Assembly (NCBI GenBank): GCA_905236635.1
Contig: CAJOCJ010000002.1
Coordinates: forward strand, 1 to 64,000
Source of the DNA: an uncultured Bacteroidales bacterium
Lineage (GTDB): Bacteria > Bacteroidota > Bacteroidia > Bacteroidales > F082
DNA length: 64,000 nucleotides
Reading direction: 5' to 3'
The first letter of the stretch is position 1; each line of letters starts with the position of its first letter. Of this stretch, positions 1 through 64,000 are shown in pieces. The notes under the pieces are model-generated. The model did no database searches. It was not told where the DNA came from and worked only from the letters and a program-made list of their open reading frames with translations. Both the position numbers and the translations under genes were made by a program.

Positions 1-779
1 GTGTCGTTCAAGCCTTTGAAAACGATGTATTCGAACGAGACACGACGCTGACCGCTCCAGTCGTGCTGACGGATGGCGTGGATGACCTCGTTGATAGGAT
101 ACGACTTCTCAACCGGCATGATTTTAGCGCGCTCATCGTGGAACGGGCTGTGCAGACTGACGGCAAGGTTGCATTTCGACTCCTTGATGAAGCGTTTCAT
201 GTTCGGAATGACGCCTGCTGTGGATACCGTGATACGCGTCGGACTCATCGCCAGGCCCCAGTCGGAGGTCATGATTTCGAGCACCCGCATGATGTTGTCG
301 TAGTTGTCCATCGGCTCGCCCATGCCCATGAAGACGAAGTTTGACAAATTTTCGTATTCAGGCAGGTTCAGTATCTGATTTATGATATCGCCAGCCGACA
401 GGTTGCCTTGGAAACCCTGTTTTCCTGTCTGGCAGAAAAGGCAGTTCATCTTACAGCCCACCTGGCACGACACGCAGAGCGTAGCACGTTCTTTCTCAGG
501 GATATACGCCGTCTCGACATAGCCGTTTTCGGCTGGAAACAGATACTTCTTGGTGCCGTCGTGCGACTCCTGCACATCTTCAAAGTCGCGGTAGCCGGTG
601 ACATAATTCTCAGCCAGCAGCTGACGCGTGGTTTTCGACAGATTCGTCATTTCCTCGAAGGTGGTGACGCGTTTGCGATACAGCCAGTCGACAAGCTGTT
701 TGGCAGTGAATTTCGGCATATTATGCTGAGCCACAATATCTTGCAGCTCGGTTAACGACATTCCAAGTAGTGCTTTCAT
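1..779 (-). CDS. rlmN: 23S rRNA/tRNA adenine-C2 methyltransferase RlmN (3' end runs off window)
   Basis: Reverse-strand translation MKALLGMSLTELQDIVAQHNMPKFTAKQLVDWLYRK...ATLCVSCQVGCKMNCLFCQTG...SNFVFMGMGEPMDNYDN; radical SAM CxxxC-type motif and MGMGEP typical of RlmN. Not in the ORF track because it is open at the window edge. Confidence 0.93.
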   Translation of the reverse strand, partial: MKALLGMSLTELQDIVAQHNMPKFTAKQLVDWLYRKRVTTFEEMTNLSKTTRQLLAENYVTGYRDFEDVQESHDGTKKYLFPAENGYVETAYIPEKERATLCVSCQVGCKMNCLFCQTGKQGFQGNLSAGDIINQILNLPEYENLSNFVFMGMGEPMDNYDNIMRVLEIMTSDWGLAMSPTRITVSTAGVIPNMKRFIKESKCNLAVSLHSPFHDERAKIMPVEKSYPINEVIHAIRQHDWSGQRRVSFEYIVFKGLND

Positions 780-793
780 GACATGATAATTTA

Positions 794-828
794 CAAAAAA
801 TCCCTACAAATCTTCGACTTGCAGGGAT
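794..828 (-). terminator. Rho-independent terminator after tRNA-Leu
   Basis: Minus strand ATCCCTGCAA-GTCGAAGAT-TTGTAGGGAT followed by TTTTT. Confidence 0.7.
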
Positions 829-834
829 CATCCG

Positions 835-918
835 TACCCAGGGCCGGGATCGAACCGGCACGAGTGTTACCTCATCGGTTTTTGAGACCGACGCGTCTAC
901 CAATTCCGCCACCTAGGC
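835..918 (-). tRNA. tRNA-Leu (anticodon CAA)
   Basis: Minus strand GCCTAGGTGGCGGAATTGGTAGACGCG TCGGT-CTCAAAA-ACCGA TGAGGTAACACTCGT GCCGGTTCGATCCCGGC CCTGGGTA; long variable arm, T-loop GGTTCGATCCC, anticodon loop CTCAAAA; CCA not encoded. Confidence 0.95.
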
Positions 919-965
919 CTGTGATTTCAATGAACTTATTTTTCGGCTGCAAAATTAATACATTT

Positions 966-999
966 TTTGTTACACGCAACATTTTTTTTCATATTTTTG
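966..999 (+). promoter_or_regulatory. Bacteroidota-type promoter for prs
   Basis: TTTG (966-969) - N22 - TATTTTTG (992-999), upstream of ATG 1033. Confidence 0.5.
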
Positions 1000-1032
1000 C
1001 ACCCGAAAAATTTAATCAAACATTTTAGAATT

Positions 1033-1971
1033 ATGCAAGAGCCCATTGTATCAATCTTTTCAGGCAGAGCAACGAAATACTTGGCCGACAAGATCGCGGA
1101 GTATTACGGCAAACCTCTCGGAACATGCAACGTGACTGTGTTCTCTGACGGAGAATTTCAGCCAAGTTTTGAGGAAAATTTACGCGGAAGAGATGTATTT
1201 TTGATTCAATCTACCTTCCCGCCGACAGAAAACCTCATGGAGCTTCTGATGATGGTTGACGCCGCCAAGCGCGCTTCGGCACGCCGCATCATCGCCGTCA
1301 TCCCGTACTTCGGCTTCGCCCGTCAGGACAGAAAAGACCGTCCGCGTATCAGCATCGCCGCCAAGCTCGTCGCCAACCTCCTTCAGGTGGCAGGAGTGAC
1401 ACGCGTCATCACCATGGATATCCACGCCGACCAGATACAAGGCTTCTTCGACATCCCAGTCGATAACCTCTATGCATCGAAGATCTTTATACCTTATATA
1501 AAGAGTCTGAACCTGCATGACCCTATCATGGCATCGCCTGACGCCGGCGGTACACGTCGCGCTTCATCGTATGCCAAGATGCTCGACACGGTGTTCTGCA
1601 TCTGCCACAAACAGCGTTCGAAACCGAATGAGATCGAGAAGATGATTCTCATCGGCGACGTTCAGGATCGTGACGTCATCCTCATCGACGACATCATCGA
1701 CACGGCAGGCACCATCACCAGAGCAGGTCAGTTGCTGAAAGACAACGGCGCACGCAGCGTTCGCGCATTTGCAACACACGCCATCTTCTCAGGCGCAGCG
1801 ATGGAGAGAATTGACAACTCGGTGTTCGACGAGGTGGTGGTAACAGATACCATCCCGCTGAAGAACGCCTCAAAGAAGATACACGTGCTCTCGACAGCCG
1901 AGCTCTTCGCCGAGGTCATCAAGAAAGTGGAGAACTACGAGTCGTTAAGTGAATTTTTTAACAAGAAATAA
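1033..1971 (+). CDS. prs: Ribose-phosphate pyrophosphokinase
   Basis: MQEPIVSIFSGRATKYLADKIAEYYG...DIHADQIQGFFDIPVDNL...DVILIDDIIDTAGTI; PRPP-binding motif. Start placed at 1033 rather than ORF start 967. Confidence 0.97.
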   Translation: MQEPIVSIFSGRATKYLADKIAEYYGKPLGTCNVTVFSDGEFQPSFEENLRGRDVFLIQSTFPPTENLMELLMMVDAAKRASARRIIAVIPYFGFARQDRKDRPRISIAAKLVANLLQVAGVTRVITMDIHADQIQGFFDIPVDNLYASKIFIPYIKSLNLHDPIMASPDAGGTRRASSYAKMLDTVFCICHKQRSKPNEIEKMILIGDVQDRDVILIDDIIDTAGTITRAGQLLKDNGARSVRAFATHAIFSGAAMERIDNSVFDEVVVTDTIPLKNASKKIHVLSTAELFAEVIKKVENYESLSEFFNKK

Positions 1972-2005
1972 ACCTTTATTAAAATAACATTAAAAACTAA
2001 ACAAA

Positions 2006-2635
2006 ATGAATTCAGTATCATTGAGCGGTTCTCTTCGCGAGAACGTAGGGAAAAAAGATGCTAAAGCATTGCGTAGCAAAGGCTTAGTGCCATGCGTCAT
2101 TTACGGTAACAACATCGAACAGGTGAAGTTCGCAACCGATGCAAGAAGTTTCAAGAAGATCCTCTTCACACCTGAGACATTGATCATCGACTTCACTATC
2201 GACGGTAAGGTTTACCACACCATCCTCCAGGACATTCAGTATCATCCGATTACTGACGAGGTTCTTCACGCCGACTTCCTCGATGTGAATGAAGACAACC
2301 CGATCACAGTCATGCTTCCTATCCGCACACAGGGCACATGCCCAGGCGTTATGCGTGGCGGCCGTATGAACATGAATGTCTCTAAACTCAAAGTCCGCGG
2401 TTATGTCAACGACCTTCCGGATAACATCATCGTCGACGTCACATCACTTCAGATGAACCAGTCGATTAAGGTGAAAGACCTGAAGCTCGAGAAGATGACC
2501 GTCCTCATCCCTGACAACACCATCGTGGTCGACGTCAAGGCTCCGCGTAACGCAGCAGCAGAGGAAGAGACCGAAGAGGCAGCAGCAGCTCCGGCAGCTG
2601 AAGGCGCAGCAGCACCAGCAGCAGAAGCCAAATAA
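2006..2635 (+). CDS. rplY: 50S ribosomal protein L25 (CTC family)
   Basis: SLSGSLRENVGKKDAKALRSKGLVPCVIYG...; Ala/Glu-rich C-terminal tail as in CTC-type L25. Confidence 0.95.
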   Translation: MNSVSLSGSLRENVGKKDAKALRSKGLVPCVIYGNNIEQVKFATDARSFKKILFTPETLIIDFTIDGKVYHTILQDIQYHPITDEVLHADFLDVNEDNPITVMLPIRTQGTCPGVMRGGRMNMNVSKLKVRGYVNDLPDNIIVDVTSLQMNQSIKVKDLKLEKMTVLIPDNTIVVDVKAPRNAAAEEETEEAAAAPAAEGAAAPAAEAK

Positions 2636-2660
2636 TGTAAATTTTAATAAATTTATATGG

Positions 2661-2690
2661 AAAAAGCCTTCGATTGAAGGCTTTTTTTTA
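2661..2690 (+). terminator. Rho-independent terminator after rplY
   Basis: AAAAAGCCTTC-GATT-GAAGGCTTTTTTT hairpin plus T-run. Confidence 0.8.
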
Positions 2691-2700
2691 TTTTTGCAGC

Positions 2701-3264
2701 ATGAAATATTTGATTGCTTGTCTGGGAAACATCGGAGCCGAGTACGCCAACACGCGGCATAACATCGGTTTTATGGTCGCCGACCATTTGGCGAAGGACC
2801 TTGAGAACACCTTTACCACCGGCCGTTTGGCGATGGTGTCGGAGATGAAGTTCAAAGGCCGTCAGATGATTGTCATCAAGCCCACCACATACATGAACCT
2901 CAGCGGAAAAGCAGTGAAATACTGGGCTACTCAGGAGAAGATACCGTTGGAGAACATCCTCGTGGTGTGTGACGACCTCGCCTTGCCTTTGGGGACACTC
3001 CGAATGCGCAAGAAAGGATCCGACGGCGGTCATAACGGCCTGAAAAACATCATAGAGGCATTGGGCAGCAGCGAGTTCTGCCGCTTGCGCATAGGCATCG
3101 GCAACGACTTTGCAAAAGGAAAACAAGTCGACTTCGTCATAGGCGAATGGAAGCAGCAGGAAATAGACGATATCCAGCCACGCCTCGACACAGCCGTCGA
3201 CATCATCAAGAGTTTCGTGACACAAGGCCCAGAACTTACAATGACACAGTATAATAATAAATAA
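2701..3264 (+). CDS. pth: Peptidyl-tRNA hydrolase
   Basis: MKYLIACLGNIGAEYANTRHNIGFMVAD...KPTTYMNLSGKAV...DDLALPLGTLRMRKKGSDGGHNGLK. Confidence 0.97.
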   Translation: MKYLIACLGNIGAEYANTRHNIGFMVADHLAKDLENTFTTGRLAMVSEMKFKGRQMIVIKPTTYMNLSGKAVKYWATQEKIPLENILVVCDDLALPLGTLRMRKKGSDGGHNGLKNIIEALGSSEFCRLRIGIGNDFAKGKQVDFVIGEWKQQEIDDIQPRLDTAVDIIKSFVTQGPELTMTQYNNK

Positions 3265-3274
3265 ATACCTACAA

Positions 3275-3314
3275 ACCGCGAAGCGGTGTCAGACAACAAC
3301 GGGTGACAACCCGT
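3275..3314. repeat. Tandem palindromes in pth-cobB spacer (REP-like)
   Basis: ACCGC-GAA-GCGGT (3275-3287) followed by ACGGGT-GACA-ACCCGT (3299-3314). Confidence 0.6.
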
Positions 3315-3335
3315 GATAATACAAAACAACCGAAC

Positions 3336-4031
3336 ATGAAAAAACTCGTAATTCTCTCAGGAGCAGGCATCAGCGCCGAATCAGGAATCTCAACCTTTAG
3401 AGACGCAGGCGGACTGTGGGACAAATACCCCGTGATGCAAGTCGCCTCAATCGAAGGCTATGAGGCTGACCCAGAATTGGTCATAAATTTTTACAACGAA
3501 AGACGCAAGCAGCTGCTGGAAGTCGAACCCAACCAAGCCCACATCCTATGCGCCGAGTTGGAAAAGTATTTCGACGTCACCGTGGTGACACAAAACGTTG
3601 ACAATCTTCACGAAAGAGCCGGCAGCCACCATATCATCCACCTTCATGGCGAGCTGACAAAGGTCTGTTCAAGCAACAACCCCAACGACCCTCGTTACAT
3701 AAGAGAGCTGAAACCCGAGGAATTCGAGGTGAAGATGGGCGACAAGGCCGGCGATGGCAGCCAACTAAGGCCATTTATCGTGTGGTTCGGTGAGGCCGTG
3801 CCCGAAATCGAGACGGCAGTCCAATACGTAGAGAAAGCCGACATCTTCGTCATCATCGGGACCTCACTTAACGTGTATCCGGCTGCAAGTCTGCTGTATT
3901 ACGTCCCGTCGAACGCCGAGATCTATCTCATTGACCCTAAAGATGTTAGCATCAACACACGACGCCCGATTACGCATATCAAAAAAGGTGCCAGTGAAGG
4001 CATGAAGGAACTCATGAAGACTTTGGTTTAG
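3336..4031 (+). CDS. cobB: NAD-dependent protein deacylase, Sir2 family
   Basis: KLVILSGAGISAESGISTFRDAGGLW...VVTQNVDNLHERAGS...IHLHGE...GTSLNVYPAA. Confidence 0.95.
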   Translation: MKKLVILSGAGISAESGISTFRDAGGLWDKYPVMQVASIEGYEADPELVINFYNERRKQLLEVEPNQAHILCAELEKYFDVTVVTQNVDNLHERAGSHHIIHLHGELTKVCSSNNPNDPRYIRELKPEEFEVKMGDKAGDGSQLRPFIVWFGEAVPEIETAVQYVEKADIFVIIGTSLNVYPAASLLYYVPSNAEIYLIDPKDVSINTRRPITHIKKGASEGMKELMKTLV

Positions 4032-4048
4032 TCGCTAGTTCTTGCGGC

Positions 4049-5158
4049 ATGTCCGGCATCTACATCCATATTCCATTTTGCAAGTCAAAATGCGCTTACT
4101 GCAACTTCTTCTCGGTCGTTTCGGAGAAGCAACGTGCCGATTTTCTTGAAGCTTTGAAAAAGGAAGCCGTCGAGCGTAAAGATTATTTGGGTGGCGAGGA
4201 TGTGCGTACGATTTATTTTGGCGGAGGCACGCCGTCGCTGCTGAAACCTTCCGAAATTGCTGATGTTTTGGATGTTTTATATCAAAATTATAAAATAATA
4301 GAGAGTCCTGAAATAACTCTTGAGGCTAATCCCGATACCGTTTCGAAAGAGTCGCTTTTAGCATATAAATCACTAGGAATCAATAGGATAAGTATAGGTA
4401 TCCAAAGTTTTTTCGATGACGATCTGCAATATCTGAGTCGAAAACATGATTCACAACATGCGCGGAAAGTCATTGATTGGGCACAAGAGGTTGGGTTTCA
4501 AGAGGTTACAATGGATTTGATTTATGGCATCCCGACTCTGACCGATGAAAAATGGCGGAAGAATCTCGATATTTTCTTTGCGACGGGCATCAACCACCTG
4601 TCAGCTTATGCTTTGACGGTCGAAGAGAAGACTGCACTCGGCCAACGTATCAAAAAAGGCGTGGCGGAGCCTGTCGATGAGGATGCTATGATCCGGCATT
4701 ATGATACTCTTGTCGAGATGACTGCAAATCAAGGCTTTGAACACTATGAGATAAGCAATTTCGCACGTCCTGGACATTATTCTAAGCATAATTGTATTTA
4801 TTGGAAAGGCGAGAAATATCTCGGACTCGGTCCTTCTGCACATTCGTTTGATGGCGTTTCTCGGCAATGGAATGAGGCAAGCGTGAAGGATTATTGCGAG
4901 AATTATTCCTTTGAAAAAGAAGAACTTACACTTTCTGACCGCTACAACGAATATGTCATGACCTCGCTTCGCACTATGTGGGGCTGCGATATAAATTATA
5001 TCAGTCAAAATTTCGGTGAAAAATATGTCGAAAGGTTTAAAAACATGACCTCCAAACATATTTTAAGCGGAAAAATGTATCAAAAAGACGAAAAATACGT
5101 CCTTTCAGACAATGGAATGCTTTTCGCCGACGGTATCGCTGCGGAACTGTTTGAATAG
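4049..5158 (+). CDS. hemW: Radical SAM family heme chaperone HemW
   Basis: MSGIYIHIPFCKSKCAYCNFFSV...YFGGGTPSLL...HYEISNFARPGHYSKHNCIYWKGEKYLGLGPSAHSF. Confidence 0.95.
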   Translation: MSGIYIHIPFCKSKCAYCNFFSVVSEKQRADFLEALKKEAVERKDYLGGEDVRTIYFGGGTPSLLKPSEIADVLDVLYQNYKIIESPEITLEANPDTVSKESLLAYKSLGINRISIGIQSFFDDDLQYLSRKHDSQHARKVIDWAQEVGFQEVTMDLIYGIPTLTDEKWRKNLDIFFATGINHLSAYALTVEEKTALGQRIKKGVAEPVDEDAMIRHYDTLVEMTANQGFEHYEISNFARPGHYSKHNCIYWKGEKYLGLGPSAHSFDGVSRQWNEASVKDYCENYSFEKEELTLSDRYNEYVMTSLRTMWGCDINYISQNFGEKYVERFKNMTSKHILSGKMYQKDEKYVLSDNGMLFADGIAAELFE

Positions 5159-5301
5159 TCATGGTCATGCCATCGCAATTTTGGTGGAATCAGTCTACTG
5201 AAGTGGTATTTCTGTCCGTCTTGTGAGCGATGTGAAGTAATTTTAAAATTCTCTTGTCTCTTATTTAAAAAATTTTTGTAATTTTGTTGCATAATAAATT
5301 T

Positions 5302-6165
5302 ATGATTATGGCTATATTTTTACAAAATCTTAAGAAAATTGCAGTTTTGGCAGTTGCCACAGTTGCTATCTCATTGAGTGTCAATGCACAGACATGGTAT
5401 ATAATGGGTGAATATATCTGGAGCCCACCACATCCGCAGGGCACATTCCAAGAGACTCATTATCAAGGCGATAACGTCACAATCGGCGGAGTAGAATATA
5501 ACAACATCTACGTGCAGGGACAAAGCACTCCGCTTGGCGCCTACCGTACTGAAGACAACCAGGTATATTACTGCAAGAGGAACGGCAGCAGCTACGATGA
5601 CGAAGTGTTGCTCTACGACTATGACCTCGAAGAAGGTGATTTCTTCAACGACTCAGACGAGCATCCAATGCTTGTGACGGAAGTGGCGATAATAACAGAC
5701 CATAACGGCGTTCAGCGCAAAAAGATATCATTTGAATTTATGGGACTCCCCGATGAGACAGAATACTGGATTGAAGGAGTGGGAAGCAACAAAGGCTTCG
5801 TCAACGCATGCAACTACACCCCTACTAGCGACGGCGCTATCTTCCATTTGCTCTGCTATCATATTGGCGACGACGTGGTTTACGTCAACCCAACCTACGA
5901 TGCCTGCGACATAGATGAGATTGATGAAAATATCATCCAAAACAACATCAGCATCTACCCCAACCCGGCAAAAGATATTGTTAACATATTGAATAACAAT
6001 AATTTAAATATCACAAAAGTCGAGATTATCGACCTTGTGGGCCGTGTGGTTTTAAACACCGAGAAGTATCAAAACATCAATATCTCAGAGCTTCCTGATG
6101 GCCAATATTTTGTAAAAATCATCGGCGAGACGACAATCGTTAAGAAATTATTTATCTCGAAATAA
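5302..6165 (+). CDS. T9SS type A sorting domain-containing secreted protein
   Basis: N-terminal signal; C-terminal ISIYPNPAKDIVNI...KVEIIDLVGRVV...ISELPDGQYFVKI. The ORF-track start 5284 is a TTG inside a likely -7 element (TAATTTTG 5279-5286), so ATG 5302 or 5308 is preferred. Confidence 0.85.
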   Translation: MIMAIFLQNLKKIAVLAVATVAISLSVNAQTWYIMGEYIWSPPHPQGTFQETHYQGDNVTIGGVEYNNIYVQGQSTPLGAYRTEDNQVYYCKRNGSSYDDEVLLYDYDLEEGDFFNDSDEHPMLVTEVAIITDHNGVQRKKISFEFMGLPDETEYWIEGVGSNKGFVNACNYTPTSDGAIFHLLCYHIGDDVVYVNPTYDACDIDEIDENIIQNNISIYPNPAKDIVNILNNNNLNITKVEIIDLVGRVVLNTEKYQNINISELPDGQYFVKIIGETTIVKKLFISK

Positions 6166-6177
6166 ATTTATAACAAT

Positions 6178-7821
6178 ATGAAATTCAAAACATTAGCAAT
6201 GGCATTAGCTGTTACTGCAGCACTTTTTAGCTGTGGCGAAAAGAAGACGGAAGACACTTCCAACAAAGAGAATTACGAAGCACTCGCAAACCAGTATGCG
6301 AAGGTGACCTTGACCACCGACATCAGCCATCTCTCCGATAACGAGGTGGAGATGCTTGGATACCTCTTCGAGGCAGGCCGTATCATGGACGACATCTATT
6401 GGACCGAGAACTTCGGTGGTGACAAAGACGAGTTTTTGAGCAAGATTGAAGACCCGAACGCCCGCAAATACGCGGAAATCAACTACGGTCCATGGGATCA
6501 GCTCGACAACCGACACATCTTCATCCCGGGATATGGCGAGAAACCTGAAGGAGCAGGCTTCTACCCCACCGACATGACAAAAGAAGAGTTTGAGGCATGG
6601 GAAAACCCTGACAAGACCAGCCAATACACCCTGGTACGCCGCGACGCGGAAGGCAACCTGCAGGCTATATGGTACCATGACGCCTATGCCCCACAGATTC
6701 AGAGAGCAGCCGACCTTCTTATGAAAGCCTCGAAACTCGCAGCAGACAAAGAGTTTGCCGAATATCTTAAACTCAGAGCTATGGCGCTCCTCACCGACGA
6801 CTATTACTATTCCGATATGATGTGGATGGATGTCCGCAACAACAACGTGGACTTCGTCGTCGGACCTATCGAAAACTACACTGACGGTTTGTTTGGTTAC
6901 AAGGCAGCCCATGAGGCATTTATCCTCATCAAAGACAAGGAATGGACCGAGAAGCTGATGCGTTATGCGGCATTATTGCCGGAGCTTCAGACCAAGTTGC
7001 CTGTCGCCGACGAATACAAACAGGAGAAGCCAGGCACTGACGCCGACCTCGCAGCATACGACGTAGTGTTCTACGGCGGTGACTGCAACATGGCATCGAA
7101 GACCATCGCCATCAACCTGCCTAATGACGAGAGAGTACAGCTGCAGAAAGGCACCCGCAAACTCCAGCTGAAGAACGCCATGCAGGCGAAGTTCGACAAA
7201 ATCGTGGTCCCGATTTCAGAAGTCCTTGTCGCTCCTGAGGCCCGTCAGAACGTGAAGTTCGACGCCTTCTTCGCCAATGTGATGTTCCATGAGGTGGCAC
7301 ACGGTCTCGGCATCAAGAACACCTTGGATGGCAGCGGCACTGTGCGTCACGCATTGAAAGAACAGTATTCCGCCATCGAGGAGGCTAAGGCCGACATCCT
7401 GGGCTTGTTCCTCGTGACGAAGCTCAACGAGATGGGCGAATACGACAACACCACGCTCGAGGAGAACTACACCACCTTCATGGCAGGTATCTTCCGTTCA
7501 GTGCGTTTTGGCGCCGCCTCGGCACATGGCAAAGCCAACATGATTGAATTTAACTTCCTCGCCAACGAAGGCGCTTTCACCCGCGATGAGAACGGCCTTT
7601 ACAACATCGACTTCCCGAAGATGAAACTCGCAGTGGAGAAGCTCGGCGGCGCCATCCTCAAGGCACAGGGCGACGGCGACTATGAGTTCGTGAAGGAATG
7701 GATCGCCACCGACGGCGTCATCAAGCCGGAGCTCCAGGCAGATCTGGACAAGCTCGCAGGCAGCGGCATCCCGAAGGATATCTGGTATGAGATGGGAATG
7801 GATGTTATAGTTAAAAGATAA
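6178..7821 (+). CDS. Dipeptidyl-peptidase III-related (M49) lipoprotein zinc peptidase
   Basis: Lipobox LFSC; HEVAHG...EEAKAD zinc-site motifs (HExxH plus EExxAD). Confidence 0.85.
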   Translation: MKFKTLAMALAVTAALFSCGEKKTEDTSNKENYEALANQYAKVTLTTDISHLSDNEVEMLGYLFEAGRIMDDIYWTENFGGDKDEFLSKIEDPNARKYAEINYGPWDQLDNRHIFIPGYGEKPEGAGFYPTDMTKEEFEAWENPDKTSQYTLVRRDAEGNLQAIWYHDAYAPQIQRAADLLMKASKLAADKEFAEYLKLRAMALLTDDYYYSDMMWMDVRNNNVDFVVGPIENYTDGLFGYKAAHEAFILIKDKEWTEKLMRYAALLPELQTKLPVADEYKQEKPGTDADLAAYDVVFYGGDCNMASKTIAINLPNDERVQLQKGTRKLQLKNAMQAKFDKIVVPISEVLVAPEARQNVKFDAFFANVMFHEVAHGLGIKNTLDGSGTVRHALKEQYSAIEEAKADILGLFLVTKLNEMGEYDNTTLEENYTTFMAGIFRSVRFGAASAHGKANMIEFNFLANEGAFTRDENGLYNIDFPKMKLAVEKLGGAILKAQGDGDYEFVKEWIATDGVIKPELQADLDKLAGSGIPKDIWYEMGMDVIVKR

Positions 7822-7858
7822 TAGATAATAGATAATAGATAATAGATAATAGATAAAA
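7817..7858 (+). repeat. Tandem heptamer GATAATA x5 plus a degenerate sixth
   Basis: gataata at 7817, 7824, 7831, 7838, 7845, then gataaaa; starts inside the last sense/stop codons of the upstream gene. Confidence 0.95.
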
Positions 7859-7896
7859 GTTAAAAGATTAAAATAAAATCAATTAAATTATTACAC

Positions 7897-10113
7897 ATGA
7901 AAAAGTTATCATTAACATTTGCGTTCATCTTTGCTTTGATGGGCATCGTGCGCGCTGACGAAGGCATGTGGTTGCCAATGTTCGTCGAGCGCTTGAATTA
8001 TGTCGACATGCAGAAAATGGGTCTCCAGCTGACACCGGAGGAGCTCTACAGCATCAACAATAGCAGTTTGAAAGACGCCATCGTGGGTCTGTCAAACGGC
8101 GCTCATCCACGCGGATTCTTCTGCACTGGTGAGATCGTGTCAAAGAACGGTCTTCTGTTCACCAACCATCACTGCGGCTACAGCTCGATAGCAGCCCTCT
8201 CGACGGTGGAACACGACTATCTCAACGAAGGCTTCGCCGCCAAGAGCTTTGAGGAAGAGCTTCCGGCAGAAGGTGTCTCAGCCTCGTTCCTCGTGAGGAT
8301 GGAAGACGTGACAGCCGAAATCTTCAGCGTCATCGACTTCGACATGGATTACATGGCAAAACAAAAGGCTATCAACGCCAAGATCAAAGAGTTAGAGGAA
8401 GAGGCATCGGAAGGTGGCAAGCTCAACCCTGTCATCAAAGGTTTCTTCGAAGGCAACGAGTATTATATGTTCGTGTACAAGACCTACACCGACGTGCGTC
8501 TCGTGTTCACCGCAGCCCAGTCTATTGGTAAGTTCGGCGGCGACACCGACAACTGGATGTGGCCTCGTCACACCGGCGACTTCAGCGTGTTCCGCGTCTA
8601 TGCTGATGAGAACGGCGAGCCGGCAGAATATGCAGAGAGCAACAAGCCTCTCACTCCTAAGTACAACCTCACCATCAGCCTCGACGGCGTACATCCGGAT
8701 GACTTCACCATGATCTGGGGCTTCCCAGGTTCAACAGAGCGTTACATGAGCTCCTACGGCATCAACTACAACGTCGACAGCTTCTATCCTGTCGTTTACG
8801 AAGTGTTCAAAGCCGAGACCGACGTCATGGATGAGTACATGAAGGTTGACAAGGCTGTCAACATCGCTTATGCCGACAACAAGGCAGGTCTCGCCAACAC
8901 CTGGAAGAACTTCGAAGGCCAGATGACCATGCTCCGCAAGAACAAGGTCGCCGAGCGCAAAGCAGAACTTGAGAAACAATTCGCTGGATGGGTCGATGCA
9001 GAAAAAGCCCGTCAGGAGGAATATGGCGATGCTCTCGAGACACTCGAGGCTATGTACGGCCAGCTCAGCGAGGTTGCTCCAACATTGTTCTATCCTAACT
9101 TCCTGGCACAGCTCAACCCGCTTGGAATGTCAGCAGAATTCATGGAGTATTATATGATTTCGACAGACAAGGAAGCCACAAAAGAAGATAAGAAAGCAGC
9201 AGCAGAGGCTTTGAAAGAAATCGATGTTGACGCTTTGTTCAAAGACCTCGACGCCCGTGTGGAGAAAGGCATGCTCGTGGCAGTTATGGACATCTACGGC
9301 AAGAAGTTCGCTGTCGATGAGATGCCAGAATACATGCAGAAACTAGCCAAGAAGTTCAAAGGCGACTGGAAGGCATTGGCAAGCTACATCTTCGACAACT
9401 CGATGTTCAGCACCGCTGATGGCACCAAGGCATTCATCGAGAAGCCAAGCGCCAAGAAACTCGCCAAAGACCCTGCTTTCGTTATGTTCAACGCCATGAG
9501 AGAGCAGATGATGTCAGTAGCACCGGCATACAGAATGGCACAGATCGCCATCTCCGAGGCTGACCACGACTTTGTGAAAGGTCTCCGCGAGTTCTATGCC
9601 GAGACACAACCTGACAAGGTGCTTTATCCAGATGCAAACTCAACAATGAGAATGAGTTACGGTTCGGTGAAAGACTATCAGCCAGCTGATGCTGTCTCTT
9701 ACGACTACGTATGCACCGCCAACGGCATCCTCGAGAAATACATCCCTGGTGACTTCGAGTTCGACGCTCCACAGGCTCTCCTCGACCTCATCGAGAAACG
9801 CGACTTCGGTCAATATGCCGACGACAACGGCGAGCTCATTACCTGCTTCTTGTCGACCAACGACATCACAGGCGGTAACTCTGGCAGCCCTATCATGAAC
9901 GGCAAGGGCGAGCTCATCGGCTTGGCCTTCGACGGCAACTGGGAGGCTATGAGCGGCGACGTCAACTTCGAGCCTAAGCTCCAGCGCACCATCAACGTCG
10001 ATATCCGTTACGTGCTCTTCATCATCGACAAGGTGTACGGAGCCACCAACCTCATCGACGAGCTTGACATCGTCAAGGCGATGCCTGAGCCTATTAGAGT
10101 TGAAGAAGAATAA
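7897..10113 (+). CDS. S46 family serine dipeptidyl-peptidase (DPP7/DPP11 family)
   Basis: DEGMWLPMF...GFFCTGEIVSKNGLLFTNHHCGY...DNWMWPRHTGDFSVFRVYAD...TGGNSGSPIMNGKGELIGLAFDGNWEAMSGD. Confidence 0.95.
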   Translation: MKKLSLTFAFIFALMGIVRADEGMWLPMFVERLNYVDMQKMGLQLTPEELYSINNSSLKDAIVGLSNGAHPRGFFCTGEIVSKNGLLFTNHHCGYSSIAALSTVEHDYLNEGFAAKSFEEELPAEGVSASFLVRMEDVTAEIFSVIDFDMDYMAKQKAINAKIKELEEEASEGGKLNPVIKGFFEGNEYYMFVYKTYTDVRLVFTAAQSIGKFGGDTDNWMWPRHTGDFSVFRVYADENGEPAEYAESNKPLTPKYNLTISLDGVHPDDFTMIWGFPGSTERYMSSYGINYNVDSFYPVVYEVFKAETDVMDEYMKVDKAVNIAYADNKAGLANTWKNFEGQMTMLRKNKVAERKAELEKQFAGWVDAEKARQEEYGDALETLEAMYGQLSEVAPTLFYPNFLAQLNPLGMSAEFMEYYMISTDKEATKEDKKAAAEALKEIDVDALFKDLDARVEKGMLVAVMDIYGKKFAVDEMPEYMQKLAKKFKGDWKALASYIFDNSMFSTADGTKAFIEKPSAKKLAKDPAFVMFNAMREQMMSVAPAYRMAQIAISEADHDFVKGLREFYAETQPDKVLYPDANSTMRMSYGSVKDYQPADAVSYDYVCTANGILEKYIPGDFEFDAPQALLDLIEKRDFGQYADDNGELITCFLSTNDITGGNSGSPIMNGKGELIGLAFDGNWEAMSGDVNFEPKLQRTINVDIRYVLFIIDKVYGATNLIDELDIVKAMPEPIRVEEE

Positions 10114-11168
10114 TGAGACGGCTGGTCGCGATAGTGATATTGTGTTGCCTCCAGCTGGGCGCGCGCGCCCAGCTGGAGGTGAAGCCAGACTCTTTCAAGG
10201 AAGTGCCTGGCTTCGTCAATATCAACCTGGAGATACAGGCCGACGACAACGACGTGCCATACGCTGTGGTGAAGGTCAAGACCGAAAACATCAGCGACAA
10301 GCAACGTCGTGAGCTGCTCTTTCAGGGCGACGCGGCCACTTTCGTGGAATGCGAGTATAAGGTCGGCGAGGTATGGGTTTATCTAACATACAAAGCCTCG
10401 TATCTGAAGATCTCGCATCCCGATCTGAGCTCCACCGAATTCTGGTTCCCGTTCGACATGAAGCCCAAATGCGGCTACGAGCTGACGTTGGTCAACAATG
10501 CGACGATAACCGACGAGGAGCTTCAGAAACGCATCAAACAGCTCGAGGCAGAACTACAGAACAAGCCCGAGCCGCAGATAGTATATGTGGAGAAGCCGGC
10601 AGAACAGAAACAGCAGAAAAAAGAAGTGAAGCTGGCACGACCGAAGGAATCGACAACTCCGCGTTACAGCTTCATCACCTTTGACGCATCTAAAAACACT
10701 TACAACAAACCGGCTGTCGGATTTACCATCGGTAGCATGCGAAAGGTAGGCGTATTCCTAACCATGATGACGGATTTCAACTTCAATCATTTGGGTGATG
10801 AAGAGTTTAACGAACACCATGACAAGGAATGGATTCAAAATTACGCTGAAACAAACGATTGTTATACATATTCCTCATATGTTTCATTCTCCGTCATCGG
10901 CGGTATTATCTTTAAGGTCTATGGTCCGCTAAACCTGAAAATCGGAGGCGGTTACAGCAACAACTCGGAATGGATTAACGTCACCGACAGACGATCCATC
11001 GACAATGATTTTTGGGTTAGCGACGTGAGTTCATACGGTTTTGGTGGATTGGTCGGTTTACAGATTAATTATGGCAAGATCGTGGTCTCTATCAGCGGCG
11101 CCACCACCAATTTCAAGATTTATGAAGGCAGAATAGGACTAGGTTACGGATTACACGGAAAATTATGA
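10113..11168 (+). CDS. Secreted hypothetical protein with coiled-coil linker
   Basis: Signal peptide MRRLVAIVILCCLQLGARAQ; stop/start overlap with upstream gene; no family recognised. Confidence 0.75.
   Translation: MRRLVAIVILCCLQLGARAQLEVKPDSFKEVPGFVNINLEIQADDNDVPYAVVKVKTENISDKQRRELLFQGDAATFVECEYKVGEVWVYLTYKASYLKISHPDLSSTEFWFPFDMKPKCGYELTLVNNATITDEELQKRIKQLEAELQNKPEPQIVYVEKPAEQKQQKKEVKLARPKESTTPRYSFITFDASKNTYNKPAVGFTIGSMRKVGVFLTMMTDFNFNHLGDEEFNEHHDKEWIQNYAETNDCYTYSSYVSFSVIGGIIFKVYGPLNLKIGGGYSNNSEWINVTDRRSIDNDFWVSDVSSYGFGGLVGLQINYGKIVVSISGATTNFKIYEGRIGLGYGLHGKL
10148..10179. repeat. Perfect 32-bp palindrome inside CDS
   Basis: CCTCCAGCTGGGCGCG|CGCGCCCAGCTGGAGG; every base pairs around the centre 10163/10164. 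Confidence 0.97.
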
Positions 11169-13447
11169 AAAAAACACTAGCTATAATCCTGATTTTCACC
11201 ACGTTTTTCGCTATGGCCAAGGCACAGTCAGGCGAGAACATCGACGTGACACATTATGAGATTCATCTCAACAACCTGGATTTCACAAACCACACTTTAG
11301 AAGCTGTGACAACGGTAACACTTACGGCAACAAGCACCGTAAGCACCATCGACTTGGAGCTTAAGTCTTTGATTGTCAGCAACGTGACATCAAGCGACGC
11401 CAATGTCAGCGGCTTTACACAAGACGGCGACGTGCTCACGATAAACCTCGCAACAGCTCTGGCTGCCAACACAAGTGCCTCGTTTACAATATCTTACGGC
11501 GGCAACACCTTCAACGACGGTTGGGGAGGCATACTCTGGAGCGGCGGCTATGTATGCAACATGGGCGTGGGATTCGAGTCGGTGCCGCACAACCTCGGCA
11601 AGACATGGTTCCCATGCGTCGATAACTTCACCGACAAGGCCACTTACGAAGTTTTCGTCACAGTGCCGACAGCATTGGCGGCGGTATGCGGCGGAAACCT
11701 CGAAAGCAATATCGACAACGGCAACGGCACCCACACAGTGCATTATGTTGTGCCTCAGGAGATTGCGACGTATCACATCTCGTTTGTGGCAGGCGATTAC
11801 GTGGAATGGGCCGACACCTACGAAGGCATGGAACGCGACATCCCCATCAACGTGTATGTGAAACCGAGCCAGCTCAACAAAGTGGAAGGCACCTTCGTGA
11901 ATGTGAAGGAGATTGCGAGCTATTTTGAAAACTGCTACGGCCCCTATCCGTTTAACAGGATAGGCTATGCCATCACCAGCGTGGGCTGCATGGAACATAT
12001 AGACAACATCGGCATCACCAGCGGCGTGCTGACAGGCAACACCAGCCAGGAGAGCTATATCGCACACGAGATGTCGCACATGTGGTTCGGCAATAAGATA
12101 ACCTGTGCGCGAGCCGAAGAGATGTGGCTCAACGAAGGATTCGCCCAGTTTTGCGGCATAAACTATCAAGAGGCCGTGTACGACGAGGCGACATATCAAG
12201 ACGAGATGAACGGTGTCATGGAGACAGTGATGAAGTCATACGACAAAAACGAAGGCTGGCTCGCGCTCGATGACGTGCCGATGGACATGACCTACGGCAA
12301 TACCGTCTATCAGAAAGGCGCCACCGTGGTACACACATTGAGAAACTACCTAGGCAAAGACTTGTTCAACGAGGCGATGCGCCATTATCTGAACAAATTT
12401 GCTTACCAAAGTGTCACCTCAAACGATTTGAGAGACGCCATAACGGAATATACCGGCATCGACATGACAGGGTTCTTTGAGACGTACGTCTCGACCTGCG
12501 GTGAGCCGCATTATGCCATCGACTGGTTTACTTGCACACCCAACGGCAGCCAGTTCGACGTGGAGGTGTCCACCAGCCAAAGACACCGTCACAGCGACCA
12601 TATCGGCAGCGGCGTGATTTTGGAACTCGCCTTCATGGACAGCGACTGGAACATAGTGACCGACACCATGCACTGGGACGGACAATACGGACATACCACC
12701 AAAACCCTTGATTTTCAGCCTATCGCTGTGTTTGCGGACTATTACAACAAGGCATTGGATGCCAAGATTGACAGAAATTATGTAATGAAGACGACGGGCA
12801 AGGCATCTGGTATGTACTTCGAGGCTAATGTCGCCTCCATCACCGACTCGACATTCATACACATCGAGAATCATCTTGTTGGGGCTGACCACGAGGGAAA
12901 CAACGACTGGGAATACACCTTCCATCCGGATAAATACTGGACCATTTTCCGTGACGACAAAGGCACTGCCGACATCAACGGGGTGTTCACCTACTCTAAA
13001 GCCAACGACGGATGCATCATACATACACAGAATGACTCAGTGGTGCTGTTATGGCGTCCAAATGCCGCAACAATATGGTACTTAATACCTTACGAGACAT
13101 ACGGAACATGGCAGTTAGGACGACTCACTGTGCCGGAGCTGATCTCGGGCGACTACACCTTCGCGGTGATAGACAAGTCGCATCTCGGCGCAGGTGAATT
13201 ACCGCAAAGCGAAGTGTCGTTTACCGTCACGCCCAATCCTGCCGAGAGCCAGATAAGGATAGCTTCCGAGTTAGACGAATACAATGTATTGATAGTCAAT
13301 GCATTGGGACAGACCATAAGCACATTTCCCGTTAAGGGTAAAGAAAAAATAATTTCTATAAGTGATTATAAATCAGGCATTTACTACATCAACTTTATAG
13401 ACAGAAATAAAAATATAATTTCTACACAAAAATTGATAAAGAGATAA
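11165..13447 (+). CDS. M1 family metallopeptidase with T9SS sorting domain
   Basis: VGCMEHIDNIG; HEMSHMWFGNKITCARAEEMWLNEGFAQF (HExxH-18-E); C-terminal VTPNPAESQIRI...GIYYINF. Confidence 0.93.
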   Translation: MKKTLAIILIFTTFFAMAKAQSGENIDVTHYEIHLNNLDFTNHTLEAVTTVTLTATSTVSTIDLELKSLIVSNVTSSDANVSGFTQDGDVLTINLATALAANTSASFTISYGGNTFNDGWGGILWSGGYVCNMGVGFESVPHNLGKTWFPCVDNFTDKATYEVFVTVPTALAAVCGGNLESNIDNGNGTHTVHYVVPQEIATYHISFVAGDYVEWADTYEGMERDIPINVYVKPSQLNKVEGTFVNVKEIASYFENCYGPYPFNRIGYAITSVGCMEHIDNIGITSGVLTGNTSQESYIAHEMSHMWFGNKITCARAEEMWLNEGFAQFCGINYQEAVYDEATYQDEMNGVMETVMKSYDKNEGWLALDDVPMDMTYGNTVYQKGATVVHTLRNYLGKDLFNEAMRHYLNKFAYQSVTSNDLRDAITEYTGIDMTGFFETYVSTCGEPHYAIDWFTCTPNGSQFDVEVSTSQRHRHSDHIGSGVILELAFMDSDWNIVTDTMHWDGQYGHTTKTLDFQPIAVFADYYNKALDAKIDRNYVMKTTGKASGMYFEANVASITDSTFIHIENHLVGADHEGNNDWEYTFHPDKYWTIFRDDKGTADINGVFTYSKANDGCIIHTQNDSVVLLWRPNAATIWYLIPYETYGTWQLGRLTVPELISGDYTFAVIDKSHLGAGELPQSEVSFTVTPNPAESQIRIASELDEYNVLIVNALGQTISTFPVKGKEKIISISDYKSGIYYINFIDRNKNIISTQKLIKR

Positions 13448-13510
13448 TATTTTTGCTTAATTTTGCAAAGAAATTCGAATTTTAATTTTTAATAACGTTA
13501 TTATCAAATT

Positions 13511-13927
13511 ATGAACCCAACCCATATTGAACACATTGGAATTGCTGTCAAAAGCTTAGACGAGTCGATTCCAGTTTTCGAGGCAATGCTCGGAACGAAA
13601 TGCTATGCCATTGAAGAAGTGAAGGATCAGAAGGTGAAGACCGCGTTTTTCAAGGTCGGTCAGACGAAGATCGAGCTTTTGGAGCCGACATCGCCTGAGA
13701 GCACCATCGCTGCTTTCATTGAGAAAAACGGTGGCAAGGGCGGCATGCATCATATCGCTTTCGCTGTGGAAGGCATCGAGAATCAGTTAGCTAGCGCCAA
13801 GGCTGCAGGTTTCCGTCTCATCGACGAGACACCACGTGGCGGTGCTGAAGGTCTGACCATCGCTTTCCTGCACCCGAAGTCGACAGCCGGCGTGCTCACA
13901 GAACTTTGCGAAAACAAGAACAAATAA
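13511..13927 (+). CDS. mce: Methylmalonyl-CoA epimerase
   Basis: THIEHIGIAVKSLDESIPVFEAMLG...GKGGMHHIAFAVEGIE; glyoxalase-fold family. Confidence 0.95.
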   Translation: MNPTHIEHIGIAVKSLDESIPVFEAMLGTKCYAIEEVKDQKVKTAFFKVGQTKIELLEPTSPESTIAAFIEKNGGKGGMHHIAFAVEGIENQLASAKAAGFRLIDETPRGGAEGLTIAFLHPKSTAGVLTELCENKNK

Positions 13928-13942
13928 TAAAAATATCAGAAA

Positions 13943-15502
13943 ATGTTAATCGAACAGAAAATTCAAGAATTGTTGGACAAGCGCGCTCTTGCCCGTCTTG
14001 GTGGCGGCGAGAAACGTATCATTTCACAACATGAAAAAGGAAAGTACACCGCTCGTGAGCGCATCGCGATGTTGCTTGACGAGGGCAGCTTCGAGGAGTT
14101 CGACATGTTCCTCACCCACCGCACCACCGACTTCGGTCTGGAGAAGCAGGTGTATCTCGGTGACGGCGTCGTGACAGGCTACGGCACCATCGAAGGCCGT
14201 CTCGTTTACGTGTATTCACAAGACTTCACGGTGCTCGGCGGCTCGTTGTCGGAGACCATGTCGAAGAAGATCTGCAAGGTGATGGACCAGGCCATGAAGG
14301 TCGGCGCTCCTATCATCGGCATCAACGACTCAGGCGGTGCCCGTATCCAGGAGGGCTCGCGCTCACTCGCTGGCTTCGCTGAGATTTTCCAGCGTAACAT
14401 CAACGCCTCGGGTGTGGTGCCACAGATCAGCGCCATCTTCGGTCCTTGTGCCGGAGGCGCAGTGTATTCACCGGCATTGACCGACTTCATCCTCATGACC
14501 GAGCAGAACAGCTATATGTTCCTCACAGGTCCTAAGGTAGTGAAGACGGTGACAGGTGAAGACGTTGACACCGACCAGCTCGGCGGCGCCTTGGTGCACA
14601 ACACCAAGTCAGGCGTGAGCCAGTTTATGGCAGCAACAGAGGAAGAAGGCTTACAGCTCATCCGCGAGCTCGTCTCCTACCTCCCACAGAACAACCTCGA
14701 AGAGGCTCCGCGCATCGAATGCAACGACCCTATCGACCGTAAGGAAGACTTCCTCAACCAGCTTATCCCTGACAACCCGAACAAGCCATACGACATGCAG
14801 CAGATCATCCACGCCATCGTGGACAACGGCGAGTTCCTCGAGGTCGCAAAAGACTTCGCAAAGAACCTCATCGTCGGCTTCGCACGTTTCGACGGCAAAC
14901 CGGTGGGTATCGTCGCCAATAACCCTGCCTTCTTAGCAGGTGTTTTGGATATCAACAGTTCACGTAAGGGCGCTCGTTTCGTCCGTTTCTGCGACGCCTT
15001 CAACATCCCGATCGTGACTTTGGTCGACGTCCCTGGCTTCTTGCCTGGCACGGTACAGGAATATGGCGGTGTCATCACCCACGGTGCCAAGATGCTGTTC
15101 GCCTATGGCGAGGCTACGGTGCCGAAGGTGACAATCACCATCCGCAAGTCATACGGCGGCTCGCACCTCGTGATGGGTTGCAAGCAGCTCCGCGCTGACA
15201 TCAACTACGCATGGCCAACAGCAGAGATCGCCGTCATGGGTCCTTCAGGCGCTGTCGAGATCCTCAACGGCAAAGAGATCTCAGCCATCGAGAATCCTGA
15301 TGAGAAAGCCGAGTTAGTGGCAAAGAAAGAACAGGAATACCGCGACAAGTTCGCCAATCCTTACGACGCTGCTAAATATGGCTACATCGACGACGTCATC
15401 GAGCCACGCAACACACGTTTCCGCGTCATCAGAGCCCTTCAGGCACTCGAGACAAAGAAAGACACCAACCCGCCTAAGAAGCATTGTAACATTCCACTTT
15501 AA
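13943..15502 (+). CDS. mmdA: Methylmalonyl-CoA decarboxylase alpha / acyl-CoA carboxylase carboxyltransferase
   Basis: [17 protein letters not shown]...[40 protein letters not shown]...[14 protein letters not shown]; followed by gamma/BCCP/beta subunits. Confidence 0.95.
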
Positions 15503-15505
15503 GTC

Positions 15506-15547
15506 GAATTGAGAATTGACAATTGAGAATTGAGAATTGATAATTTA
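15506..15547 (+). repeat. Tandem heptamer GAATTGA x5
   Basis: gaattga, gaattga, caattga, gaattga, gaattga, taattta; begins 3 nt after the mmdA stop and fills the gap to the next gene. Confidence 0.93.
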
Positions 15548-15554
15548 AAAGAAA

Positions 15555-15941
15555 ATGGAAATGTTAACGATATTATTATCAGCTGTACATGAGCCTATCG
15601 TCACTCACGATTGGGTTGTCACCGTTGGTGGTTTCTGCATCGTGATCACGGCCTTGGTGGTATTGTTTTTGATCTTCACCGGATTCTCGAAACTCGTAAA
15701 CCACGACTTCAAGAAAAGCAAGAAGACGACAACCACTACCACAACGCCGAGCACATCTACAGCAGCGGGCTGGAAGGTCGACGACGACCTCGCAGTGGTC
15801 ATCGGACTGGCTCTCGCATTGTCGAAAGACGTGCATGACGAGGAGTCGGGATTTGTGACCATTCAGAGAGTCGAACGCCGCTACTCCCCATGGAGCTCGA
15901 AGATTTACGGATTAAATGGTTTAAACAGAAGAAATTACTAA
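15555..15941 (+). CDS. OadG-family small membrane subunit of Na+-pumping decarboxylase
   Basis: One TM helix, Thr/Lys-rich linker and short C-terminal domain; position in operon. Confidence 0.8.
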   Translation: MEMLTILLSAVHEPIVTHDWVVTVGGFCIVITALVVLFLIFTGFSKLVNHDFKKSKKTTTTTTTPSTSTAAGWKVDDDLAVVIGLALALSKDVHDEESGFVTIQRVERRYSPWSSKIYGLNGLNRRNY

Positions 15942-15944
15942 GCT

Positions 15945-16382
15945 ATGAAGAAATTTAAATTCACAGTCAACGGAAAAGAGTACGAAGTCGAAGTGAAGAG
16001 CTACGAAGGCGAAAATGCCGAAGTGGTGGTCGACGGCACTCAATATAATGTTACAGTCCAGCGTGAAGAAGAAGCTGTGCCGACATACGTCGCTCCTAAG
16101 CGTCAGGCTCCGAAACCGGCTGCCGCTCCTAAGCAAGAGGTTGCACCGGCCACCTCGGCACCTGCCGACGGCTACAAGTCATTGGCACCGCTTCCAGGCA
16201 CCGTCATGCAGATCTACGTCAACGTGGGTGACGTCGTGAAACGCGGCGACAAGCTCATGATGTACGAAGCCATGAAGATGGAAAACAACTTCCTCGCTGA
16301 AGTCGACGGAACAATCAAAGAAGTCAAAGTCAGAGTGGGCGACAACATTCTGCAAGGCGCTGTTTTATTTGTAATTGGATAA
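15945..16382 (+). CDS. Biotin carboxyl carrier subunit
   Basis: Pro/Ala linker; LAPLPGTVMQIYVNVGDVVKRGDKLMMYEAMKMENNF biotinylation motif (EAMKM). Confidence 0.93.
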   Translation: MKKFKFTVNGKEYEVEVKSYEGENAEVVVDGTQYNVTVQREEEAVPTYVAPKRQAPKPAAAPKQEVAPATSAPADGYKSLAPLPGTVMQIYVNVGDVVKRGDKLMMYEAMKMENNFLAEVDGTIKEVKVRVGDNILQGAVLFVIG

Positions 16383-16384
16383 TT

Positions 16385-18004
16385 ATGAAGAAGAGATTCA
16401 ACGTTAAAAAGAAAGCTCTGCTCATCGTCGCTTTGATTGCCATGCTGCTCGTGCTTCACGGCATCATGACGTCGAGTCCTGCTATGGCCGAACATGTGTT
16501 CGACAGCACGCAGACCGTCACCCCCGAGATGGTGACGACAGAGCTCACGCCTGAGGCTCAGGACGCCGAGATACAGACTCTCTCGGCAGGTGAGGCCATC
16601 GGCGACGGAATGTATTCGTTCTGGCAGTTTACGGGCTTCAGGAACTGCACACGAGGCAACCTCATCATGATTTTGGTGGCATTCGTGTTTATCTTCCTTG
16701 CCGTGAAATACGACTTCGAGCCTATGCTGCTCATCCCTATCGGAGTGGGTATCATAGTGGGTAACATCCCGTTTATCCAAGACTCGTATACCTTCGACCT
16801 TCAAGGCGCTCTCGCAGCCTTGTCAAAGATCGAGATTCAAGGAAATCTCACTTTCGACTTGACGGAAGCCCAGAAGTTCTTTGTAGGACTCTTTGCCGGA
16901 CAAGGCGAGATGAACTGCACGCAGGCTCTCGAGCACTTCCACAGCATGACTCCTGAGCAGCTGCAGGCGTTCCTGCCAGCCGGTATGGACCCGACAGCAC
17001 CAAACACAGCGAAGTTCTTCGACGGCCTCATCAGCCAGGTGTTCAATATGAACATCCAGACTGGCGTCTATCAGAAAGGCTCGGTGTTGAACTACCTGTA
17101 TTTCGGAGTGCGTCAGGGTATCTATCCTCCTTTGATTTTCTTGGGAATCGGCGCTATGACCGACTTCTCGTCGCTTATCTCACAGCCTCGTCTGATGATC
17201 CTCGGCGCCGCCGCCCAGCTCGGCGTGTTCATCACGTTCATCAGCGCGCGTGCGTTAGGCTTCGACCCGCATGAGGCAGCTGCCATCGGTATCATCGGCG
17301 GCGCCGACGGTCCTACCGCTATCTTCATCTCCACCAAGATGGCTCCACACCTCCTCGGTGCAATCGCTATCGCGGCATATTCGTACATGGCCTTGGTGCC
17401 TGTCATCCAGCCGCCTATCATGCGTCTGCTCACCACCAAGGAAGAGCGCTTGATCAAGATGAGAGAGCCACGTGCCGTAGGCAAGACAGAGAAGGTCATC
17501 TTCCCTATCGTCGGCCTGCTTCTCACCACCTTCATCAGCCCGTCAGCCTTGCCGTTGCTCGGTATGCTGTTCTTCGGCAACCTGTTGAAAGAGAGCGGCG
17601 TGACGAAACGTCTGGCTAACACAGCAGCCAACCCACTCATCGACATCGTGACCATCCTGTTAGGTCTCACCGTCGGTGCCTCGACGCAGGCCGACGTGTT
17701 CCTGACAACAGACTCGCTCATCATCTTCGCTTTGGGTGCTTGCTCGTTTGCCGTCGCAACCTTCGGCGGCGTGTGCGGCGCTAAGCTGATGAACGTCTTC
17801 TGCAAGGAAGGTAACAAAATCAACCCTCTCATCGGTAACGCTGGCGTGTCGGCAGTGCCTGACGCAGCACGTGTCTCCGAGGTCGAGGGACAGAAATACG
17901 ACCCATCGAACCACCTCCTCATGCACGCCATGGCACCAAACGTTGCAGGTGTTATCGGCTCGGCAGTGGCAGCTGGTATCTTGATGAGCTTCATTGGAAT
18001 TTAA
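16385..18004 (+). CDS. Na+-translocating decarboxylase beta subunit
   Basis: GNLIMILVAFVFIFLAVKYDFEPMLLIPIG...GIYPPLIFLGIGAMTDFSSLI...GIIGGADGPTAIFISTKMAPHLLGAIAIAAYSYMALVPVIQPP. Confidence 0.95.
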   Translation: MKKRFNVKKKALLIVALIAMLLVLHGIMTSSPAMAEHVFDSTQTVTPEMVTTELTPEAQDAEIQTLSAGEAIGDGMYSFWQFTGFRNCTRGNLIMILVAFVFIFLAVKYDFEPMLLIPIGVGIIVGNIPFIQDSYTFDLQGALAALSKIEIQGNLTFDLTEAQKFFVGLFAGQGEMNCTQALEHFHSMTPEQLQAFLPAGMDPTAPNTAKFFDGLISQVFNMNIQTGVYQKGSVLNYLYFGVRQGIYPPLIFLGIGAMTDFSSLISQPRLMILGAAAQLGVFITFISARALGFDPHEAAAIGIIGGADGPTAIFISTKMAPHLLGAIAIAAYSYMALVPVIQPPIMRLLTTKEERLIKMREPRAVGKTEKVIFPIVGLLLTTFISPSALPLLGMLFFGNLLKESGVTKRLANTAANPLIDIVTILLGLTVGASTQADVFLTTDSLIIFALGACSFAVATFGGVCGAKLMNVFCKEGNKINPLIGNAGVSAVPDAARVSEVEGQKYDPSNHLLMHAMAPNVAGVIGSAVAAGILMSFIGI

Positions 18005-18016
18005 TTTGAAATAACC

Positions 18017-18045
18017 GTAGAGACGTCATAATATGGCGTCTCTAC
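18017..18045. repeat. GTAGAGACG palindromic element, copy 1
   Basis: GTAGAGACGTCATAATATGGCGTCTCTAC, near-perfect palindrome followed by ATTTTTTAT; could also terminate the mmd operon. Confidence 0.85.
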
Positions 18046-18061
18046 ATTTTTTATCGGTATT

Positions 18062-18691
18062 ATGTTATTAATCGGTATCGCCGGCGGCTCAGGGTCCGGC
18101 AAGACAACAGTGGTAAAGAAATTGATTGAGGCGCTTCCTGAGGACTCAATCAGCGTGGTGTCGCAGGACGCCTATTACTGGGACAACGGCAGCTTGTCGC
18201 CGGAGGCCAAGAAAGAGATCAACTTTGACCATCCCGATGCCATTGAATGGGATCTTTTGGTGAAGCATCTCGACATGTTGAAACGCGGCGAGACCATCCC
18301 TATGCCTATCTACACCTATGTGACGTGTGCACGTTCGAAAGAGGTGATCCCAGTGAAGCCCACGGAGGTGGTGATAGTGGAAGGCATCCTTATCATGACA
18401 TGTCCTGAACTGGTGAAACGCCTGGATATCAAGATTTTTGTTGATACCGACGGAGACGACCGCCTGATGCGTATCATCAAGCGCGACATCGAGGAGCGCG
18501 GCAGGACAGTGTCGGATGTTTTAAGACATTATGAGACCTTCGTGAAGCCGATGCACAACCAATTTATTGAGCCCACGAAACGTCTGGCGGACATCATAAT
18601 TCCGCAGGGTGGCAGCAACCAGGTTGCCATCGACATCATGGCAAGCCGCATCAGGATGCAGCTGCAACAGATGAAAGAAGGGAAAGCTTAA
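18062..18691 (+). CDS. udk: Uridine kinase
   Basis: MLLIGIAGGSGSGKTTVVKKL...SVVSQDAYY...NFDHPDAIEWDLLVKHL. Confidence 0.95.
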   Translation: MLLIGIAGGSGSGKTTVVKKLIEALPEDSISVVSQDAYYWDNGSLSPEAKKEINFDHPDAIEWDLLVKHLDMLKRGETIPMPIYTYVTCARSKEVIPVKPTEVVIVEGILIMTCPELVKRLDIKIFVDTDGDDRLMRIIKRDIEERGRTVSDVLRHYETFVKPMHNQFIEPTKRLADIIIPQGGSNQVAIDIMASRIRMQLQQMKEGKA

Positions 18692-19110
18692 ACTATAGCG
18701 TACGCGAAGCCCCTGCCTTCGACCTTCAGTTTCTTCAGGTCGTGACGGCGGTTGGTGAGCTTCACGAGACATTGGTTGATCTTCGATTTCATCTTACCTT
18801 CTTCCATGGCGATGCCGGTCTTGGCAGCCATAGCCATAGTTTTCTGGTAGATTTCTTTGCTTGTGGCAGGTTTGCCGTTCTCACGTATCACGTCGAGAAT
18901 GATGTTGTCCCATTTCGACAACTGGTATGGTTTGCGGACTTTGTCTGCTTTTTTGCGGGTTTCGGCAGGCTTGGCGTCGCCTAAAAGTTTGGTAAGCTCT
19001 TCTATTTTACCATTAAAAAAATCAATTTTTGCGAGATTTTTTCTCACTTCGGACTTAAACTCAGCAATCAATCCGATAATTTCTTCTCTTGAAAGCTCTC
19101 TGTTTTCCAT
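18688..19110 (-). CDS. Hypothetical protein with predicted helical/winged-helix C-terminal region
   Basis: Intact 140-aa ORF; KWDNIILDVIRENGKPATSKEIYQKT...KSKINQCLVKLTNRRHDLKKL resembles a winged-helix arrangement. Confidence 0.6.
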   Translation of the reverse strand: MENRELSREEIIGLIAEFKSEVRKNLAKIDFFNGKIEELTKLLGDAKPAETRKKADKVRKPYQLSKWDNIILDVIRENGKPATSKEIYQKTMAMAAKTGIAMEEGKMKSKINQCLVKLTNRRHDLKKLKVEGRGFAYAIV

Positions 19111-19205
19111 CTTAAAAAAATTAAAAATTCAAAAATGTATCGCAAAGTTAAAGAATTATTTTGAATATTGTACTATCTTTGCGGAAATTATTGAAAAATT
19201 TCACG

Positions 19206-19883
19206 ATGAAAGAGATTATCAACTTCCTCAACCTTATTGTTGAAAACAACAACCGTCCTTGGTTTCAGCAGCATAAGGACCTGTATATCAACGCACAAAA
19301 CCGTTTCAACGCCATAGCGGAACAAATCTTAATAGGTGTACAGAAATTCGACCCTCTGACACGCGGATTGACCTTAAAAGACTGCACTTACCGCTTCTAT
19401 CGCGACACCAGGTTCTCCCCCGACAAGTCCCCATACAAGCGTCACTTCGGCTTGTTTATCTGTCCTAACGGCAAGAAATCGGGTTTGGCAGGCTATTATT
19501 TCCATGTGGAGGGCGAGGGAGCTGAATATCTCGGGCATCACGGGCTGTATCCGGGCATGTACCAGTGCGAGCCTTTTATCACTAAGAGCGTGCGTGAGGA
19601 CATCAGCACTAAGGGCGACGAGTTTGTAAAAGCCCTGAAGAAAGCCAAGAACTTCAGTATGGATTTCGCATCCAAATTGAAAAAGGTGCCGAAAGACTAC
19701 CCCGCCGACCATCCATACGCAGAATATCTGAAATTGAAAGATTTCTGTTTATATCAAAATATCTCCGACGACATGATTTATTCCGACCACCTGGTAGAAT
19801 GGGTCGTGGAGGAGTTCAAAAGTTGTTACGATTTCAACTCGTTTTTGAATCGTGCGGCACTTTTCGCGATGGAAAACGAATAA
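19206..19883 (+). CDS. DUF2461 family protein
   Basis: NNRPWFQQHKDLY...YRFYRDTRFSPDKSPYKRHFGLFI...GGYYFHVE-like region typical of DUF2461/TIGR02453. Confidence 0.85.
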   Translation: MKEIINFLNLIVENNNRPWFQQHKDLYINAQNRFNAIAEQILIGVQKFDPLTRGLTLKDCTYRFYRDTRFSPDKSPYKRHFGLFICPNGKKSGLAGYYFHVEGEGAEYLGHHGLYPGMYQCEPFITKSVREDISTKGDEFVKALKKAKNFSMDFASKLKKVPKDYPADHPYAEYLKLKDFCLYQNISDDMIYSDHLVEWVVEEFKSCYDFNSFLNRAALFAMENE

Positions 19884-19945
19884 TTTTTTCATTTTAATGC
19901 AGCAAAAACCACTTTCCTTCGTTATGAAGATGTAAAACGATTGAA

Positions 19946-20467
19946 ATGTTAGGATTCAACATTGTTTTGGAAAGGGCAAGAAAAGGACGTCAGGAGTCGC
20001 TAATGAGGCTTTATGACTGCTGTTGCAACACGGTGTTCAACGCCTCGTACAGGATAGTGCTTAACGCGCAGGACGCCGAGGAGATAACGCAGGACGCATT
20101 TCTGAAGACGTTCGACAATCTTAGCAGTTTCAGCGGATCGGAACGCGATTTCGTGGCTTGGGTGAAGACGATTGCCATCAACAAGAGCATAGATCTGTTC
20201 AGGAAACACAGCAAGGAGCCGTTTTACGAGGAAATCGACAACACCGCCGACAGGATTGAAGACGACAACGACGATTTTGAAGATTATCCGATAGAGAGGA
20301 TAAAAGAGGCATTAAATAACCTGCCCGACGGCTACCGACTGACGATAACAATGAGGTTGATAGAAGGAATGGAATTCAGCGAGATAGCGAAACAAATGGG
20401 AATCAAGGAATCGACAGTGAGGTCGCAATATGTTAGAGGTTTGGAGAAATTAAAACATACGATATGA
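19946..20467 (+). CDS. ECF-type RNA polymerase sigma factor
   Basis: LYDCCCNTVFNASYRIVLNAQDAEEITQDAFLKTFDNL...LNNLPDGYRLTITMRLIEGMEFSEIAKQMGIKESTVRSQYVRGLEKLK. Confidence 0.93.
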   Translation: MLGFNIVLERARKGRQESLMRLYDCCCNTVFNASYRIVLNAQDAEEITQDAFLKTFDNLSSFSGSERDFVAWVKTIAINKSIDLFRKHSKEPFYEEIDNTADRIEDDNDDFEDYPIERIKEALNNLPDGYRLTITMRLIEGMEFSEIAKQMGIKESTVRSQYVRGLEKLKHTI

Positions 20468-20952
20468 ATATTGAAGAAAAAATAAGAAACAACAGAGAGG
20501 CATTTGACGACATGAAGATGCCGGAGGGCAGCCGCGAGAGGTTTGAGGCGCGTTTGGCTGGCAAGAAGACAATTGACAGGCGCATCTGGTTGACATTTAC
20601 GTCAATAGCGGCAGCGGCAGTAGCCTTATTGTTAGTGGTGCTTGGGTTGAACTATCATGATAACACAACTCCGCAGGTGCCGCAAGTAGCCGACAGCAAG
20701 CTGATTGACATGCGTAACATGTACGACCAGAGAGTGGAAGAAGCCATCATAAACCTGGAAAATGTGATGGAGAATGTCGATGACACCACACGCATGCAGA
20801 TCAACGCGGTGATACACGACCTGATGAATATGGGCGACGTATTCGCCGAGATGGCACCGCTGCCGGAAGACCGCCAGATGGCAATAGCGGAACAGATTTA
20901 CGACAACAAATTGAGAGCAATAGAACTAATAACAGAAAAAGTAAATAAATAA
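20464..20952 (+). CDS. Putative anti-sigma factor-like membrane protein
   Basis: Overlaps sigma gene by ATGA; short cytosolic N-terminus, one TM helix, periplasmic domain. Confidence 0.6.
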   Translation: MNIEEKIRNNREAFDDMKMPEGSRERFEARLAGKKTIDRRIWLTFTSIAAAAVALLLVVLGLNYHDNTTPQVPQVADSKLIDMRNMYDQRVEEAIINLENVMENVDDTTRMQINAVIHDLMNMGDVFAEMAPLPEDRQMAIAEQIYDNKLRAIELITEKVNK

Positions 20953-20957
20953 AAATT

Positions 20958-21995
20958 ATGAAAAAGAATCTTTTTTTAACAGTTTTGTGCCTGACTGCAT
21001 TATTCGCATCGGCAAACATCTATAGAGACGGTGGCAACTATAAATACGAAGAGAAGAAAACCGTCGAGAAGACCTTTGACGTGAGCGCCAAGCCTATCCT
21101 CGAGATGGAAGGCAAATACAGCGATTTCATCATCACCTCATGGGACCAGCAGCAGATCGACTTCAAGGTAAATATCACCGTGAAAAGCGACAACAGCGAG
21201 AAACTCAAGGCGAAAATCAACTCGATAGACGTCTATTTTGACAAAGTTGGCAACAAGGTGATAGCCAGGACCATGTTCGGCGACTATCCTTACAAGACCT
21301 TTAACGGCTCAATGTCAATAAAATACTACGTGCGTGTGCCGAAAGATGTGTTCATGGAGCTGGAGACGAAATACGGCGACATCAAGGTGGATACAGTTTA
21401 TAACAAGTTTGAGGTTGATATCAAATACGGCGATCTGAAGGCAGATAACCTGTTGGACATCAGCAGCATAGATGTGAAATACGGCAATGTCATTATAAAC
21501 AGCGCCAAGACTATCAAGCTGGAGATGGGCTACAGCGACGCCAACATCACCAAATGCGAGCAGCTCGACGGAGATCTGAAATACAGCAACATCTACATCT
21601 CAGAGTTGGGCCACGGTATGCTAGAGAACAAATACACCACGGTGAAAATCGACAAAGCCGATATCATAGGTTTCGACGACAACGCCTACTCTGACTTGAC
21701 GGTGAGAAACGTGACAAACACCTTGAGCGCCGAGCTGCGTTACACTGATCTGTCGGCCGCAGTGACATCGTCGATGCCGAGAGTCAAGATCGACGCACAA
21801 TATTCCGATGTGGAGCTGGGTATCAACAAAGACGCCTCGTTCTATTACAACCTGGAATCGTCATACGCCGACATCTCATTCAAGGGCTTCTTCGACAGCA
21901 AGACCATAGGCCGCCAAGGCACCTACGGCGAGGGAGAGCGCGGAATGCTCGACATCACGACACGCTACGGAGATGTAGATATCCGAAAGAATTAG
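20958..21995 (+). CDS. Secreted DUF4097-like repeat protein
   Basis: Signal peptide; recurrent KYGD/YSD motifs (ETKYGDIKVDTVYNKFEVDIKYGDLKADNL...IDVKYGNVIINS...TTRYGDVDIRKN). Confidence 0.7.
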   Translation: MKKNLFLTVLCLTALFASANIYRDGGNYKYEEKKTVEKTFDVSAKPILEMEGKYSDFIITSWDQQQIDFKVNITVKSDNSEKLKAKINSIDVYFDKVGNKVIARTMFGDYPYKTFNGSMSIKYYVRVPKDVFMELETKYGDIKVDTVYNKFEVDIKYGDLKADNLLDISSIDVKYGNVIINSAKTIKLEMGYSDANITKCEQLDGDLKYSNIYISELGHGMLENKYTTVKIDKADIIGFDDNAYSDLTVRNVTNTLSAELRYTDLSAAVTSSMPRVKIDAQYSDVELGINKDASFYYNLESSYADISFKGFFDSKTIGRQGTYGEGERGMLDITTRYGDVDIRKN

Positions 21996-22027
21996 AAATC
22001 TTTTTTTCATACCTTGTTAGTTAAAAA

Positions 22028-22060
22028 ATGCCGGATTGTTTCGGTCCGGCATAATTTTTC
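22028..22060 (+). terminator. Rho-independent terminator after ECF sigma cluster
   Basis: ATGCCGGA-TTGTTTCGG-TCCGGCAT AATTTTT. Confidence 0.7.
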
Positions 22061-22121
22061 AAAATTTTGTAAGTTATTTTGAAAACAGGTGTCTAATTGT
22101 CTGAAAAAAATACCATTTAAA

Positions 22122-24611
22122 ATGAAGCGAGCAATATTAATCCTGATTGCGATATTATTGAATATCAATATCTTAACAGCGCAAAACACCATAACTGGCA
22201 CTCTGGCGGACAGCCTTAACAACGAACGGCTGATGTTTGTGAACGTCGGATTGCTACGTACTGCCGACACTGTTTTTGTGAGCGGCGCCGCCTCTGACGA
22301 CAAAGGCTTCTTCAAGCTTGAACACGTGCCGAATGGTGAGTATTTACTGCAGATTACAGCTATAGGATACGAGAATTACAAGCGTATTCTTGAGGTCAAT
22401 GAAGACATCGATTTAGGAATTATCAAGATGAACCAGGGTGCGATGCGCCTCGACGAGGTGGTGATTACCGAGAAAAAACCGCTTTTTGCCAATGAAGGCG
22501 AGAAAACACTATACAACGTCAGTGAGGACCCGTCAATCCAGACAGGCACAGCATCCGACGCTCTTCAGAACGCTCCAGGCGTAGAGGTCGACGTGGAAGG
22601 CAACATCACGCTTCGTGGGGTGTCGTCGGTTGAGATATGGATCAACGGAAAGCCATCGCATCTCAACGAGGAAAACCTCAAAACTTACATTCAGCAACTG
22701 CCAGCAAATGCTATCAAAACCATAGAGGTGATCACCAATCCTTCGGCACGTTACGCCTCGAAGAGCGACGGCGGAATCATCAACCTTGTATTGAATTCCA
22801 ACGTGCAGAAAAACCAGTTCGTGAGCTTCGGCTTGCATGGCTCGTCGAAACCAGACGTATCACCATGGGTGTCGTACGTCTATGCCAACGAGAAGGTGTC
22901 GTTCAACCTTTATCTCAATGGCAGCTACAGCTACAACACCAGAAGCAGAAACGGATATAGCTACTCATTCAAAGACAACGACTTAGACCCGAGCATACTC
23001 GACACCACCACGACCACTCGCTACGACGGACAGACCAATAGCAACACCTATTACGGCGGTGTGTATATGAATCTCACATACAACATCGACACCATGAACA
23101 ATGTGACGGTGTACATGAGCGGCTGGCCTAACGGACATAAGAGCAACCTTTGGGAAGACTACTACCGTTATGATTATCGCTCAAGCGGTATCGAGCACAA
23201 CAACTATTACACCTCCACCACATCATCGGGAGTGTTTACGAGCGTCTATGGAGGCCTCGAATACCAGCATCTGTTTAACAATGAAGGGCACAACCTCACC
23301 ATCAGTCTGTCAGGTGGCTACATGGGCGGCAACAACAGCAGCACCAGCCAAAAAGACTATTATTTCTGGGATGAGAGCACACAAGCCTTCAACGACAGTA
23401 TCATCGGATTCACCGGATATAAAACTAAATATCGTTATGATGACATGTACTACGATGCCAATATCGACTACAACTTGCCTTATATAAAAAATGGCGAGAT
23501 AGGCCTCGGAGTTTCGTTTACACACGATCCCGACTCGTATTATGTCATCTACGACACATTAGTCAATGAAAATGAATATGTTAACGACAATTTAAGGACT
23601 TACGACCGCCTTGGTTTTAGCAACGACTTCGATACCTATATGACCATACAGCATAAATTTGGCAATTTCGTTATAAAACCAGGCATCCGCATGGAATATT
23701 CCGATGTGCACTGCAACATTGACGGTTATATGGTTGATCATGAATCGAAACAATATCTCAACTGGCGCCCATCAATACACATGTCATATCGTACAAAGTC
23801 GATGCATAACTTCAAATTCAACTATACAAGACGTATCACAAATCCAGATGCGCGCTACCTTACAAATTATGTGGAGTACAATATTGAAGACATGACTTAC
23901 GGCAATTTGGGGCTGAAACCAATATATACCAATTCGCTGGAGGCTGGCTGGACGAAATACTTTGAAAAGTTCGGAAGTGTAGGATTATCAACCTATTACA
24001 GAGATTCAAAAGGCACCATCAACAGTGTCAGTGAAAATGTCTTCGACAGTCTGTTCTTCCATCGTTGGGTACGTGCGACTAAGCCTTATAACGTCGATGA
24101 TTCGTACAATCTTGGCTTTGAAGCTAATGTGATGTACCGTCCGACAGCGTTTTTCAACGTTCGGCTCTATGCCAATGTATATGACAACTACTATTCGACC
24201 ATATTCAACGGGCAGAAAGTGGAAAATGACATGTGGTCGTACAGCCTTCGTTTGAACCTGTGGGCAAAGCTATGGAACAAGCTCGAGGTGCATGCATCGG
24301 GATATTATCGCTCGGCGACACAGTCGCTTTATGCCGAGCAGAGGCCTTCCTATGCCGTCAACTGCGGCTTGAGAGCCGATTTCTTCGACAAGAAGATGTC
24401 AATATATTTGAATGTCAACGATATCTTCAACTGGAACAAATGGGACAACAACACCAACAACCCCTATTACATATCATACAGCTCATACAAATATAACAGC
24501 CGTTACATCAGCGCCGGCGTGACATTCAGGTTCGGCAAGATGGAGCTTGAAAACCGTGCCCGCCAAGGTGGTGAAAACGACGGTGGCGGTGGTATGACAG
24601 GAGGAAAATAA
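22122..24611 (+). CDS. Outer-membrane beta-barrel protein with carboxypeptidase-like regulatory domain (TonB-receptor-like)
   Basis: TGTLADSLNNERLMFVNVGLL...GEYLLQITAIGYENYK...LQNAPGVEVDVEGNITLRGVSSVEIWINGKP; aromatic-rich barrel and C-terminal GVTFRFGKM. Confidence 0.88.
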   Translation: MKRAILILIAILLNINILTAQNTITGTLADSLNNERLMFVNVGLLRTADTVFVSGAASDDKGFFKLEHVPNGEYLLQITAIGYENYKRILEVNEDIDLGIIKMNQGAMRLDEVVITEKKPLFANEGEKTLYNVSEDPSIQTGTASDALQNAPGVEVDVEGNITLRGVSSVEIWINGKPSHLNEENLKTYIQQLPANAIKTIEVITNPSARYASKSDGGIINLVLNSNVQKNQFVSFGLHGSSKPDVSPWVSYVYANEKVSFNLYLNGSYSYNTRSRNGYSYSFKDNDLDPSILDTTTTTRYDGQTNSNTYYGGVYMNLTYNIDTMNNVTVYMSGWPNGHKSNLWEDYYRYDYRSSGIEHNNYYTSTTSSGVFTSVYGGLEYQHLFNNEGHNLTISLSGGYMGGNNSSTSQKDYYFWDESTQAFNDSIIGFTGYKTKYRYDDMYYDANIDYNLPYIKNGEIGLGVSFTHDPDSYYVIYDTLVNENEYVNDNLRTYDRLGFSNDFDTYMTIQHKFGNFVIKPGIRMEYSDVHCNIDGYMVDHESKQYLNWRPSIHMSYRTKSMHNFKFNYTRRITNPDARYLTNYVEYNIEDMTYGNLGLKPIYTNSLEAGWTKYFEKFGSVGLSTYYRDSKGTINSVSENVFDSLFFHRWVRATKPYNVDDSYNLGFEANVMYRPTAFFNVRLYANVYDNYYSTIFNGQKVENDMWSYSLRLNLWAKLWNKLEVHASGYYRSATQSLYAEQRPSYAVNCGLRADFFDKKMSIYLNVNDIFNWNKWDNNTNNPYYISYSSYKYNSRYISAGVTFRFGKMELENRARQGGENDGGGGMTGGK

Positions 24612-24613
24612 CG

Positions 24614-25615
24614 CTATTCGTTGTAAATGACTTCCATCATCACGTTTCCTACCATTTGCAAGGTCTTGGCGTCGATACAGTCGATGTTGTCCTGCATGGT
24701 GTGCCAGTATGGGAAGAAGCACGAGGTGCGGTTTTCATCGCCGACCAGGTGAATGACGTCGATGGCAGGTATTCCCGCATAATGAATCATATAGATGTGG
24801 TCGTCGTTGATCGGATCGCCAAGTTCATTAATGAAATGCTCGTCATAGCCCATTTCGCGGGCTGTACGCCACACTTTGTTCAGCACCCATGCCGAATTGC
24901 CTTGTGAGTAATATTCCTTCGGAAAACGTGGATTTGAGGCTCCTACCATATCGAGCAAGATGCCGTAATATGCAGAGTAACCGCTCAGGTGTGGTTTTTT
25001 CGACCAATATTGCGAACCGAGACCCCACGACAAGTCGTCATGCAGACTCTCATCAGCCCATTTCGGCGTACCGAAGTCTTCCAAATCGAAGAAAATCAGG
25101 TCGAGACCGATATTAGCGTCCAGGCGGTGATTCTTCATCACGCGGGCCATCTCCATCATCACGCCGCATCCCGACGCACCATCGTTGGCGCCGTCGATGG
25201 GCTTCTTCCAGTTGTCTTCATCAGGATCATTATCAGCGTAAGGCCTTGAGTCCCAATGTGATGCAATGATGATACGTTTCTTTGCGTTAGGGTTGAACGC
25301 CGCGATGATATTCTTACCGTCAAACACCCTGCTGTCGTAGATACGAGCCTTAAAGTCCTGCACAAACACAGTGTCGGCATAGTCGTTGAGTGTCTCGACA
25401 AACCATTCAGCACATTGCTGGTGTGGCAGCGAGCCTGGCACTCTCGGACCGAAGTCGCATTGTCTTTTTACAAAATAATATGCCGAATCGCCATTAAATG
25501 CTGGCACCACCACGCTTTTGCGCTCTTTCTTCTGTGTGGTCTGCGTAGGTTTTTTGTCATTTTCGCATGACGCAAAAACCAAAACAATTCCCAATATTAA
25601 TAATAATTTCTTCAT
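24614..25615 (-). CDS. M28 family metallopeptidase / glutaminyl cyclase-like lipoprotein
   Basis: MKKLLLILGIVLVFASC lipobox; IIASHWDSRPYADNDP...GANDGASGCGVMMEMARV...DLIFFDLEDFG. Confidence 0.88.
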   Translation of the reverse strand: MKKLLLILGIVLVFASCENDKKPTQTTQKKERKSVVVPAFNGDSAYYFVKRQCDFGPRVPGSLPHQQCAEWFVETLNDYADTVFVQDFKARIYDSRVFDGKNIIAAFNPNAKKRIIIASHWDSRPYADNDPDEDNWKKPIDGANDGASGCGVMMEMARVMKNHRLDANIGLDLIFFDLEDFGTPKWADESLHDDLSWGLGSQYWSKKPHLSGYSAYYGILLDMVGASNPRFPKEYYSQGNSAWVLNKVWRTAREMGYDEHFINELGDPINDDHIYMIHYAGIPAIDVIHLVGDENRTSCFFPYWHTMQDNIDCIDAKTLQMVGNVMMEVIYNE

Positions 25616-25626
25616 ATTTTTATTAG

Positions 25627-25655
25627 GTAGAGACGTCATATTATGGCGTCTCTAC
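25627..25655. repeat. GTAGAGACG palindromic element, copy 2
   Basis: GTAGAGACGTCATATTATGGCGTCTCTAC; one base different from copy 1. Confidence 0.9.
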
Positions 25656-25658
25656 AAT

Positions 25659-27005
25659 TTATTTCACGAATTTCTTTCCGTTAAAAATATATACCCCTTG
25701 GTAATTCTCAGGTAATCTCGTGCCGAGGCAACGACCTTCTACTGTGTAGAAACGGTTGTCCATCAATGAATTAACATCATAAATCTCATCAACGCCTTCA
25801 CATCCGACGAAAGGATAGAATGTCACCAGTCCGAAGCTCGGATCATCGGCTTGATGATAGATATGCGATTCTATAACATCGTAATCCAATGTCGCCCATT
25901 GATTTCCTATGGCCGAAATATCGCAGGACGAGTTGTTGTACAAGTCATAAACATTACCGCTATTGCCGTTGTCGTGAATCTCGTTGTGTCCCCAGTCGTC
26001 GATGGTGCCAAGGTCGATGTCGTGCATATAAATCGCTGTGATGCCCCAAAGATTGCCGGTAATCACGTTGTCGCGCAGTATCGCCTTGTTGTTTGTGGTG
26101 GTGCCGTAAATGCTTATGCCGCTGCCGCCGTTCATCGGGTTATCTTCGTTGTAGTTGTCAATAAACTGATTTCCAACTATCACCGACGATATCGTGGCGC
26201 CTTGCTGGTTGTAGCCATAGCGGCCTTCTTTGACGATATTGTCTTTGACAAGCACCTTTGTCGAGCCCACACCCATGAGGTCGGCGACGGATATGCCGCC
26301 GACATGCCATGTCGTGGCCCAATGGTCGTCGATGGTGTTGCCTATGATACGGATAGTATCGGCACCGCCTGGTCCAAGGTTGATTTGCGGACTGTTGATG
26401 TCTCTCACGTTGGCGTCCAAGGTGTTACTCAGGATCTGCGGCGAAGCCTGTCCGTTAGCTGGCGAGCTGATGGCGGCGCTTTCGTTATCCTGAAAGACAC
26501 AGTTGGAAATCACAGGATCGCAGTTGAAGATGTCGATGACGGCGCTGCTGTAATCCTTTGTAAAATAAAGGAATTTCACGTCGTTAAACGTCACATCCGA
26601 CTCGATGACTTTAATGCCGCAGCCGTCGGAGAGATACATGTGATTGAGGTGACAGTCGGTGGCATTCTCGAAGCGCATACTGAACTGGCTCGTCATAGTA
26701 CCGTATATCTTTACCCTATTTGCCTCGGTATTGGCACAAGTCATTGAACCTTTGATGGTTATGAGCACACCAGGAGCGTCGATACGAGACACCTGGTCGT
26801 CGATTTTCAAAACATCGTTAGTCGAGATGGTGATGTCGGCATTGAATGTGAAATTTGTTCCACTGGTGTTTGTCACCACGCCGTCGGATGCCGCCACTAG
26901 GTCAGGTAGAGTGTAGGTGGTGCCGTCACCAGGGCTGACCCATTGAGCGTTAATCGCCGAACAAAGTCCGGCGATTAACGCTATTGCTAATAACAATTTT
27001 TTCAT
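25659..27005 (-). CDS. Secreted right-handed parallel beta-helix protein
   Basis: Signal peptide; [18 protein letters not shown]...[17 protein letters not shown]...[13 protein letters not shown]-type repeats. Confidence 0.75.
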
Positions 27006-28252
27006 TTTCTAATTGCTGCTATACCTGGTAATTCTTTGCCTTCGATGGCTTCGAGCAATGCACCGCCGCCTGTTGAGACATACGACACCTGGTCGGCGAG
27101 GTTGAACTTGTTGATGCAAGCTACTGAGTCACCACCTCCGATGAGTGAGAAAGCGCCAGCTTTTGTCGCTGCTGCGATAGCCTCAGCGATAGCTTTTGAG
27201 CCTTTTGCGAAGGTGTCGAACTCGAACACACCGCACGGACCGTTCCAGAGGATGGTCTTCGAGCCTTTGATGACGTCGGCGAAGAGCTCGCGGGTCTTCG
27301 GACCTATATCCATGCCTTCCCAACCATCAGGGATGTTCATCGGGTCGACTATCTGAGTGTCAGCGTCGTTGGCGAATTTATTGCCAGCCACGCAGTCCAC
27401 TGCAAGCACGAGGTTGACGCCTTTTTCTTTGGCTTTTGCCAAGATCTCGAGAGCAAGGTCGAGCTTGTCGTCTTCACAAATCGAGTTGCCGATCTTGCCG
27501 CCGAGAGCCTTCTTGAAGGTGTATGTCATGCCACCGCAGAGGATGAGGTTATCGACCTTGGTGAGCAGATTCTCGATGATTTCAATCTTTGTTGACACCT
27601 TTGAGCCGCCCATGATAGCGGTGAACGGGTGTTTGATGTCGTTCATGACCTTGTCGACAGCAGCCACTTCCTTGCCCATGAGGTAGCCGTACATCTTATG
27701 GTCTGCGTCAAAATAGTCGGCGATGAGTGCTGTTGAGGCGTGGGCGCGGTGGGCTGTTCCGAAAGCGTCGTTAATGTAATATTCTGCGTATGAAGCGAGG
27801 GTCTTGGTGAACTCTTTCTGAGCTGCCTTGACTTCTTTCTTAGCCTCGTCGTAGCCTGGCTCGCCTTTCTCGACGCCACGCGGCTTGCCTTCTTCCTCAG
27901 CGTAGAAACGGAGGTTCTCGAGCAGCATCACGTCGCCTGGTTTCATGGCTTTGATGGCATCGCCGGCCTTCATGCAGTCGTCAGCGAAGATGGCTTTCTT
28001 TCCGATGAGCTCTTCAAGATGTTTCACGATAGGTTTGAGAGAGTTCTTCGGATCAGGGTTCTTCTTCGGACGGCCGAGGTGTGACATGATGATAAGCATA
28101 CCATTGTCGTTCAAAACCTTCTTTAATGTCGGCATCGCCGCACGCATACGGGTGTCGTCGGTGATGTTGAAGTTTTCGTCCAGTGGCACATTGAAGTCGA
28201 CGCGCACGATGACGCGTTTGCCAGCAAAATTAACTTGATCGATGTTTGTCAT
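27002..28252 (-). CDS. pgk: Phosphoglycerate kinase
   Basis: [23 protein letters not shown]...[18 protein letters not shown]...[40 protein letters not shown]. Confidence 0.98.
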
Positions 28253-28276
28253 AGTACTAATTTTTATGTTGATAAT

Positions 28277-29182
28277 TTAATTTTTATTTCCAAAACAAGC
28301 AAAAATTCTTTTTATTAACTGACTGATACTGTTCGGTTTAGGCAGTCTATCCTCCTCCACTTCCGTAGAAAGCTCGGCACCTCTCTTGAGATATTTCTCC
28401 GTAAAGGTATGAGCGGTGATGCCCCATTTGAGGAGGAAGGTCTTTTTGCCTTTGTTTTTCTTCACCCTGCCTGTCGATTTGCATCCAAAATGATATACGA
28501 GACTGTTGCCAACGCCAATAAAATCGCGCACTCCAGCATTCCACATCTTCAGCGAGATGTCGGGGTCGGAATACATCCCCGGGTGGAACTCGACGCTCAT
28601 GCCGCCGATTAAATCCCAGCAGTCGAGAGGCATCACGTTGGGCGGCCAGGTGCTTCCACGCCAGTCGTTGCGGACGAGGTTGGATTGTTCTTTCAGCAGA
28701 TCCGTCTCCCGGAAGGTCTCGATGTCGGTTCCAAAGTCCTTCACCACCACGCACGGGTTGTTGCCCGACGGCTCGATGAGGGTGCTCGAAATCATGTAAT
28801 ATTTATGTATATCTTTTTGATTATCAGTCAGTTGGTTGATGCGTTCAAGAATCGGCACGTCCCAGTTCGGCAAGAAATACATGTCGTCGTTGGCATAGAA
28901 CACAAACTTGGTGTCGATGAGGCTACGGCAGGCGTTCAGGGCGTAACAGATGCCTATGTTTTCTTTCGCATAGATATAGTCAAATCCTTGATTTTCAACC
29001 CATTGAAGCGTGCCGTCAACACCCTCGTTGATGGCGATGATGATCTGATGCTCATAGGCCGAGTTTTTGCGGATGCTGTTCACACAAAGCTCCAGATACT
29101 TCAGATTGTTCCACGTCGGGATGATGAAGGTGAAGCAGTAATCCTTTTTCTCTGCACGTTTATATTTTTCAAAACTTATCAT
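28277..29182 (-). CDS. Glycosyltransferase family 2
   Basis: FTFIIPTWNNLKYLELCVNSIRKNS...KFVFYANDDMYF. Confidence 0.88.
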   Translation of the reverse strand: MISFEKYKRAEKKDYCFTFIIPTWNNLKYLELCVNSIRKNSAYEHQIIIAINEGVDGTLQWVENQGFDYIYAKENIGICYALNACRSLIDTKFVFYANDDMYFLPNWDVPILERINQLTDNQKDIHKYYMISSTLIEPSGNNPCVVVKDFGTDIETFRETDLLKEQSNLVRNDWRGSTWPPNVMPLDCWDLIGGMSVEFHPGMYSDPDISLKMWNAGVRDFIGVGNSLVYHFGCKSTGRVKKNKGKKTFLLKWGITAHTFTEKYLKRGAELSTEVEEDRLPKPNSISQLIKRIFACFGNKN

Positions 29183-29937
29183 AACTTCTTGTCAGTCAAT
29201 TCTTTAAGTGTCTTATACTTCAGCTTTGTGGCTTTCGCGTTGATGCGGCAGATATGCCATCCGTCTTTCCCGTCAAGGAATCCCAGCTGGAAGAAATAAT
29301 GTTGCACGAAGGCGAAGATTGGCGATACTATCATATAGAATCCGGCATGCCTCTTTCCTTTCATGAAATAATGTTGTCCGCGCATCTTGGCAAACTTAAA
29401 CATCTGATTCTCATAGTCTTGCTCTGTCGCAAAAGAGTAATGCAGTAGGTCGCCACGAAGCACATTTTCCATAATCTCCGTTGAAAACTGTATTGTTTCG
29501 TGAATCTCGCCATTCCAAGACCCCAGGGTGCGGTTCCAGATGCGTATTTTTCTGTCGGGATACCATCCGCAGTGACGGATCCAGTGACCGCAGTAATTCG
29601 TCAAACGATTCATACTAAACACGTTATCATCGGAGATATCTTTGTTTTTAATTTCTAAAATCGAATTTTTCAGTTCATCGGAGAGTTCTTCGTCGGCATC
29701 GATGCTCAAAATCCAATCGTTAGTCGCGAGACCGTTGGCGAAGTTTTTCTGGTCAGAATAACCAAGCCATTCCTGCTGTACAAACTTGACGTTGAACGAC
29801 TTACAAATCTCTTCGGTGCTGTCGGTAGAGATAGAATCGACCACGACAATCTCGTCGGCCACATCTTTCAGTGACTCGAGGCATCGGGCGATGTTACGCT
29901 CCTCGTTTTTTGTTATTATGACAGCAGTTAACTTCAT
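29179..29937 (-). CDS. Glycosyltransferase family 2 (WaaE/KdtX-like)
   Basis: MKLTAVIITKNEERNIARCLESLKDVADEIVVVDSISTDSTEEICKS...ILSIDADEELS. Confidence 0.9.
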   Translation of the reverse strand: MKLTAVIITKNEERNIARCLESLKDVADEIVVVDSISTDSTEEICKSFNVKFVQQEWLGYSDQKNFANGLATNDWILSIDADEELSDELKNSILEIKNKDISDDNVFSMNRLTNYCGHWIRHCGWYPDRKIRIWNRTLGSWNGEIHETIQFSTEIMENVLRGDLLHYSFATEQDYENQMFKFAKMRGQHYFMKGKRHAGFYMIVSPIFAFVQHYFFQLGFLDGKDGWHICRINAKATKLKYKTLKELTDKKL

Positions 29938-29938
29938 G

Positions 29939-31873
29939 TCACTCAACGTTTTGCAGTCGTTTTTTATAGATATAGTTGAACGATTGGAAATTTGACTCGC
30001 CATAAGTCTTCATCGCATTCACCACCTCAGGCTTCTCTTCGGCATAGTTTCTCATGTCAACATCTTGATAATGATAGAGTTGAGAAGGCTTGTTCTTACT
30101 TCCGATATAATACCAATCGTTGTCGAAGACGCAATATTCGGTGTCACCGCTCGAGAACACCATCGGGCGTTGATCTTTTAACAAGTTGATTCCCAATGTG
30201 TTATTAACAAATGAGATATTCAGCAGATCCATCACGGTAGGATAGATATCGACTTGGCTTGCAAATTTAGGATTCACTTCGGGGTTCAGCAACGAGGGGG
30301 CGTAGAAAACCAGCGGGATGTGGAAATAGCCCACCGGCGGGGTGTACGACTTGACGTAATCCTTGCCGTGATCGCCCACCAGTACGAAGATGGTATTGTC
30401 GAACCATTCAGATTTTGCTGCTGTTTCGAAGAACTTTCTTAATGACCAGTCGGCATATTCGACTACAGCATCTTTATCGCTTGTAAACTTGCTTTCGAAA
30501 TAAGATGGGATGATATATGGCTGGTGGTTGCTCACCGTCATGATTGTTGCGAAGAACGGTCTTTGGTCACAGGAATCGAAGGTATGGGCCGCATATTGGA
30601 GCAGGTAGTTGTCGCTCACGCCCCAGTTGGAACGCTCGGCTTTTTTGTCGTAATCGTCGTAGGCGTAGATGCGGTCGATATAATTTTTATTTAAAAACAC
30701 ATCCAGTTTCTCCCATGTGGCGGTGTGTGACAGGAAAAACATATTGTGATAACCGTTGTCTTTCAACGTCTTAGGCATGCTGTTATATGTCAATACAGGC
30801 TCCGACTTCACAGGGTTGAACTGATATGTAGGGTCGTCGTTGAAGGTGTTGGCGTAGCCGCAGAGAGAAGAGAATATTCCCGAGATTGTGTGTTTGCCTG
30901 CGGAGAAGCAGTTGTCGAAATAGAGGCTCTGATCTATGAGACTGTCAAGGAAAGGTGTAAGTCCCTGGAAATGGCCGTTGCGCTCGAGCAGGTCGGAGCT
31001 CATGCTCTCCATCATGATGAGGACGACGTTATAATTGTTCGGAACGGTATCCGCCTCAAATTTTCTCGAAAGAGGATTCTGAAACTCGCTATCTTCTTGA
31101 ATATCAAGATATTTCTTCATATTTTGAATTGCCACTTCATCGTCCATCAGGGTGACATCGGTGAGATAGCTGGTTATGAAGGTGTATGTGGGGTTCTGTC
31201 CGAGCTGGTTCAGGAACGAGTTTTCGCAGTAATACGAGTCATAGACGCTGATAGGGCGCTCTCGTGTGATATAGCCTCGCATCCCAAAGAAACAGAGCAG
31301 TATCAAGAGGAATGTAGAGATACTCTTTGCGATGTAACGCCCTGATTGCCAGGTAGTTGAGTTCCTGATGATTCGTTTGCTGATGATATAAACCGCGATT
31401 ACCACCAGCACCACTGGGATGAAGAAGAGCCACAGACTCGGGTCGCCCAGCACCATATTTGTAACGTCGGCGAGTCCGTTTTCGCCTTTAAACCAGTCCA
31501 TCGCGGTAAGGTTGATATGGTCGGCAAACTGGTTATAATACGGGATGTCGGAGATGCTCGCAAATGCAATGACAGCAAGTATTATCGTCATCACCACCGT
31601 CATAATTTTTTCAAAAATGACGCTTTTTTTACCGATAAAATCGAATATCGAGAAAATGATGATTGGCAGGGCCAAAATGTAGCTTGCTGTGACTGTATCG
31701 AAGTGAATACCAATGAGATAGCCTTGGATTATCGTCCAAAACGAGGCGGTTGAGATCTCGTCGAGGTGGCAGAACATCAGGCCGAGGCGGCAGAGGAAGC
31801 ACACTGCCAGCACCACAAGATAAAACTTAAGGATTATCTTGGCGCTGACTGGAATATCGAAACGCTTCGTCAT
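29939..31873 (-). CDS. LTA synthase / sulfatase family membrane phosphotransferase
   Basis: N-terminal TM helices; VVLIMMESMSSDLLERNG...FSAGKHTISGIFSSLCGY...FVLVGDHGKDY. Confidence 0.9.
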   Translation of the reverse strand: MTKRFDIPVSAKIILKFYLVVLAVCFLCRLGLMFCHLDEISTASFWTIIQGYLIGIHFDTVTASYILALPIIIFSIFDFIGKKSVIFEKIMTVVMTIILAVIAFASISDIPYYNQFADHINLTAMDWFKGENGLADVTNMVLGDPSLWLFFIPVVLVVIAVYIISKRIIRNSTTWQSGRYIAKSISTFLLILLCFFGMRGYITRERPISVYDSYYCENSFLNQLGQNPTYTFITSYLTDVTLMDDEVAIQNMKKYLDIQEDSEFQNPLSRKFEADTVPNNYNVVLIMMESMSSDLLERNGHFQGLTPFLDSLIDQSLYFDNCFSAGKHTISGIFSSLCGYANTFNDDPTYQFNPVKSEPVLTYNSMPKTLKDNGYHNMFFLSHTATWEKLDVFLNKNYIDRIYAYDDYDKKAERSNWGVSDNYLLQYAAHTFDSCDQRPFFATIMTVSNHQPYIIPSYFESKFTSDKDAVVEYADWSLRKFFETAAKSEWFDNTIFVLVGDHGKDYVKSYTPPVGYFHIPLVFYAPSLLNPEVNPKFASQVDIYPTVMDLLNISFVNNTLGINLLKDQRPMVFSSGDTEYCVFDNDWYYIGSKNKPSQLYHYQDVDMRNYAEEKPEVVNAMKTYGESNFQSFNYIYKKRLQNVE

Positions 31874-31887
31874 TGCATAATTTTTTG

Positions 31888-31918
31888 CAAAGATACGATA
31901 TGATTTTCAGAAATGCAA
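31888..31918 (-). promoter_or_regulatory. Promoter for LTA synthase-like gene
   Basis: Minus strand TTG-N20-TATCTTTG upstream of ATG 31873. Confidence 0.5.
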
Positions 31919-31935
31919 GAAAATAATGCTAACAC

Positions 31936-31989
31936 TGATGGAGGATTTCTCCATTTCGTTTCATTTCATTTCACTCCAGTCGAAATGAC
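31936..31989. repeat. CATTTCGAC...GAAATG palindromic repeat, REP-like
   Basis: Minus strand GTCATTTCGACTGGAGTGAAATGAAATGAAACGAAATGGAGAAATCCTCCATCAG; stems CATTTC/GAAATG and GGAG/CTCC; lies next to the thpR stop. Confidence 0.6.
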
Positions 31990-31991
31990 AA

Positions 31992-32558
31992 CTAAATACT
32001 CCACTTTTTAACGACCTTGTACACAGCGCCGTCGGGGCGTAGAATGCTTTGGAATAGGATGATTTCGTTGACGTTTTGCTGGATGTATGTCTTTTGTTCG
32101 ATGGCTTGTACGACCTTCTGGAAGTACTGTTTCTCGCAGAGGTCTTTGATACGGCCGAGGGTGAGATGCGGCACGAAATTCTGGCGGTCACGGAGATAGC
32201 CGATGCCGTCGAAGGCGGTGAGGACGTCTTCTTCGAGACTCAGGAGTTCTTCGGGTGTCAGCTGCATGCCGAGCCATAACACCCGAGGGGCGTAACGGCT
32301 TCCGAAGATGCCTGTTCGGTTGAAGTCCATAGTGAAACTATGATGTTTCTCGACGACTTTTGACACTGCCTCGATGATTTTTGGCTCGTCTTGAGGTGGC
32401 GTCTCACCGATGAACTTGAGCGTTAAGTGTATGTTGGTCGGCTTCACCCAGTTAATCATTTTTTCGTGAGACAAACTGCGACGTAAGCCATCAAGCAGCG
32501 GTTTGAATCCGTTGTTCTCGGTTTGAATCGGTATTGCTAAAAAGAGTCTTTTCATCAC
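31992..32558 (-). CDS. thpR: RNA 2',3'-cyclic phosphodiesterase
   Basis: KRLFLAIPIQ...NIHLTLKFIGET...FVPHLTLGRIK; two HxTL motifs. Confidence 0.92.
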   Translation of the reverse strand: MMKRLFLAIPIQTENNGFKPLLDGLRRSLSHEKMINWVKPTNIHLTLKFIGETPPQDEPKIIEAVSKVVEKHHSFTMDFNRTGIFGSRYAPRVLWLGMQLTPEELLSLEEDVLTAFDGIGYLRDRQNFVPHLTLGRIKDLCEKQYFQKVVQAIEQKTYIQQNVNEIILFQSILRPDGAVYKVVKKWSI

Positions 32559-33760
32559 ATTTGTTTGTAGTCTTCGGCGAGGCCTCCTTCGGAGGTTTCT
32601 TTGTAGAGATATGGCAGGTCGCGGCCGGTTTTATTCATGGTGGCGACGACCTTGTCGAATGAGACACGGTGACGGCCGTCGGTAAATGTCGAGTATATGT
32701 TGGCGTCGAGGGCACGGGCTGCCGCGAAGGCGTTACGCTCGATGCATGGTATCTGGACGAGGCCGCAGACAGGGTCGCAGGTCATGCCGAGGTGATGTTC
32801 GAGTGCCATCTCGCAGGCGTATTCTATCTGTGCCACGCTGCCTCCGAAGAGCTGACAGGCTGCTCCGGCCGCCATTGCACATGCTACTCCGACCTCTCCC
32901 TGGCATCCCACCTCGGCGCCCGAGATGGAGGCGTTGGTCTTCACGATATTGCCAATAAGTCCTGCTGTTATCAAGGCGCGGATGATACGCACCTCGTCGA
33001 ATTCATAGCTCTTCCAGAGATGATAAAGCGCAGCAGGCAGCACTCCGCATGAGCCGCATGTAGGCGCGGTGACGATGAGTCCGCCCGAGGCGTTTTCCTC
33101 AGAAACGGCGAGGGCGTATGAGAACACGAGGCCACGGCTACGCAACGTATGTTGGTATCCCATCGCCTTGATATGATATTGTGCAGCTTTACGAGGCAGG
33201 TTCAACGGTCCGGGCAGTCGGCCTTCGGTGCGCAAGCCACGCTCCACCGCCTGTTTCATGGTCTCCCAGACGTTCTTCAGATGCTCCAGCAGGCTCTTGT
33301 CGTTCTCGCTCTCAAGCACGTATTCCCAGTAGGTCTTGCCGGTGCGCTCACACCATTTCATAATCTCCGTCATCGTCGTCATGGTGTAGAGGTCGGGCAG
33401 GTTAGACGGCTTGCCTTCCTCCTCGAGGGCGCCGCCACCCACGCTGAAGACCGTCCACTCGTCCAAGTCCTTGCCTTCCTTATCTAAAGCCTTGAATGTC
33501 ATTCCATTAGGATGATAATCTAAGAACACCTTTGGCTGCCAGACGATGCTCACAGGAGCATGCGGCTCGAGCACCTCTTGTATGGCGACGTCAGTGAAGT
33601 GACCTTTGCCGGTGGCGGCGAGGCTGCCATAAAGCGTGACCTCAAACGAGGCTGCTTCCGGATGACGTTCGAGGAACTGCTCGGCAGCGAAACGAGGTGC
33701 CATGGTATGCGATGATGAGGGACCGTGGCCTATTCTGTAAATCTCTTTGATACTTTTCAT
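32555..33760 (-). CDS. L-serine ammonia-lyase (single-chain iron-sulfur type)
   Basis: IYRIGHGPSSSHTMAPRFAAEQF...ENASGGLIVTAPTCGSCGVLPAALYHL...GAEVGCQGEVGVACAMAAGA...CDPVCGLVQIPCIERNAFAA. Confidence 0.95.
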   Translation of the reverse strand: MKSIKEIYRIGHGPSSSHTMAPRFAAEQFLERHPEAASFEVTLYGSLAATGKGHFTDVAIQEVLEPHAPVSIVWQPKVFLDYHPNGMTFKALDKEGKDLDEWTVFSVGGGALEEEGKPSNLPDLYTMTTMTEIMKWCERTGKTYWEYVLESENDKSLLEHLKNVWETMKQAVERGLRTEGRLPGPLNLPRKAAQYHIKAMGYQHTLRSRGLVFSYALAVSEENASGGLIVTAPTCGSCGVLPAALYHLWKSYEFDEVRIIRALITAGLIGNIVKTNASISGAEVGCQGEVGVACAMAAGAACQLFGGSVAQIEYACEMALEHHLGMTCDPVCGLVQIPCIERNAFAAARALDANIYSTFTDGRHRVSFDKVVATMNKTGRDLPYLYKETSEGGLAEDYKQM

Positions 33761-33767
33761 TTCTTTT

Positions 33768-33901
33768 AGTTTAGAGTTTAAAGTGTAGAGTTTAGAGCAG
33801 TCAAGAAGTGTAAAGTTTTAAGTTTTAAGTGTAATTGTCTTTTAAACTTTCCACTCTAAACTATAAAACTACTTTCAACTCTAAACTCTCAACTCTACAC
33901 T
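33768..33901. repeat. Heptamer inverted-repeat element, locus A (empty form)
   Basis: Left arm 33768-33800 and right arm 33869-33901 (inverted, 26/33 matches); units GTTTAGA/GTGTAGA/GTTGAGA. Confidence 0.85.
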
Positions 33902-35614
33902 ATTATATAATTTTGGAATAGCGTTGATCAATTTCTTTGTATAGTCGTTTTGAGGGTTGTTGAAGATCTCATCGGCGTCGCCGAGCTCCACTGGCTTTCC
34001 GTTGTACATCACGAGGATACGGTCGGACATGAAACGTACGACGCTGAGGTCGTGGGAGATGAAGATATACGTGAACCCGAAGTCTTTTTTCAGGCGGTTG
34101 AGGAGGTTCAGTACCTGCGCCTGTACCGAGACGTCGAGTGCCGACACCGACTCGTCGCAGATGATGAGTTTAGGCCGCACCGCGAGGGCTCGTGCTATGC
34201 ATATACGTTGTCTCTGACCTCCTGAGAACTCGTGCGGATAACGTTGATAATGCTCAGGTTGCAACCCCACCTCGGTGAGCAGCTCGCACACCTTGTCGCG
34301 GCGTCTCTTGGCGTCGGGTTCGATGCCATGCACCATCATCGGCTCCGCTATCGCGTCGCCGATGCGAATCCTCGGATTCAGCGACGAATACGGGTCCTGG
34401 AACACTATCTGGGCATGTTTGCGATAATCACGTAAGTCGTTGCCTTTCAGAGACATCACGTCTTTGCCCTCAAAGATAATCTTGCCATCAGAAGGCTCCA
34501 CTAGACGTAGGATCGAGCGACCCAGAGTGGTCTTCCCGCAGCCTGACTCGCCCACGAGGCCGAGCGTCTCGCCCGGATAGACGTCAAAAGTCACGTCATC
34601 GACAGCTTTCACGTGGTCATAGACGCGGTTGAAAACGCCTTTTTTGAGCGGGAACCATGTCTTCAGATGCTCCACCTTCAAAATAGGGTCGCGACTGTAT
34701 ATCTCATTCAGATGAGATTCTCTTTCTTGTTGAGTGACAATAAGTTGCTGTTTAAAATCGGCTGTATCGCTCCATGTGCCGTCGAGGAACTCCTTCACTA
34801 TTGGAAGACGTTTCAGTCGGAAATCCATAGGCGGGCGGCATGCCAGAAGACCTTTCGTGTATGGGTCTTTCGGGTAATTCAGTACCTCTTGAGACTCGCC
34901 ATATTCGACGACCTTGCCATCGTGCATAACCAAGATATCATCTGACACCTCCGACACCACGCCGAGGTCGTGTGAGATGAAGATCATCGAGAGATTCTCT
35001 GTCTGTTGCAGCTCTTTCAGAAGCTTCAGTATCTCTTTCTGCACCGTAACATCGAGGGCTGTGGTCGGCTCGTCGGCTATCAGGACTTCAGGGTTGCATG
35101 CCAGTGCCATCGCTATCATCACACGCTGTTTCTGACCGCCAGATAGCTCATGCGGGTAGCTCTTGTATATCGCCTCGGGGCGTGGCAGCATCACTTTCTT
35201 GAAAAGGTTTATCACGCGGTGATGCGCCTCTTCCTCGGTGACGTCTTCGTGGGCAAGGATAGCCTCTGTCACTTGGAATCCGCACTGGAACACAGGGTTG
35301 AGCGAAGTCATCGGCTCCTGGAATATCATGGCGATGCGTTTGCCGCGAATGTCGTGCATGTCTTTCTCCTCGAGATGCAGTATGTCTTTCCCGTCGAGGG
35401 TTATCTCGTCGGCTGTGATTCTCGACTGCCGTTCATTCAGCAGGCGCATCACCGCGAGGTTGCTCACCGACTTGCCGGAGCCCGACTCGCCCACGATACC
35501 CAGAGTCTTGCCCTGCGGCACCTCAAAACTGACACCATGCACCGTCTCGTTCCATTCGCCATCGCGAAGGAAACTCACCTTTAGGTTCTTTATATGAAGC
35601 AATGCCCGAGTCAT
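33881..35614 (-). CDS. Fused oligopeptide/dipeptide ABC transporter ATPase (two nucleotide-binding domains)
   Basis: Two Walker A ([16 protein letters not shown]), two signature motifs ([18 protein letters not shown]); last residues SVELRV lie in repeat arm. Confidence 0.93.
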
Positions 35615-35643
35615 TTTGTTTTGTCCTTCTTTTTTTTGTTTTT

Positions 35644-35778
35644 AGTTTAGAGTTTAAAGTTTAACGTTTAGAGTAGTTTAAAAGCTTTTAGTTGAAAGTT
35701 GGAAAAGTTTATACACTTAAAACTTTAGAACTCAATACTTTATAACTACTTTCAACTCTACACTCTAAACTCTACACT
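35644..35778. repeat. Heptamer inverted-repeat element, locus B (empty form)
   Basis: Left arm 35644-35678 and right arm 35744-35778 (inverted, 28/35 matches); right arm starts 1 nt after the transporter stop. Confidence 0.85.
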
Positions 35779-35779
35779 A

Positions 35780-37339
35780 TTAAAATCCTTCAAGCTGCAT
35801 CAGTACCGTTGGTACAAGCAATATTCCCCCTATAATTATTAACATCAAAATTAACTTCCAGACCCATTTGAACCATTTCTGATATGGGATCTTTGCCACT
35901 CCGAGGGCACCGATGAGCACTCCCGAGGTAGGCGTTATCATGTTGGTGAAGCCGTCGCCGAACTGGAACGCCATCACCGTGGCCTGACGGCACACCCCGA
36001 TAAGGTCACCAAACGGAGCCATGATAGGCATGGTGATAGCAGCCTTTGCCGAACCTGACGGGATCACGATGTTGATAAGCGTCTGTATGCCATACATTAT
36101 CTCGACCGACGCCACCTTGCCGAAGTCGGACATCGATTTCGACAGGCCGTATAAAATCGTGTCGATGATGCCGCCGTCCTGAAGGATTATCACTATGCCG
36201 CCAGCGAGACCGACCACCACTGCTGCCGACAGGATATCCTGCATTCCTTCGATGAACAGCTTCGCTATGTCGCTAGCGCTCTTGCCGATTGCCACGCCAC
36301 TGCAGATGCCCATAGCGAGGAACAGCGACGCAATCTCCATAACATACCAGTCGTAGCCCATCACGCCAACAATGAGGTAGATGATGGTGTAAAGCAGCAT
36401 CACAAGGATGAAGTTATGCACCGTTTTTCGTAAGGAAAGTATGCCGATAACGGCAAAAATGCCTGTCAATATCGGTATTATCGGCATGGTGAGAGCCTTA
36501 GCACCCACCACGAGGGTCGTCTGAGGATTCAAAACAGAGAAAATCGTCATTGCAACAAGCAGGAAAGCATACACAAACCAAGCCGAACGAGGCACATATT
36601 TTTCAAACTCCTGCCCTTGCGCCGACGAGTTCTTACGCCAATAGGCATCATCGTCGAACATTATAGAAGACTGCGGATTTCTCTTGACTTTATGGGCATA
36701 ATGCAGCACAAAGGCGATGCCGAAGATATTGATGACAACCCAACAGAAGATACGGTAGCCGATGCCAGAAAACAGCGGCACTTCTGCTATACCTTGCGCT
36801 ATGCCTATCGTAAACGGGTTCAGGATGGCGCCCGCGAAACCGATATGTGCAGCCACATACACCATGCAGAGACCCGTAATACTGTCGTAACCCATTGATA
36901 TTGCGAGCGGTATGACGATAATCACAAAGGCGATGCACTCCTCGCTCATGCCAAAGATGGCACCGAAAAGGCTGAAGAGCAGCATTATCAGCACGATGAT
37001 GATGTTGTCTATACCTAAAAATCCTATAACACGATGATTTTCAAGTCGTTGCGTAAATTTTAAAAACGAAAAGATACCCATGTCGATGGCACGGCTTTTG
37101 TTCATGATCCAAAACGCTCCGCCAATCATCAAGATAAATATGATGATTTTCGACTGCTGCACGAAACCGTTGAAAAGCGCTGAAAACACCTGCCATGTCT
37201 GCGGTTGGTAATTGCCGTCCTGATAATAAAACACGCCATCGATGTATTTGCCGGGACGGATAAACCACGTCATGACGGCGGCGATGACGATTATGAAGAA
37301 GACAATTACAAAAGTATGCGGTACCTTACGCTTTGACAT
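35780..37339 (-). CDS. YfcC/DcuC-type multi-TM carboxylate or amino-acid transporter
   Basis: Multi-TM; FGAIFGMSEECIAFVIIVIPLAISMGYDSITGLCMVYVAAHIGFAGAILNPFTIGIAQGIAE; PSGSAKAAITMPIMAPFGD. Confidence 0.88.
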   Translation of the reverse strand: MSKRKVPHTFVIVFFIIVIAAVMTWFIRPGKYIDGVFYYQDGNYQPQTWQVFSALFNGFVQQSKIIIFILMIGGAFWIMNKSRAIDMGIFSFLKFTQRLENHRVIGFLGIDNIIIVLIMLLFSLFGAIFGMSEECIAFVIIVIPLAISMGYDSITGLCMVYVAAHIGFAGAILNPFTIGIAQGIAEVPLFSGIGYRIFCWVVINIFGIAFVLHYAHKVKRNPQSSIMFDDDAYWRKNSSAQGQEFEKYVPRSAWFVYAFLLVAMTIFSVLNPQTTLVVGAKALTMPIIPILTGIFAVIGILSLRKTVHNFILVMLLYTIIYLIVGVMGYDWYVMEIASLFLAMGICSGVAIGKSASDIAKLFIEGMQDILSAAVVVGLAGGIVIILQDGGIIDTILYGLSKSMSDFGKVASVEIMYGIQTLINIVIPSGSAKAAITMPIMAPFGDLIGVCRQATVMAFQFGDGFTNMITPTSGVLIGALGVAKIPYQKWFKWVWKLILMLIIIGGILLVPTVLMQLEGF

Positions 37340-37348
37340 AAAATATTT

Positions 37349-37380
37349 TTTGCAAAGATAAGAAATAATATGTAATTTTG
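37349..37380 (+). promoter_or_regulatory. Promoter for fba
   Basis: TTTG (37349-37352)-N20-TAATTTTG (37373-37380); a minus-strand TATCTTTG (37353-37360) faces the divergent transporter. Confidence 0.75.
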
Positions 37381-37410
37381 CAGTTAGAAAATTATTAAAA
37401 ACATAATAAC

Positions 37411-38415
37411 ATGGTAAATTACAAGGATTTAGGACTGGTGAACACCCGCGAGATGTTTGCTAGAGCGGTGAATGGCGGTTATGCCATCCCAGCTTTCAAC
37501 TTCAACAATATGGAACAGATGCAAGCCATCATCATGGCGGCAGTGGAGACGAAATCGCCAGTGATTCTTCAGATTTCGAAAGGCGCACGTAACTACGCCA
37601 ACCAGACTCTGCTTCGTTATATGGCAGAAGGCGCTGTGGCATACGCCAAGGAACTCGGCTGCGAGCATCCTGAGATAGTGCTTCACCTCGACCATGGCGA
37701 CTCGTTTGAGCTCTGCAAGAACTGCATCGAGATGGGATTCTCATCGGTGATGATCGACGGCTCGGCATTGCCATACGACGAGAACGTGGCGCTGACCCGC
37801 AAAGTCGTTGACTACGCTCACAAATACGACGTCACCGTTGAGGGCGAACTCGGCGTGTTGGCAGGCGTTGAAGACGAAGTGTCAGCTGAGGAGAGCCACT
37901 ACACAAAACCTGAAGAAGTGATCGACTTCGTGACCAAGACAGGTGTTGACTCACTCGCCATCTCCATCGGAACATCACACGGAGCTTACAAATTCACTCC
38001 AGAGCAGTGCACCGTCGACCCTAAGACCGGCCGTCTGGTGCCTCCTCCGCTGGCATTCGACGTGCTCGAGGCCATAGAGAAAAAGCTTCCTGGCTTCCCC
38101 ATCGTGCTTCACGGCTCATCATCGGTGCCACAGGACGATGTTGACATCATCAACAAATACGGCGGCGGACTTAAGGCAGCGGTGGGCATCCCTGAGGAAC
38201 AGCTCCGCAAGGCAGCGAAGTCGGCAGTGTGCAAGATCAACATCGACAGCGACAGTCGTCTCGCCATGACAGCGGCCATCCGCAAGACCTTGGCAGAGAA
38301 ACCGGCAGAGTTTGACCCTCGCAAGTACCTCGGACCAGCCCGTGACCACATGAAAGAGCTTTACATGCATAAGATCATCAATGTGCTGGGAAGCAACGGG
38401 AAGTTGGCACATTAA
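37411..38415 (+). CDS. fba: Class II fructose-bisphosphate aldolase
   Basis: NTREMFARAVNGGYAIPAFNFNNMEQMQAII...VLHLDHGDSFELCKNCIEMGFSSVMIDGS...VLHGSSSVPQ. Confidence 0.96.
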   Translation: MVNYKDLGLVNTREMFARAVNGGYAIPAFNFNNMEQMQAIIMAAVETKSPVILQISKGARNYANQTLLRYMAEGAVAYAKELGCEHPEIVLHLDHGDSFELCKNCIEMGFSSVMIDGSALPYDENVALTRKVVDYAHKYDVTVEGELGVLAGVEDEVSAEESHYTKPEEVIDFVTKTGVDSLAISIGTSHGAYKFTPEQCTVDPKTGRLVPPPLAFDVLEAIEKKLPGFPIVLHGSSSVPQDDVDIINKYGGGLKAAVGIPEEQLRKAAKSAVCKINIDSDSRLAMTAAIRKTLAEKPAEFDPRKYLGPARDHMKELYMHKIINVLGSNGKLAH

Positions 38416-38434
38416 AGTGTAGAGTTTAGTAAAC

Positions 38435-38470
38435 AAAAAAGACCTCTGAGAAATCGGAGGTCTTTTTTTT
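38435..38470. terminator. Bidirectional rho-independent terminator
   Basis: AAAAAAGACCTC-TGAGAAATCG-GAGGTCTTTTTTTT between convergent genes. Confidence 0.88.
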
Positions 38471-38487
38471 GTTAGACAGAAATCCTG

Positions 38488-39321
38488 TTATTCTTTCGTG
38501 AATCTCACGCTGTTTTCACCAAATTTTGCGATGTAGAGGCCTGTCGGGAGTTCGCTGACGTCGATGGCTTCTTCGCTGCTCACATTGACAACTTTCACCA
38601 GAGCGCCAAAAGCATTGTAGATGCTCACCTCTGTGTTCTGTTCAAGCCCATTGATGTATAGCACATCTTTTGCAGGGTTTGGATAAACCGACAACGTTTC
38701 GACACCAATTTCAACCACATTGTTATTTGGTCCGAAAACGAGCTTCGTGTTTGCGCGATAATTTATGGCCATTTTATCACCAGTAAATGCACCGAGGTCG
38801 TATGGATTAGGATTATCCGTGTCGCTGTTATAAGTCAATGATTTAAAGGAAGCGTCGGTATATTTGAAATAGCGAATTGCCCAGTTTTCAGAGTTCTTAT
38901 CAATAGCAACCATCAGATTGTCGGTACCATTGTAATAAAACGGTGTGTCAAACTCAATGGTCATCCAATCATCGACATTAGCGGGGATAGTCCACTGACC
39001 GGAAAAGACCAGGTTATCCTCTGCAAGTGGCTCAAAATCAACACCATCCTCAAATATGCTTCTCGTCACATTTTTCATATAAACGTTGATGTCGGCAGTG
39101 AAGTCGCTGTTGTAGCTATACGCGGTGCGAAACTTTATTGCCTTGATGTAACCGGCAAATTCAATTTCTTCCGCCATATAAATCTGCTCGGTGAATGCGT
39201 ATTTATAAAACAAATTAATTGGAACACGATCGGTTATCTCAGTACCTTCGCCGATGGTAATCGTTTGAGAATGAGAGACGAACGAAATGAATAGAAGTGC
39301 TAAAAGTAGTGTTTTTTTCAT
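38488..39321 (-). CDS. T9SS type A sorting domain-containing secreted protein
   Basis: Signal peptide; C-terminal SVYPNPAKDVLYINGLEQNTEVSIYNAFGALVKV...LPTGLYIAKFGENSVRFTKE. Confidence 0.88.
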   Translation of the reverse strand: MKKTLLLALLFISFVSHSQTITIGEGTEITDRVPINLFYKYAFTEQIYMAEEIEFAGYIKAIKFRTAYSYNSDFTADINVYMKNVTRSIFEDGVDFEPLAEDNLVFSGQWTIPANVDDWMTIEFDTPFYYNGTDNLMVAIDKNSENWAIRYFKYTDASFKSLTYNSDTDNPNPYDLGAFTGDKMAINYRANTKLVFGPNNNVVEIGVETLSVYPNPAKDVLYINGLEQNTEVSIYNAFGALVKVVNVSSEEAIDVSELPTGLYIAKFGENSVRFTKE

Positions 39322-39322
39322 A

Positions 39323-41095
39323 TTATTCTTTCGTGAATCTTACGCTGTTTTCACCAAATCTTGCGATGTAGAGGCCTGTCGGGAGTTCGCTGACGTTGAT
39401 GGCTTCTTCGCTGCTCACATTGGCAACTTTCACAAGAGCGCCAAGAGCGTTGTAGATGCCCACCTCTGTGTTCTGTTCAAGTCCGTTGATGTAAAGCACG
39501 TCTTTTGCAGGGTTTGGATAAACACCAAGACTCTCTGCCGCGATGTCATTGACACCGTCTACAATGTTATAATCGATTGTATAAGCGATAAATTGTCCAT
39601 AATTAACATAACAATATGGAAGATCGCAAATTGACGGGTCGCCATTGAAACTAACTGTCGCATCAGTCAAAAAATAATACCCTGGTGCAGGATCAAGTGT
39701 GACTTCCATAAAATAGCCAGCGTTTTCGAGGTCGAACACATCTGACGGATCAAGCACCTGATCTACATTTTTAAACCAAGTAACATCACTAATCGAATAT
39801 GGTGCACCATCTGGTACAGTCACGTCATAGTTAGGATGAGCGCCCCACACAGGTGCCACGAAATTGGTGATATCAACTTGATTTATAGGATAAAGATTAA
39901 AAGAAATATTATCGAGAGCGGTGCAATAGCCGTAAGCGTTCTCACTTATAAATGCAAAATAATACACGCCGTTAAGTCCGCTTAAATTGATGGAGGCTGT
40001 TGTCCAATCGACACTTTCCATATTTTGATATCCGCTAAATAAAGTAAAAGGACCATCGGGAGCAGTACTATAACCAACAGACAGGTTGTTAATATCACCT
40101 CCCCATGATGGTGTGGCGTATGCAAAACTCAACGTACCCGCATTTTGAATATGGACGGCAGGAGAAACCAAGAAGTCGGTACCACCACTGCTACTGCCGT
40201 TTTTAAAGAGCGACCGAATATGATATGCCTCCAATGTTCCCTGGCTGCATGCTGCTGCAACATACCATCTTGTATCATTAGAACTGTATGTCTTCCAGCC
40301 GTCATCTATACCATAATTGAAATTAGCTAACAACGGCAAGTCGCGAAGCTCATAGATACCGATAATATTAGGGGCCTGCTGAATATCGCCGTAAAGACAC
40401 AGCTTGTCTTCGTATGGGCCCACAAACAGACCTCCACTACTGCCATCGTCAAAGCCTGGTGTTGCTGAAAAATCGAAAATGGGGTCTGGATTGAGACTGC
40501 CACCGCTTATAGTGTAATCATATATCTTGCAGTCATCATTACAGAAGCAGTAAATGTGTTCGGAACCGTCTGCTTCTTTGTAATATGCCAAACCAGAAAC
40601 GCTCTCTGGAGCTACATATGTATCCCAATTAACTGTACCATCAAGATTTATTTGTTTCAAGTTGCCAGACCAGTTACCAATAACCCAAAAATAGCCCCCA
40701 TCGAAAGGATCGTAAGTGATGGCACGCATGTTACCATACTCCGAAGTTGTTGTACTAACCAAGCTCTTGTTGTAAAAATCAACACAATAGATTGTAGTTG
40801 TACAGTCAACACCATAAAAATACCGTCCATCGTAAGTCATGTCGCGAAGATAGCCGCAGCCTGTAATTTCGAATTCATCGACCAGGTTGCCTTGCATGTC
40901 ATACTGGTAAAACTGATGTGATGCATCACTACTCCACGCACTTGTAAAGATGTAGAATCCATCGGTGACTACACCATACTGCCTGCCTGAGGTGGCGCTG
41001 AAGCTATACTTCAAATCCCAGGCGTCATTTCCATTGGCGTTTGCCATAAAATCCATGGCCAAAAGCGCTGTCAGAACAAGTAAAAATCTTTTCAT
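39323..41095 (-). CDS. T9SS type A sorting domain-containing secreted protein
   Basis: Signal peptide; C-terminal GVYPNPAKDVLYINGLEQNTEVGIYNALGALVKV...LPTGLYIARFGENSVRFTKE. Confidence 0.88.
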   Translation of the reverse strand: MKRFLLVLTALLAMDFMANANGNDAWDLKYSFSATSGRQYGVVTDGFYIFTSAWSSDASHQFYQYDMQGNLVDEFEITGCGYLRDMTYDGRYFYGVDCTTTIYCVDFYNKSLVSTTTSEYGNMRAITYDPFDGGYFWVIGNWSGNLKQINLDGTVNWDTYVAPESVSGLAYYKEADGSEHIYCFCNDDCKIYDYTISGGSLNPDPIFDFSATPGFDDGSSGGLFVGPYEDKLCLYGDIQQAPNIIGIYELRDLPLLANFNYGIDDGWKTYSSNDTRWYVAAACSQGTLEAYHIRSLFKNGSSSGGTDFLVSPAVHIQNAGTLSFAYATPSWGGDINNLSVGYSTAPDGPFTLFSGYQNMESVDWTTASINLSGLNGVYYFAFISENAYGYCTALDNISFNLYPINQVDITNFVAPVWGAHPNYDVTVPDGAPYSISDVTWFKNVDQVLDPSDVFDLENAGYFMEVTLDPAPGYYFLTDATVSFNGDPSICDLPYCYVNYGQFIAYTIDYNIVDGVNDIAAESLGVYPNPAKDVLYINGLEQNTEVGIYNALGALVKVANVSSEEAINVSELPTGLYIARFGENSVRFTKE

Positions 41096-41178
41096 AGTAT
41101 TAAAAATTTGTTGATAATATTTTTATTGCCAATTGAGACTACAAATATCAAACATATTTTTTAAAAAACCAAATTTTT

Positions 41179-43368
41179 TTAATAAAAATGACGAGGCCGT
41201 TTTTTCGAAACCGTATTCGGCCTGCTAACCAGTGTAAAGTCCATTTGTTTTTTGATTAAATCGACGGCTTCAATGCGGACTTTCACGGGGTCGCCGAGTT
41301 GGAAGATGGTGCCGCGCTCCTGACCGATGACACGGAAATTCTCCTCATCGAGGTAGTAGAAATCGTCCTGAAGGGTGTTGTAGCGCACCATACCCTCACA
41401 TTTGTTGTCCTTGAGTTCCACGTAGATACCCCATTTGCTGATGCCAGAGATGAGTCCGTCGAACACATGACCAATCTTATCCTGCAGATATTCAGCCTGT
41501 TTGAACTTCACCGACTCGCGCTCCATCTCGGCAGCCTTGCGCTCCATCTCGGAGGCATGCTGGCATAGTACCTCATACTCATTTTGACTCACACTCGGCT
41601 GATTTTCAATCATATAACGCTCAATGAGACGATGAACCATCAAGTCGGGATAACGGCGGATCGGCGAGGTGAAATGGGTGTAATATGGGAACGCCAAGCC
41701 ATAATGCCCGATGTTGACAGTGCTGTAGACAGCCTTTGCCATAGTGCGAAGTGCCACTGTCTCAACAAGATTCTTCTCTCCCCTGCCCTCGACGGCGTCG
41801 AACAAGGCATTGTACGACTTCACCAGGTTTTCGCGCGTGCTGATGTTCATCGAAAAGCCCAAACGCGACACCAAAGCGATGAAATTGTACAGTTTCTCGG
41901 GGTTAGGCTCGTCGTGGACACGATACACGAAGGTGTAGCCGTGATATTTCGAATCTTTCTTGCCAATCGACTCGGCTATAGTCTTGTTACTCAACAACAT
42001 AAAGTCCTCGATAAGCATGTTTGCCTCATTCTGCACCTTCACATAGGTGTCGATAGGATGCATCTTCTCGTCGAGCACAAACTTCACCTCTTCGCTGTGG
42101 AAGTTGATGGAGCCTTGCGCCATGCGTTTCTCACGAAGTTTGGTAGCCAAGTCGTTGAGTATCAATATTTCTTCTTTGAAATCACCATCGCCTCCCTCAA
42201 TCATGGCCTGAACTTCTTCGTAGGCAAAGCGGCGGTTTGACTTTATGACCGTCTTTCCTATCCATTTGTTAAGAATTTCGGCTTTGTCGTTCATCTCGAA
42301 CACCGTCGAAAACGTCAGTTTTTCCTCATTGGGGCGAAGTGAACATACGTTGTTGCAAAGCTTCTCTGGCAGCATCGGGATGGTTCTATCGACCAGATAA
42401 ACTGAGGTACCACGTTCCTGAGCCTCGCGGTCGATGGCAGAACCTGGCTTTACGTAATGGGAGACATCGGCGATATGGACTCCCACTTCGTGGTTGCCGT
42501 TAGGAAGCTTGCGATAAGAGATGGCGTCGTCAAAATCCTTGGCGTCTTTCGGGTCGATAGTGATAGTAAAGACATCGCGGAAATCCCTTCTTTTCTTAAT
42601 TTCAGATGATGAGATCTTGTCAGAAATTTGGTTTGCCTCTTTCTCGACATCTTTCGGAAACTCCAGTGGATACTCATATTCAAGGAGTATCGACTGCATC
42701 TCGACGTTGTTCTCTCCCGGGTAGCCAAGCACTCTCACCACCTCGCCGAACGGGTTGCGCGAGTTGTCGGGCCAGTCGGTCATTTTCACTATGACTTTCT
42801 GTCCGTCCTTGGCTTTGTTATAGCTGCCACGCGGGATGTAGAAATTGACCGGCATCGTCTCGCGTTCCGACACCACGAAGGCGTAACCATGTGATATTGA
42901 GAATATTCCGACAAACTCAGTACGGGCTCTTTCAAGCACTTCCACAATTTCGCCCTCCACCTTTTTCGACTTACGTTTCGGGAACATCGCCACGCGTACT
43001 TTGTCGCCATGAAGCGCCTTTCCTGTATTGTTGGAGGCTATCTGTATGTCCTCGCCGCCGTCTTCAGGCACCACGTAAGCCTTGCCAGTGCTCTTCATAT
43101 CGACAATGCCGACCACATACTGCGGCTTCGGTCCGTATTCGCTTACCAAATCGGGGTTAAGGACATAGCTATATGGATGATCCTCAACAAGTTGGCCATC
43201 GTGAGCGAGGGTCACGAGGACCTGGTATATCACGTCTTTGCCCGCAGCGTCGCGAACGCCCATAATCTTGGCAATCTGCTTGTAATTCATCGGCTTGAAT
43301 GGGTGCTCGCCGAAAATTCGCAGGATAGTGTTTACGAATGTGCTGAGGCTATTTCTTTTTTTCTTCAT
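41179..43368 (-). CDS. rnr: Ribonuclease R
   Basis: RDVFTITIDPKDAKDFDDAISYRKLPNGNHEVGVHIADVSHYV...HYTHFTSPIRRYPDLMVHRLIER; C-terminal S1-like domain. Confidence 0.95.
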   Translation of the reverse strand: MKKKRNSLSTFVNTILRIFGEHPFKPMNYKQIAKIMGVRDAAGKDVIYQVLVTLAHDGQLVEDHPYSYVLNPDLVSEYGPKPQYVVGIVDMKSTGKAYVVPEDGGEDIQIASNNTGKALHGDKVRVAMFPKRKSKKVEGEIVEVLERARTEFVGIFSISHGYAFVVSERETMPVNFYIPRGSYNKAKDGQKVIVKMTDWPDNSRNPFGEVVRVLGYPGENNVEMQSILLEYEYPLEFPKDVEKEANQISDKISSSEIKKRRDFRDVFTITIDPKDAKDFDDAISYRKLPNGNHEVGVHIADVSHYVKPGSAIDREAQERGTSVYLVDRTIPMLPEKLCNNVCSLRPNEEKLTFSTVFEMNDKAEILNKWIGKTVIKSNRRFAYEEVQAMIEGGDGDFKEEILILNDLATKLREKRMAQGSINFHSEEVKFVLDEKMHPIDTYVKVQNEANMLIEDFMLLSNKTIAESIGKKDSKYHGYTFVYRVHDEPNPEKLYNFIALVSRLGFSMNISTRENLVKSYNALFDAVEGRGEKNLVETVALRTMAKAVYSTVNIGHYGLAFPYYTHFTSPIRRYPDLMVHRLIERYMIENQPSVSQNEYEVLCQHASEMERKAAEMERESVKFKQAEYLQDKIGHVFDGLISGISKWGIYVELKDNKCEGMVRYNTLQDDFYYLDEENFRVIGQERGTIFQLGDPVKVRIEAVDLIKKQMDFTLVSRPNTVSKKRPRHFY

Positions 43369-43935
43369 AGTTGAGAGTTTAAAGTGTAGAGTTTAGAGAC
43401 AGTTTTAAAGTTTAGAGTTTTAAGTTTATAGTATTTTGTTTAAATTTTATATGATTTTTGAAGACCTGATAATAGACGAGCAACTTCTTCAATTAAGAAA
43501 TCAAGACTTAATCGATCTTCAGATTTTATATATCCAAGATCTTCAGCTATTTCGAACTGAGATGACACTTCCATAAGAGAACCATAAGCCATTTCAATAA
43601 AATGTGCTTTATCTTTTACTGAAAAACGATTAATACCTTCTGCTATATTTGATGTTATTGAAATAGAAGCTCTCTTTAATTGGCTACATAATCCATACAT
43701 TTCATTAGACGGAAATTTATTAATTAGTTTATATGTTATTTTTACAACTTCCTTAGCTTTTTGATAAGCAATCAATTTTCTATATCCAAAAACTTCCATA
43801 ATTTTGATTTTTAATTTTGTTTCTAACTACTTTACACTCTACAACTCTAAACAATAAAACTAACAAACTGACTCTACACTCTACACTCTAAACTATAAAA
43901 CTTCTTAACTGACTATACACTCTAAACTCTAAACT
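43369..43935. mobile_element. Putative element: heptamer inverted-repeat arms enclosing a four-helix-bundle gene (locus C)
   Basis: Left arm 43369-43432 (AGTTGAGAGTTTAAAGTGTAGAGTTTAGAG...), right arm 43825-43935 in inverted orientation; outer 24 nt match 21/24. Confidence 0.55.
43440..43799 (-). CDS. Four-helix-bundle protein, S23 / 23S rRNA intervening-sequence family
   Basis: FGYRKLIAYQKAKEVVKITYKLINKFPSNEMYGLCSQLKRASISITSNIAEGINRFSVKDKAHFIEMAYGSLMEVSSQFEIAEDLGYI; characteristic YGLxxQxxRAxxSIxxNIAEG signature. Confidence 0.92.
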   Translation of the reverse strand: MEVFGYRKLIAYQKAKEVVKITYKLINKFPSNEMYGLCSQLKRASISITSNIAEGINRFSVKDKAHFIEMAYGSLMEVSSQFEIAEDLGYIKSEDRLSLDFLIEEVARLLSGLQKSYKI

Positions 43936-43982
43936 ACAACAATGCAAAAATAATAATAATTTCATTTTTACGTTAATTGAAT

Positions 43983-44594
43983 ATGAAAAATATCCTACTC
44001 TCAATAGCTTTGCTTTTCTGCGTTTTTTCGGTGAAGTCGCAGGAGGAATGTTTTTCTGTGAAAGGTAAAATCGTATCGCAAGACAGTCTTCAACCTATTT
44101 CTAACGTCAACATTATCAGTGAGTTATCGCATTATGGCACGATTACGGACAAAGAAGGCGCTTTTCAGATAAAATCAAAACTGATTGATACTCTGTGGGT
44201 TAGCTGTGTCGGATTTGACAGACAAAGAGTTCCTGTTTTAAAAGATAGTGTTTTAGATAACGAATTGATTATCAAGCTAATAAGGAGCAATATAGTTCTC
44301 GATTCTGTTGAAATTTATCCTTTCCCCGATTATGAGACATTCAAAAGGGAAATCATCAATATGCCTTGGCGACGGCCATATTTCGTGCCTGGAGTTTCGA
44401 AAAAAGACGATGAAAAAATGATAAACAAAAAGCCAGTAAGAGAACCTCCGGCGAGTGTCATGAGTCCTATCTCGTTGATTTACAATAGGTTTAATAAAAG
44501 AGAAGTTTTGAAAAGGAAAATGAAACGAAACCGAAAACGGTTTAACAGGGAAATGGAACGCATTGGGGCTGATTCGCTGATGATTCCTGAATAG
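43983..44594 (+). CDS. Secreted protein with carboxypeptidase-like regulatory domain
   Basis: Signal peptide; VKGKIVSQDSLQPISNVNIISELSHYGTITDKEGAFQIKSKLIDTLWVSCVGF. Confidence 0.75.
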   Translation: MKNILLSIALLFCVFSVKSQEECFSVKGKIVSQDSLQPISNVNIISELSHYGTITDKEGAFQIKSKLIDTLWVSCVGFDRQRVPVLKDSVLDNELIIKLIRSNIVLDSVEIYPFPDYETFKREIINMPWRRPYFVPGVSKKDDEKMINKKPVREPPASVMSPISLIYNRFNKREVLKRKMKRNRKRFNREMERIGADSLMIPE

Positions 44595-44597
44595 CCA

Positions 44598-44921
44598 TTA
44601 GAAGATTCTCTCCATTAATTGCCATTTTTCGGATGAGGGTGCATCGGGGCTACAGCCTTGAAACTGGGCAACATGGGCTTCCCATTCCGCTTGTCGAGGG
44701 AGGGTCGCGAGTCGTGCCATGTCACGCTCGAAATCGAAGTCGTCGACGGTGTCGCATATCATGAAGAGAGTGCGGCCTTTGCGGTAGATTTGCATATCAA
44801 GGATGCCGACTTCCCGTTGACCTTCAATGATTTCAGGCCATACATTTTTATGAGCCTCGACATATTTTTGGATCATTTCGGGGTTATCGATGAGAGTGAG
44901 AGTTTGGCAGTATCTTTTCAT
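44598..44921 (-). CDS. L-rhamnose/L-fucose mutarotase family protein
   Basis: KRYCQTLTLIDNPEMIQKYVEAHKNVWPEIIEGQREVGILDMQIYRKGRTLFMICDT; next to FucP-like transporter. Confidence 0.85.
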   Translation of the reverse strand: MKRYCQTLTLIDNPEMIQKYVEAHKNVWPEIIEGQREVGILDMQIYRKGRTLFMICDTVDDFDFERDMARLATLPRQAEWEAHVAQFQGCSPDAPSSEKWQLMERIF

Positions 44922-44990
44922 AATTAATTCTTTTTAACCCTATCGGGCAATTTCTTATTTCTGGCGCGGGCCATCGCACCAAAGACGACC

Positions 44991-46274
44991 TTAATATTTC
45001 TCGTTTTGCTCTTTATGGCAATTTATTGAATAAACTAATATCACCACAAAACAAATTGCAGGAACTATAAACGACAATGCGGTGTTTCCAGCATCAATTA
45101 TCATTGCTTGTAGAGGCGGCAATAAGCTGCCACCTAGAATTGCCATTATCAATCCAGCTGAACCAATTTCAGTATCGGGACCGACATCTTTCAAGGCGAG
45201 ACCATAGATTGTTGGAAACATCAGGCTCATGCATGCTGAAACGGCCACAAGGCTGTAAAGTCCAGTGCGTCCACCAACCATTATCACAATGAGTGTCAAT
45301 ACGATAGCAATTGAAGCAAAAACAGCAAGCATCTTAGCTGGTTTAAACCATTTCAGCAACCATGTACAGAGAAAACGTGAACCACAGAAAAGAATCATGG
45401 CGATAATATTTAGTCTTTGCGACATAATTTCAGCGGTCTGCTCGGCGATACCTTCAGCCATAAAGACCTTCGTCCCATATTGGATTATGAATGTCCAACA
45501 GGTTATCTGTGCCCCAACGTAGAAAAACTGCGCAACAACACCTTCTCGGTAAGCTTGATTTGCAAAAAGCCGCTTCACTGAAGGCCCCAAAGCACGCGAG
45601 ATGCCATTGTTTTCTAATTTATTCGATGGAATTTTTGTTATTAAAATCAAAACAAAAATGACAACAAGTACTATACCTATGGCAGCGTAAGGTCCAACAA
45701 CCACTGACAAATCGGATTGTTTTAATGTCTCGAACTCTACATCGTTTAAGGTGGCACGCTCAACAGTTGACAATGGGCTCATCTTGGCTTGAATCCAGTT
45801 CATCGCCACCCACATGCCAAGCAGCGAGCCAATAGGGTTGAATGCCTGTGCAAGGTTCAGTCGTCGTGTTGATGTCTCTTTTTCACCCATAGATAAAATG
45901 AACGGATTAGCAGTCGTTTCGAGAAAACTCAAGCCACAAGTGAGTATAAAATAAGCAATTAGAAACGGATAATAGCTGCCGATTGCTCTTGCGGGAATGA
46001 ACATTAGGGCACCGAGAGCGTATAGGCCGAGACCCATCAATATACCGCTTTTGTAGCTAAAACGCTTGATAAACAAGGCGGCAGGTAGAGCCATGCAGAA
46101 GTAACCGCCGTAAAATGCCACCTGCACCAGTGTGCCATCAGTGACGCTCATGCGGAAAATCTTCGAGAACGCTTTAACCATGGGGTTGGTGATGTCATTC
46201 GCAAATCCCCAAAGAGCGAAGCACAAGGTCACCAAGATAAATGGCAACAGGTATTTCTTTTCAACGAGTTTCAT
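44991..46274 (-). CDS. FucP-like sugar MFS transporter
   Basis: KKYLLPFILVTLCFALWGFANDITNPMVKAFSKIF...YGGYFCMALPAALFIKRFSYKSGILMGLGLYALGALMF. Start trimmed to ATG 46272-46274, overlapping upstream stop (ATGA). Confidence 0.9.
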   Translation of the reverse strand: MKLVEKKYLLPFILVTLCFALWGFANDITNPMVKAFSKIFRMSVTDGTLVQVAFYGGYFCMALPAALFIKRFSYKSGILMGLGLYALGALMFIPARAIGSYYPFLIAYFILTCGLSFLETTANPFILSMGEKETSTRRLNLAQAFNPIGSLLGMWVAMNWIQAKMSPLSTVERATLNDVEFETLKQSDLSVVVGPYAAIGIVLVVIFVLILITKIPSNKLENNGISRALGPSVKRLFANQAYREGVVAQFFYVGAQITCWTFIIQYGTKVFMAEGIAEQTAEIMSQRLNIIAMILFCGSRFLCTWLLKWFKPAKMLAVFASIAIVLTLIVIMVGGRTGLYSLVAVSACMSLMFPTIYGLALKDVGPDTEIGSAGLIMAILGGSLLPPLQAMIIDAGNTALSFIVPAICFVVILVYSINCHKEQNEKY

Positions 46275-47485
46275 AATCTTCTGATGGTTAGTCTTATCGC
46301 TTCGGGATGTTTCTTCGCAAACGATTGGGCGTCGGTGACAACGCAGGCGAGATAGCCCCCACCGCCGGCACCAGGCATCTTCCAAGCCAAAACACCAGGC
46401 ACTGCTGACCACTTGTCTATAATGTCTTGTATACTTTCCACTTTTTCAACTGACTCTAAACTCTCAACTCTACACTCTAAACTAGGGTGAATCATCCCCG
46501 GAAACATCGCCACCTGGGCGTTGAACGAGTCTTTATACGCCTTAGCGAATGCTTGCAAGTCTTTCTTTAAAATGGCATCCCAGCAGTCATCGGCGGCTTT
46601 AGCCAATGCCTTGACCTTTGTCTCGTTGATGTCTTTGCCTTCGACAACGCTGCAGCCGGGCTTTCGAGGCTCCATTGGAATCATAACCAGATGATTCTCA
46701 AGCCATTGCAACACTTCCTCATCTTTACAACTCTCTATCTTCAGAGGCCAATAACGTTTGTCGTAATAATGGCGAACCAGTCCTGGCATGCAGATACCTA
46801 TCGAATCCTGCGCTCCGCTGATGATGCCGTCGCTACGTTCGGGGTCGTTTTCAAAGCAAAACATCATCTTTGCCAAGAACTCCGGATCCATATTCGGCAA
46901 CCTCACAGGCCAAATCTTCTTTATCATGTTGCGCGTCGATGTCGAGAGACCGCAGCGTTCGCGTATTTCGAATGTCGGCTCAAGCGATATGGTGATAGCC
47001 CATCCCGGCGCATACTGACTCACGTAAGGCTGGTCAATCCACGTGCCGGCAAGATCCAAACGAGTAGGAATCTGGCATAGCTTGTCTTTCAGTGCGGTGC
47101 TGGAATGTGCCTCAAGTCCCTCACTGGGCACCCGCTGAAGCACCACATATTCAATACCCCTCTCTTTGCAAAACTGGCGTTTCTCCTCATGGTCGCCGTC
47201 TTCGTTAACCACAAGGATATCAGGCTTCACGATATCGACGGTCGGGATAAAATCCATGATGCCGCTACCCGCATTGATGTAAGCGTCTTTCACGTAACGG
47301 ATGGCTTTGACCATAAACAGACGCTCGTTCTCATCGTATAGCGTGCGGTGACCTTTGTAATGCAATATCGTTTCGTCAGAGCCAATGCCGACATACAAAT
47401 CGCCATATTGCGCGGCCTGGCGGAAGAATTCCACATGACCGCTATGTAGCAGATCGTAACAACCGCTGACGAAAACCTTTTTCAT
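46271..47485 (-). CDS. Fusion of N-terminal HxGH nucleotidyltransferase and C-terminal GHMP-kinase-like domain
   Basis: [36 protein letters not shown]-terminal [13 protein letters not shown]...[10 protein letters not shown]...[16 protein letters not shown]. Confidence 0.85.
46441..46483. repeat. Heptamer arm read in frame inside a CDS (locus D)
   Basis: Minus strand AGTTTAGAGTGTAGAGTTGAGAGTTTAGAGTCAGTTGAAAAAG encodes [14 protein letters not shown]. Confidence 0.88.
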
Positions 47486-48423
47486 CGTTCTGCGCGAATA
47501 GGATTATTCAAGAAATCCTCGTATGCGAGCTTGATTCCATCTTCTAACTCCGTCTTATAAGTCCAGCCGAGAGCGGTGGCTTTGCTGACATCAAGGAGCT
47601 TGCGAGGCGTGCCGTTAGGACGAGAAGTATCCCATTTGATGGCACCTTTGTAACCCACAACTTTTGCAACTAATTCTGTTAATGCTTTAATAGTCAATTC
47701 CTTGCCAGTGCCAGCATTGACTGTTTCGTTGCCAGAATAGTTATTCATCAAAAAGACACAAAGATTTGCGAGGTCGTCGACATACAGAAACTCACGCAAC
47801 GGAGAGCCGTCGCCCCAGCATGTAACCTCTTGTAAACCATTGATTTTTGCCTCATGAAAACGTCTTATCAAGGCCGGCAAAACATGACTATGTTCAGGGT
47901 GGTAGTTGTCGTTTGGACCATAAAGATTCGTCGGCATCACTGAGATATAATCAGTGCCATATTGACGATTCAAGTATTCACAGTATTTCAAACCTGAAAT
48001 CTTCGCCAAAGCGTAGGCCTCGTTGGTCTTCTCGAGCTCCGAGGTTAGCAGGCACGACTCAGGCATCGGCTGTGGTGCCAGTCGCGGATAAATGCACGAA
48101 GAGCCAAGGAATTCCAGCTTTTTCACTCCATTTTTCCAAGCCGCATGAATCACATTCATCTCAAGAATCATGTTTTCATACATAAAATCCGCCAAAGCGC
48201 TTTGGTTTGCCACTATTCCTCCCACTTTCGCGGCAGCAAGAAACACATATTCAGGCTTCTCTTGGGCAAAAAACGCCTCCACCGCCTCCTGACGTGTCAG
48301 GTCCAGCTCTTTATGCGTCCTCAATACCAGATTGTTATATCCCTGACGCTGCAACTCTCTTACAATTGCTGAACCGACCATTCCACGGTGACCGGCCACG
48401 TATATTTTTGAATGTTTTTCCAT
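47482..48423 (-). CDS. fcl: GDP-L-fucose synthase
   Basis: [20 protein letters not shown]...[23 protein letters not shown]...[30 protein letters not shown]. Confidence 0.95.
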
Positions 48424-48437
48424 AACTTTAAACTTTT

Positions 48438-48461
48438 AGACGGTCGACCGACCGTCTCTAC
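48438..48461. repeat. GTAGAGACG-type palindrome, diverged copy 3
   Basis: AGACGGTCG-AC-CGACCGTCT followed by CTAC; adjoins heptamer arm 48462-48500. Confidence 0.65.
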
Positions 48462-48500
48462 TATCAACTACTCTAAACTCTACACTCTCAACTCTAAACT
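48462..48500. repeat. Heptamer arm, locus E
   Basis: Minus strand AGTTTAGAGTTGAGAGTGTAGAGTTTAGAGTAGTTGATAG, overlapping the gmd stop codon. Confidence 0.85.
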
Positions 48501-49569
48501 AATCCTCAAGATACATTTTCCTCACCTTCTTCATATCGTGCTCCACCATGATCTTCACCAGTTCTTCGAAGCTTGTCTTACGCGGATTCCAACCCAGCTG
48601 TGTCTTTGCTTTCGTTGGGTCGCCGAGCAGCTGGTCGACTTCTGCCGGACGGAAATAGCGTGGGTCGACTTCCACCAAAACCTTGCCCGTAGCCTTGTCG
48701 ATGCCCTTCTCATTCTCGCCTTCGCCTTCCCAGCGAAGCTCTATTCCGACTTCTTTAAATGCCAGTGTGCAGAACTCGCGCACGCTATGATATTCGCCAG
48801 TGGCAATGACGAAATCGTCAGGTTTCTCCTGTTGGAGGATAAGCCACATGCACTCCACGTAATCCTTGGCATAGCCCCAGTCGCGCAAGGCGTTGAGGTT
48901 ACCAAGATACAGCTTGTCTTGGTGTCCTTGTTTTATTCTGGCTGCCGCCAATGTTATTTTCCGTGTCACGAATGTCTCGCCGCGCCTCTCGCTCTCGTGG
49001 TTGAAGAGGATGCCGTTGGCAGCGTACATACCGTAGCCTTCGCGGTAGTTTTTCACTATCCAAAAACCGTATTGTTTCGCCACTCCGTATGGTGAGCGCG
49101 GATAGAATGGCGTCGTCTCCTTCTGTGGCACCTCCTGCACCTTTCCGAACAGCTCCGACGTGGATGCCTGGTAGATGCGGCATTTCTTCTCCATCCCAAG
49201 GATTCGCACCGCCTCAAGCAGTCGCAAAGTGCCAACGGCATCGGCCTCGGCGGTGTATTCCGGACAGTCGAACGACACCTTCACATGGCTCTGCGCGGCG
49301 AGGTTATAAATCTCGTCAGGCTGCACCTTCTGGATGATACGGACAAGCGACGACGAGTCGGTCATGTCGCCGTAATGCAGCGTGATCAGGCGTTTATGCT
49401 TCATGTCGCGCACCCATTCGTCGAGATACAGATGCTCAATGCGACCAGTGTTAAACGATGACGAGCGTCGGATTATCCCATGCACGTCGTAGCCTTTTTC
49501 CAGCAGAAACTCCGCTAAAAACGAGCCGTCCTGCCCCGTGATGCCTGTGATTAATGCGGTTTTTGACAT
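48499..49569 (-). CDS. gmd: GDP-mannose 4,6-dehydratase
   Basis: [46 protein letters not shown]...[22 protein letters not shown]-type C-terminus. Confidence 0.96.
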
Positions 49570-49592
49570 ATCGATTAGTGTTTTATGCAATG

Positions 49593-49623
49593 CAAAGATA
49601 CAAATTTTTCAAAAAACGACAAA
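49593..49623 (-). promoter_or_regulatory. Promoter for gmd-fcl-kinase-fucP run
   Basis: Minus strand TTTG-N19-TATCTTTG, 23 nt upstream of ATG 49569. Confidence 0.8.
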
Positions 49624-49631
49624 ATTAATAA

Positions 49632-49667
49632 TAAAAAAGGCCGGACTCCCCATGGAACCCAGCCCTT
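49632..49667 (-). terminator. Probable terminator downstream of DegT gene
   Basis: Minus strand AAGGGCTGGGTTCCATGGGGAGTCCGGCCTTTTTTAT imperfect hairpin with T-run. Confidence 0.55.
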
Positions 49668-49698
49668 AATTCTATTAAACTACTAAACTATTCTGCTA

Positions 49699-51015
49699 TT
49701 AACCCAAAATAGCTTCCTTGATCTTATCAACGATATACTTCACATCGTTGTCTTTTACATATGGACCGCTCGGCAGGCACATTCCGACTTTGAACAATGC
49801 CTCTGAAACGCCGTTCAGGTATGCCGGAGCGTCTTTATAGACTGGTTGTTTGTGCATAGGTTTCCAAAGAGGACGGGCCTCGACGCCTGCGGCGTCGAGC
49901 CACACGCGCAAAGCTTCGACATTGTCATTCGGTTGGCAGTCGGTGGTTGCCGATTCAGCAGCATGAATAACACCTGCAGCACCGCCGACAGCACCTTGAA
50001 CGATGGTCTTGTAAGCGTTCTCCTGACCTTTGATTCTGATGCTCGGGTCAATAGTGATGGTGTTAAGCCAGAAATTGCTGTCGTAACGCTCATCGGGGTT
50101 GCCATGGATCTCAATGCCTTTCACGTCTTTCAGAAGCTCTTTGTAAAGCTCCATGACGTGTTTGTGATGGGCTATATGGTCGTTGACAATAGTCATCTGG
50201 CCGCGGCCTATACCTGCGCAGATGTTACTCATTCGGTAGTTGTAGCCTATTTTCTCATGCTGGTAATACGGATAGCTCTCGCGATATTGCGTAGCGTACA
50301 TCATGATTTCGCGCCATTCGTCTTCGTTGGCGGTAATGAGAGCGCCGCCTCCCGAGGTGGTGATCATCTTGTTGCCGTTGAAGCTCAAAACGCCATATTT
50401 TCCGAATGTTCCGAGCACCTGTCCTTTCCAGCGTGAGCCGAATCCCTCGGCAGCGTCCTCGACGACAGGGATGTCGTAACGGTTAGCGATTTCCATGATG
50501 CGGTCGGCGTCGTATGGCATACCGTAAAGTGCAACAGGGACAATAGCTTTCGGCTTCTTGCCTGTCTTGGCGATACGGTCTTTGATGGCCTTCTCAAGCA
50601 GTTCGGGATCCATGTTCCACGAGTCCTTCTCGCTGTCGATGAATATCGGTGTCGCGCCAAGATACGTTATCGGGTGGCTCGAAGCGCAGAATGTGAAGCT
50701 CTGTACGCAGACCTCGTCGCCCGGTTTCACGCCGCATGCTATCAGTGCGAGATGTACGGCTGCAGTTCCTGCTGAAAGAGCCACGACCCGCTTTGCGAGG
50801 GATTGCGGCTCGGAGGCCGCAATGAGGGTAGTCCCATCATTCCGCACTTGATGCGGAATCTCATTGACAAAATCCTCGAGATCTTTTTCAAATCCGTTGA
50901 CATTCGGTCCGAGCGGCACCACCCAGTTGGTGTCGAAGGCCTCTTTGATATACTTTTGTTCAAGTCCTGCCTCCGACATGTGCGCGAGGCAGAGGTAAAT
51001 ACGATTTTGTGGCAT
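49699..51015 (-). CDS. DegT/DnrJ/EryC1/StrS aminotransferase
   Basis: IYLCLAHMSEAGLEQKYIKEAFDTNWVVPLGPNVNGFE...SFTFCASSHPITYLGATPIFIDSE...SFNGNKMITTSGGGALIT...ARPLWKPMHKQPVY. Confidence 0.94.
   Translation of the reverse strand: MPQNRIYLCLAHMSEAGLEQKYIKEAFDTNWVVPLGPNVNGFEKDLEDFVNEIPHQVRNDGTTLIAASEPQSLAKRVVALSAGTAAVHLALIACGVKPGDEVCVQSFTFCASSHPITYLGATPIFIDSEKDSWNMDPELLEKAIKDRIAKTGKKPKAIVPVALYGMPYDADRIMEIANRYDIPVVEDAAEGFGSRWKGQVLGTFGKYGVLSFNGNKMITTSGGGALITANEDEWREIMMYATQYRESYPYYQHEKIGYNYRMSNICAGIGRGQMTIVNDHIAHHKHVMELYKELLKDVKGIEIHGNPDERYDSNFWLNTITIDPSIRIKGQENAYKTIVQGAVGGAAGVIHAAESATTDCQPNDNVEALRVWLDAAGVEARPLWKPMHKQPVYKDAPAYLNGVSEALFKVGMCLPSGPYVKDNDVKYIVDKIKEAILG
50788..50862. repeat. Two tandem palindromes read in frame inside DegT
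   Basis: Minus strand ATTCCGCA-TCAAG-TGCGGAAT (50839-50859) and ATTGCGGC-CTCCGA-GCCGCAAT (50802-50823), encoding EIPHQVRNDGTTLIAASEPQSLAKR. Confidence 0.85.
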
Positions 51016-51028
51016 ATAAAAAATGTTT

Positions 51029-51080
51029 TTATTTTACTTTTTTCGATGAAAGTAAAATAACGGGAATCTTATTTTACTTT
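51029..51080. promoter_or_regulatory. Three-arm alternating hairpin between abiH and degT
   Basis: TTATTTTACTTT (51029-51040), AAAGTAAAATAA (51049-51060), TTATTTTACTTT (51069-51080): 12-nt arms separated by 8-nt loops. Confidence 0.75.
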
Positions 51081-51105
51081 CGGTAAATAAACTAAAATCA
51101 CAAGG

Positions 51106-52119
51106 TTACGTGTTTTCAAATTTCCCACTTTGGGATGTCACTTTTTTATCCCCTTTTATTTTGAAAATATCTTTGTTGTAACCAACCAACACCTTGTTGT
51201 TTAATTGTAAATTTTCGGGTAATCCCAAATGACTATATAGATAGTCTCGAGCCCGAGCCTCCTTCACACCCAACAATTGTTTCCGATTCGCAGGGATGAT
51301 ATCGTCAGAGTGATGAAAATACAAAAGCATAGCGTCTCCACCTTTCAAACGATTTACTACATCTTTCCATAAGTTTGCATCAGTCTCTCCAATAGACACA
51401 CCAAAAAGGACAATAATACTTGCGTTATGAATCAGTTCTTTGCATGTCAGATCATTATCACTTCGCATAGCATCTATCGCCATCGGTTTTACCAACAAAT
51501 CTTTTACGGACCGGTCTTGTTTGAATGATTCGTTTGATATCTGTTGTTCGTCGTTGACGCCGATTAGTATTGTATCTCCTAACATACCGTGACGGTGGCA
51601 GACATTGCTCACATTATAAAATGTATTGCCAATAGTCATGTTTCTTTTATTGACGGGACCCAACAGCCATTCTATTGTGCTGGTATAATTCAATGTGATT
51701 ATATCTATGTGGGTAATTCTTTGATCCCTATCATAATGTGCGTTATAATGTGCCTTATAATACCTTTGGTCTAATGGCTCAAGATACCTGTCCGGTTCAA
51801 ACAGGTCTTGTAAAAACTTTAAGTTTTGGTTAAATACTTTCCTTTGAGATTCTTTTTGCAAATATTCGGCAAGCTTTTCCGACAAATCGAAATACATATC
51901 GGTCAGCTCCTCGGATGAATTGACATTTTTAGTGAATTTGCCCAATGCGAGCTCCATATCCGACCAATCATCAATTTTTTCATCTATCTCCTTTTTCATC
52001 GTTTTGACGGCTTCATTAGGCGAGTCACACTTCAGATAATAAGGATAGAAATCTTTATATCTGGTATTCAATCCTTGTGCCACATCAAAGCCGTTGCCAA
52101 TAATGTATAGTATGTTCAT
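51106..52119 (-). CDS. abiH: AbiH-family abortive phage infection protein
   Basis: MNILYIIGNGFDVAQGLNTRYKDFYPYY...DIITLNYTSTIEWLLG...IVLFGVSIGETDANLW; typical AbiH N-terminus and GxSIGExD motif. Confidence 0.88.
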   Translation of the reverse strand: MNILYIIGNGFDVAQGLNTRYKDFYPYYLKCDSPNEAVKTMKKEIDEKIDDWSDMELALGKFTKNVNSSEELTDMYFDLSEKLAEYLQKESQRKVFNQNLKFLQDLFEPDRYLEPLDQRYYKAHYNAHYDRDQRITHIDIITLNYTSTIEWLLGPVNKRNMTIGNTFYNVSNVCHRHGMLGDTILIGVNDEQQISNESFKQDRSVKDLLVKPMAIDAMRSDNDLTCKELIHNASIIVLFGVSIGETDANLWKDVVNRLKGGDAMLLYFHHSDDIIPANRKQLLGVKEARARDYLYSHLGLPENLQLNNKVLVGYNKDIFKIKGDKKVTSQSGKFENT

Positions 52120-52143
52120 AAATTAAAACGTAGTGAAGTTAAA

Positions 52144-52197
52144 TTATTTCTCACTCATATTAGTCAGGCAGAGGTAAATACTATTATGCTCCGACAT
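52144..52197 (-). pseudogene. Truncated degT 5'-end relic
   Basis: Minus strand ATG..TAA encodes MSEHNSIYLCLTNMSEK*, matching intact DegT start MPQNRIYLCLAHMSEAG; 16-nt identical block GTATTTACCTCTGCCT. Confidence 0.75.
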
Positions 52198-52209
52198 ATA
52201 AAATCCATT

Positions 52210-53811
52210 TTATTTAGAATCAATAATCAGATTCTCTATCTTTGAGATATTTAGCATACCTTCTTTTACTGGCATATTGAACTTTAGGATTGCATTGCTT
52301 CGTGTACCAGCTTTCGGCTGATTGATAACAACATCTTTTATAGTAAAGTTAACATCATTCACAGTTTCTACTGGACGATTGCTTAGTTGTACATTTTTTA
52401 AGGGAGTTCCTGGTGCCGCATTAATGGTTAATCCTTCAACGCTGATTTCTTTTATCCCGTCAAATGGAAGAACAATACTATCACTTTTCTTAATAAAGAA
52501 TAAGTAAAACTCTTTCACATCCTCCGCCATATTGACTGTCAAATTTTTTATTCTGATATTTGGAAGGCATTTCTTGGAAAGCTCATGTCTCTTATTGATT
52601 TCACCAGACACATCCATTGGTCTGCAAAAATAATTTCTCTTTGGTGTTACGTTAAACACACAATTGTATAATTCTATATCATGAGCCACAAATGCATTGT
52701 ACGACCCGCCATACTGAGAAGGGACAAAATCTGTAAAAGTGCAATTATTGAAAACTATCTTTCCAAAAACGGATGCGTGACTATTGAAACGGTCAAAGAA
52801 ATAGACTTTGTCGTAAAACAAATCTCGCCCATAACAATGAATGTCAAAGCGATTTATTTGAGAATCATTTATATGAACGGTATTTACATTGTTGGTTCCA
52901 AAAACGCCCCAATTTCCATTACCGTACATATTATATACTTGGAAATTCCACACATTATTCAAAGAGATGCCATAACCAGAATGGTCTTTCTGGGAATACG
53001 TGCCGTCAATACGCACATTATCAAACGTCACATTAGTACTATTATAAAAGCGTATTCCCCTATCATCAGTCAAGGTACTCGGTGGTGTATAAATGCTAAC
53101 ATCTGAAACATTTACATTGTCAAATCCCGATATATAAGCTATATGCGTAAGAAATGAGCATGCTTCGTCTCGAATTATTGTTAAGTTTTTAAAAACAAAT
53201 GGCTCATTTTTTACTTTAATATAAGAACAAACAGGGGAAGAATCGTCGTTGTCATAAGGCATAATGACACTATTTTTAGCTTTCCCGTTCTCTATTAGCA
53301 AAATATCTTTGCGCTGATGACCATATCCATGACCTTTTCTATTCAATACCCAAGGATTTTCATCTTCAATAAGAAGAATATAACGACCTTTTTTCAATGC
53401 ATCGAGCGAGCGGAAGTCTCCGTCGTCTATCAGCTTTTTCGGAACATTTATAGGAGTTTCTTTTTCCTCTATTCTAAACAACCAGCAGTTTTTTGACGTG
53501 TTTTTAACAATAAAAACGCACCCTTTGAAATCGTTATATTGTGTTAGCGGTATACTGGATGGTTTCCCTGGAATCTCAATTAGAAGAGTATCTATGCCGG
53601 AATAATTGACGTTAACACCTTTGGCTACGGCAGCTTTATGGGTTTCCAACAGCACATTGTATCTTTCAACTCCGGTTTTTGCTTCTGCCAATCCATAATC
53701 ATATGGTGATATGTCTCTTTTTCCTGCAAAATAATGTTTCAAAGAAGAACATGACGACAGGAAAAACGAGAATAACAATATTATGACTATCTTATGATTT
53801 AAAAACTTCAT
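52210..53811 (-). CDS. Right-handed beta-helix lipoprotein (glycan-cluster associated)
   Basis: LFSFFLSSCSS lipobox; beta-helix repeats (NVTFDNVRIDGTYSQKDHSGYGISLNNVWNFQVYNMYGNG). Confidence 0.75.
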   Translation of the reverse strand: MKFLNHKIVIILLFSFFLSSCSSLKHYFAGKRDISPYDYGLAEAKTGVERYNVLLETHKAAVAKGVNVNYSGIDTLLIEIPGKPSSIPLTQYNDFKGCVFIVKNTSKNCWLFRIEEKETPINVPKKLIDDGDFRSLDALKKGRYILLIEDENPWVLNRKGHGYGHQRKDILLIENGKAKNSVIMPYDNDDSSPVCSYIKVKNEPFVFKNLTIIRDEACSFLTHIAYISGFDNVNVSDVSIYTPPSTLTDDRGIRFYNSTNVTFDNVRIDGTYSQKDHSGYGISLNNVWNFQVYNMYGNGNWGVFGTNNVNTVHINDSQINRFDIHCYGRDLFYDKVYFFDRFNSHASVFGKIVFNNCTFTDFVPSQYGGSYNAFVAHDIELYNCVFNVTPKRNYFCRPMDVSGEINKRHELSKKCLPNIRIKNLTVNMAEDVKEFYLFFIKKSDSIVLPFDGIKEISVEGLTINAAPGTPLKNVQLSNRPVETVNDVNFTIKDVVINQPKAGTRSNAILKFNMPVKEGMLNISKIENLIIDSK

Positions 53812-54443
53812 TTTCTTAATTCTTTCGGTTCACGAAACTCTTTCTTGCCACATGTTTTCAATATGATCAGCCATGCCGTCTTCAGTATCAACACAAAATC
53901 ATACCAAAGCGTACGATGATTGATATAATAGAGCTCCAGCTTCAGCTTCTTTGGCATAAATTCCTTTTCGTACGACTCTTCATCTTCAAACAGTTCGCCA
54001 TGTGTGTAATCGTATAAACTTGCCGTGCTGGTAAGGCCTGGTTTTACATCCATAATATGAACATATTCGCCAATATAAACCTTATCCGCATTTTCCTTGT
54101 CCTCAGGCCGTGGCCCCACGACACTCATCTCCCCTTTCAAAATATTCACCACTTGCGGCATCTCGTCTATCTTGGTCTTACGGATAAACTTGCCAAACGG
54201 GAAGATTCGGTCATCATTCTCCAGTGTAGTCAGACGCACCTTGCCGCTATCCACGCGCATGGAGCGGAACTTGTAACACGTAAAAAGCCGCCCGTCCTTA
54301 CCGACACGAGCAGCTTTATATATCGCCGGTCCCGGACTTGTAATCTTGATGATGATTATGGTCAGCAGATAAATTGGACTGAATACAATCAGAAACAAGA
54401 CGGCAAACAGCAGATCGAAACAGCGTTTTATAAAGTCATACAT
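53808..54443 (-). CDS. Undecaprenyl-phosphate sugar phosphotransferase
   Basis: KRCFDLLFAVLFLIVFSPIYLL...GPAIYKAARVGKDGRLFTCYKFRSMRVDS...IRKTKIDEMPQVVNILKGEMSVVGPRPE. Confidence 0.93.
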   Translation of the reverse strand: MYDFIKRCFDLLFAVLFLIVFSPIYLLTIIIIKITSPGPAIYKAARVGKDGRLFTCYKFRSMRVDSGKVRLTTLENDDRIFPFGKFIRKTKIDEMPQVVNILKGEMSVVGPRPEDKENADKVYIGEYVHIMDVKPGLTSTASLYDYTHGELFEDEESYEKEFMPKKLKLELYYINHRTLWYDFVLILKTAWLIILKTCGKKEFREPKELRK

Positions 54444-54445
54444 GA

Positions 54446-55126
54446 TTACACCAGTTTACGTAGCATCACAAATTCTTCTGCGGCTAGCATTCCCACACAA
54501 AGGCCTGCGGCTTTGTCTGTCTCACGAAGATATTGTACCGAACGGGGGTGAGGATACTCCCTCAACTCAGTCGAATAGCAAGCAAAGGCCTTATACTTTT
54601 GTTCAGCATATTTAGTTATATCAACAAAATAGTTAGGCATAAACATTGTATCTTCCTTATTAGGCGTCCATTCTGTTGACGATGGAACACGATAGCAGTA
54701 TAATTCCTTCACCACCTGCCCCATCACCGGACGAACCGCCACTAAAGTCGACTTAAACACATTCTGGTGGTCCATATTCACATCGCCCCAAAAATGAGTG
54801 AACACCGTGTCGGGCTTAACCTCATCGATAACCTTTTCAATCACTTGATTGATTTCCACATGAGGTGTGGCATCCAATCTCATGTCTGGCAGACCACCAT
54901 AATGAATTGACTTTATGCCAAGTATATCGGCGCAATTTTTAGTTTCCTGTTTTTTGGCTTCTATAATCTCTGATAATCTATCAGAATCCCTATACTGTGA
55001 AGAACTGCCATCTGTTACAATAAGCAAATGACATTCTATGCCTGTTGCAGATAATTTTGCTATTGTTCCGCCGACACCGAGAACTTCATCGTCGGGATGA
55101 GCGGCTATAACTAATACTTTTTTCAT
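54446..55126 (-). CDS. PIG-L family deacetylase
   Basis: KVLVIAAHPDDEVLGVGGTIAKLSATG...THFWGDVNMDHQNVF. Confidence 0.92.
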   Translation of the reverse strand: MKKVLVIAAHPDDEVLGVGGTIAKLSATGIECHLLIVTDGSSSQYRDSDRLSEIIEAKKQETKNCADILGIKSIHYGGLPDMRLDATPHVEINQVIEKVIDEVKPDTVFTHFWGDVNMDHQNVFKSTLVAVRPVMGQVVKELYCYRVPSSTEWTPNKEDTMFMPNYFVDITKYAEQKYKAFACYSTELREYPHPRSVQYLRETDKAAGLCVGMLAAEEFVMLRKLV

Positions 55127-55707
55127 TCTATTTCACGTTTTGGAATTGATTTTATTACTCTTGCTGGTCTGCCAGTGGCAATGGTCCATGCAGGGATGTC
55201 TTTTGTTACTATTGAACCAGCTCCTATAATGGCTCCGTCACCAATGGTGACGCCAGGCATTATCAGCGTTTCCATACCAACCATTACTCCCTTGCCAATA
55301 TGAATTTCTCCAGTTCTATAACCTAAACTGGCGGCATTATCCCCCACACAATAACCCGTCAAATCACGCTGGTGACACAGCAAACGACAACCACTTGTGA
55401 TATGGGTGTAATCTCCAATATATATCATATCTGCATAGCTGGTGTCCATACGTACATAGTCACCAAAAAAAGTGTTCTTTCCCACATGACACCCCATCTT
55501 CCTAATCAAGTATGGACGCAGTTTTCTTGGAGCAAATGGCTCCATATAAAACCTGTCAAGCATCTTTTCCAGATGCTTCAGATGAATGTTCCTGAAGAAC
55601 TGTTTTATCACTCGCCACAGGCTCACATCGCCGTATTCCTCTTCGGAATAGTTGAAACCCAAGGCTCTTAACAACTTGTACGTTGTGCTTAGCTTTTTCT
55701 TTTCCAT
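55123..55707 (-). CDS. Hexapeptide-repeat acyltransferase
   Basis: IHIGKGVMVGMETLIMPGVTIGDGAIIGAGSIVTKDIPAWTIATGRPARVIK. Confidence 0.9.
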   Translation of the reverse strand: MEKKKLSTTYKLLRALGFNYSEEEYGDVSLWRVIKQFFRNIHLKHLEKMLDRFYMEPFAPRKLRPYLIRKMGCHVGKNTFFGDYVRMDTSYADMIYIGDYTHITSGCRLLCHQRDLTGYCVGDNAASLGYRTGEIHIGKGVMVGMETLIMPGVTIGDGAIIGAGSIVTKDIPAWTIATGRPARVIKSIPKREIE

Positions 55708-56597
55708 TAAGCTGTTATTTTACCTTTATACTCTTTTACCCACTTTACGGCATTCACTGGCGAAGTAAAGAAACACAAAAAAGCTTCCCATGCGGCATGG
55801 AGATATTTGTGCATCTTGTAGTACACGAAGAACAGCACGCCGTGATGACGACACAACACTTGCCTCTTTTCCTTGCCCGTAAGTAGATAAAAGTATTTCT
55901 TTTTATTCTTGATCAACATCTTCTGTCCTGCCAATTTCTTGGGGCCAGTAGATACTTGTTCTCCTTCGTGCTGAAAGTTCTTTATGAGCGTAACAGGCAG
56001 ATAACCGAACTTAGGCGTAGCATCCAAGGCTTTCTGCATTAGGATATACTCCTGGCATGATGGAACTATATCAAACCCACCAATCTTCCGAATGAAGTCG
56101 GTTCTGAACATGAATGAATTCGTTCCAGAAATATGATACATCAGATGGCTACGAATTAAGTCGTCATTCGTCATACCTTCCCACAGATGCTGGTGCCTCT
56201 CCGATACTGGAGCACCGGTTTCATATAGGAAGGTCGCACCATCCATTACGCTCACATCCCAGCCGTTTTTCTCCATTGCTTCCACCTGAACTTTCAAACG
56301 ATTAGGCAGATACACATCATCATCATCTAGGAAGGCAATATAGTCGCCTTTTGCTATTTCTATGGCCACATTGCGAGATCCCGCCCCTCCCAAATTTTTC
56401 TTATTCTGAACATAGTGAATTCGCGCGTCGGTGAATCCTCGCATAACTTCCTCTGTCAGTTTACGTTCTTCCGAATCTGAAGGATTGTCGTCTACTATAA
56501 TATACTCGAAATCGGTGTACGTCTGGGCTAATACCGACTCGATAGCATTCTTTAGATACTGATGTCGCTTGTATGTCGGAGTGATAACTGTTATCAT
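55707..56597 (-). CDS. Glycosyltransferase family 2
   Basis: ITVITPTYKRHQYLKNAIESVLAQTYTDFEYIIVDDNPSD...IAFLDDDDVYLPNRL. Confidence 0.93.
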   Translation of the reverse strand: MITVITPTYKRHQYLKNAIESVLAQTYTDFEYIIVDDNPSDSEERKLTEEVMRGFTDARIHYVQNKKNLGGAGSRNVAIEIAKGDYIAFLDDDDVYLPNRLKVQVEAMEKNGWDVSVMDGATFLYETGAPVSERHQHLWEGMTNDDLIRSHLMYHISGTNSFMFRTDFIRKIGGFDIVPSCQEYILMQKALDATPKFGYLPVTLIKNFQHEGEQVSTGPKKLAGQKMLIKNKKKYFYLLTGKEKRQVLCRHHGVLFFVYYKMHKYLHAAWEAFLCFFTSPVNAVKWVKEYKGKITA

Positions 56598-56614
56598 AAA
56601 AATACTATTATTTG

Positions 56615-57403
56615 TTATTCAATAATGCCTCTAGCCATCGATTCTTGGTATAGAAATGCTTGTAATTTTTTTATTTTTATTAGCTTTCTAAACGGAAACA
56701 ATAATTTCACAGCTAATCCTAGCAAAGGCTTGTAAATCATCTGTATATCACAATATGCCTTACGGAACTTGAACTTTTCCTCCAAGAATGGCTGGATATT
56801 CGAATGCTCTGTTATACTCCTAGCGCCATCACAGACATAATTCAATTTGAGCTCTTCCAGATAATATCGGTTCATTTCCAAAATCAGCCCATACATCGGA
56901 TAGGTGGATTTGGGGGCATTTGGATTGACACCCATACTTACATAACTACAATAATCACCAATAATACGATTAATTCCAAAACCTTCTGCCATTCCAGTTT
57001 CTTTGTCAACAGCCAGCCAGAAATCCCCATCACCGCTATTTACACGACTTGCCCATTGTTCTCTTGTTACAGACATATTCTGTCCAAATCTTTCTCTGGA
57101 TTTGTTGAACAGATCAAAACCCAGTTCATTCATTTCTTCTGGAGAGACCTTCTTGAAATCGTATGTCTTTTGGGACTTCCTTACTTGATTTCTAACTTTG
57201 ACCGGAAGCTCGTCTATCCCACCATATACGTCTTTGATGACATACCAAAAAGAAGACGGTTCTTGCTTATCCCAATTATATACATTTTTCACAAAGCGCC
57301 CTCCCTTTTTTAGAAGATTGCGAGCCTCGTCTTGGGTTATCTTAACTGATTGGTGAGGGATAGTATTCACCCAACCACCTTTATAAAGACGGAATGCTTC
57401 CAT
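56615..57403 (-). CDS. Hypothetical acyltransferase-like protein of polysaccharide cluster
   Basis: Intact 262-aa ORF in operon; FemAB/GNAT-like features only. Confidence 0.55.
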   Translation of the reverse strand: MEAFRLYKGGWVNTIPHQSVKITQDEARNLLKKGGRFVKNVYNWDKQEPSSFWYVIKDVYGGIDELPVKVRNQVRKSQKTYDFKKVSPEEMNELGFDLFNKSRERFGQNMSVTREQWASRVNSGDGDFWLAVDKETGMAEGFGINRIIGDYCSYVSMGVNPNAPKSTYPMYGLILEMNRYYLEELKLNYVCDGARSITEHSNIQPFLEEKFKFRKAYCDIQMIYKPLLGLAVKLLFPFRKLIKIKKLQAFLYQESMARGIIE

Positions 57404-57409
57404 TTGTTA

Positions 57410-57880
57410 TTATTTGTTTATTACGTATCTACCCCATCGCGTCCTGTACCCGGCAGCGAAAGGCCGAAATCCTGCTTTTTCAACCCCACGTGTACTTGGG
57501 GCATTCTTGGGGCCAACTATCATATAACACCTTTTTTGAGGGTTGTCTTCTACAATCTTACTCAGTAAATACGGATAATAGCCACGTCCACGCTCATCTT
57601 TCATAGTCACACATGGACCAACATGCAAACCTGTTTTCGGCATAAACTGAAATTGCGGTATCCAAGTTACCACATCTGCCTTGCTAACAAGCTTGTCCTC
57701 TCTCCATAATTGGTACTCCAGATATTTCCCTCCAAAAAGAGTTTCAATAGACCAGAGGAAAGTACGTAGAGAGTTAAAAAGCCTCGGTTTTACTGTTTTA
57801 ATGTGTAATTTCTCTTCTGGATATTTAAGAAGCGACCCACACGGAATAACACTATGCTTAAAATAAACTTCTTCTTTCAT
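57410..57880 (-). CDS. GNAT-like acetyltransferase
   Basis: LHVGPCVTMKDERGRGYYPYLLSKIVEDNPQKRCYMIVGPKNAPSTRGVEKAGF. Confidence 0.65.
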   Translation of the reverse strand: MKEEVYFKHSVIPCGSLLKYPEEKLHIKTVKPRLFNSLRTFLWSIETLFGGKYLEYQLWREDKLVSKADVVTWIPQFQFMPKTGLHVGPCVTMKDERGRGYYPYLLSKIVEDNPQKRCYMIVGPKNAPSTRGVEKAGFRPFAAGYRTRWGRYVINK

Positions 57881-57892
57881 GCATTAACTTGT

Positions 57893-58462
57893 TTAAGCTT
57901 CTGATTGTTGTACTTTTATCTTCCCGAGAATAACTTTTGCTTCCTTCGGAGCAAAATCCCAATAATGCGAATCATTAAGTCTTTTTATTGTGTCTTCATC
58001 AAAACGATATTTATATATTTTTGCAGGTGACCCGAAAACAATTGCATAAGGAGGAATATCTTTATTTACAAAAGAGTTAGCTCCAACAACAGCACCATTT
58101 CCAATGGTCACACCTTGTCGAATAATACAATTGGCAGCAATCCATACATCATGTCCTATATACGTAATTCGTCCAGAAATACATTCATCACTTAATTGAG
58201 GAGATGTTGATGCCGCCCAATAAGAATGTTCCTCTCCTCCTATCTGACAAGAAGGAGCTATACAAGTATAATTACCTATATGAACATTGTTAAATATGCC
58301 ATAACGTCCGATAAAGCACCATTTACCTATCTTACATCCTCTATAAAAACTATTTAACCTGACACGAGATGTCGCACTAACACTATTTCGTCTTAATGCA
58401 AGGAGGGGCTTTTTCATTAACGAACCCAACCAAATAACTATGTATTTTAAAAAATGTGACAT
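57893..58462 (-). CDS. CatB-like hexapeptide O-acetyltransferase
   Basis: GNYTCIAPSCQIGGEEHSYWAASTSPQ...ITYIGHDVWIAANCIIRQGVTIGNGAVVGANSFVNKDIPPYAIVFGSPAKIY. Confidence 0.9.
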   Translation of the reverse strand: MSHFLKYIVIWLGSLMKKPLLALRRNSVSATSRVRLNSFYRGCKIGKWCFIGRYGIFNNVHIGNYTCIAPSCQIGGEEHSYWAASTSPQLSDECISGRITYIGHDVWIAANCIIRQGVTIGNGAVVGANSFVNKDIPPYAIVFGSPAKIYKYRFDEDTIKRLNDSHYWDFAPKEAKVILGKIKVQQSEA

Positions 58463-58464
58463 TC

Positions 58465-59556
58465 TTAATAATTTTGTAAATAGTCGAACAATTCGGGATT
58501 CTTGTTTATCGCATATTCTTGAGGCAAGGCTTCCAAAGCCTGAATCTTCTTATTGATATCATCAGCGGTCAATCCGTTGACAAATGAGATAATCTCCTGT
58601 TTGTCTAACGCATTGATGTGGTATCCTATACCCAATTTTGTAACTTTTTTCGCCAAAAATGTATTTGAACTGACTATAATTGGTGTGCGGAAGAATATGG
58701 CTTCATACATCTTGTTCGGCTCGGCATATTGAGCGTTGATATAGGTCGCATCATATGAAGCTAACACCAAATCAATCTTTTCATAAATGGACGGCAAATC
58801 ATCAGGATTTCGGAATTTTCCGTGGAAATGAACATTATCATATTTGTCGCATAGTGATTTTAATTCTTCTCCATACTCAAGTATAATTCCATACGCATGG
58901 AATTCATGTTGCGGGAAATGCTCAGCAATCGTTGTTGCAAAATTTATTACCGAATTATATCTAAACCCTCCGACAAATGCTATAGACAAATGGTTTATAT
59001 CAAAGTCATGTTTCTGATAGGGCAAATTCATCATTAATGGGTTGACTCTATTCGCTACTACCACAATATTTCCCGGCCTATCATCTCCAAAATGATAATC
59101 TATAAAACCCTCTGATGTCATTACCGTAAGCAATGATTTCTTAATCATTTTCTTATCAATATTACCCAACCACCTCCTTAATAATTTGTTTTTCAAGCCC
59201 GTATATGGCATGTCGGATTCCTCATATATAAAAGGTCTTCGGCATAACAACCTGGCAGCAAATGCAATATTGAAAAAGAAATAATAAAAGATTACGTCTT
59301 GCCCCTTGTATTTCCTAAACAGCGGTTTTAACGATTTATAATAAACCTTCAATCGTTCATAGTATGATTGTTTGCGTGAAAAGACGCCTATTACTGAAAT
59401 ATTAAAATTCGCAGGCGACGCATATCCTTCTTCGCCTTGCTTTTCAAAGCCATAAACATCAACATCATACCCGTTATCAATAAACTCACCTACTCTTTTT
59501 AAACAGCGTGTTAGTGTTATATTATTGAGAACAAACACTATCTTCTTTTTTCCCAT
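58465..59556 (-). CDS. Glycosyltransferase (family 4-like)
   Basis: KKIVFVLNNITLTRCLKRVGEFIDNGYDVDVYGFEK...LSIAFVGGFRYNSVI...YAEPNKMYEAIFFRTPIIVSS. Confidence 0.82.
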   Translation of the reverse strand: MGKKKIVFVLNNITLTRCLKRVGEFIDNGYDVDVYGFEKQGEEGYASPANFNISVIGVFSRKQSYYERLKVYYKSLKPLFRKYKGQDVIFYYFFFNIAFAARLLCRRPFIYEESDMPYTGLKNKLLRRWLGNIDKKMIKKSLLTVMTSEGFIDYHFGDDRPGNIVVVANRVNPLMMNLPYQKHDFDINHLSIAFVGGFRYNSVINFATTIAEHFPQHEFHAYGIILEYGEELKSLCDKYDNVHFHGKFRNPDDLPSIYEKIDLVLASYDATYINAQYAEPNKMYEAIFFRTPIIVSSNTFLAKKVTKLGIGYHINALDKQEIISFVNGLTADDINKKIQALEALPQEYAINKNPELFDYLQNY

Positions 59557-59566
59557 ATCTCTTTCT

Positions 59567-60688
59567 TTATACAATTTTTGAACTAATAAAGTCAACTATC
59601 GCTTGGGCCCGTCTATCAATAGTGAGACTCTCAGCTTTAAGCAATGCTCCTTTAGAAAGATTCTCTCGCAAATCAGTATCGTCTCGCATAAGCCTGATGG
59701 CATTCGCTATTTCGTCTATATCATTAGGATCCACCATGATACTATTTGTTTCATCAAGAACATCCCAATTGAATGGCAAATTACTACTTATTATCGGCAG
59801 GCCACAAGCCATTGCCTCAACAACAGCATTACAGCAGCCTTCAGCCCGAGTAGGAAGCACAAAACAATCAGCAGCGCCAAGGTAAATTGGCACTTGGTCG
59901 TGAGGCATTGGCCCCTTAAATAATATCCCGTCGCATTGCGGATCTTGTTCTCCTTTACCAATAAAAATACTCTTAACTCCCCCTGTGCGATTAATTGCTT
60001 CAGCAATGCGCTGTGCACCTTTCCTGTCGTTGAACCAACCAACAAATACCACAATAAACTCATTCTGAGGCAACCCTAACTGCTGTCTACACTCACTTTT
60101 ATCACGCTTATGGAACAATTCAACATTAACAGCATTGGGGAATACTCCACACTTTTCGATTGATGTCAATCCAAGCTTAATACTCTCATCACGATTCTTT
60201 GATGATACACATATCACTCCTGACACATATTCTGCAAACTCACGGACATCCAATGGTGCTGCGAACATTTTGCTTATTTCGCTCTCCCCAGATGCAACGA
60301 GCAATGGAATATTGTTCTTCTTTGCAAGTTCGTAACCACAGTAGGCTGCACTCCAAAAATGCCCATAAATCACGTCGGGTTTTGTATCAAGTTTTCTAAA
60401 AGCTCTTTTGAATGCCCTTTTATGCGCCCATAACGAAAGATTAAACTTTCCTATTTTAAACTTTGAAAAGGACAAATACCCAGGTCGAATAACTGTGACC
60501 TTTCCTTCGCCAACAGCATATTCCTCTTTCGATACAGTCAAACGTTTGTAATGGGAAATGCTGAAAGGAGCCAACACACTACAATGAATCCCCTGAGCAG
60601 CAATAGCATCTACCAATTGCTTTACGAAAGCATAATCTGACGTATTATGCTTGCTCGGGTATTTATAGGTAATAATACATATATTCAT
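59567..60688 (-). CDS. Glycosyltransferase family 4
   Basis: MNICIITYKYPSKHNTSDYAFVKQLVDAIAAQGIHCSVLAP...VFVGWFNDRKGAQRIAEAI...VLPTRAEGCCNAVVEAMACGLPIISS. Confidence 0.92.
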   Translation of the reverse strand: MNICIITYKYPSKHNTSDYAFVKQLVDAIAAQGIHCSVLAPFSISHYKRLTVSKEEYAVGEGKVTVIRPGYLSFSKFKIGKFNLSLWAHKRAFKRAFRKLDTKPDVIYGHFWSAAYCGYELAKKNNIPLLVASGESEISKMFAAPLDVREFAEYVSGVICVSSKNRDESIKLGLTSIEKCGVFPNAVNVELFHKRDKSECRQQLGLPQNEFIVVFVGWFNDRKGAQRIAEAINRTGGVKSIFIGKGEQDPQCDGILFKGPMPHDQVPIYLGAADCFVLPTRAEGCCNAVVEAMACGLPIISSNLPFNWDVLDETNSIMVDPNDIDEIANAIRLMRDDTDLRENLSKGALLKAESLTIDRRAQAIVDFISSKIV

Positions 60689-60697
60689 ATTCTATTT

Positions 60698-61906
60698 CTA
60701 TGTTGAAGTATTTCCTTGTATATTCTTTTGATTGCTTAACCGCCCCATACAATACCCCAGACACATAGTTGCATATATTGACATATCGCCATATGACATG
60801 GAGAAAAAGGAACGAATAAAATTAGAGATAAGCAATAAACTCATGGCCAAAAAAAGCTCCTCATCATAACGTGATTTTTTAGTACTTTTATAAAATCCCA
60901 TCCAATAAAGAAGATAGACAAGCATACCAAAAACACCTTGATTAAGAGCTAACTCTAACCAGTCATTATGTGCCGATTGCCCAAGAATTGACAGTGGAGT
61001 ATAAGCTCCATTGCCAAACAAAAACAACAAAGGATTTGTTTCATTTAAATAATGGTTTACCAAAGTTGCATATATGACATCTCTTCCACTGGAATCCCCC
61101 TCCATTGTCAGTTCAAGGCGTTGATTAAAAAAATCGCTGCTCTCTAATAAATATTGAATCACATAATATCCCGCAATTATAACAATAATGCCAAACACTA
61201 CAACTCGAATTTTTTGGACACTTCTCGAATGTTTAAATGAAACTAGCAGGAACCAAATAATACAAATGACACTTACTAGTATGGCGCCTCGTTTCATAGA
61301 CATGAGAATAAAAATCATGGTGTATGAAAGACCAATATATTGTATTATTTTTCTTTTGCCGTAAAACGCCAGTAATGGAATCATTGCGAGAAATTCATAG
61401 CCAAAGTTATTTGTAAACTCTTCACGGTTTGATCCCGCTAACATAGCTTCGGACAATTGTTGTTGATAATGTTGGTAATACTGCAATGTCACGCTGACAA
61501 AAAAGAACAGGACCCACCTCTTCAAGCTTGTTGCATTTAGCTTACCTTGGCGTGTAAAAACAAAAAACGGATAAATAGGCAACAATGAACTCCATATATG
61601 AAGCAAATACTTGTACTTTGATACTGTTTCCCCGGAAATGGTCTTATACGTCGTCGGATTAAGAATTAATATTATGCCATAAATTGTAAACATGGCGACC
61701 AACACACACAGACCTTTCATATAAGAAGGCATCTTGTAATTGTTGAGTGTATAAATGAAATAATAAATTGACACTCCCAACAAAAACAATAAAATGGCCT
61801 GTGAATAAATAGTTCCCGCTCGTCCAAAAACATATGTCTGCAAGCTATAAACAAGCCACAAAAAAATATATATATTACTAAAGTTAAAAATACTAGTTTT
61901 TTTCAT
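60698..61906 (-). CDS. O-antigen ligase/polymerase (Wzy-like) membrane protein
   Basis: Multi-TM; LFLFGNGAYTPLSILGQSAHNDWLELALNQGVFGMLVYLLYWMGFY. Confidence 0.82.
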   Translation of the reverse strand: MKKTSIFNFSNIYIFLWLVYSLQTYVFGRAGTIYSQAILLFLLGVSIYYFIYTLNNYKMPSYMKGLCVLVAMFTIYGIILILNPTTYKTISGETVSKYKYLLHIWSSLLPIYPFFVFTRQGKLNATSLKRWVLFFFVSVTLQYYQHYQQQLSEAMLAGSNREEFTNNFGYEFLAMIPLLAFYGKRKIIQYIGLSYTMIFILMSMKRGAILVSVICIIWFLLVSFKHSRSVQKIRVVVFGIIVIIAGYYVIQYLLESSDFFNQRLELTMEGDSSGRDVIYATLVNHYLNETNPLLFLFGNGAYTPLSILGQSAHNDWLELALNQGVFGMLVYLLYWMGFYKSTKKSRYDEELFLAMSLLLISNFIRSFFSMSYGDMSIYATMCLGYCMGRLSNQKNIQGNTST

Positions 61907-61927
61907 AATTCAACTTTGTATCATCCA

Positions 61928-62836
61928 TTAATTGCTATTATGGCTGATCATCCCCCCAAACAATTCATCATAGGATTGAGGATCAAATCCTCCAAAACCA
62001 CTAGTTGGGAAGAATGTGATTTCACCAAAATACACAACATCTCTGACATTAAAGAAATCTATTCTCGAGAATGGCTTACCTTCAGCAAGACTCTCAGCCA
62101 ATTTCCACATTTTTTCATATTGATTCGGCTTTTTAAGACACCCGTCGGCAAATGGCAAATAACGCGGTTCGTGAAACGGTTGATGCACCCAATTAATGTC
62201 AAAAAAATCAACACATTCTTTGTCATTGCGACCAGAAATAACCTGGCAATACTGTGGTTGTCCGTTAAAACAAAAGAATTTATAGTCGGGCAGGTCATTT
62301 GTAACACTATCCGGTTCAATATACTGTTCTGCCAATATTCGACGCGGTACATTTTTATATGGCCATTCACGCAAAGAGCGATATATATCCTGTTTAAAAC
62401 TTTTCTTTAGTTTTATAATAGCCTGTTGTCTATCAAAAGTATCCTTATCTTTACATATCACAACACCTGAACTGCCGCCACCATGAGTGGTTTTCAGCAC
62501 AAACTGATTCGGAAGTCTATCCCATTCTATATCTTCAGGCTTATCCCAAACTCCTATAGTTGGGATAATATATTTTTCTCCTATAATTCCTGCTACATAA
62601 TCTTTTACCGTCGATTTATCGACCATCATCGTATATTCTGGTTGACGGTTATACAACTTTAACCACTGCAACTTTTCACTAAATGTTTTTGGATTTTTCA
62701 AATCCAATTTTTTACCCATTTTAAGTCGGTATAGCCATTTGATATATATCTTGTCAGGCACCCATCCTCCATAATGTTGCAACAAAGAGATGAATAGTAC
62801 TTTGGGTTTATTGAAATATCGTGATAGAGGTAACAT
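61928..62836 (-). CDS. TupA-like ATP-grasp glycan modification protein
   Basis: FSEKLQWLKLYNRQPEYTMMVDKSTVKDYVAGIIGEKYIIPTIGVWDKPEDIEWDRLPNQFVLKTTHGGGSSGVVICKDK. Confidence 0.9.
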   Translation of the reverse strand: MLPLSRYFNKPKVLFISLLQHYGGWVPDKIYIKWLYRLKMGKKLDLKNPKTFSEKLQWLKLYNRQPEYTMMVDKSTVKDYVAGIIGEKYIIPTIGVWDKPEDIEWDRLPNQFVLKTTHGGGSSGVVICKDKDTFDRQQAIIKLKKSFKQDIYRSLREWPYKNVPRRILAEQYIEPDSVTNDLPDYKFFCFNGQPQYCQVISGRNDKECVDFFDINWVHQPFHEPRYLPFADGCLKKPNQYEKMWKLAESLAEGKPFSRIDFFNVRDVVYFGEITFFPTSGFGGFDPQSYDELFGGMISHNSN

Positions 62837-62855
62837 TTTTAATTAATTTAATACT

Positions 62856-64000
62856 CTAATTACTATTATCAGTAACACTTTTGTTTTTTCTTTTTTTAAA
62901 GTAATCTTTAATTATTGACATGTAAATATTAAAAGGCTCTAAATTAAAGAGTTTTGATATAATTACATATAATCCGACAAAAATCAACGGGTAAACCAGC
63001 AATGACAATATTGTTGACAATAACAATACCGTGGATAAATAATACACGCCACAACCCACTATCAATGCTATCAAAAGAAATACACCAATATCTTTTAACT
63101 GTTTGAAAAAGCCATAATGAATGATTTTTGTATTAACAGCTGCTGCTATCACCCACCAAATAAAACCAGCGGCAGCCAAAGACCATGTAATGCCAATAAC
63201 TCCATATTGAATTCCAATAATTAGTAAAGCAACTCCAATTACTTTTTTTATCAATTGCACCCAGAAATATAAATCGCTTTTGCCTATTGCCAAATATATA
63301 TTTGTATTTATTGCATTTAATGGTATGAACATGGAATAAATACACATAATTCTAAAATACGGGATTGACTCAATCCATTTGTCTGTAAAAAGAAAAATTA
63401 CCAGGTCTTTAGCAATAACTATCAATAACACTTGTAGTGGGAAAAACAGATAAGTTGTGCAAAGTATATTCTTTCGAACAGACGACTGTAGGACCGCTTT
63501 GTTGTCAGATATCTTGGAAAACACAGGGAAAGTAACCCTTGTAACAATTTGGCTTATGGAACTGGATGGAAGTTGGTCGAGTTTTTTGGCTTGCGAATAG
63601 TATCCAAGATCTTTTGCCGTAAAATAGCGTCCAATAACCAAGCCTTGTACGTTCTCATACAAACTGTTAAGCAATCGACTGATTAACAACATCGAACCAA
63701 AGCCAAACAAGCTCTTAAAAGAGGTCCAACTAAAGACCCAAGAAGGCCTCCACTTGGTTAACACCCACAACAAAATTGCAGTTATCAATGCAGCCAAGAT
63801 ATTTTTCACAACCAGCGACCAAACTCCAAATCCTCTATATGCCATAATGATAGCCACGGCAACGCCAATAGACATAGCTATTAGATTGATTTTGGCTATC
63901 AATTTGAAGTCCAGGTTTTTTGTCAAAATACTTGTTTGAATGACCGAAAAACCATTTATGATCAATACCACACTTGTCGCTCTTAATACATCCTTCAAAA
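62856..64000 (-). CDS. Oligosaccharide flippase (Wzx-like), 5' end outside window
   Basis: Multi-TM; GFGSMLLISRLLNSLYENVQGLVIGRYFTAKDLGYYSQAKKLDQLPSSSISQIVTRVTFPVFSK. Confidence 0.92.
   Translation of the reverse strand, partial: LKDVLRATSVVLIINGFSVIQTSILTKNLDFKLIAKINLIAMSIGVAVAIIMAYRGFGVWSLVVKNILAALITAILLWVLTKWRPSWVFSWTSFKSLFGFGSMLLISRLLNSLYENVQGLVIGRYFTAKDLGYYSQAKKLDQLPSSSISQIVTRVTFPVFSKISDNKAVLQSSVRKNILCTTYLFFPLQVLLIVIAKDLVIFLFTDKWIESIPYFRIMCIYSMFIPLNAINTNIYLAIGKSDLYFWVQLIKKVIGVALLIIGIQYGVIGITWSLAAAGFIWWVIAAAVNTKIIHYGFFKQLKDIGVFLLIALIVGCGVYYLSTVLLLSTILSLLVYPLIFVGLYVIISKLFNLEPFNIYMSIIKDYFKKRKNKSVTDNSN

Follow-up and report, generated by a model that had tools for sequence, protein, structure and literature searches.

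The window, a stretch of 64,000 nucleotides from an uncultured Bacteroidales bacterium (contig CAJOCJ010000002.1), carries a capsule operon on its minus strand. Along this strand, the sugar transferase gene of the operon (53808-54443) is followed by an ORF for a beta-helix-like lipoprotein (52210..53811), the last capsule gene ahead of the scar that is the focus of this study. The lipoprotein matched no Pfam family at E<=0.001, and the relatives encoded elsewhere in the genus, also in capsule loci, are 39-43% identical to it. Twelve nucleotides past its stop codon lies a mini-ORF of 17 codons (MSEHNSIYLCLTNMSEK; 52144-52197, with the ATG at 52197): codons 1-16 (MSEHNSIYLCLTNMSE; 52150..52197) correspond to the start of degT, and the first non-degT codons, AAA TAA (52144..52149), close the frame. 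The cassette gene abiH (51106..52119) encodes a protein of 337 aa belonging to the AbiH family (PF14253, E 2.4e-37; PADLOC AbiH, E 3.8e-6), and is succeeded by the leader (51016..51090) and coding region (49699..51015) of an intact degT aminotransferase gene (438 aa; PF01041, E 1.2e-82), whose orthologues in the genus are 85-90% identical. The GDP-mannose 4,6-dehydratase gene (gmd; 48499..49590; PF16363, E 1.3e-156) is conserved 3' of degT, and is 92-96% identical in G044, G045, and G016. The identity of abiH given in the earlier note on this DNA was confirmed.

The leader of the intact degT, delimited by alignment, contains repeated AAAGTAAAATAA / TTATTTTACTTT inverted repeats at 51029-51080, which are common to G044 and G016. 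A palindromic element, ATTCCGCA-N5-TGCGGAAT, is found in frame within degT (50839-50859); this region (codons about 49-70) is hypervariable across the genus, and the element looks like a repeat tolerated in a coding gene.

The minus-strand segment 52150-52197 was confirmed as a truncated degT start, at exactly the position proposed in the earlier note. The 16-nt sequence GTATTTACCTCTGCCT occurs at only two sites in the window: 50987 (intact degT) and 52166 (relic). The best local alignment between the relic and intact degT scored 43, while 1000 shuffles gave 30 or less, and, when the 96-nt relic region was compared with its own genome, the second-best place was the degT start (82%, E 0.002). 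With a 42-nt degT-start profile, built from the copies of the genus and using shuffled loci as the null, the relic scored 28-31 bits (shuffled loci, 2 or less). A chance similarity between an AT-rich spacer and degT, which the shortness of the match might have suggested, is refuted by these profile statistics together with the recurrence described below, and the frame, start, and spacing of the relic also match those of the empty sites. RIYLCLAHMSE is the near-invariant start of this DegT group: among 114 functional copies, R was found in 100, A in 109, and H in 112. In the relic these three, among the most conserved residues, are replaced by S, T, and N, as expected of a decaying copy. The TTTTATATG leader, described as conserved in the earlier note, was indeed found in front of both copies; however, its high AT content makes it weak evidence, as does the shortness of the relic leader, just the 12 nt after the beta-helix stop, compared with the ~70 nt, with inverted repeats, in front of intact degT. 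The two copies had also been regarded as direct repeats left by the insertion. They are not a target-site duplication but diverged alleles of a gene start, with 16 nt identical and 82% identity over 38 nt.

In a survey of 92 non-redundant degT loci, six contained a truncated degT start, an unrelated cassette, and an intact degT, in this order. In the window the relic lies 1179 bp upstream of intact degT, with abiH between them. The corresponding distances and cassettes were 1188 bp and DUF3791 + DUF3990 in G129 (L093), 1441 bp and an AAA/ATPase_2 protein in G030 (L042), and about 1.7 kb and an SLFN_AlbA_2/HATPase_c_4 protein in L230, from the public species set, in which the relic is 83.5% identical over 164 aligned positions. 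These four were detected by the degT-start profile (26-64 bits for the window, G129, and G030 against 2 or less for shuffled loci), and the other two by short-match searches: G127, with a relic of 31 nt and a cassette of about 0.5 kb for a 23S_rRNA_IVP protein, and G041, with a relic of 17 nt exact, followed by a degraded IYLF, and a RhuM cassette. Thus, the event is not specific to abiH: five other loci have the same scar with five other cassettes. When the starts of gmd and fcl in the same loci were used as controls, the matches obtained were low in score and attributable to chance, and no truncated copy could be recognised; an order-wide search for degT starts revealed that the pattern is nearly limited to the genus. 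The comparison shows that foreign genes have apparently entered the capsule operon at the degT start repeatedly, with a working degT retained. Our results support the model of the earlier note in kind, in a more general form than that proposed.

Recurrence also bears on whether the mini-ORF could serve abiH as a conserved leader peptide or as a translational coupler; conservation as a leader peptide was an outcome which the earlier note had regarded as fatal to its model. A short ORF directly upstream of abiH has the appearance of such a peptide, but residues invariant in functional degT are altered in it, length, start codon, and sequence vary among the six relics, none of which precedes an uninterrupted degT, and the other abiH loci of the genus that were examined have no mini-ORF; this explanation was rejected.

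Several other features of these loci were observed. TAnnTTTG-like boxes sit between the relic and cassette in G129 (L093 9587) and G030 (L042 14294), suggesting that some cassettes may carry their own promoter; a scan for Bacteroidetes-type promoters found no such box between the relic and cassette of the window. In G011 (L137, reverse strand about 7842-7988), a remnant of the 3'-part of degT (74-81% to other degT genes) is located about 2 kb upstream of intact degT, a scar of a different type. The degT gene of G055 (L146, reverse strand 9947) has a stop inside its first 80-90 codons, and is either a broken copy or an assembly error.

The left breakpoints within degT at the six loci are after about 10, 11, 16, 16, 27, and 53 codons. 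All relics end in the first ~165 nt of the 1.3-kb gene, which is tighter than random breakpoints would give and counts against the recombination model proposed below. Some integrases use the 5' ends of genes, so that the head of the target gene is displaced and replaced by a working head, and an element that integrated site-specifically, using an attachment site in the degT start, and rebuilt the gene would account for the recurrent use of one place and the restoration of degT every time. However, the junctions are at different degT positions, with no identical core or common end motif seen at the six of them; the relics and intact heads are different alleles; and none of the six cassettes (about 0.5-1.5 kb, one to three ORFs) encodes a recombinase. 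The variable junctions (about 10 to 53 codons) and lack of a recombinase argue against site-specific integration, which we consider very improbable here, and fit homology-facilitated illegitimate recombination.

Empty sites were found among relatives. In G021 and G040, an uninterrupted degT begins about 20-30 nt past a Fumerase gene, while in G129 and G030 it is the relic that begins at this spacing from the same gene, with the cassette and then intact degT after it. A matched pair, G111 and G127, allowed the junction to be read. The two match from the sugar transferase gene (about 94% overall, rising to about 99-100% near the junction) to 31 nt inside degT (ATGATCAAAAAACGCATCTACCTCTGCC common to both); past this nucleotide, G127 has the cassette of about 0.5 kb and then a second, complete degT. 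This complete degT is chimeric. Its head (~160-200 nt) is 62-70% (about 65%) identical to that of G111, and 77% or less to any degT copy compared, while the remainder, starting near nt 200, mostly shows 90-100% (about 93%) identity to G111 and 95-98% to G003. Since the head is foreign and the body resident, the cassette and the head of a donor degT came in together, and the hybrid implies a crossover inside degT, with the other end joined illegitimately in the start of the resident degT. The two proposals that degT once directly followed the upstream capsule gene, and that the cassette entered at the degT start with a second degT allele, are therefore borne out in relatives; for the window, both would apply by analogy.

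We consider it probable, at roughly two chances in three, that the stub in the window is what remains of the 5' end of a resident degT, produced when the abiH cassette entered by homology-facilitated illegitimate recombination. Initially, the resident degT would have directly followed the beta-helix gene. Incoming DNA would then have brought abiH into the capsule operon, together with a leader of degT and the head of a different allele of this gene, with ordinary homologous exchange inside degT on one side and an illegitimate end-joining event 48 nt into the start of the resident degT on the other. The product would be a dead degT head, followed by the newly gained defence gene and a single functional degT, which may be a hybrid. 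We infer these same steps, and the route of DNA uptake, for the window genome. The process would act repeatedly at the same slot, probably because the cost of an insert is low, with degT restored and the capsule genes left uncut.

A bacterial process in which one end is joined through homology and the other illegitimately has been described for naturally competent bacteria and E. coli conjugation (PMC3240628). The degT scars resemble it in several respects: a join by homology inside degT and an illegitimate join opposite, clearest in G127, in which the end made by homologous exchange is visible as the switch in degT near nt 160-200; a gain of foreign DNA with a resident remnant left; and left joins without extended homology at variable positions in six loci. 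In contrast to the known form, from laboratory crosses, the process here is natural and repeated at one operon boundary across species. The mechanism is known and its natural setting is new, and what we describe is a class of scars, not a single event.

The earlier note had proposed a search for sister strains in which the beta-helix gene is directly followed by degT. No such sister was found among the genus relatives, and the best relatives of the beta-helix gene (43% identical or less) are not succeeded by degT; the empty sites that were found have other upstream genes. As no beta-helix-degT empty site was found, the order of events in the window is one that we infer. The degT leader and head (first 150 nt) of the window are common to G016 (92%) and G044 (87%), with the homology stopping at about 51090, just short of abiH; what precedes this leader in G044 is an ATPase remnant, with other genes. 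Against the insertion of abiH, no sharp switch between donor and resident is seen in the intact degT of the window, whose nearest neighbours change along the gene. The closeness of the leader and head to these two close relatives is also compatible with degT as the resident gene and the capsule block, rather than abiH, as the newcomer. In this alternative, abiH would already have preceded degT and its native leader, and an imported capsule block, ending in the beta-helix gene and the first codons of a foreign degT, would have replaced the old one, so that the stub dates a capsule exchange, not the arrival of abiH. The different sequence upstream of the same leader in G044 and the resemblance of the relic to degT starts of other lineages (best, 30/36 nt, L211) are consistent with this. 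On the other hand, in G127, of the readable pair, the foreign degT head arrived with the cassette and it is the capsule side that is resident, and under replacement an illegitimate join would have had to terminate the capsule block right beside a cassette several times. We regard replacement of the capsule block as unlikely, and the G127 case favours the entry of abiH, leader, and degT head into an operon with beta-helix and degT. In a separate observation on G044 (L038 + L084; G044:C1 about 53800-70080), the sugar transferase gene and degT are separated by about 16 kb of accessory genes.

The abiH gene, present as a single copy in the window genome, matched PF14253 almost in full length: 129.9 bits (cut-off 30.9) over profile positions 1-258 of 260. 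Its product is just about 26-28% identical to AbiH proteins of Mammaliicoccus phages and a plasmid, and had no match among solved structures. A function in defence is predicted from family membership. Among 43 AbiH matches in 100 genomes of the genus, five are located upstream of degT at a distance of no more than 10 kb, against about 0.12 expected (Poisson P about 2e-7), and each is on the degT strand. In different genomes, other genes found directly upstream of degT included HEC-01 (G058), LmuB-like (G018), PDC-S01 (G025), another AbiH (G102), and PDC-S05/RhuM (G041; genes resembling the latter occur in G028, G103, and G104), and upstream matches to PDC-M13B and DUF3990 were also obtained. 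In G028 (L156 283-4100), four RhuM-family genes are arranged in tandem directly upstream of degT. The degT slot is likely a defence hotspot, although not a proven one because the excess of PADLOC matches upstream over downstream neighbours of degT is modest. As in known defence hotspots and islands, different defence genes (AbiH, HEC-01, Lamassu LmuB-like, PDC-S01, PDC-S05 (RhuM), and DUF3990) occupy one conserved chromosomal place; unlike them, the slot is inside a capsule operon, and no integrase was seen in its short cassettes. Candidatus Limimorpha is reported to be one of the rumen genera with the most defence systems, with an average of 12.6 and up to 34 per genome (PMC11834463). Among the papers searched, none treated AbiH together with capsule loci in Bacteroidales, or defence hotspots at the polysaccharide loci of Bacteroides.

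The scars described here can be read stepwise, from empty sites through stubs to a hybrid gene, and bear on how defence genes enter integrase-free chromosomal slots. We tentatively propose, as a possibility held with less confidence than the reading of the window itself, that the degT boundary is a general integrase-free entry slot, at which defence genes may move as units of a cassette plus a gene head that restores the interrupted gene, and that capsule type and phage defence may be exchanged via the same recombination tract, with each exchange leaving a datable stub. If this is general, such slots would be recognisable in sequence by a simple signature, the gene-head stub, and capsule switching, a change of phage receptor, would be linked with the gain of intracellular defence in one event.
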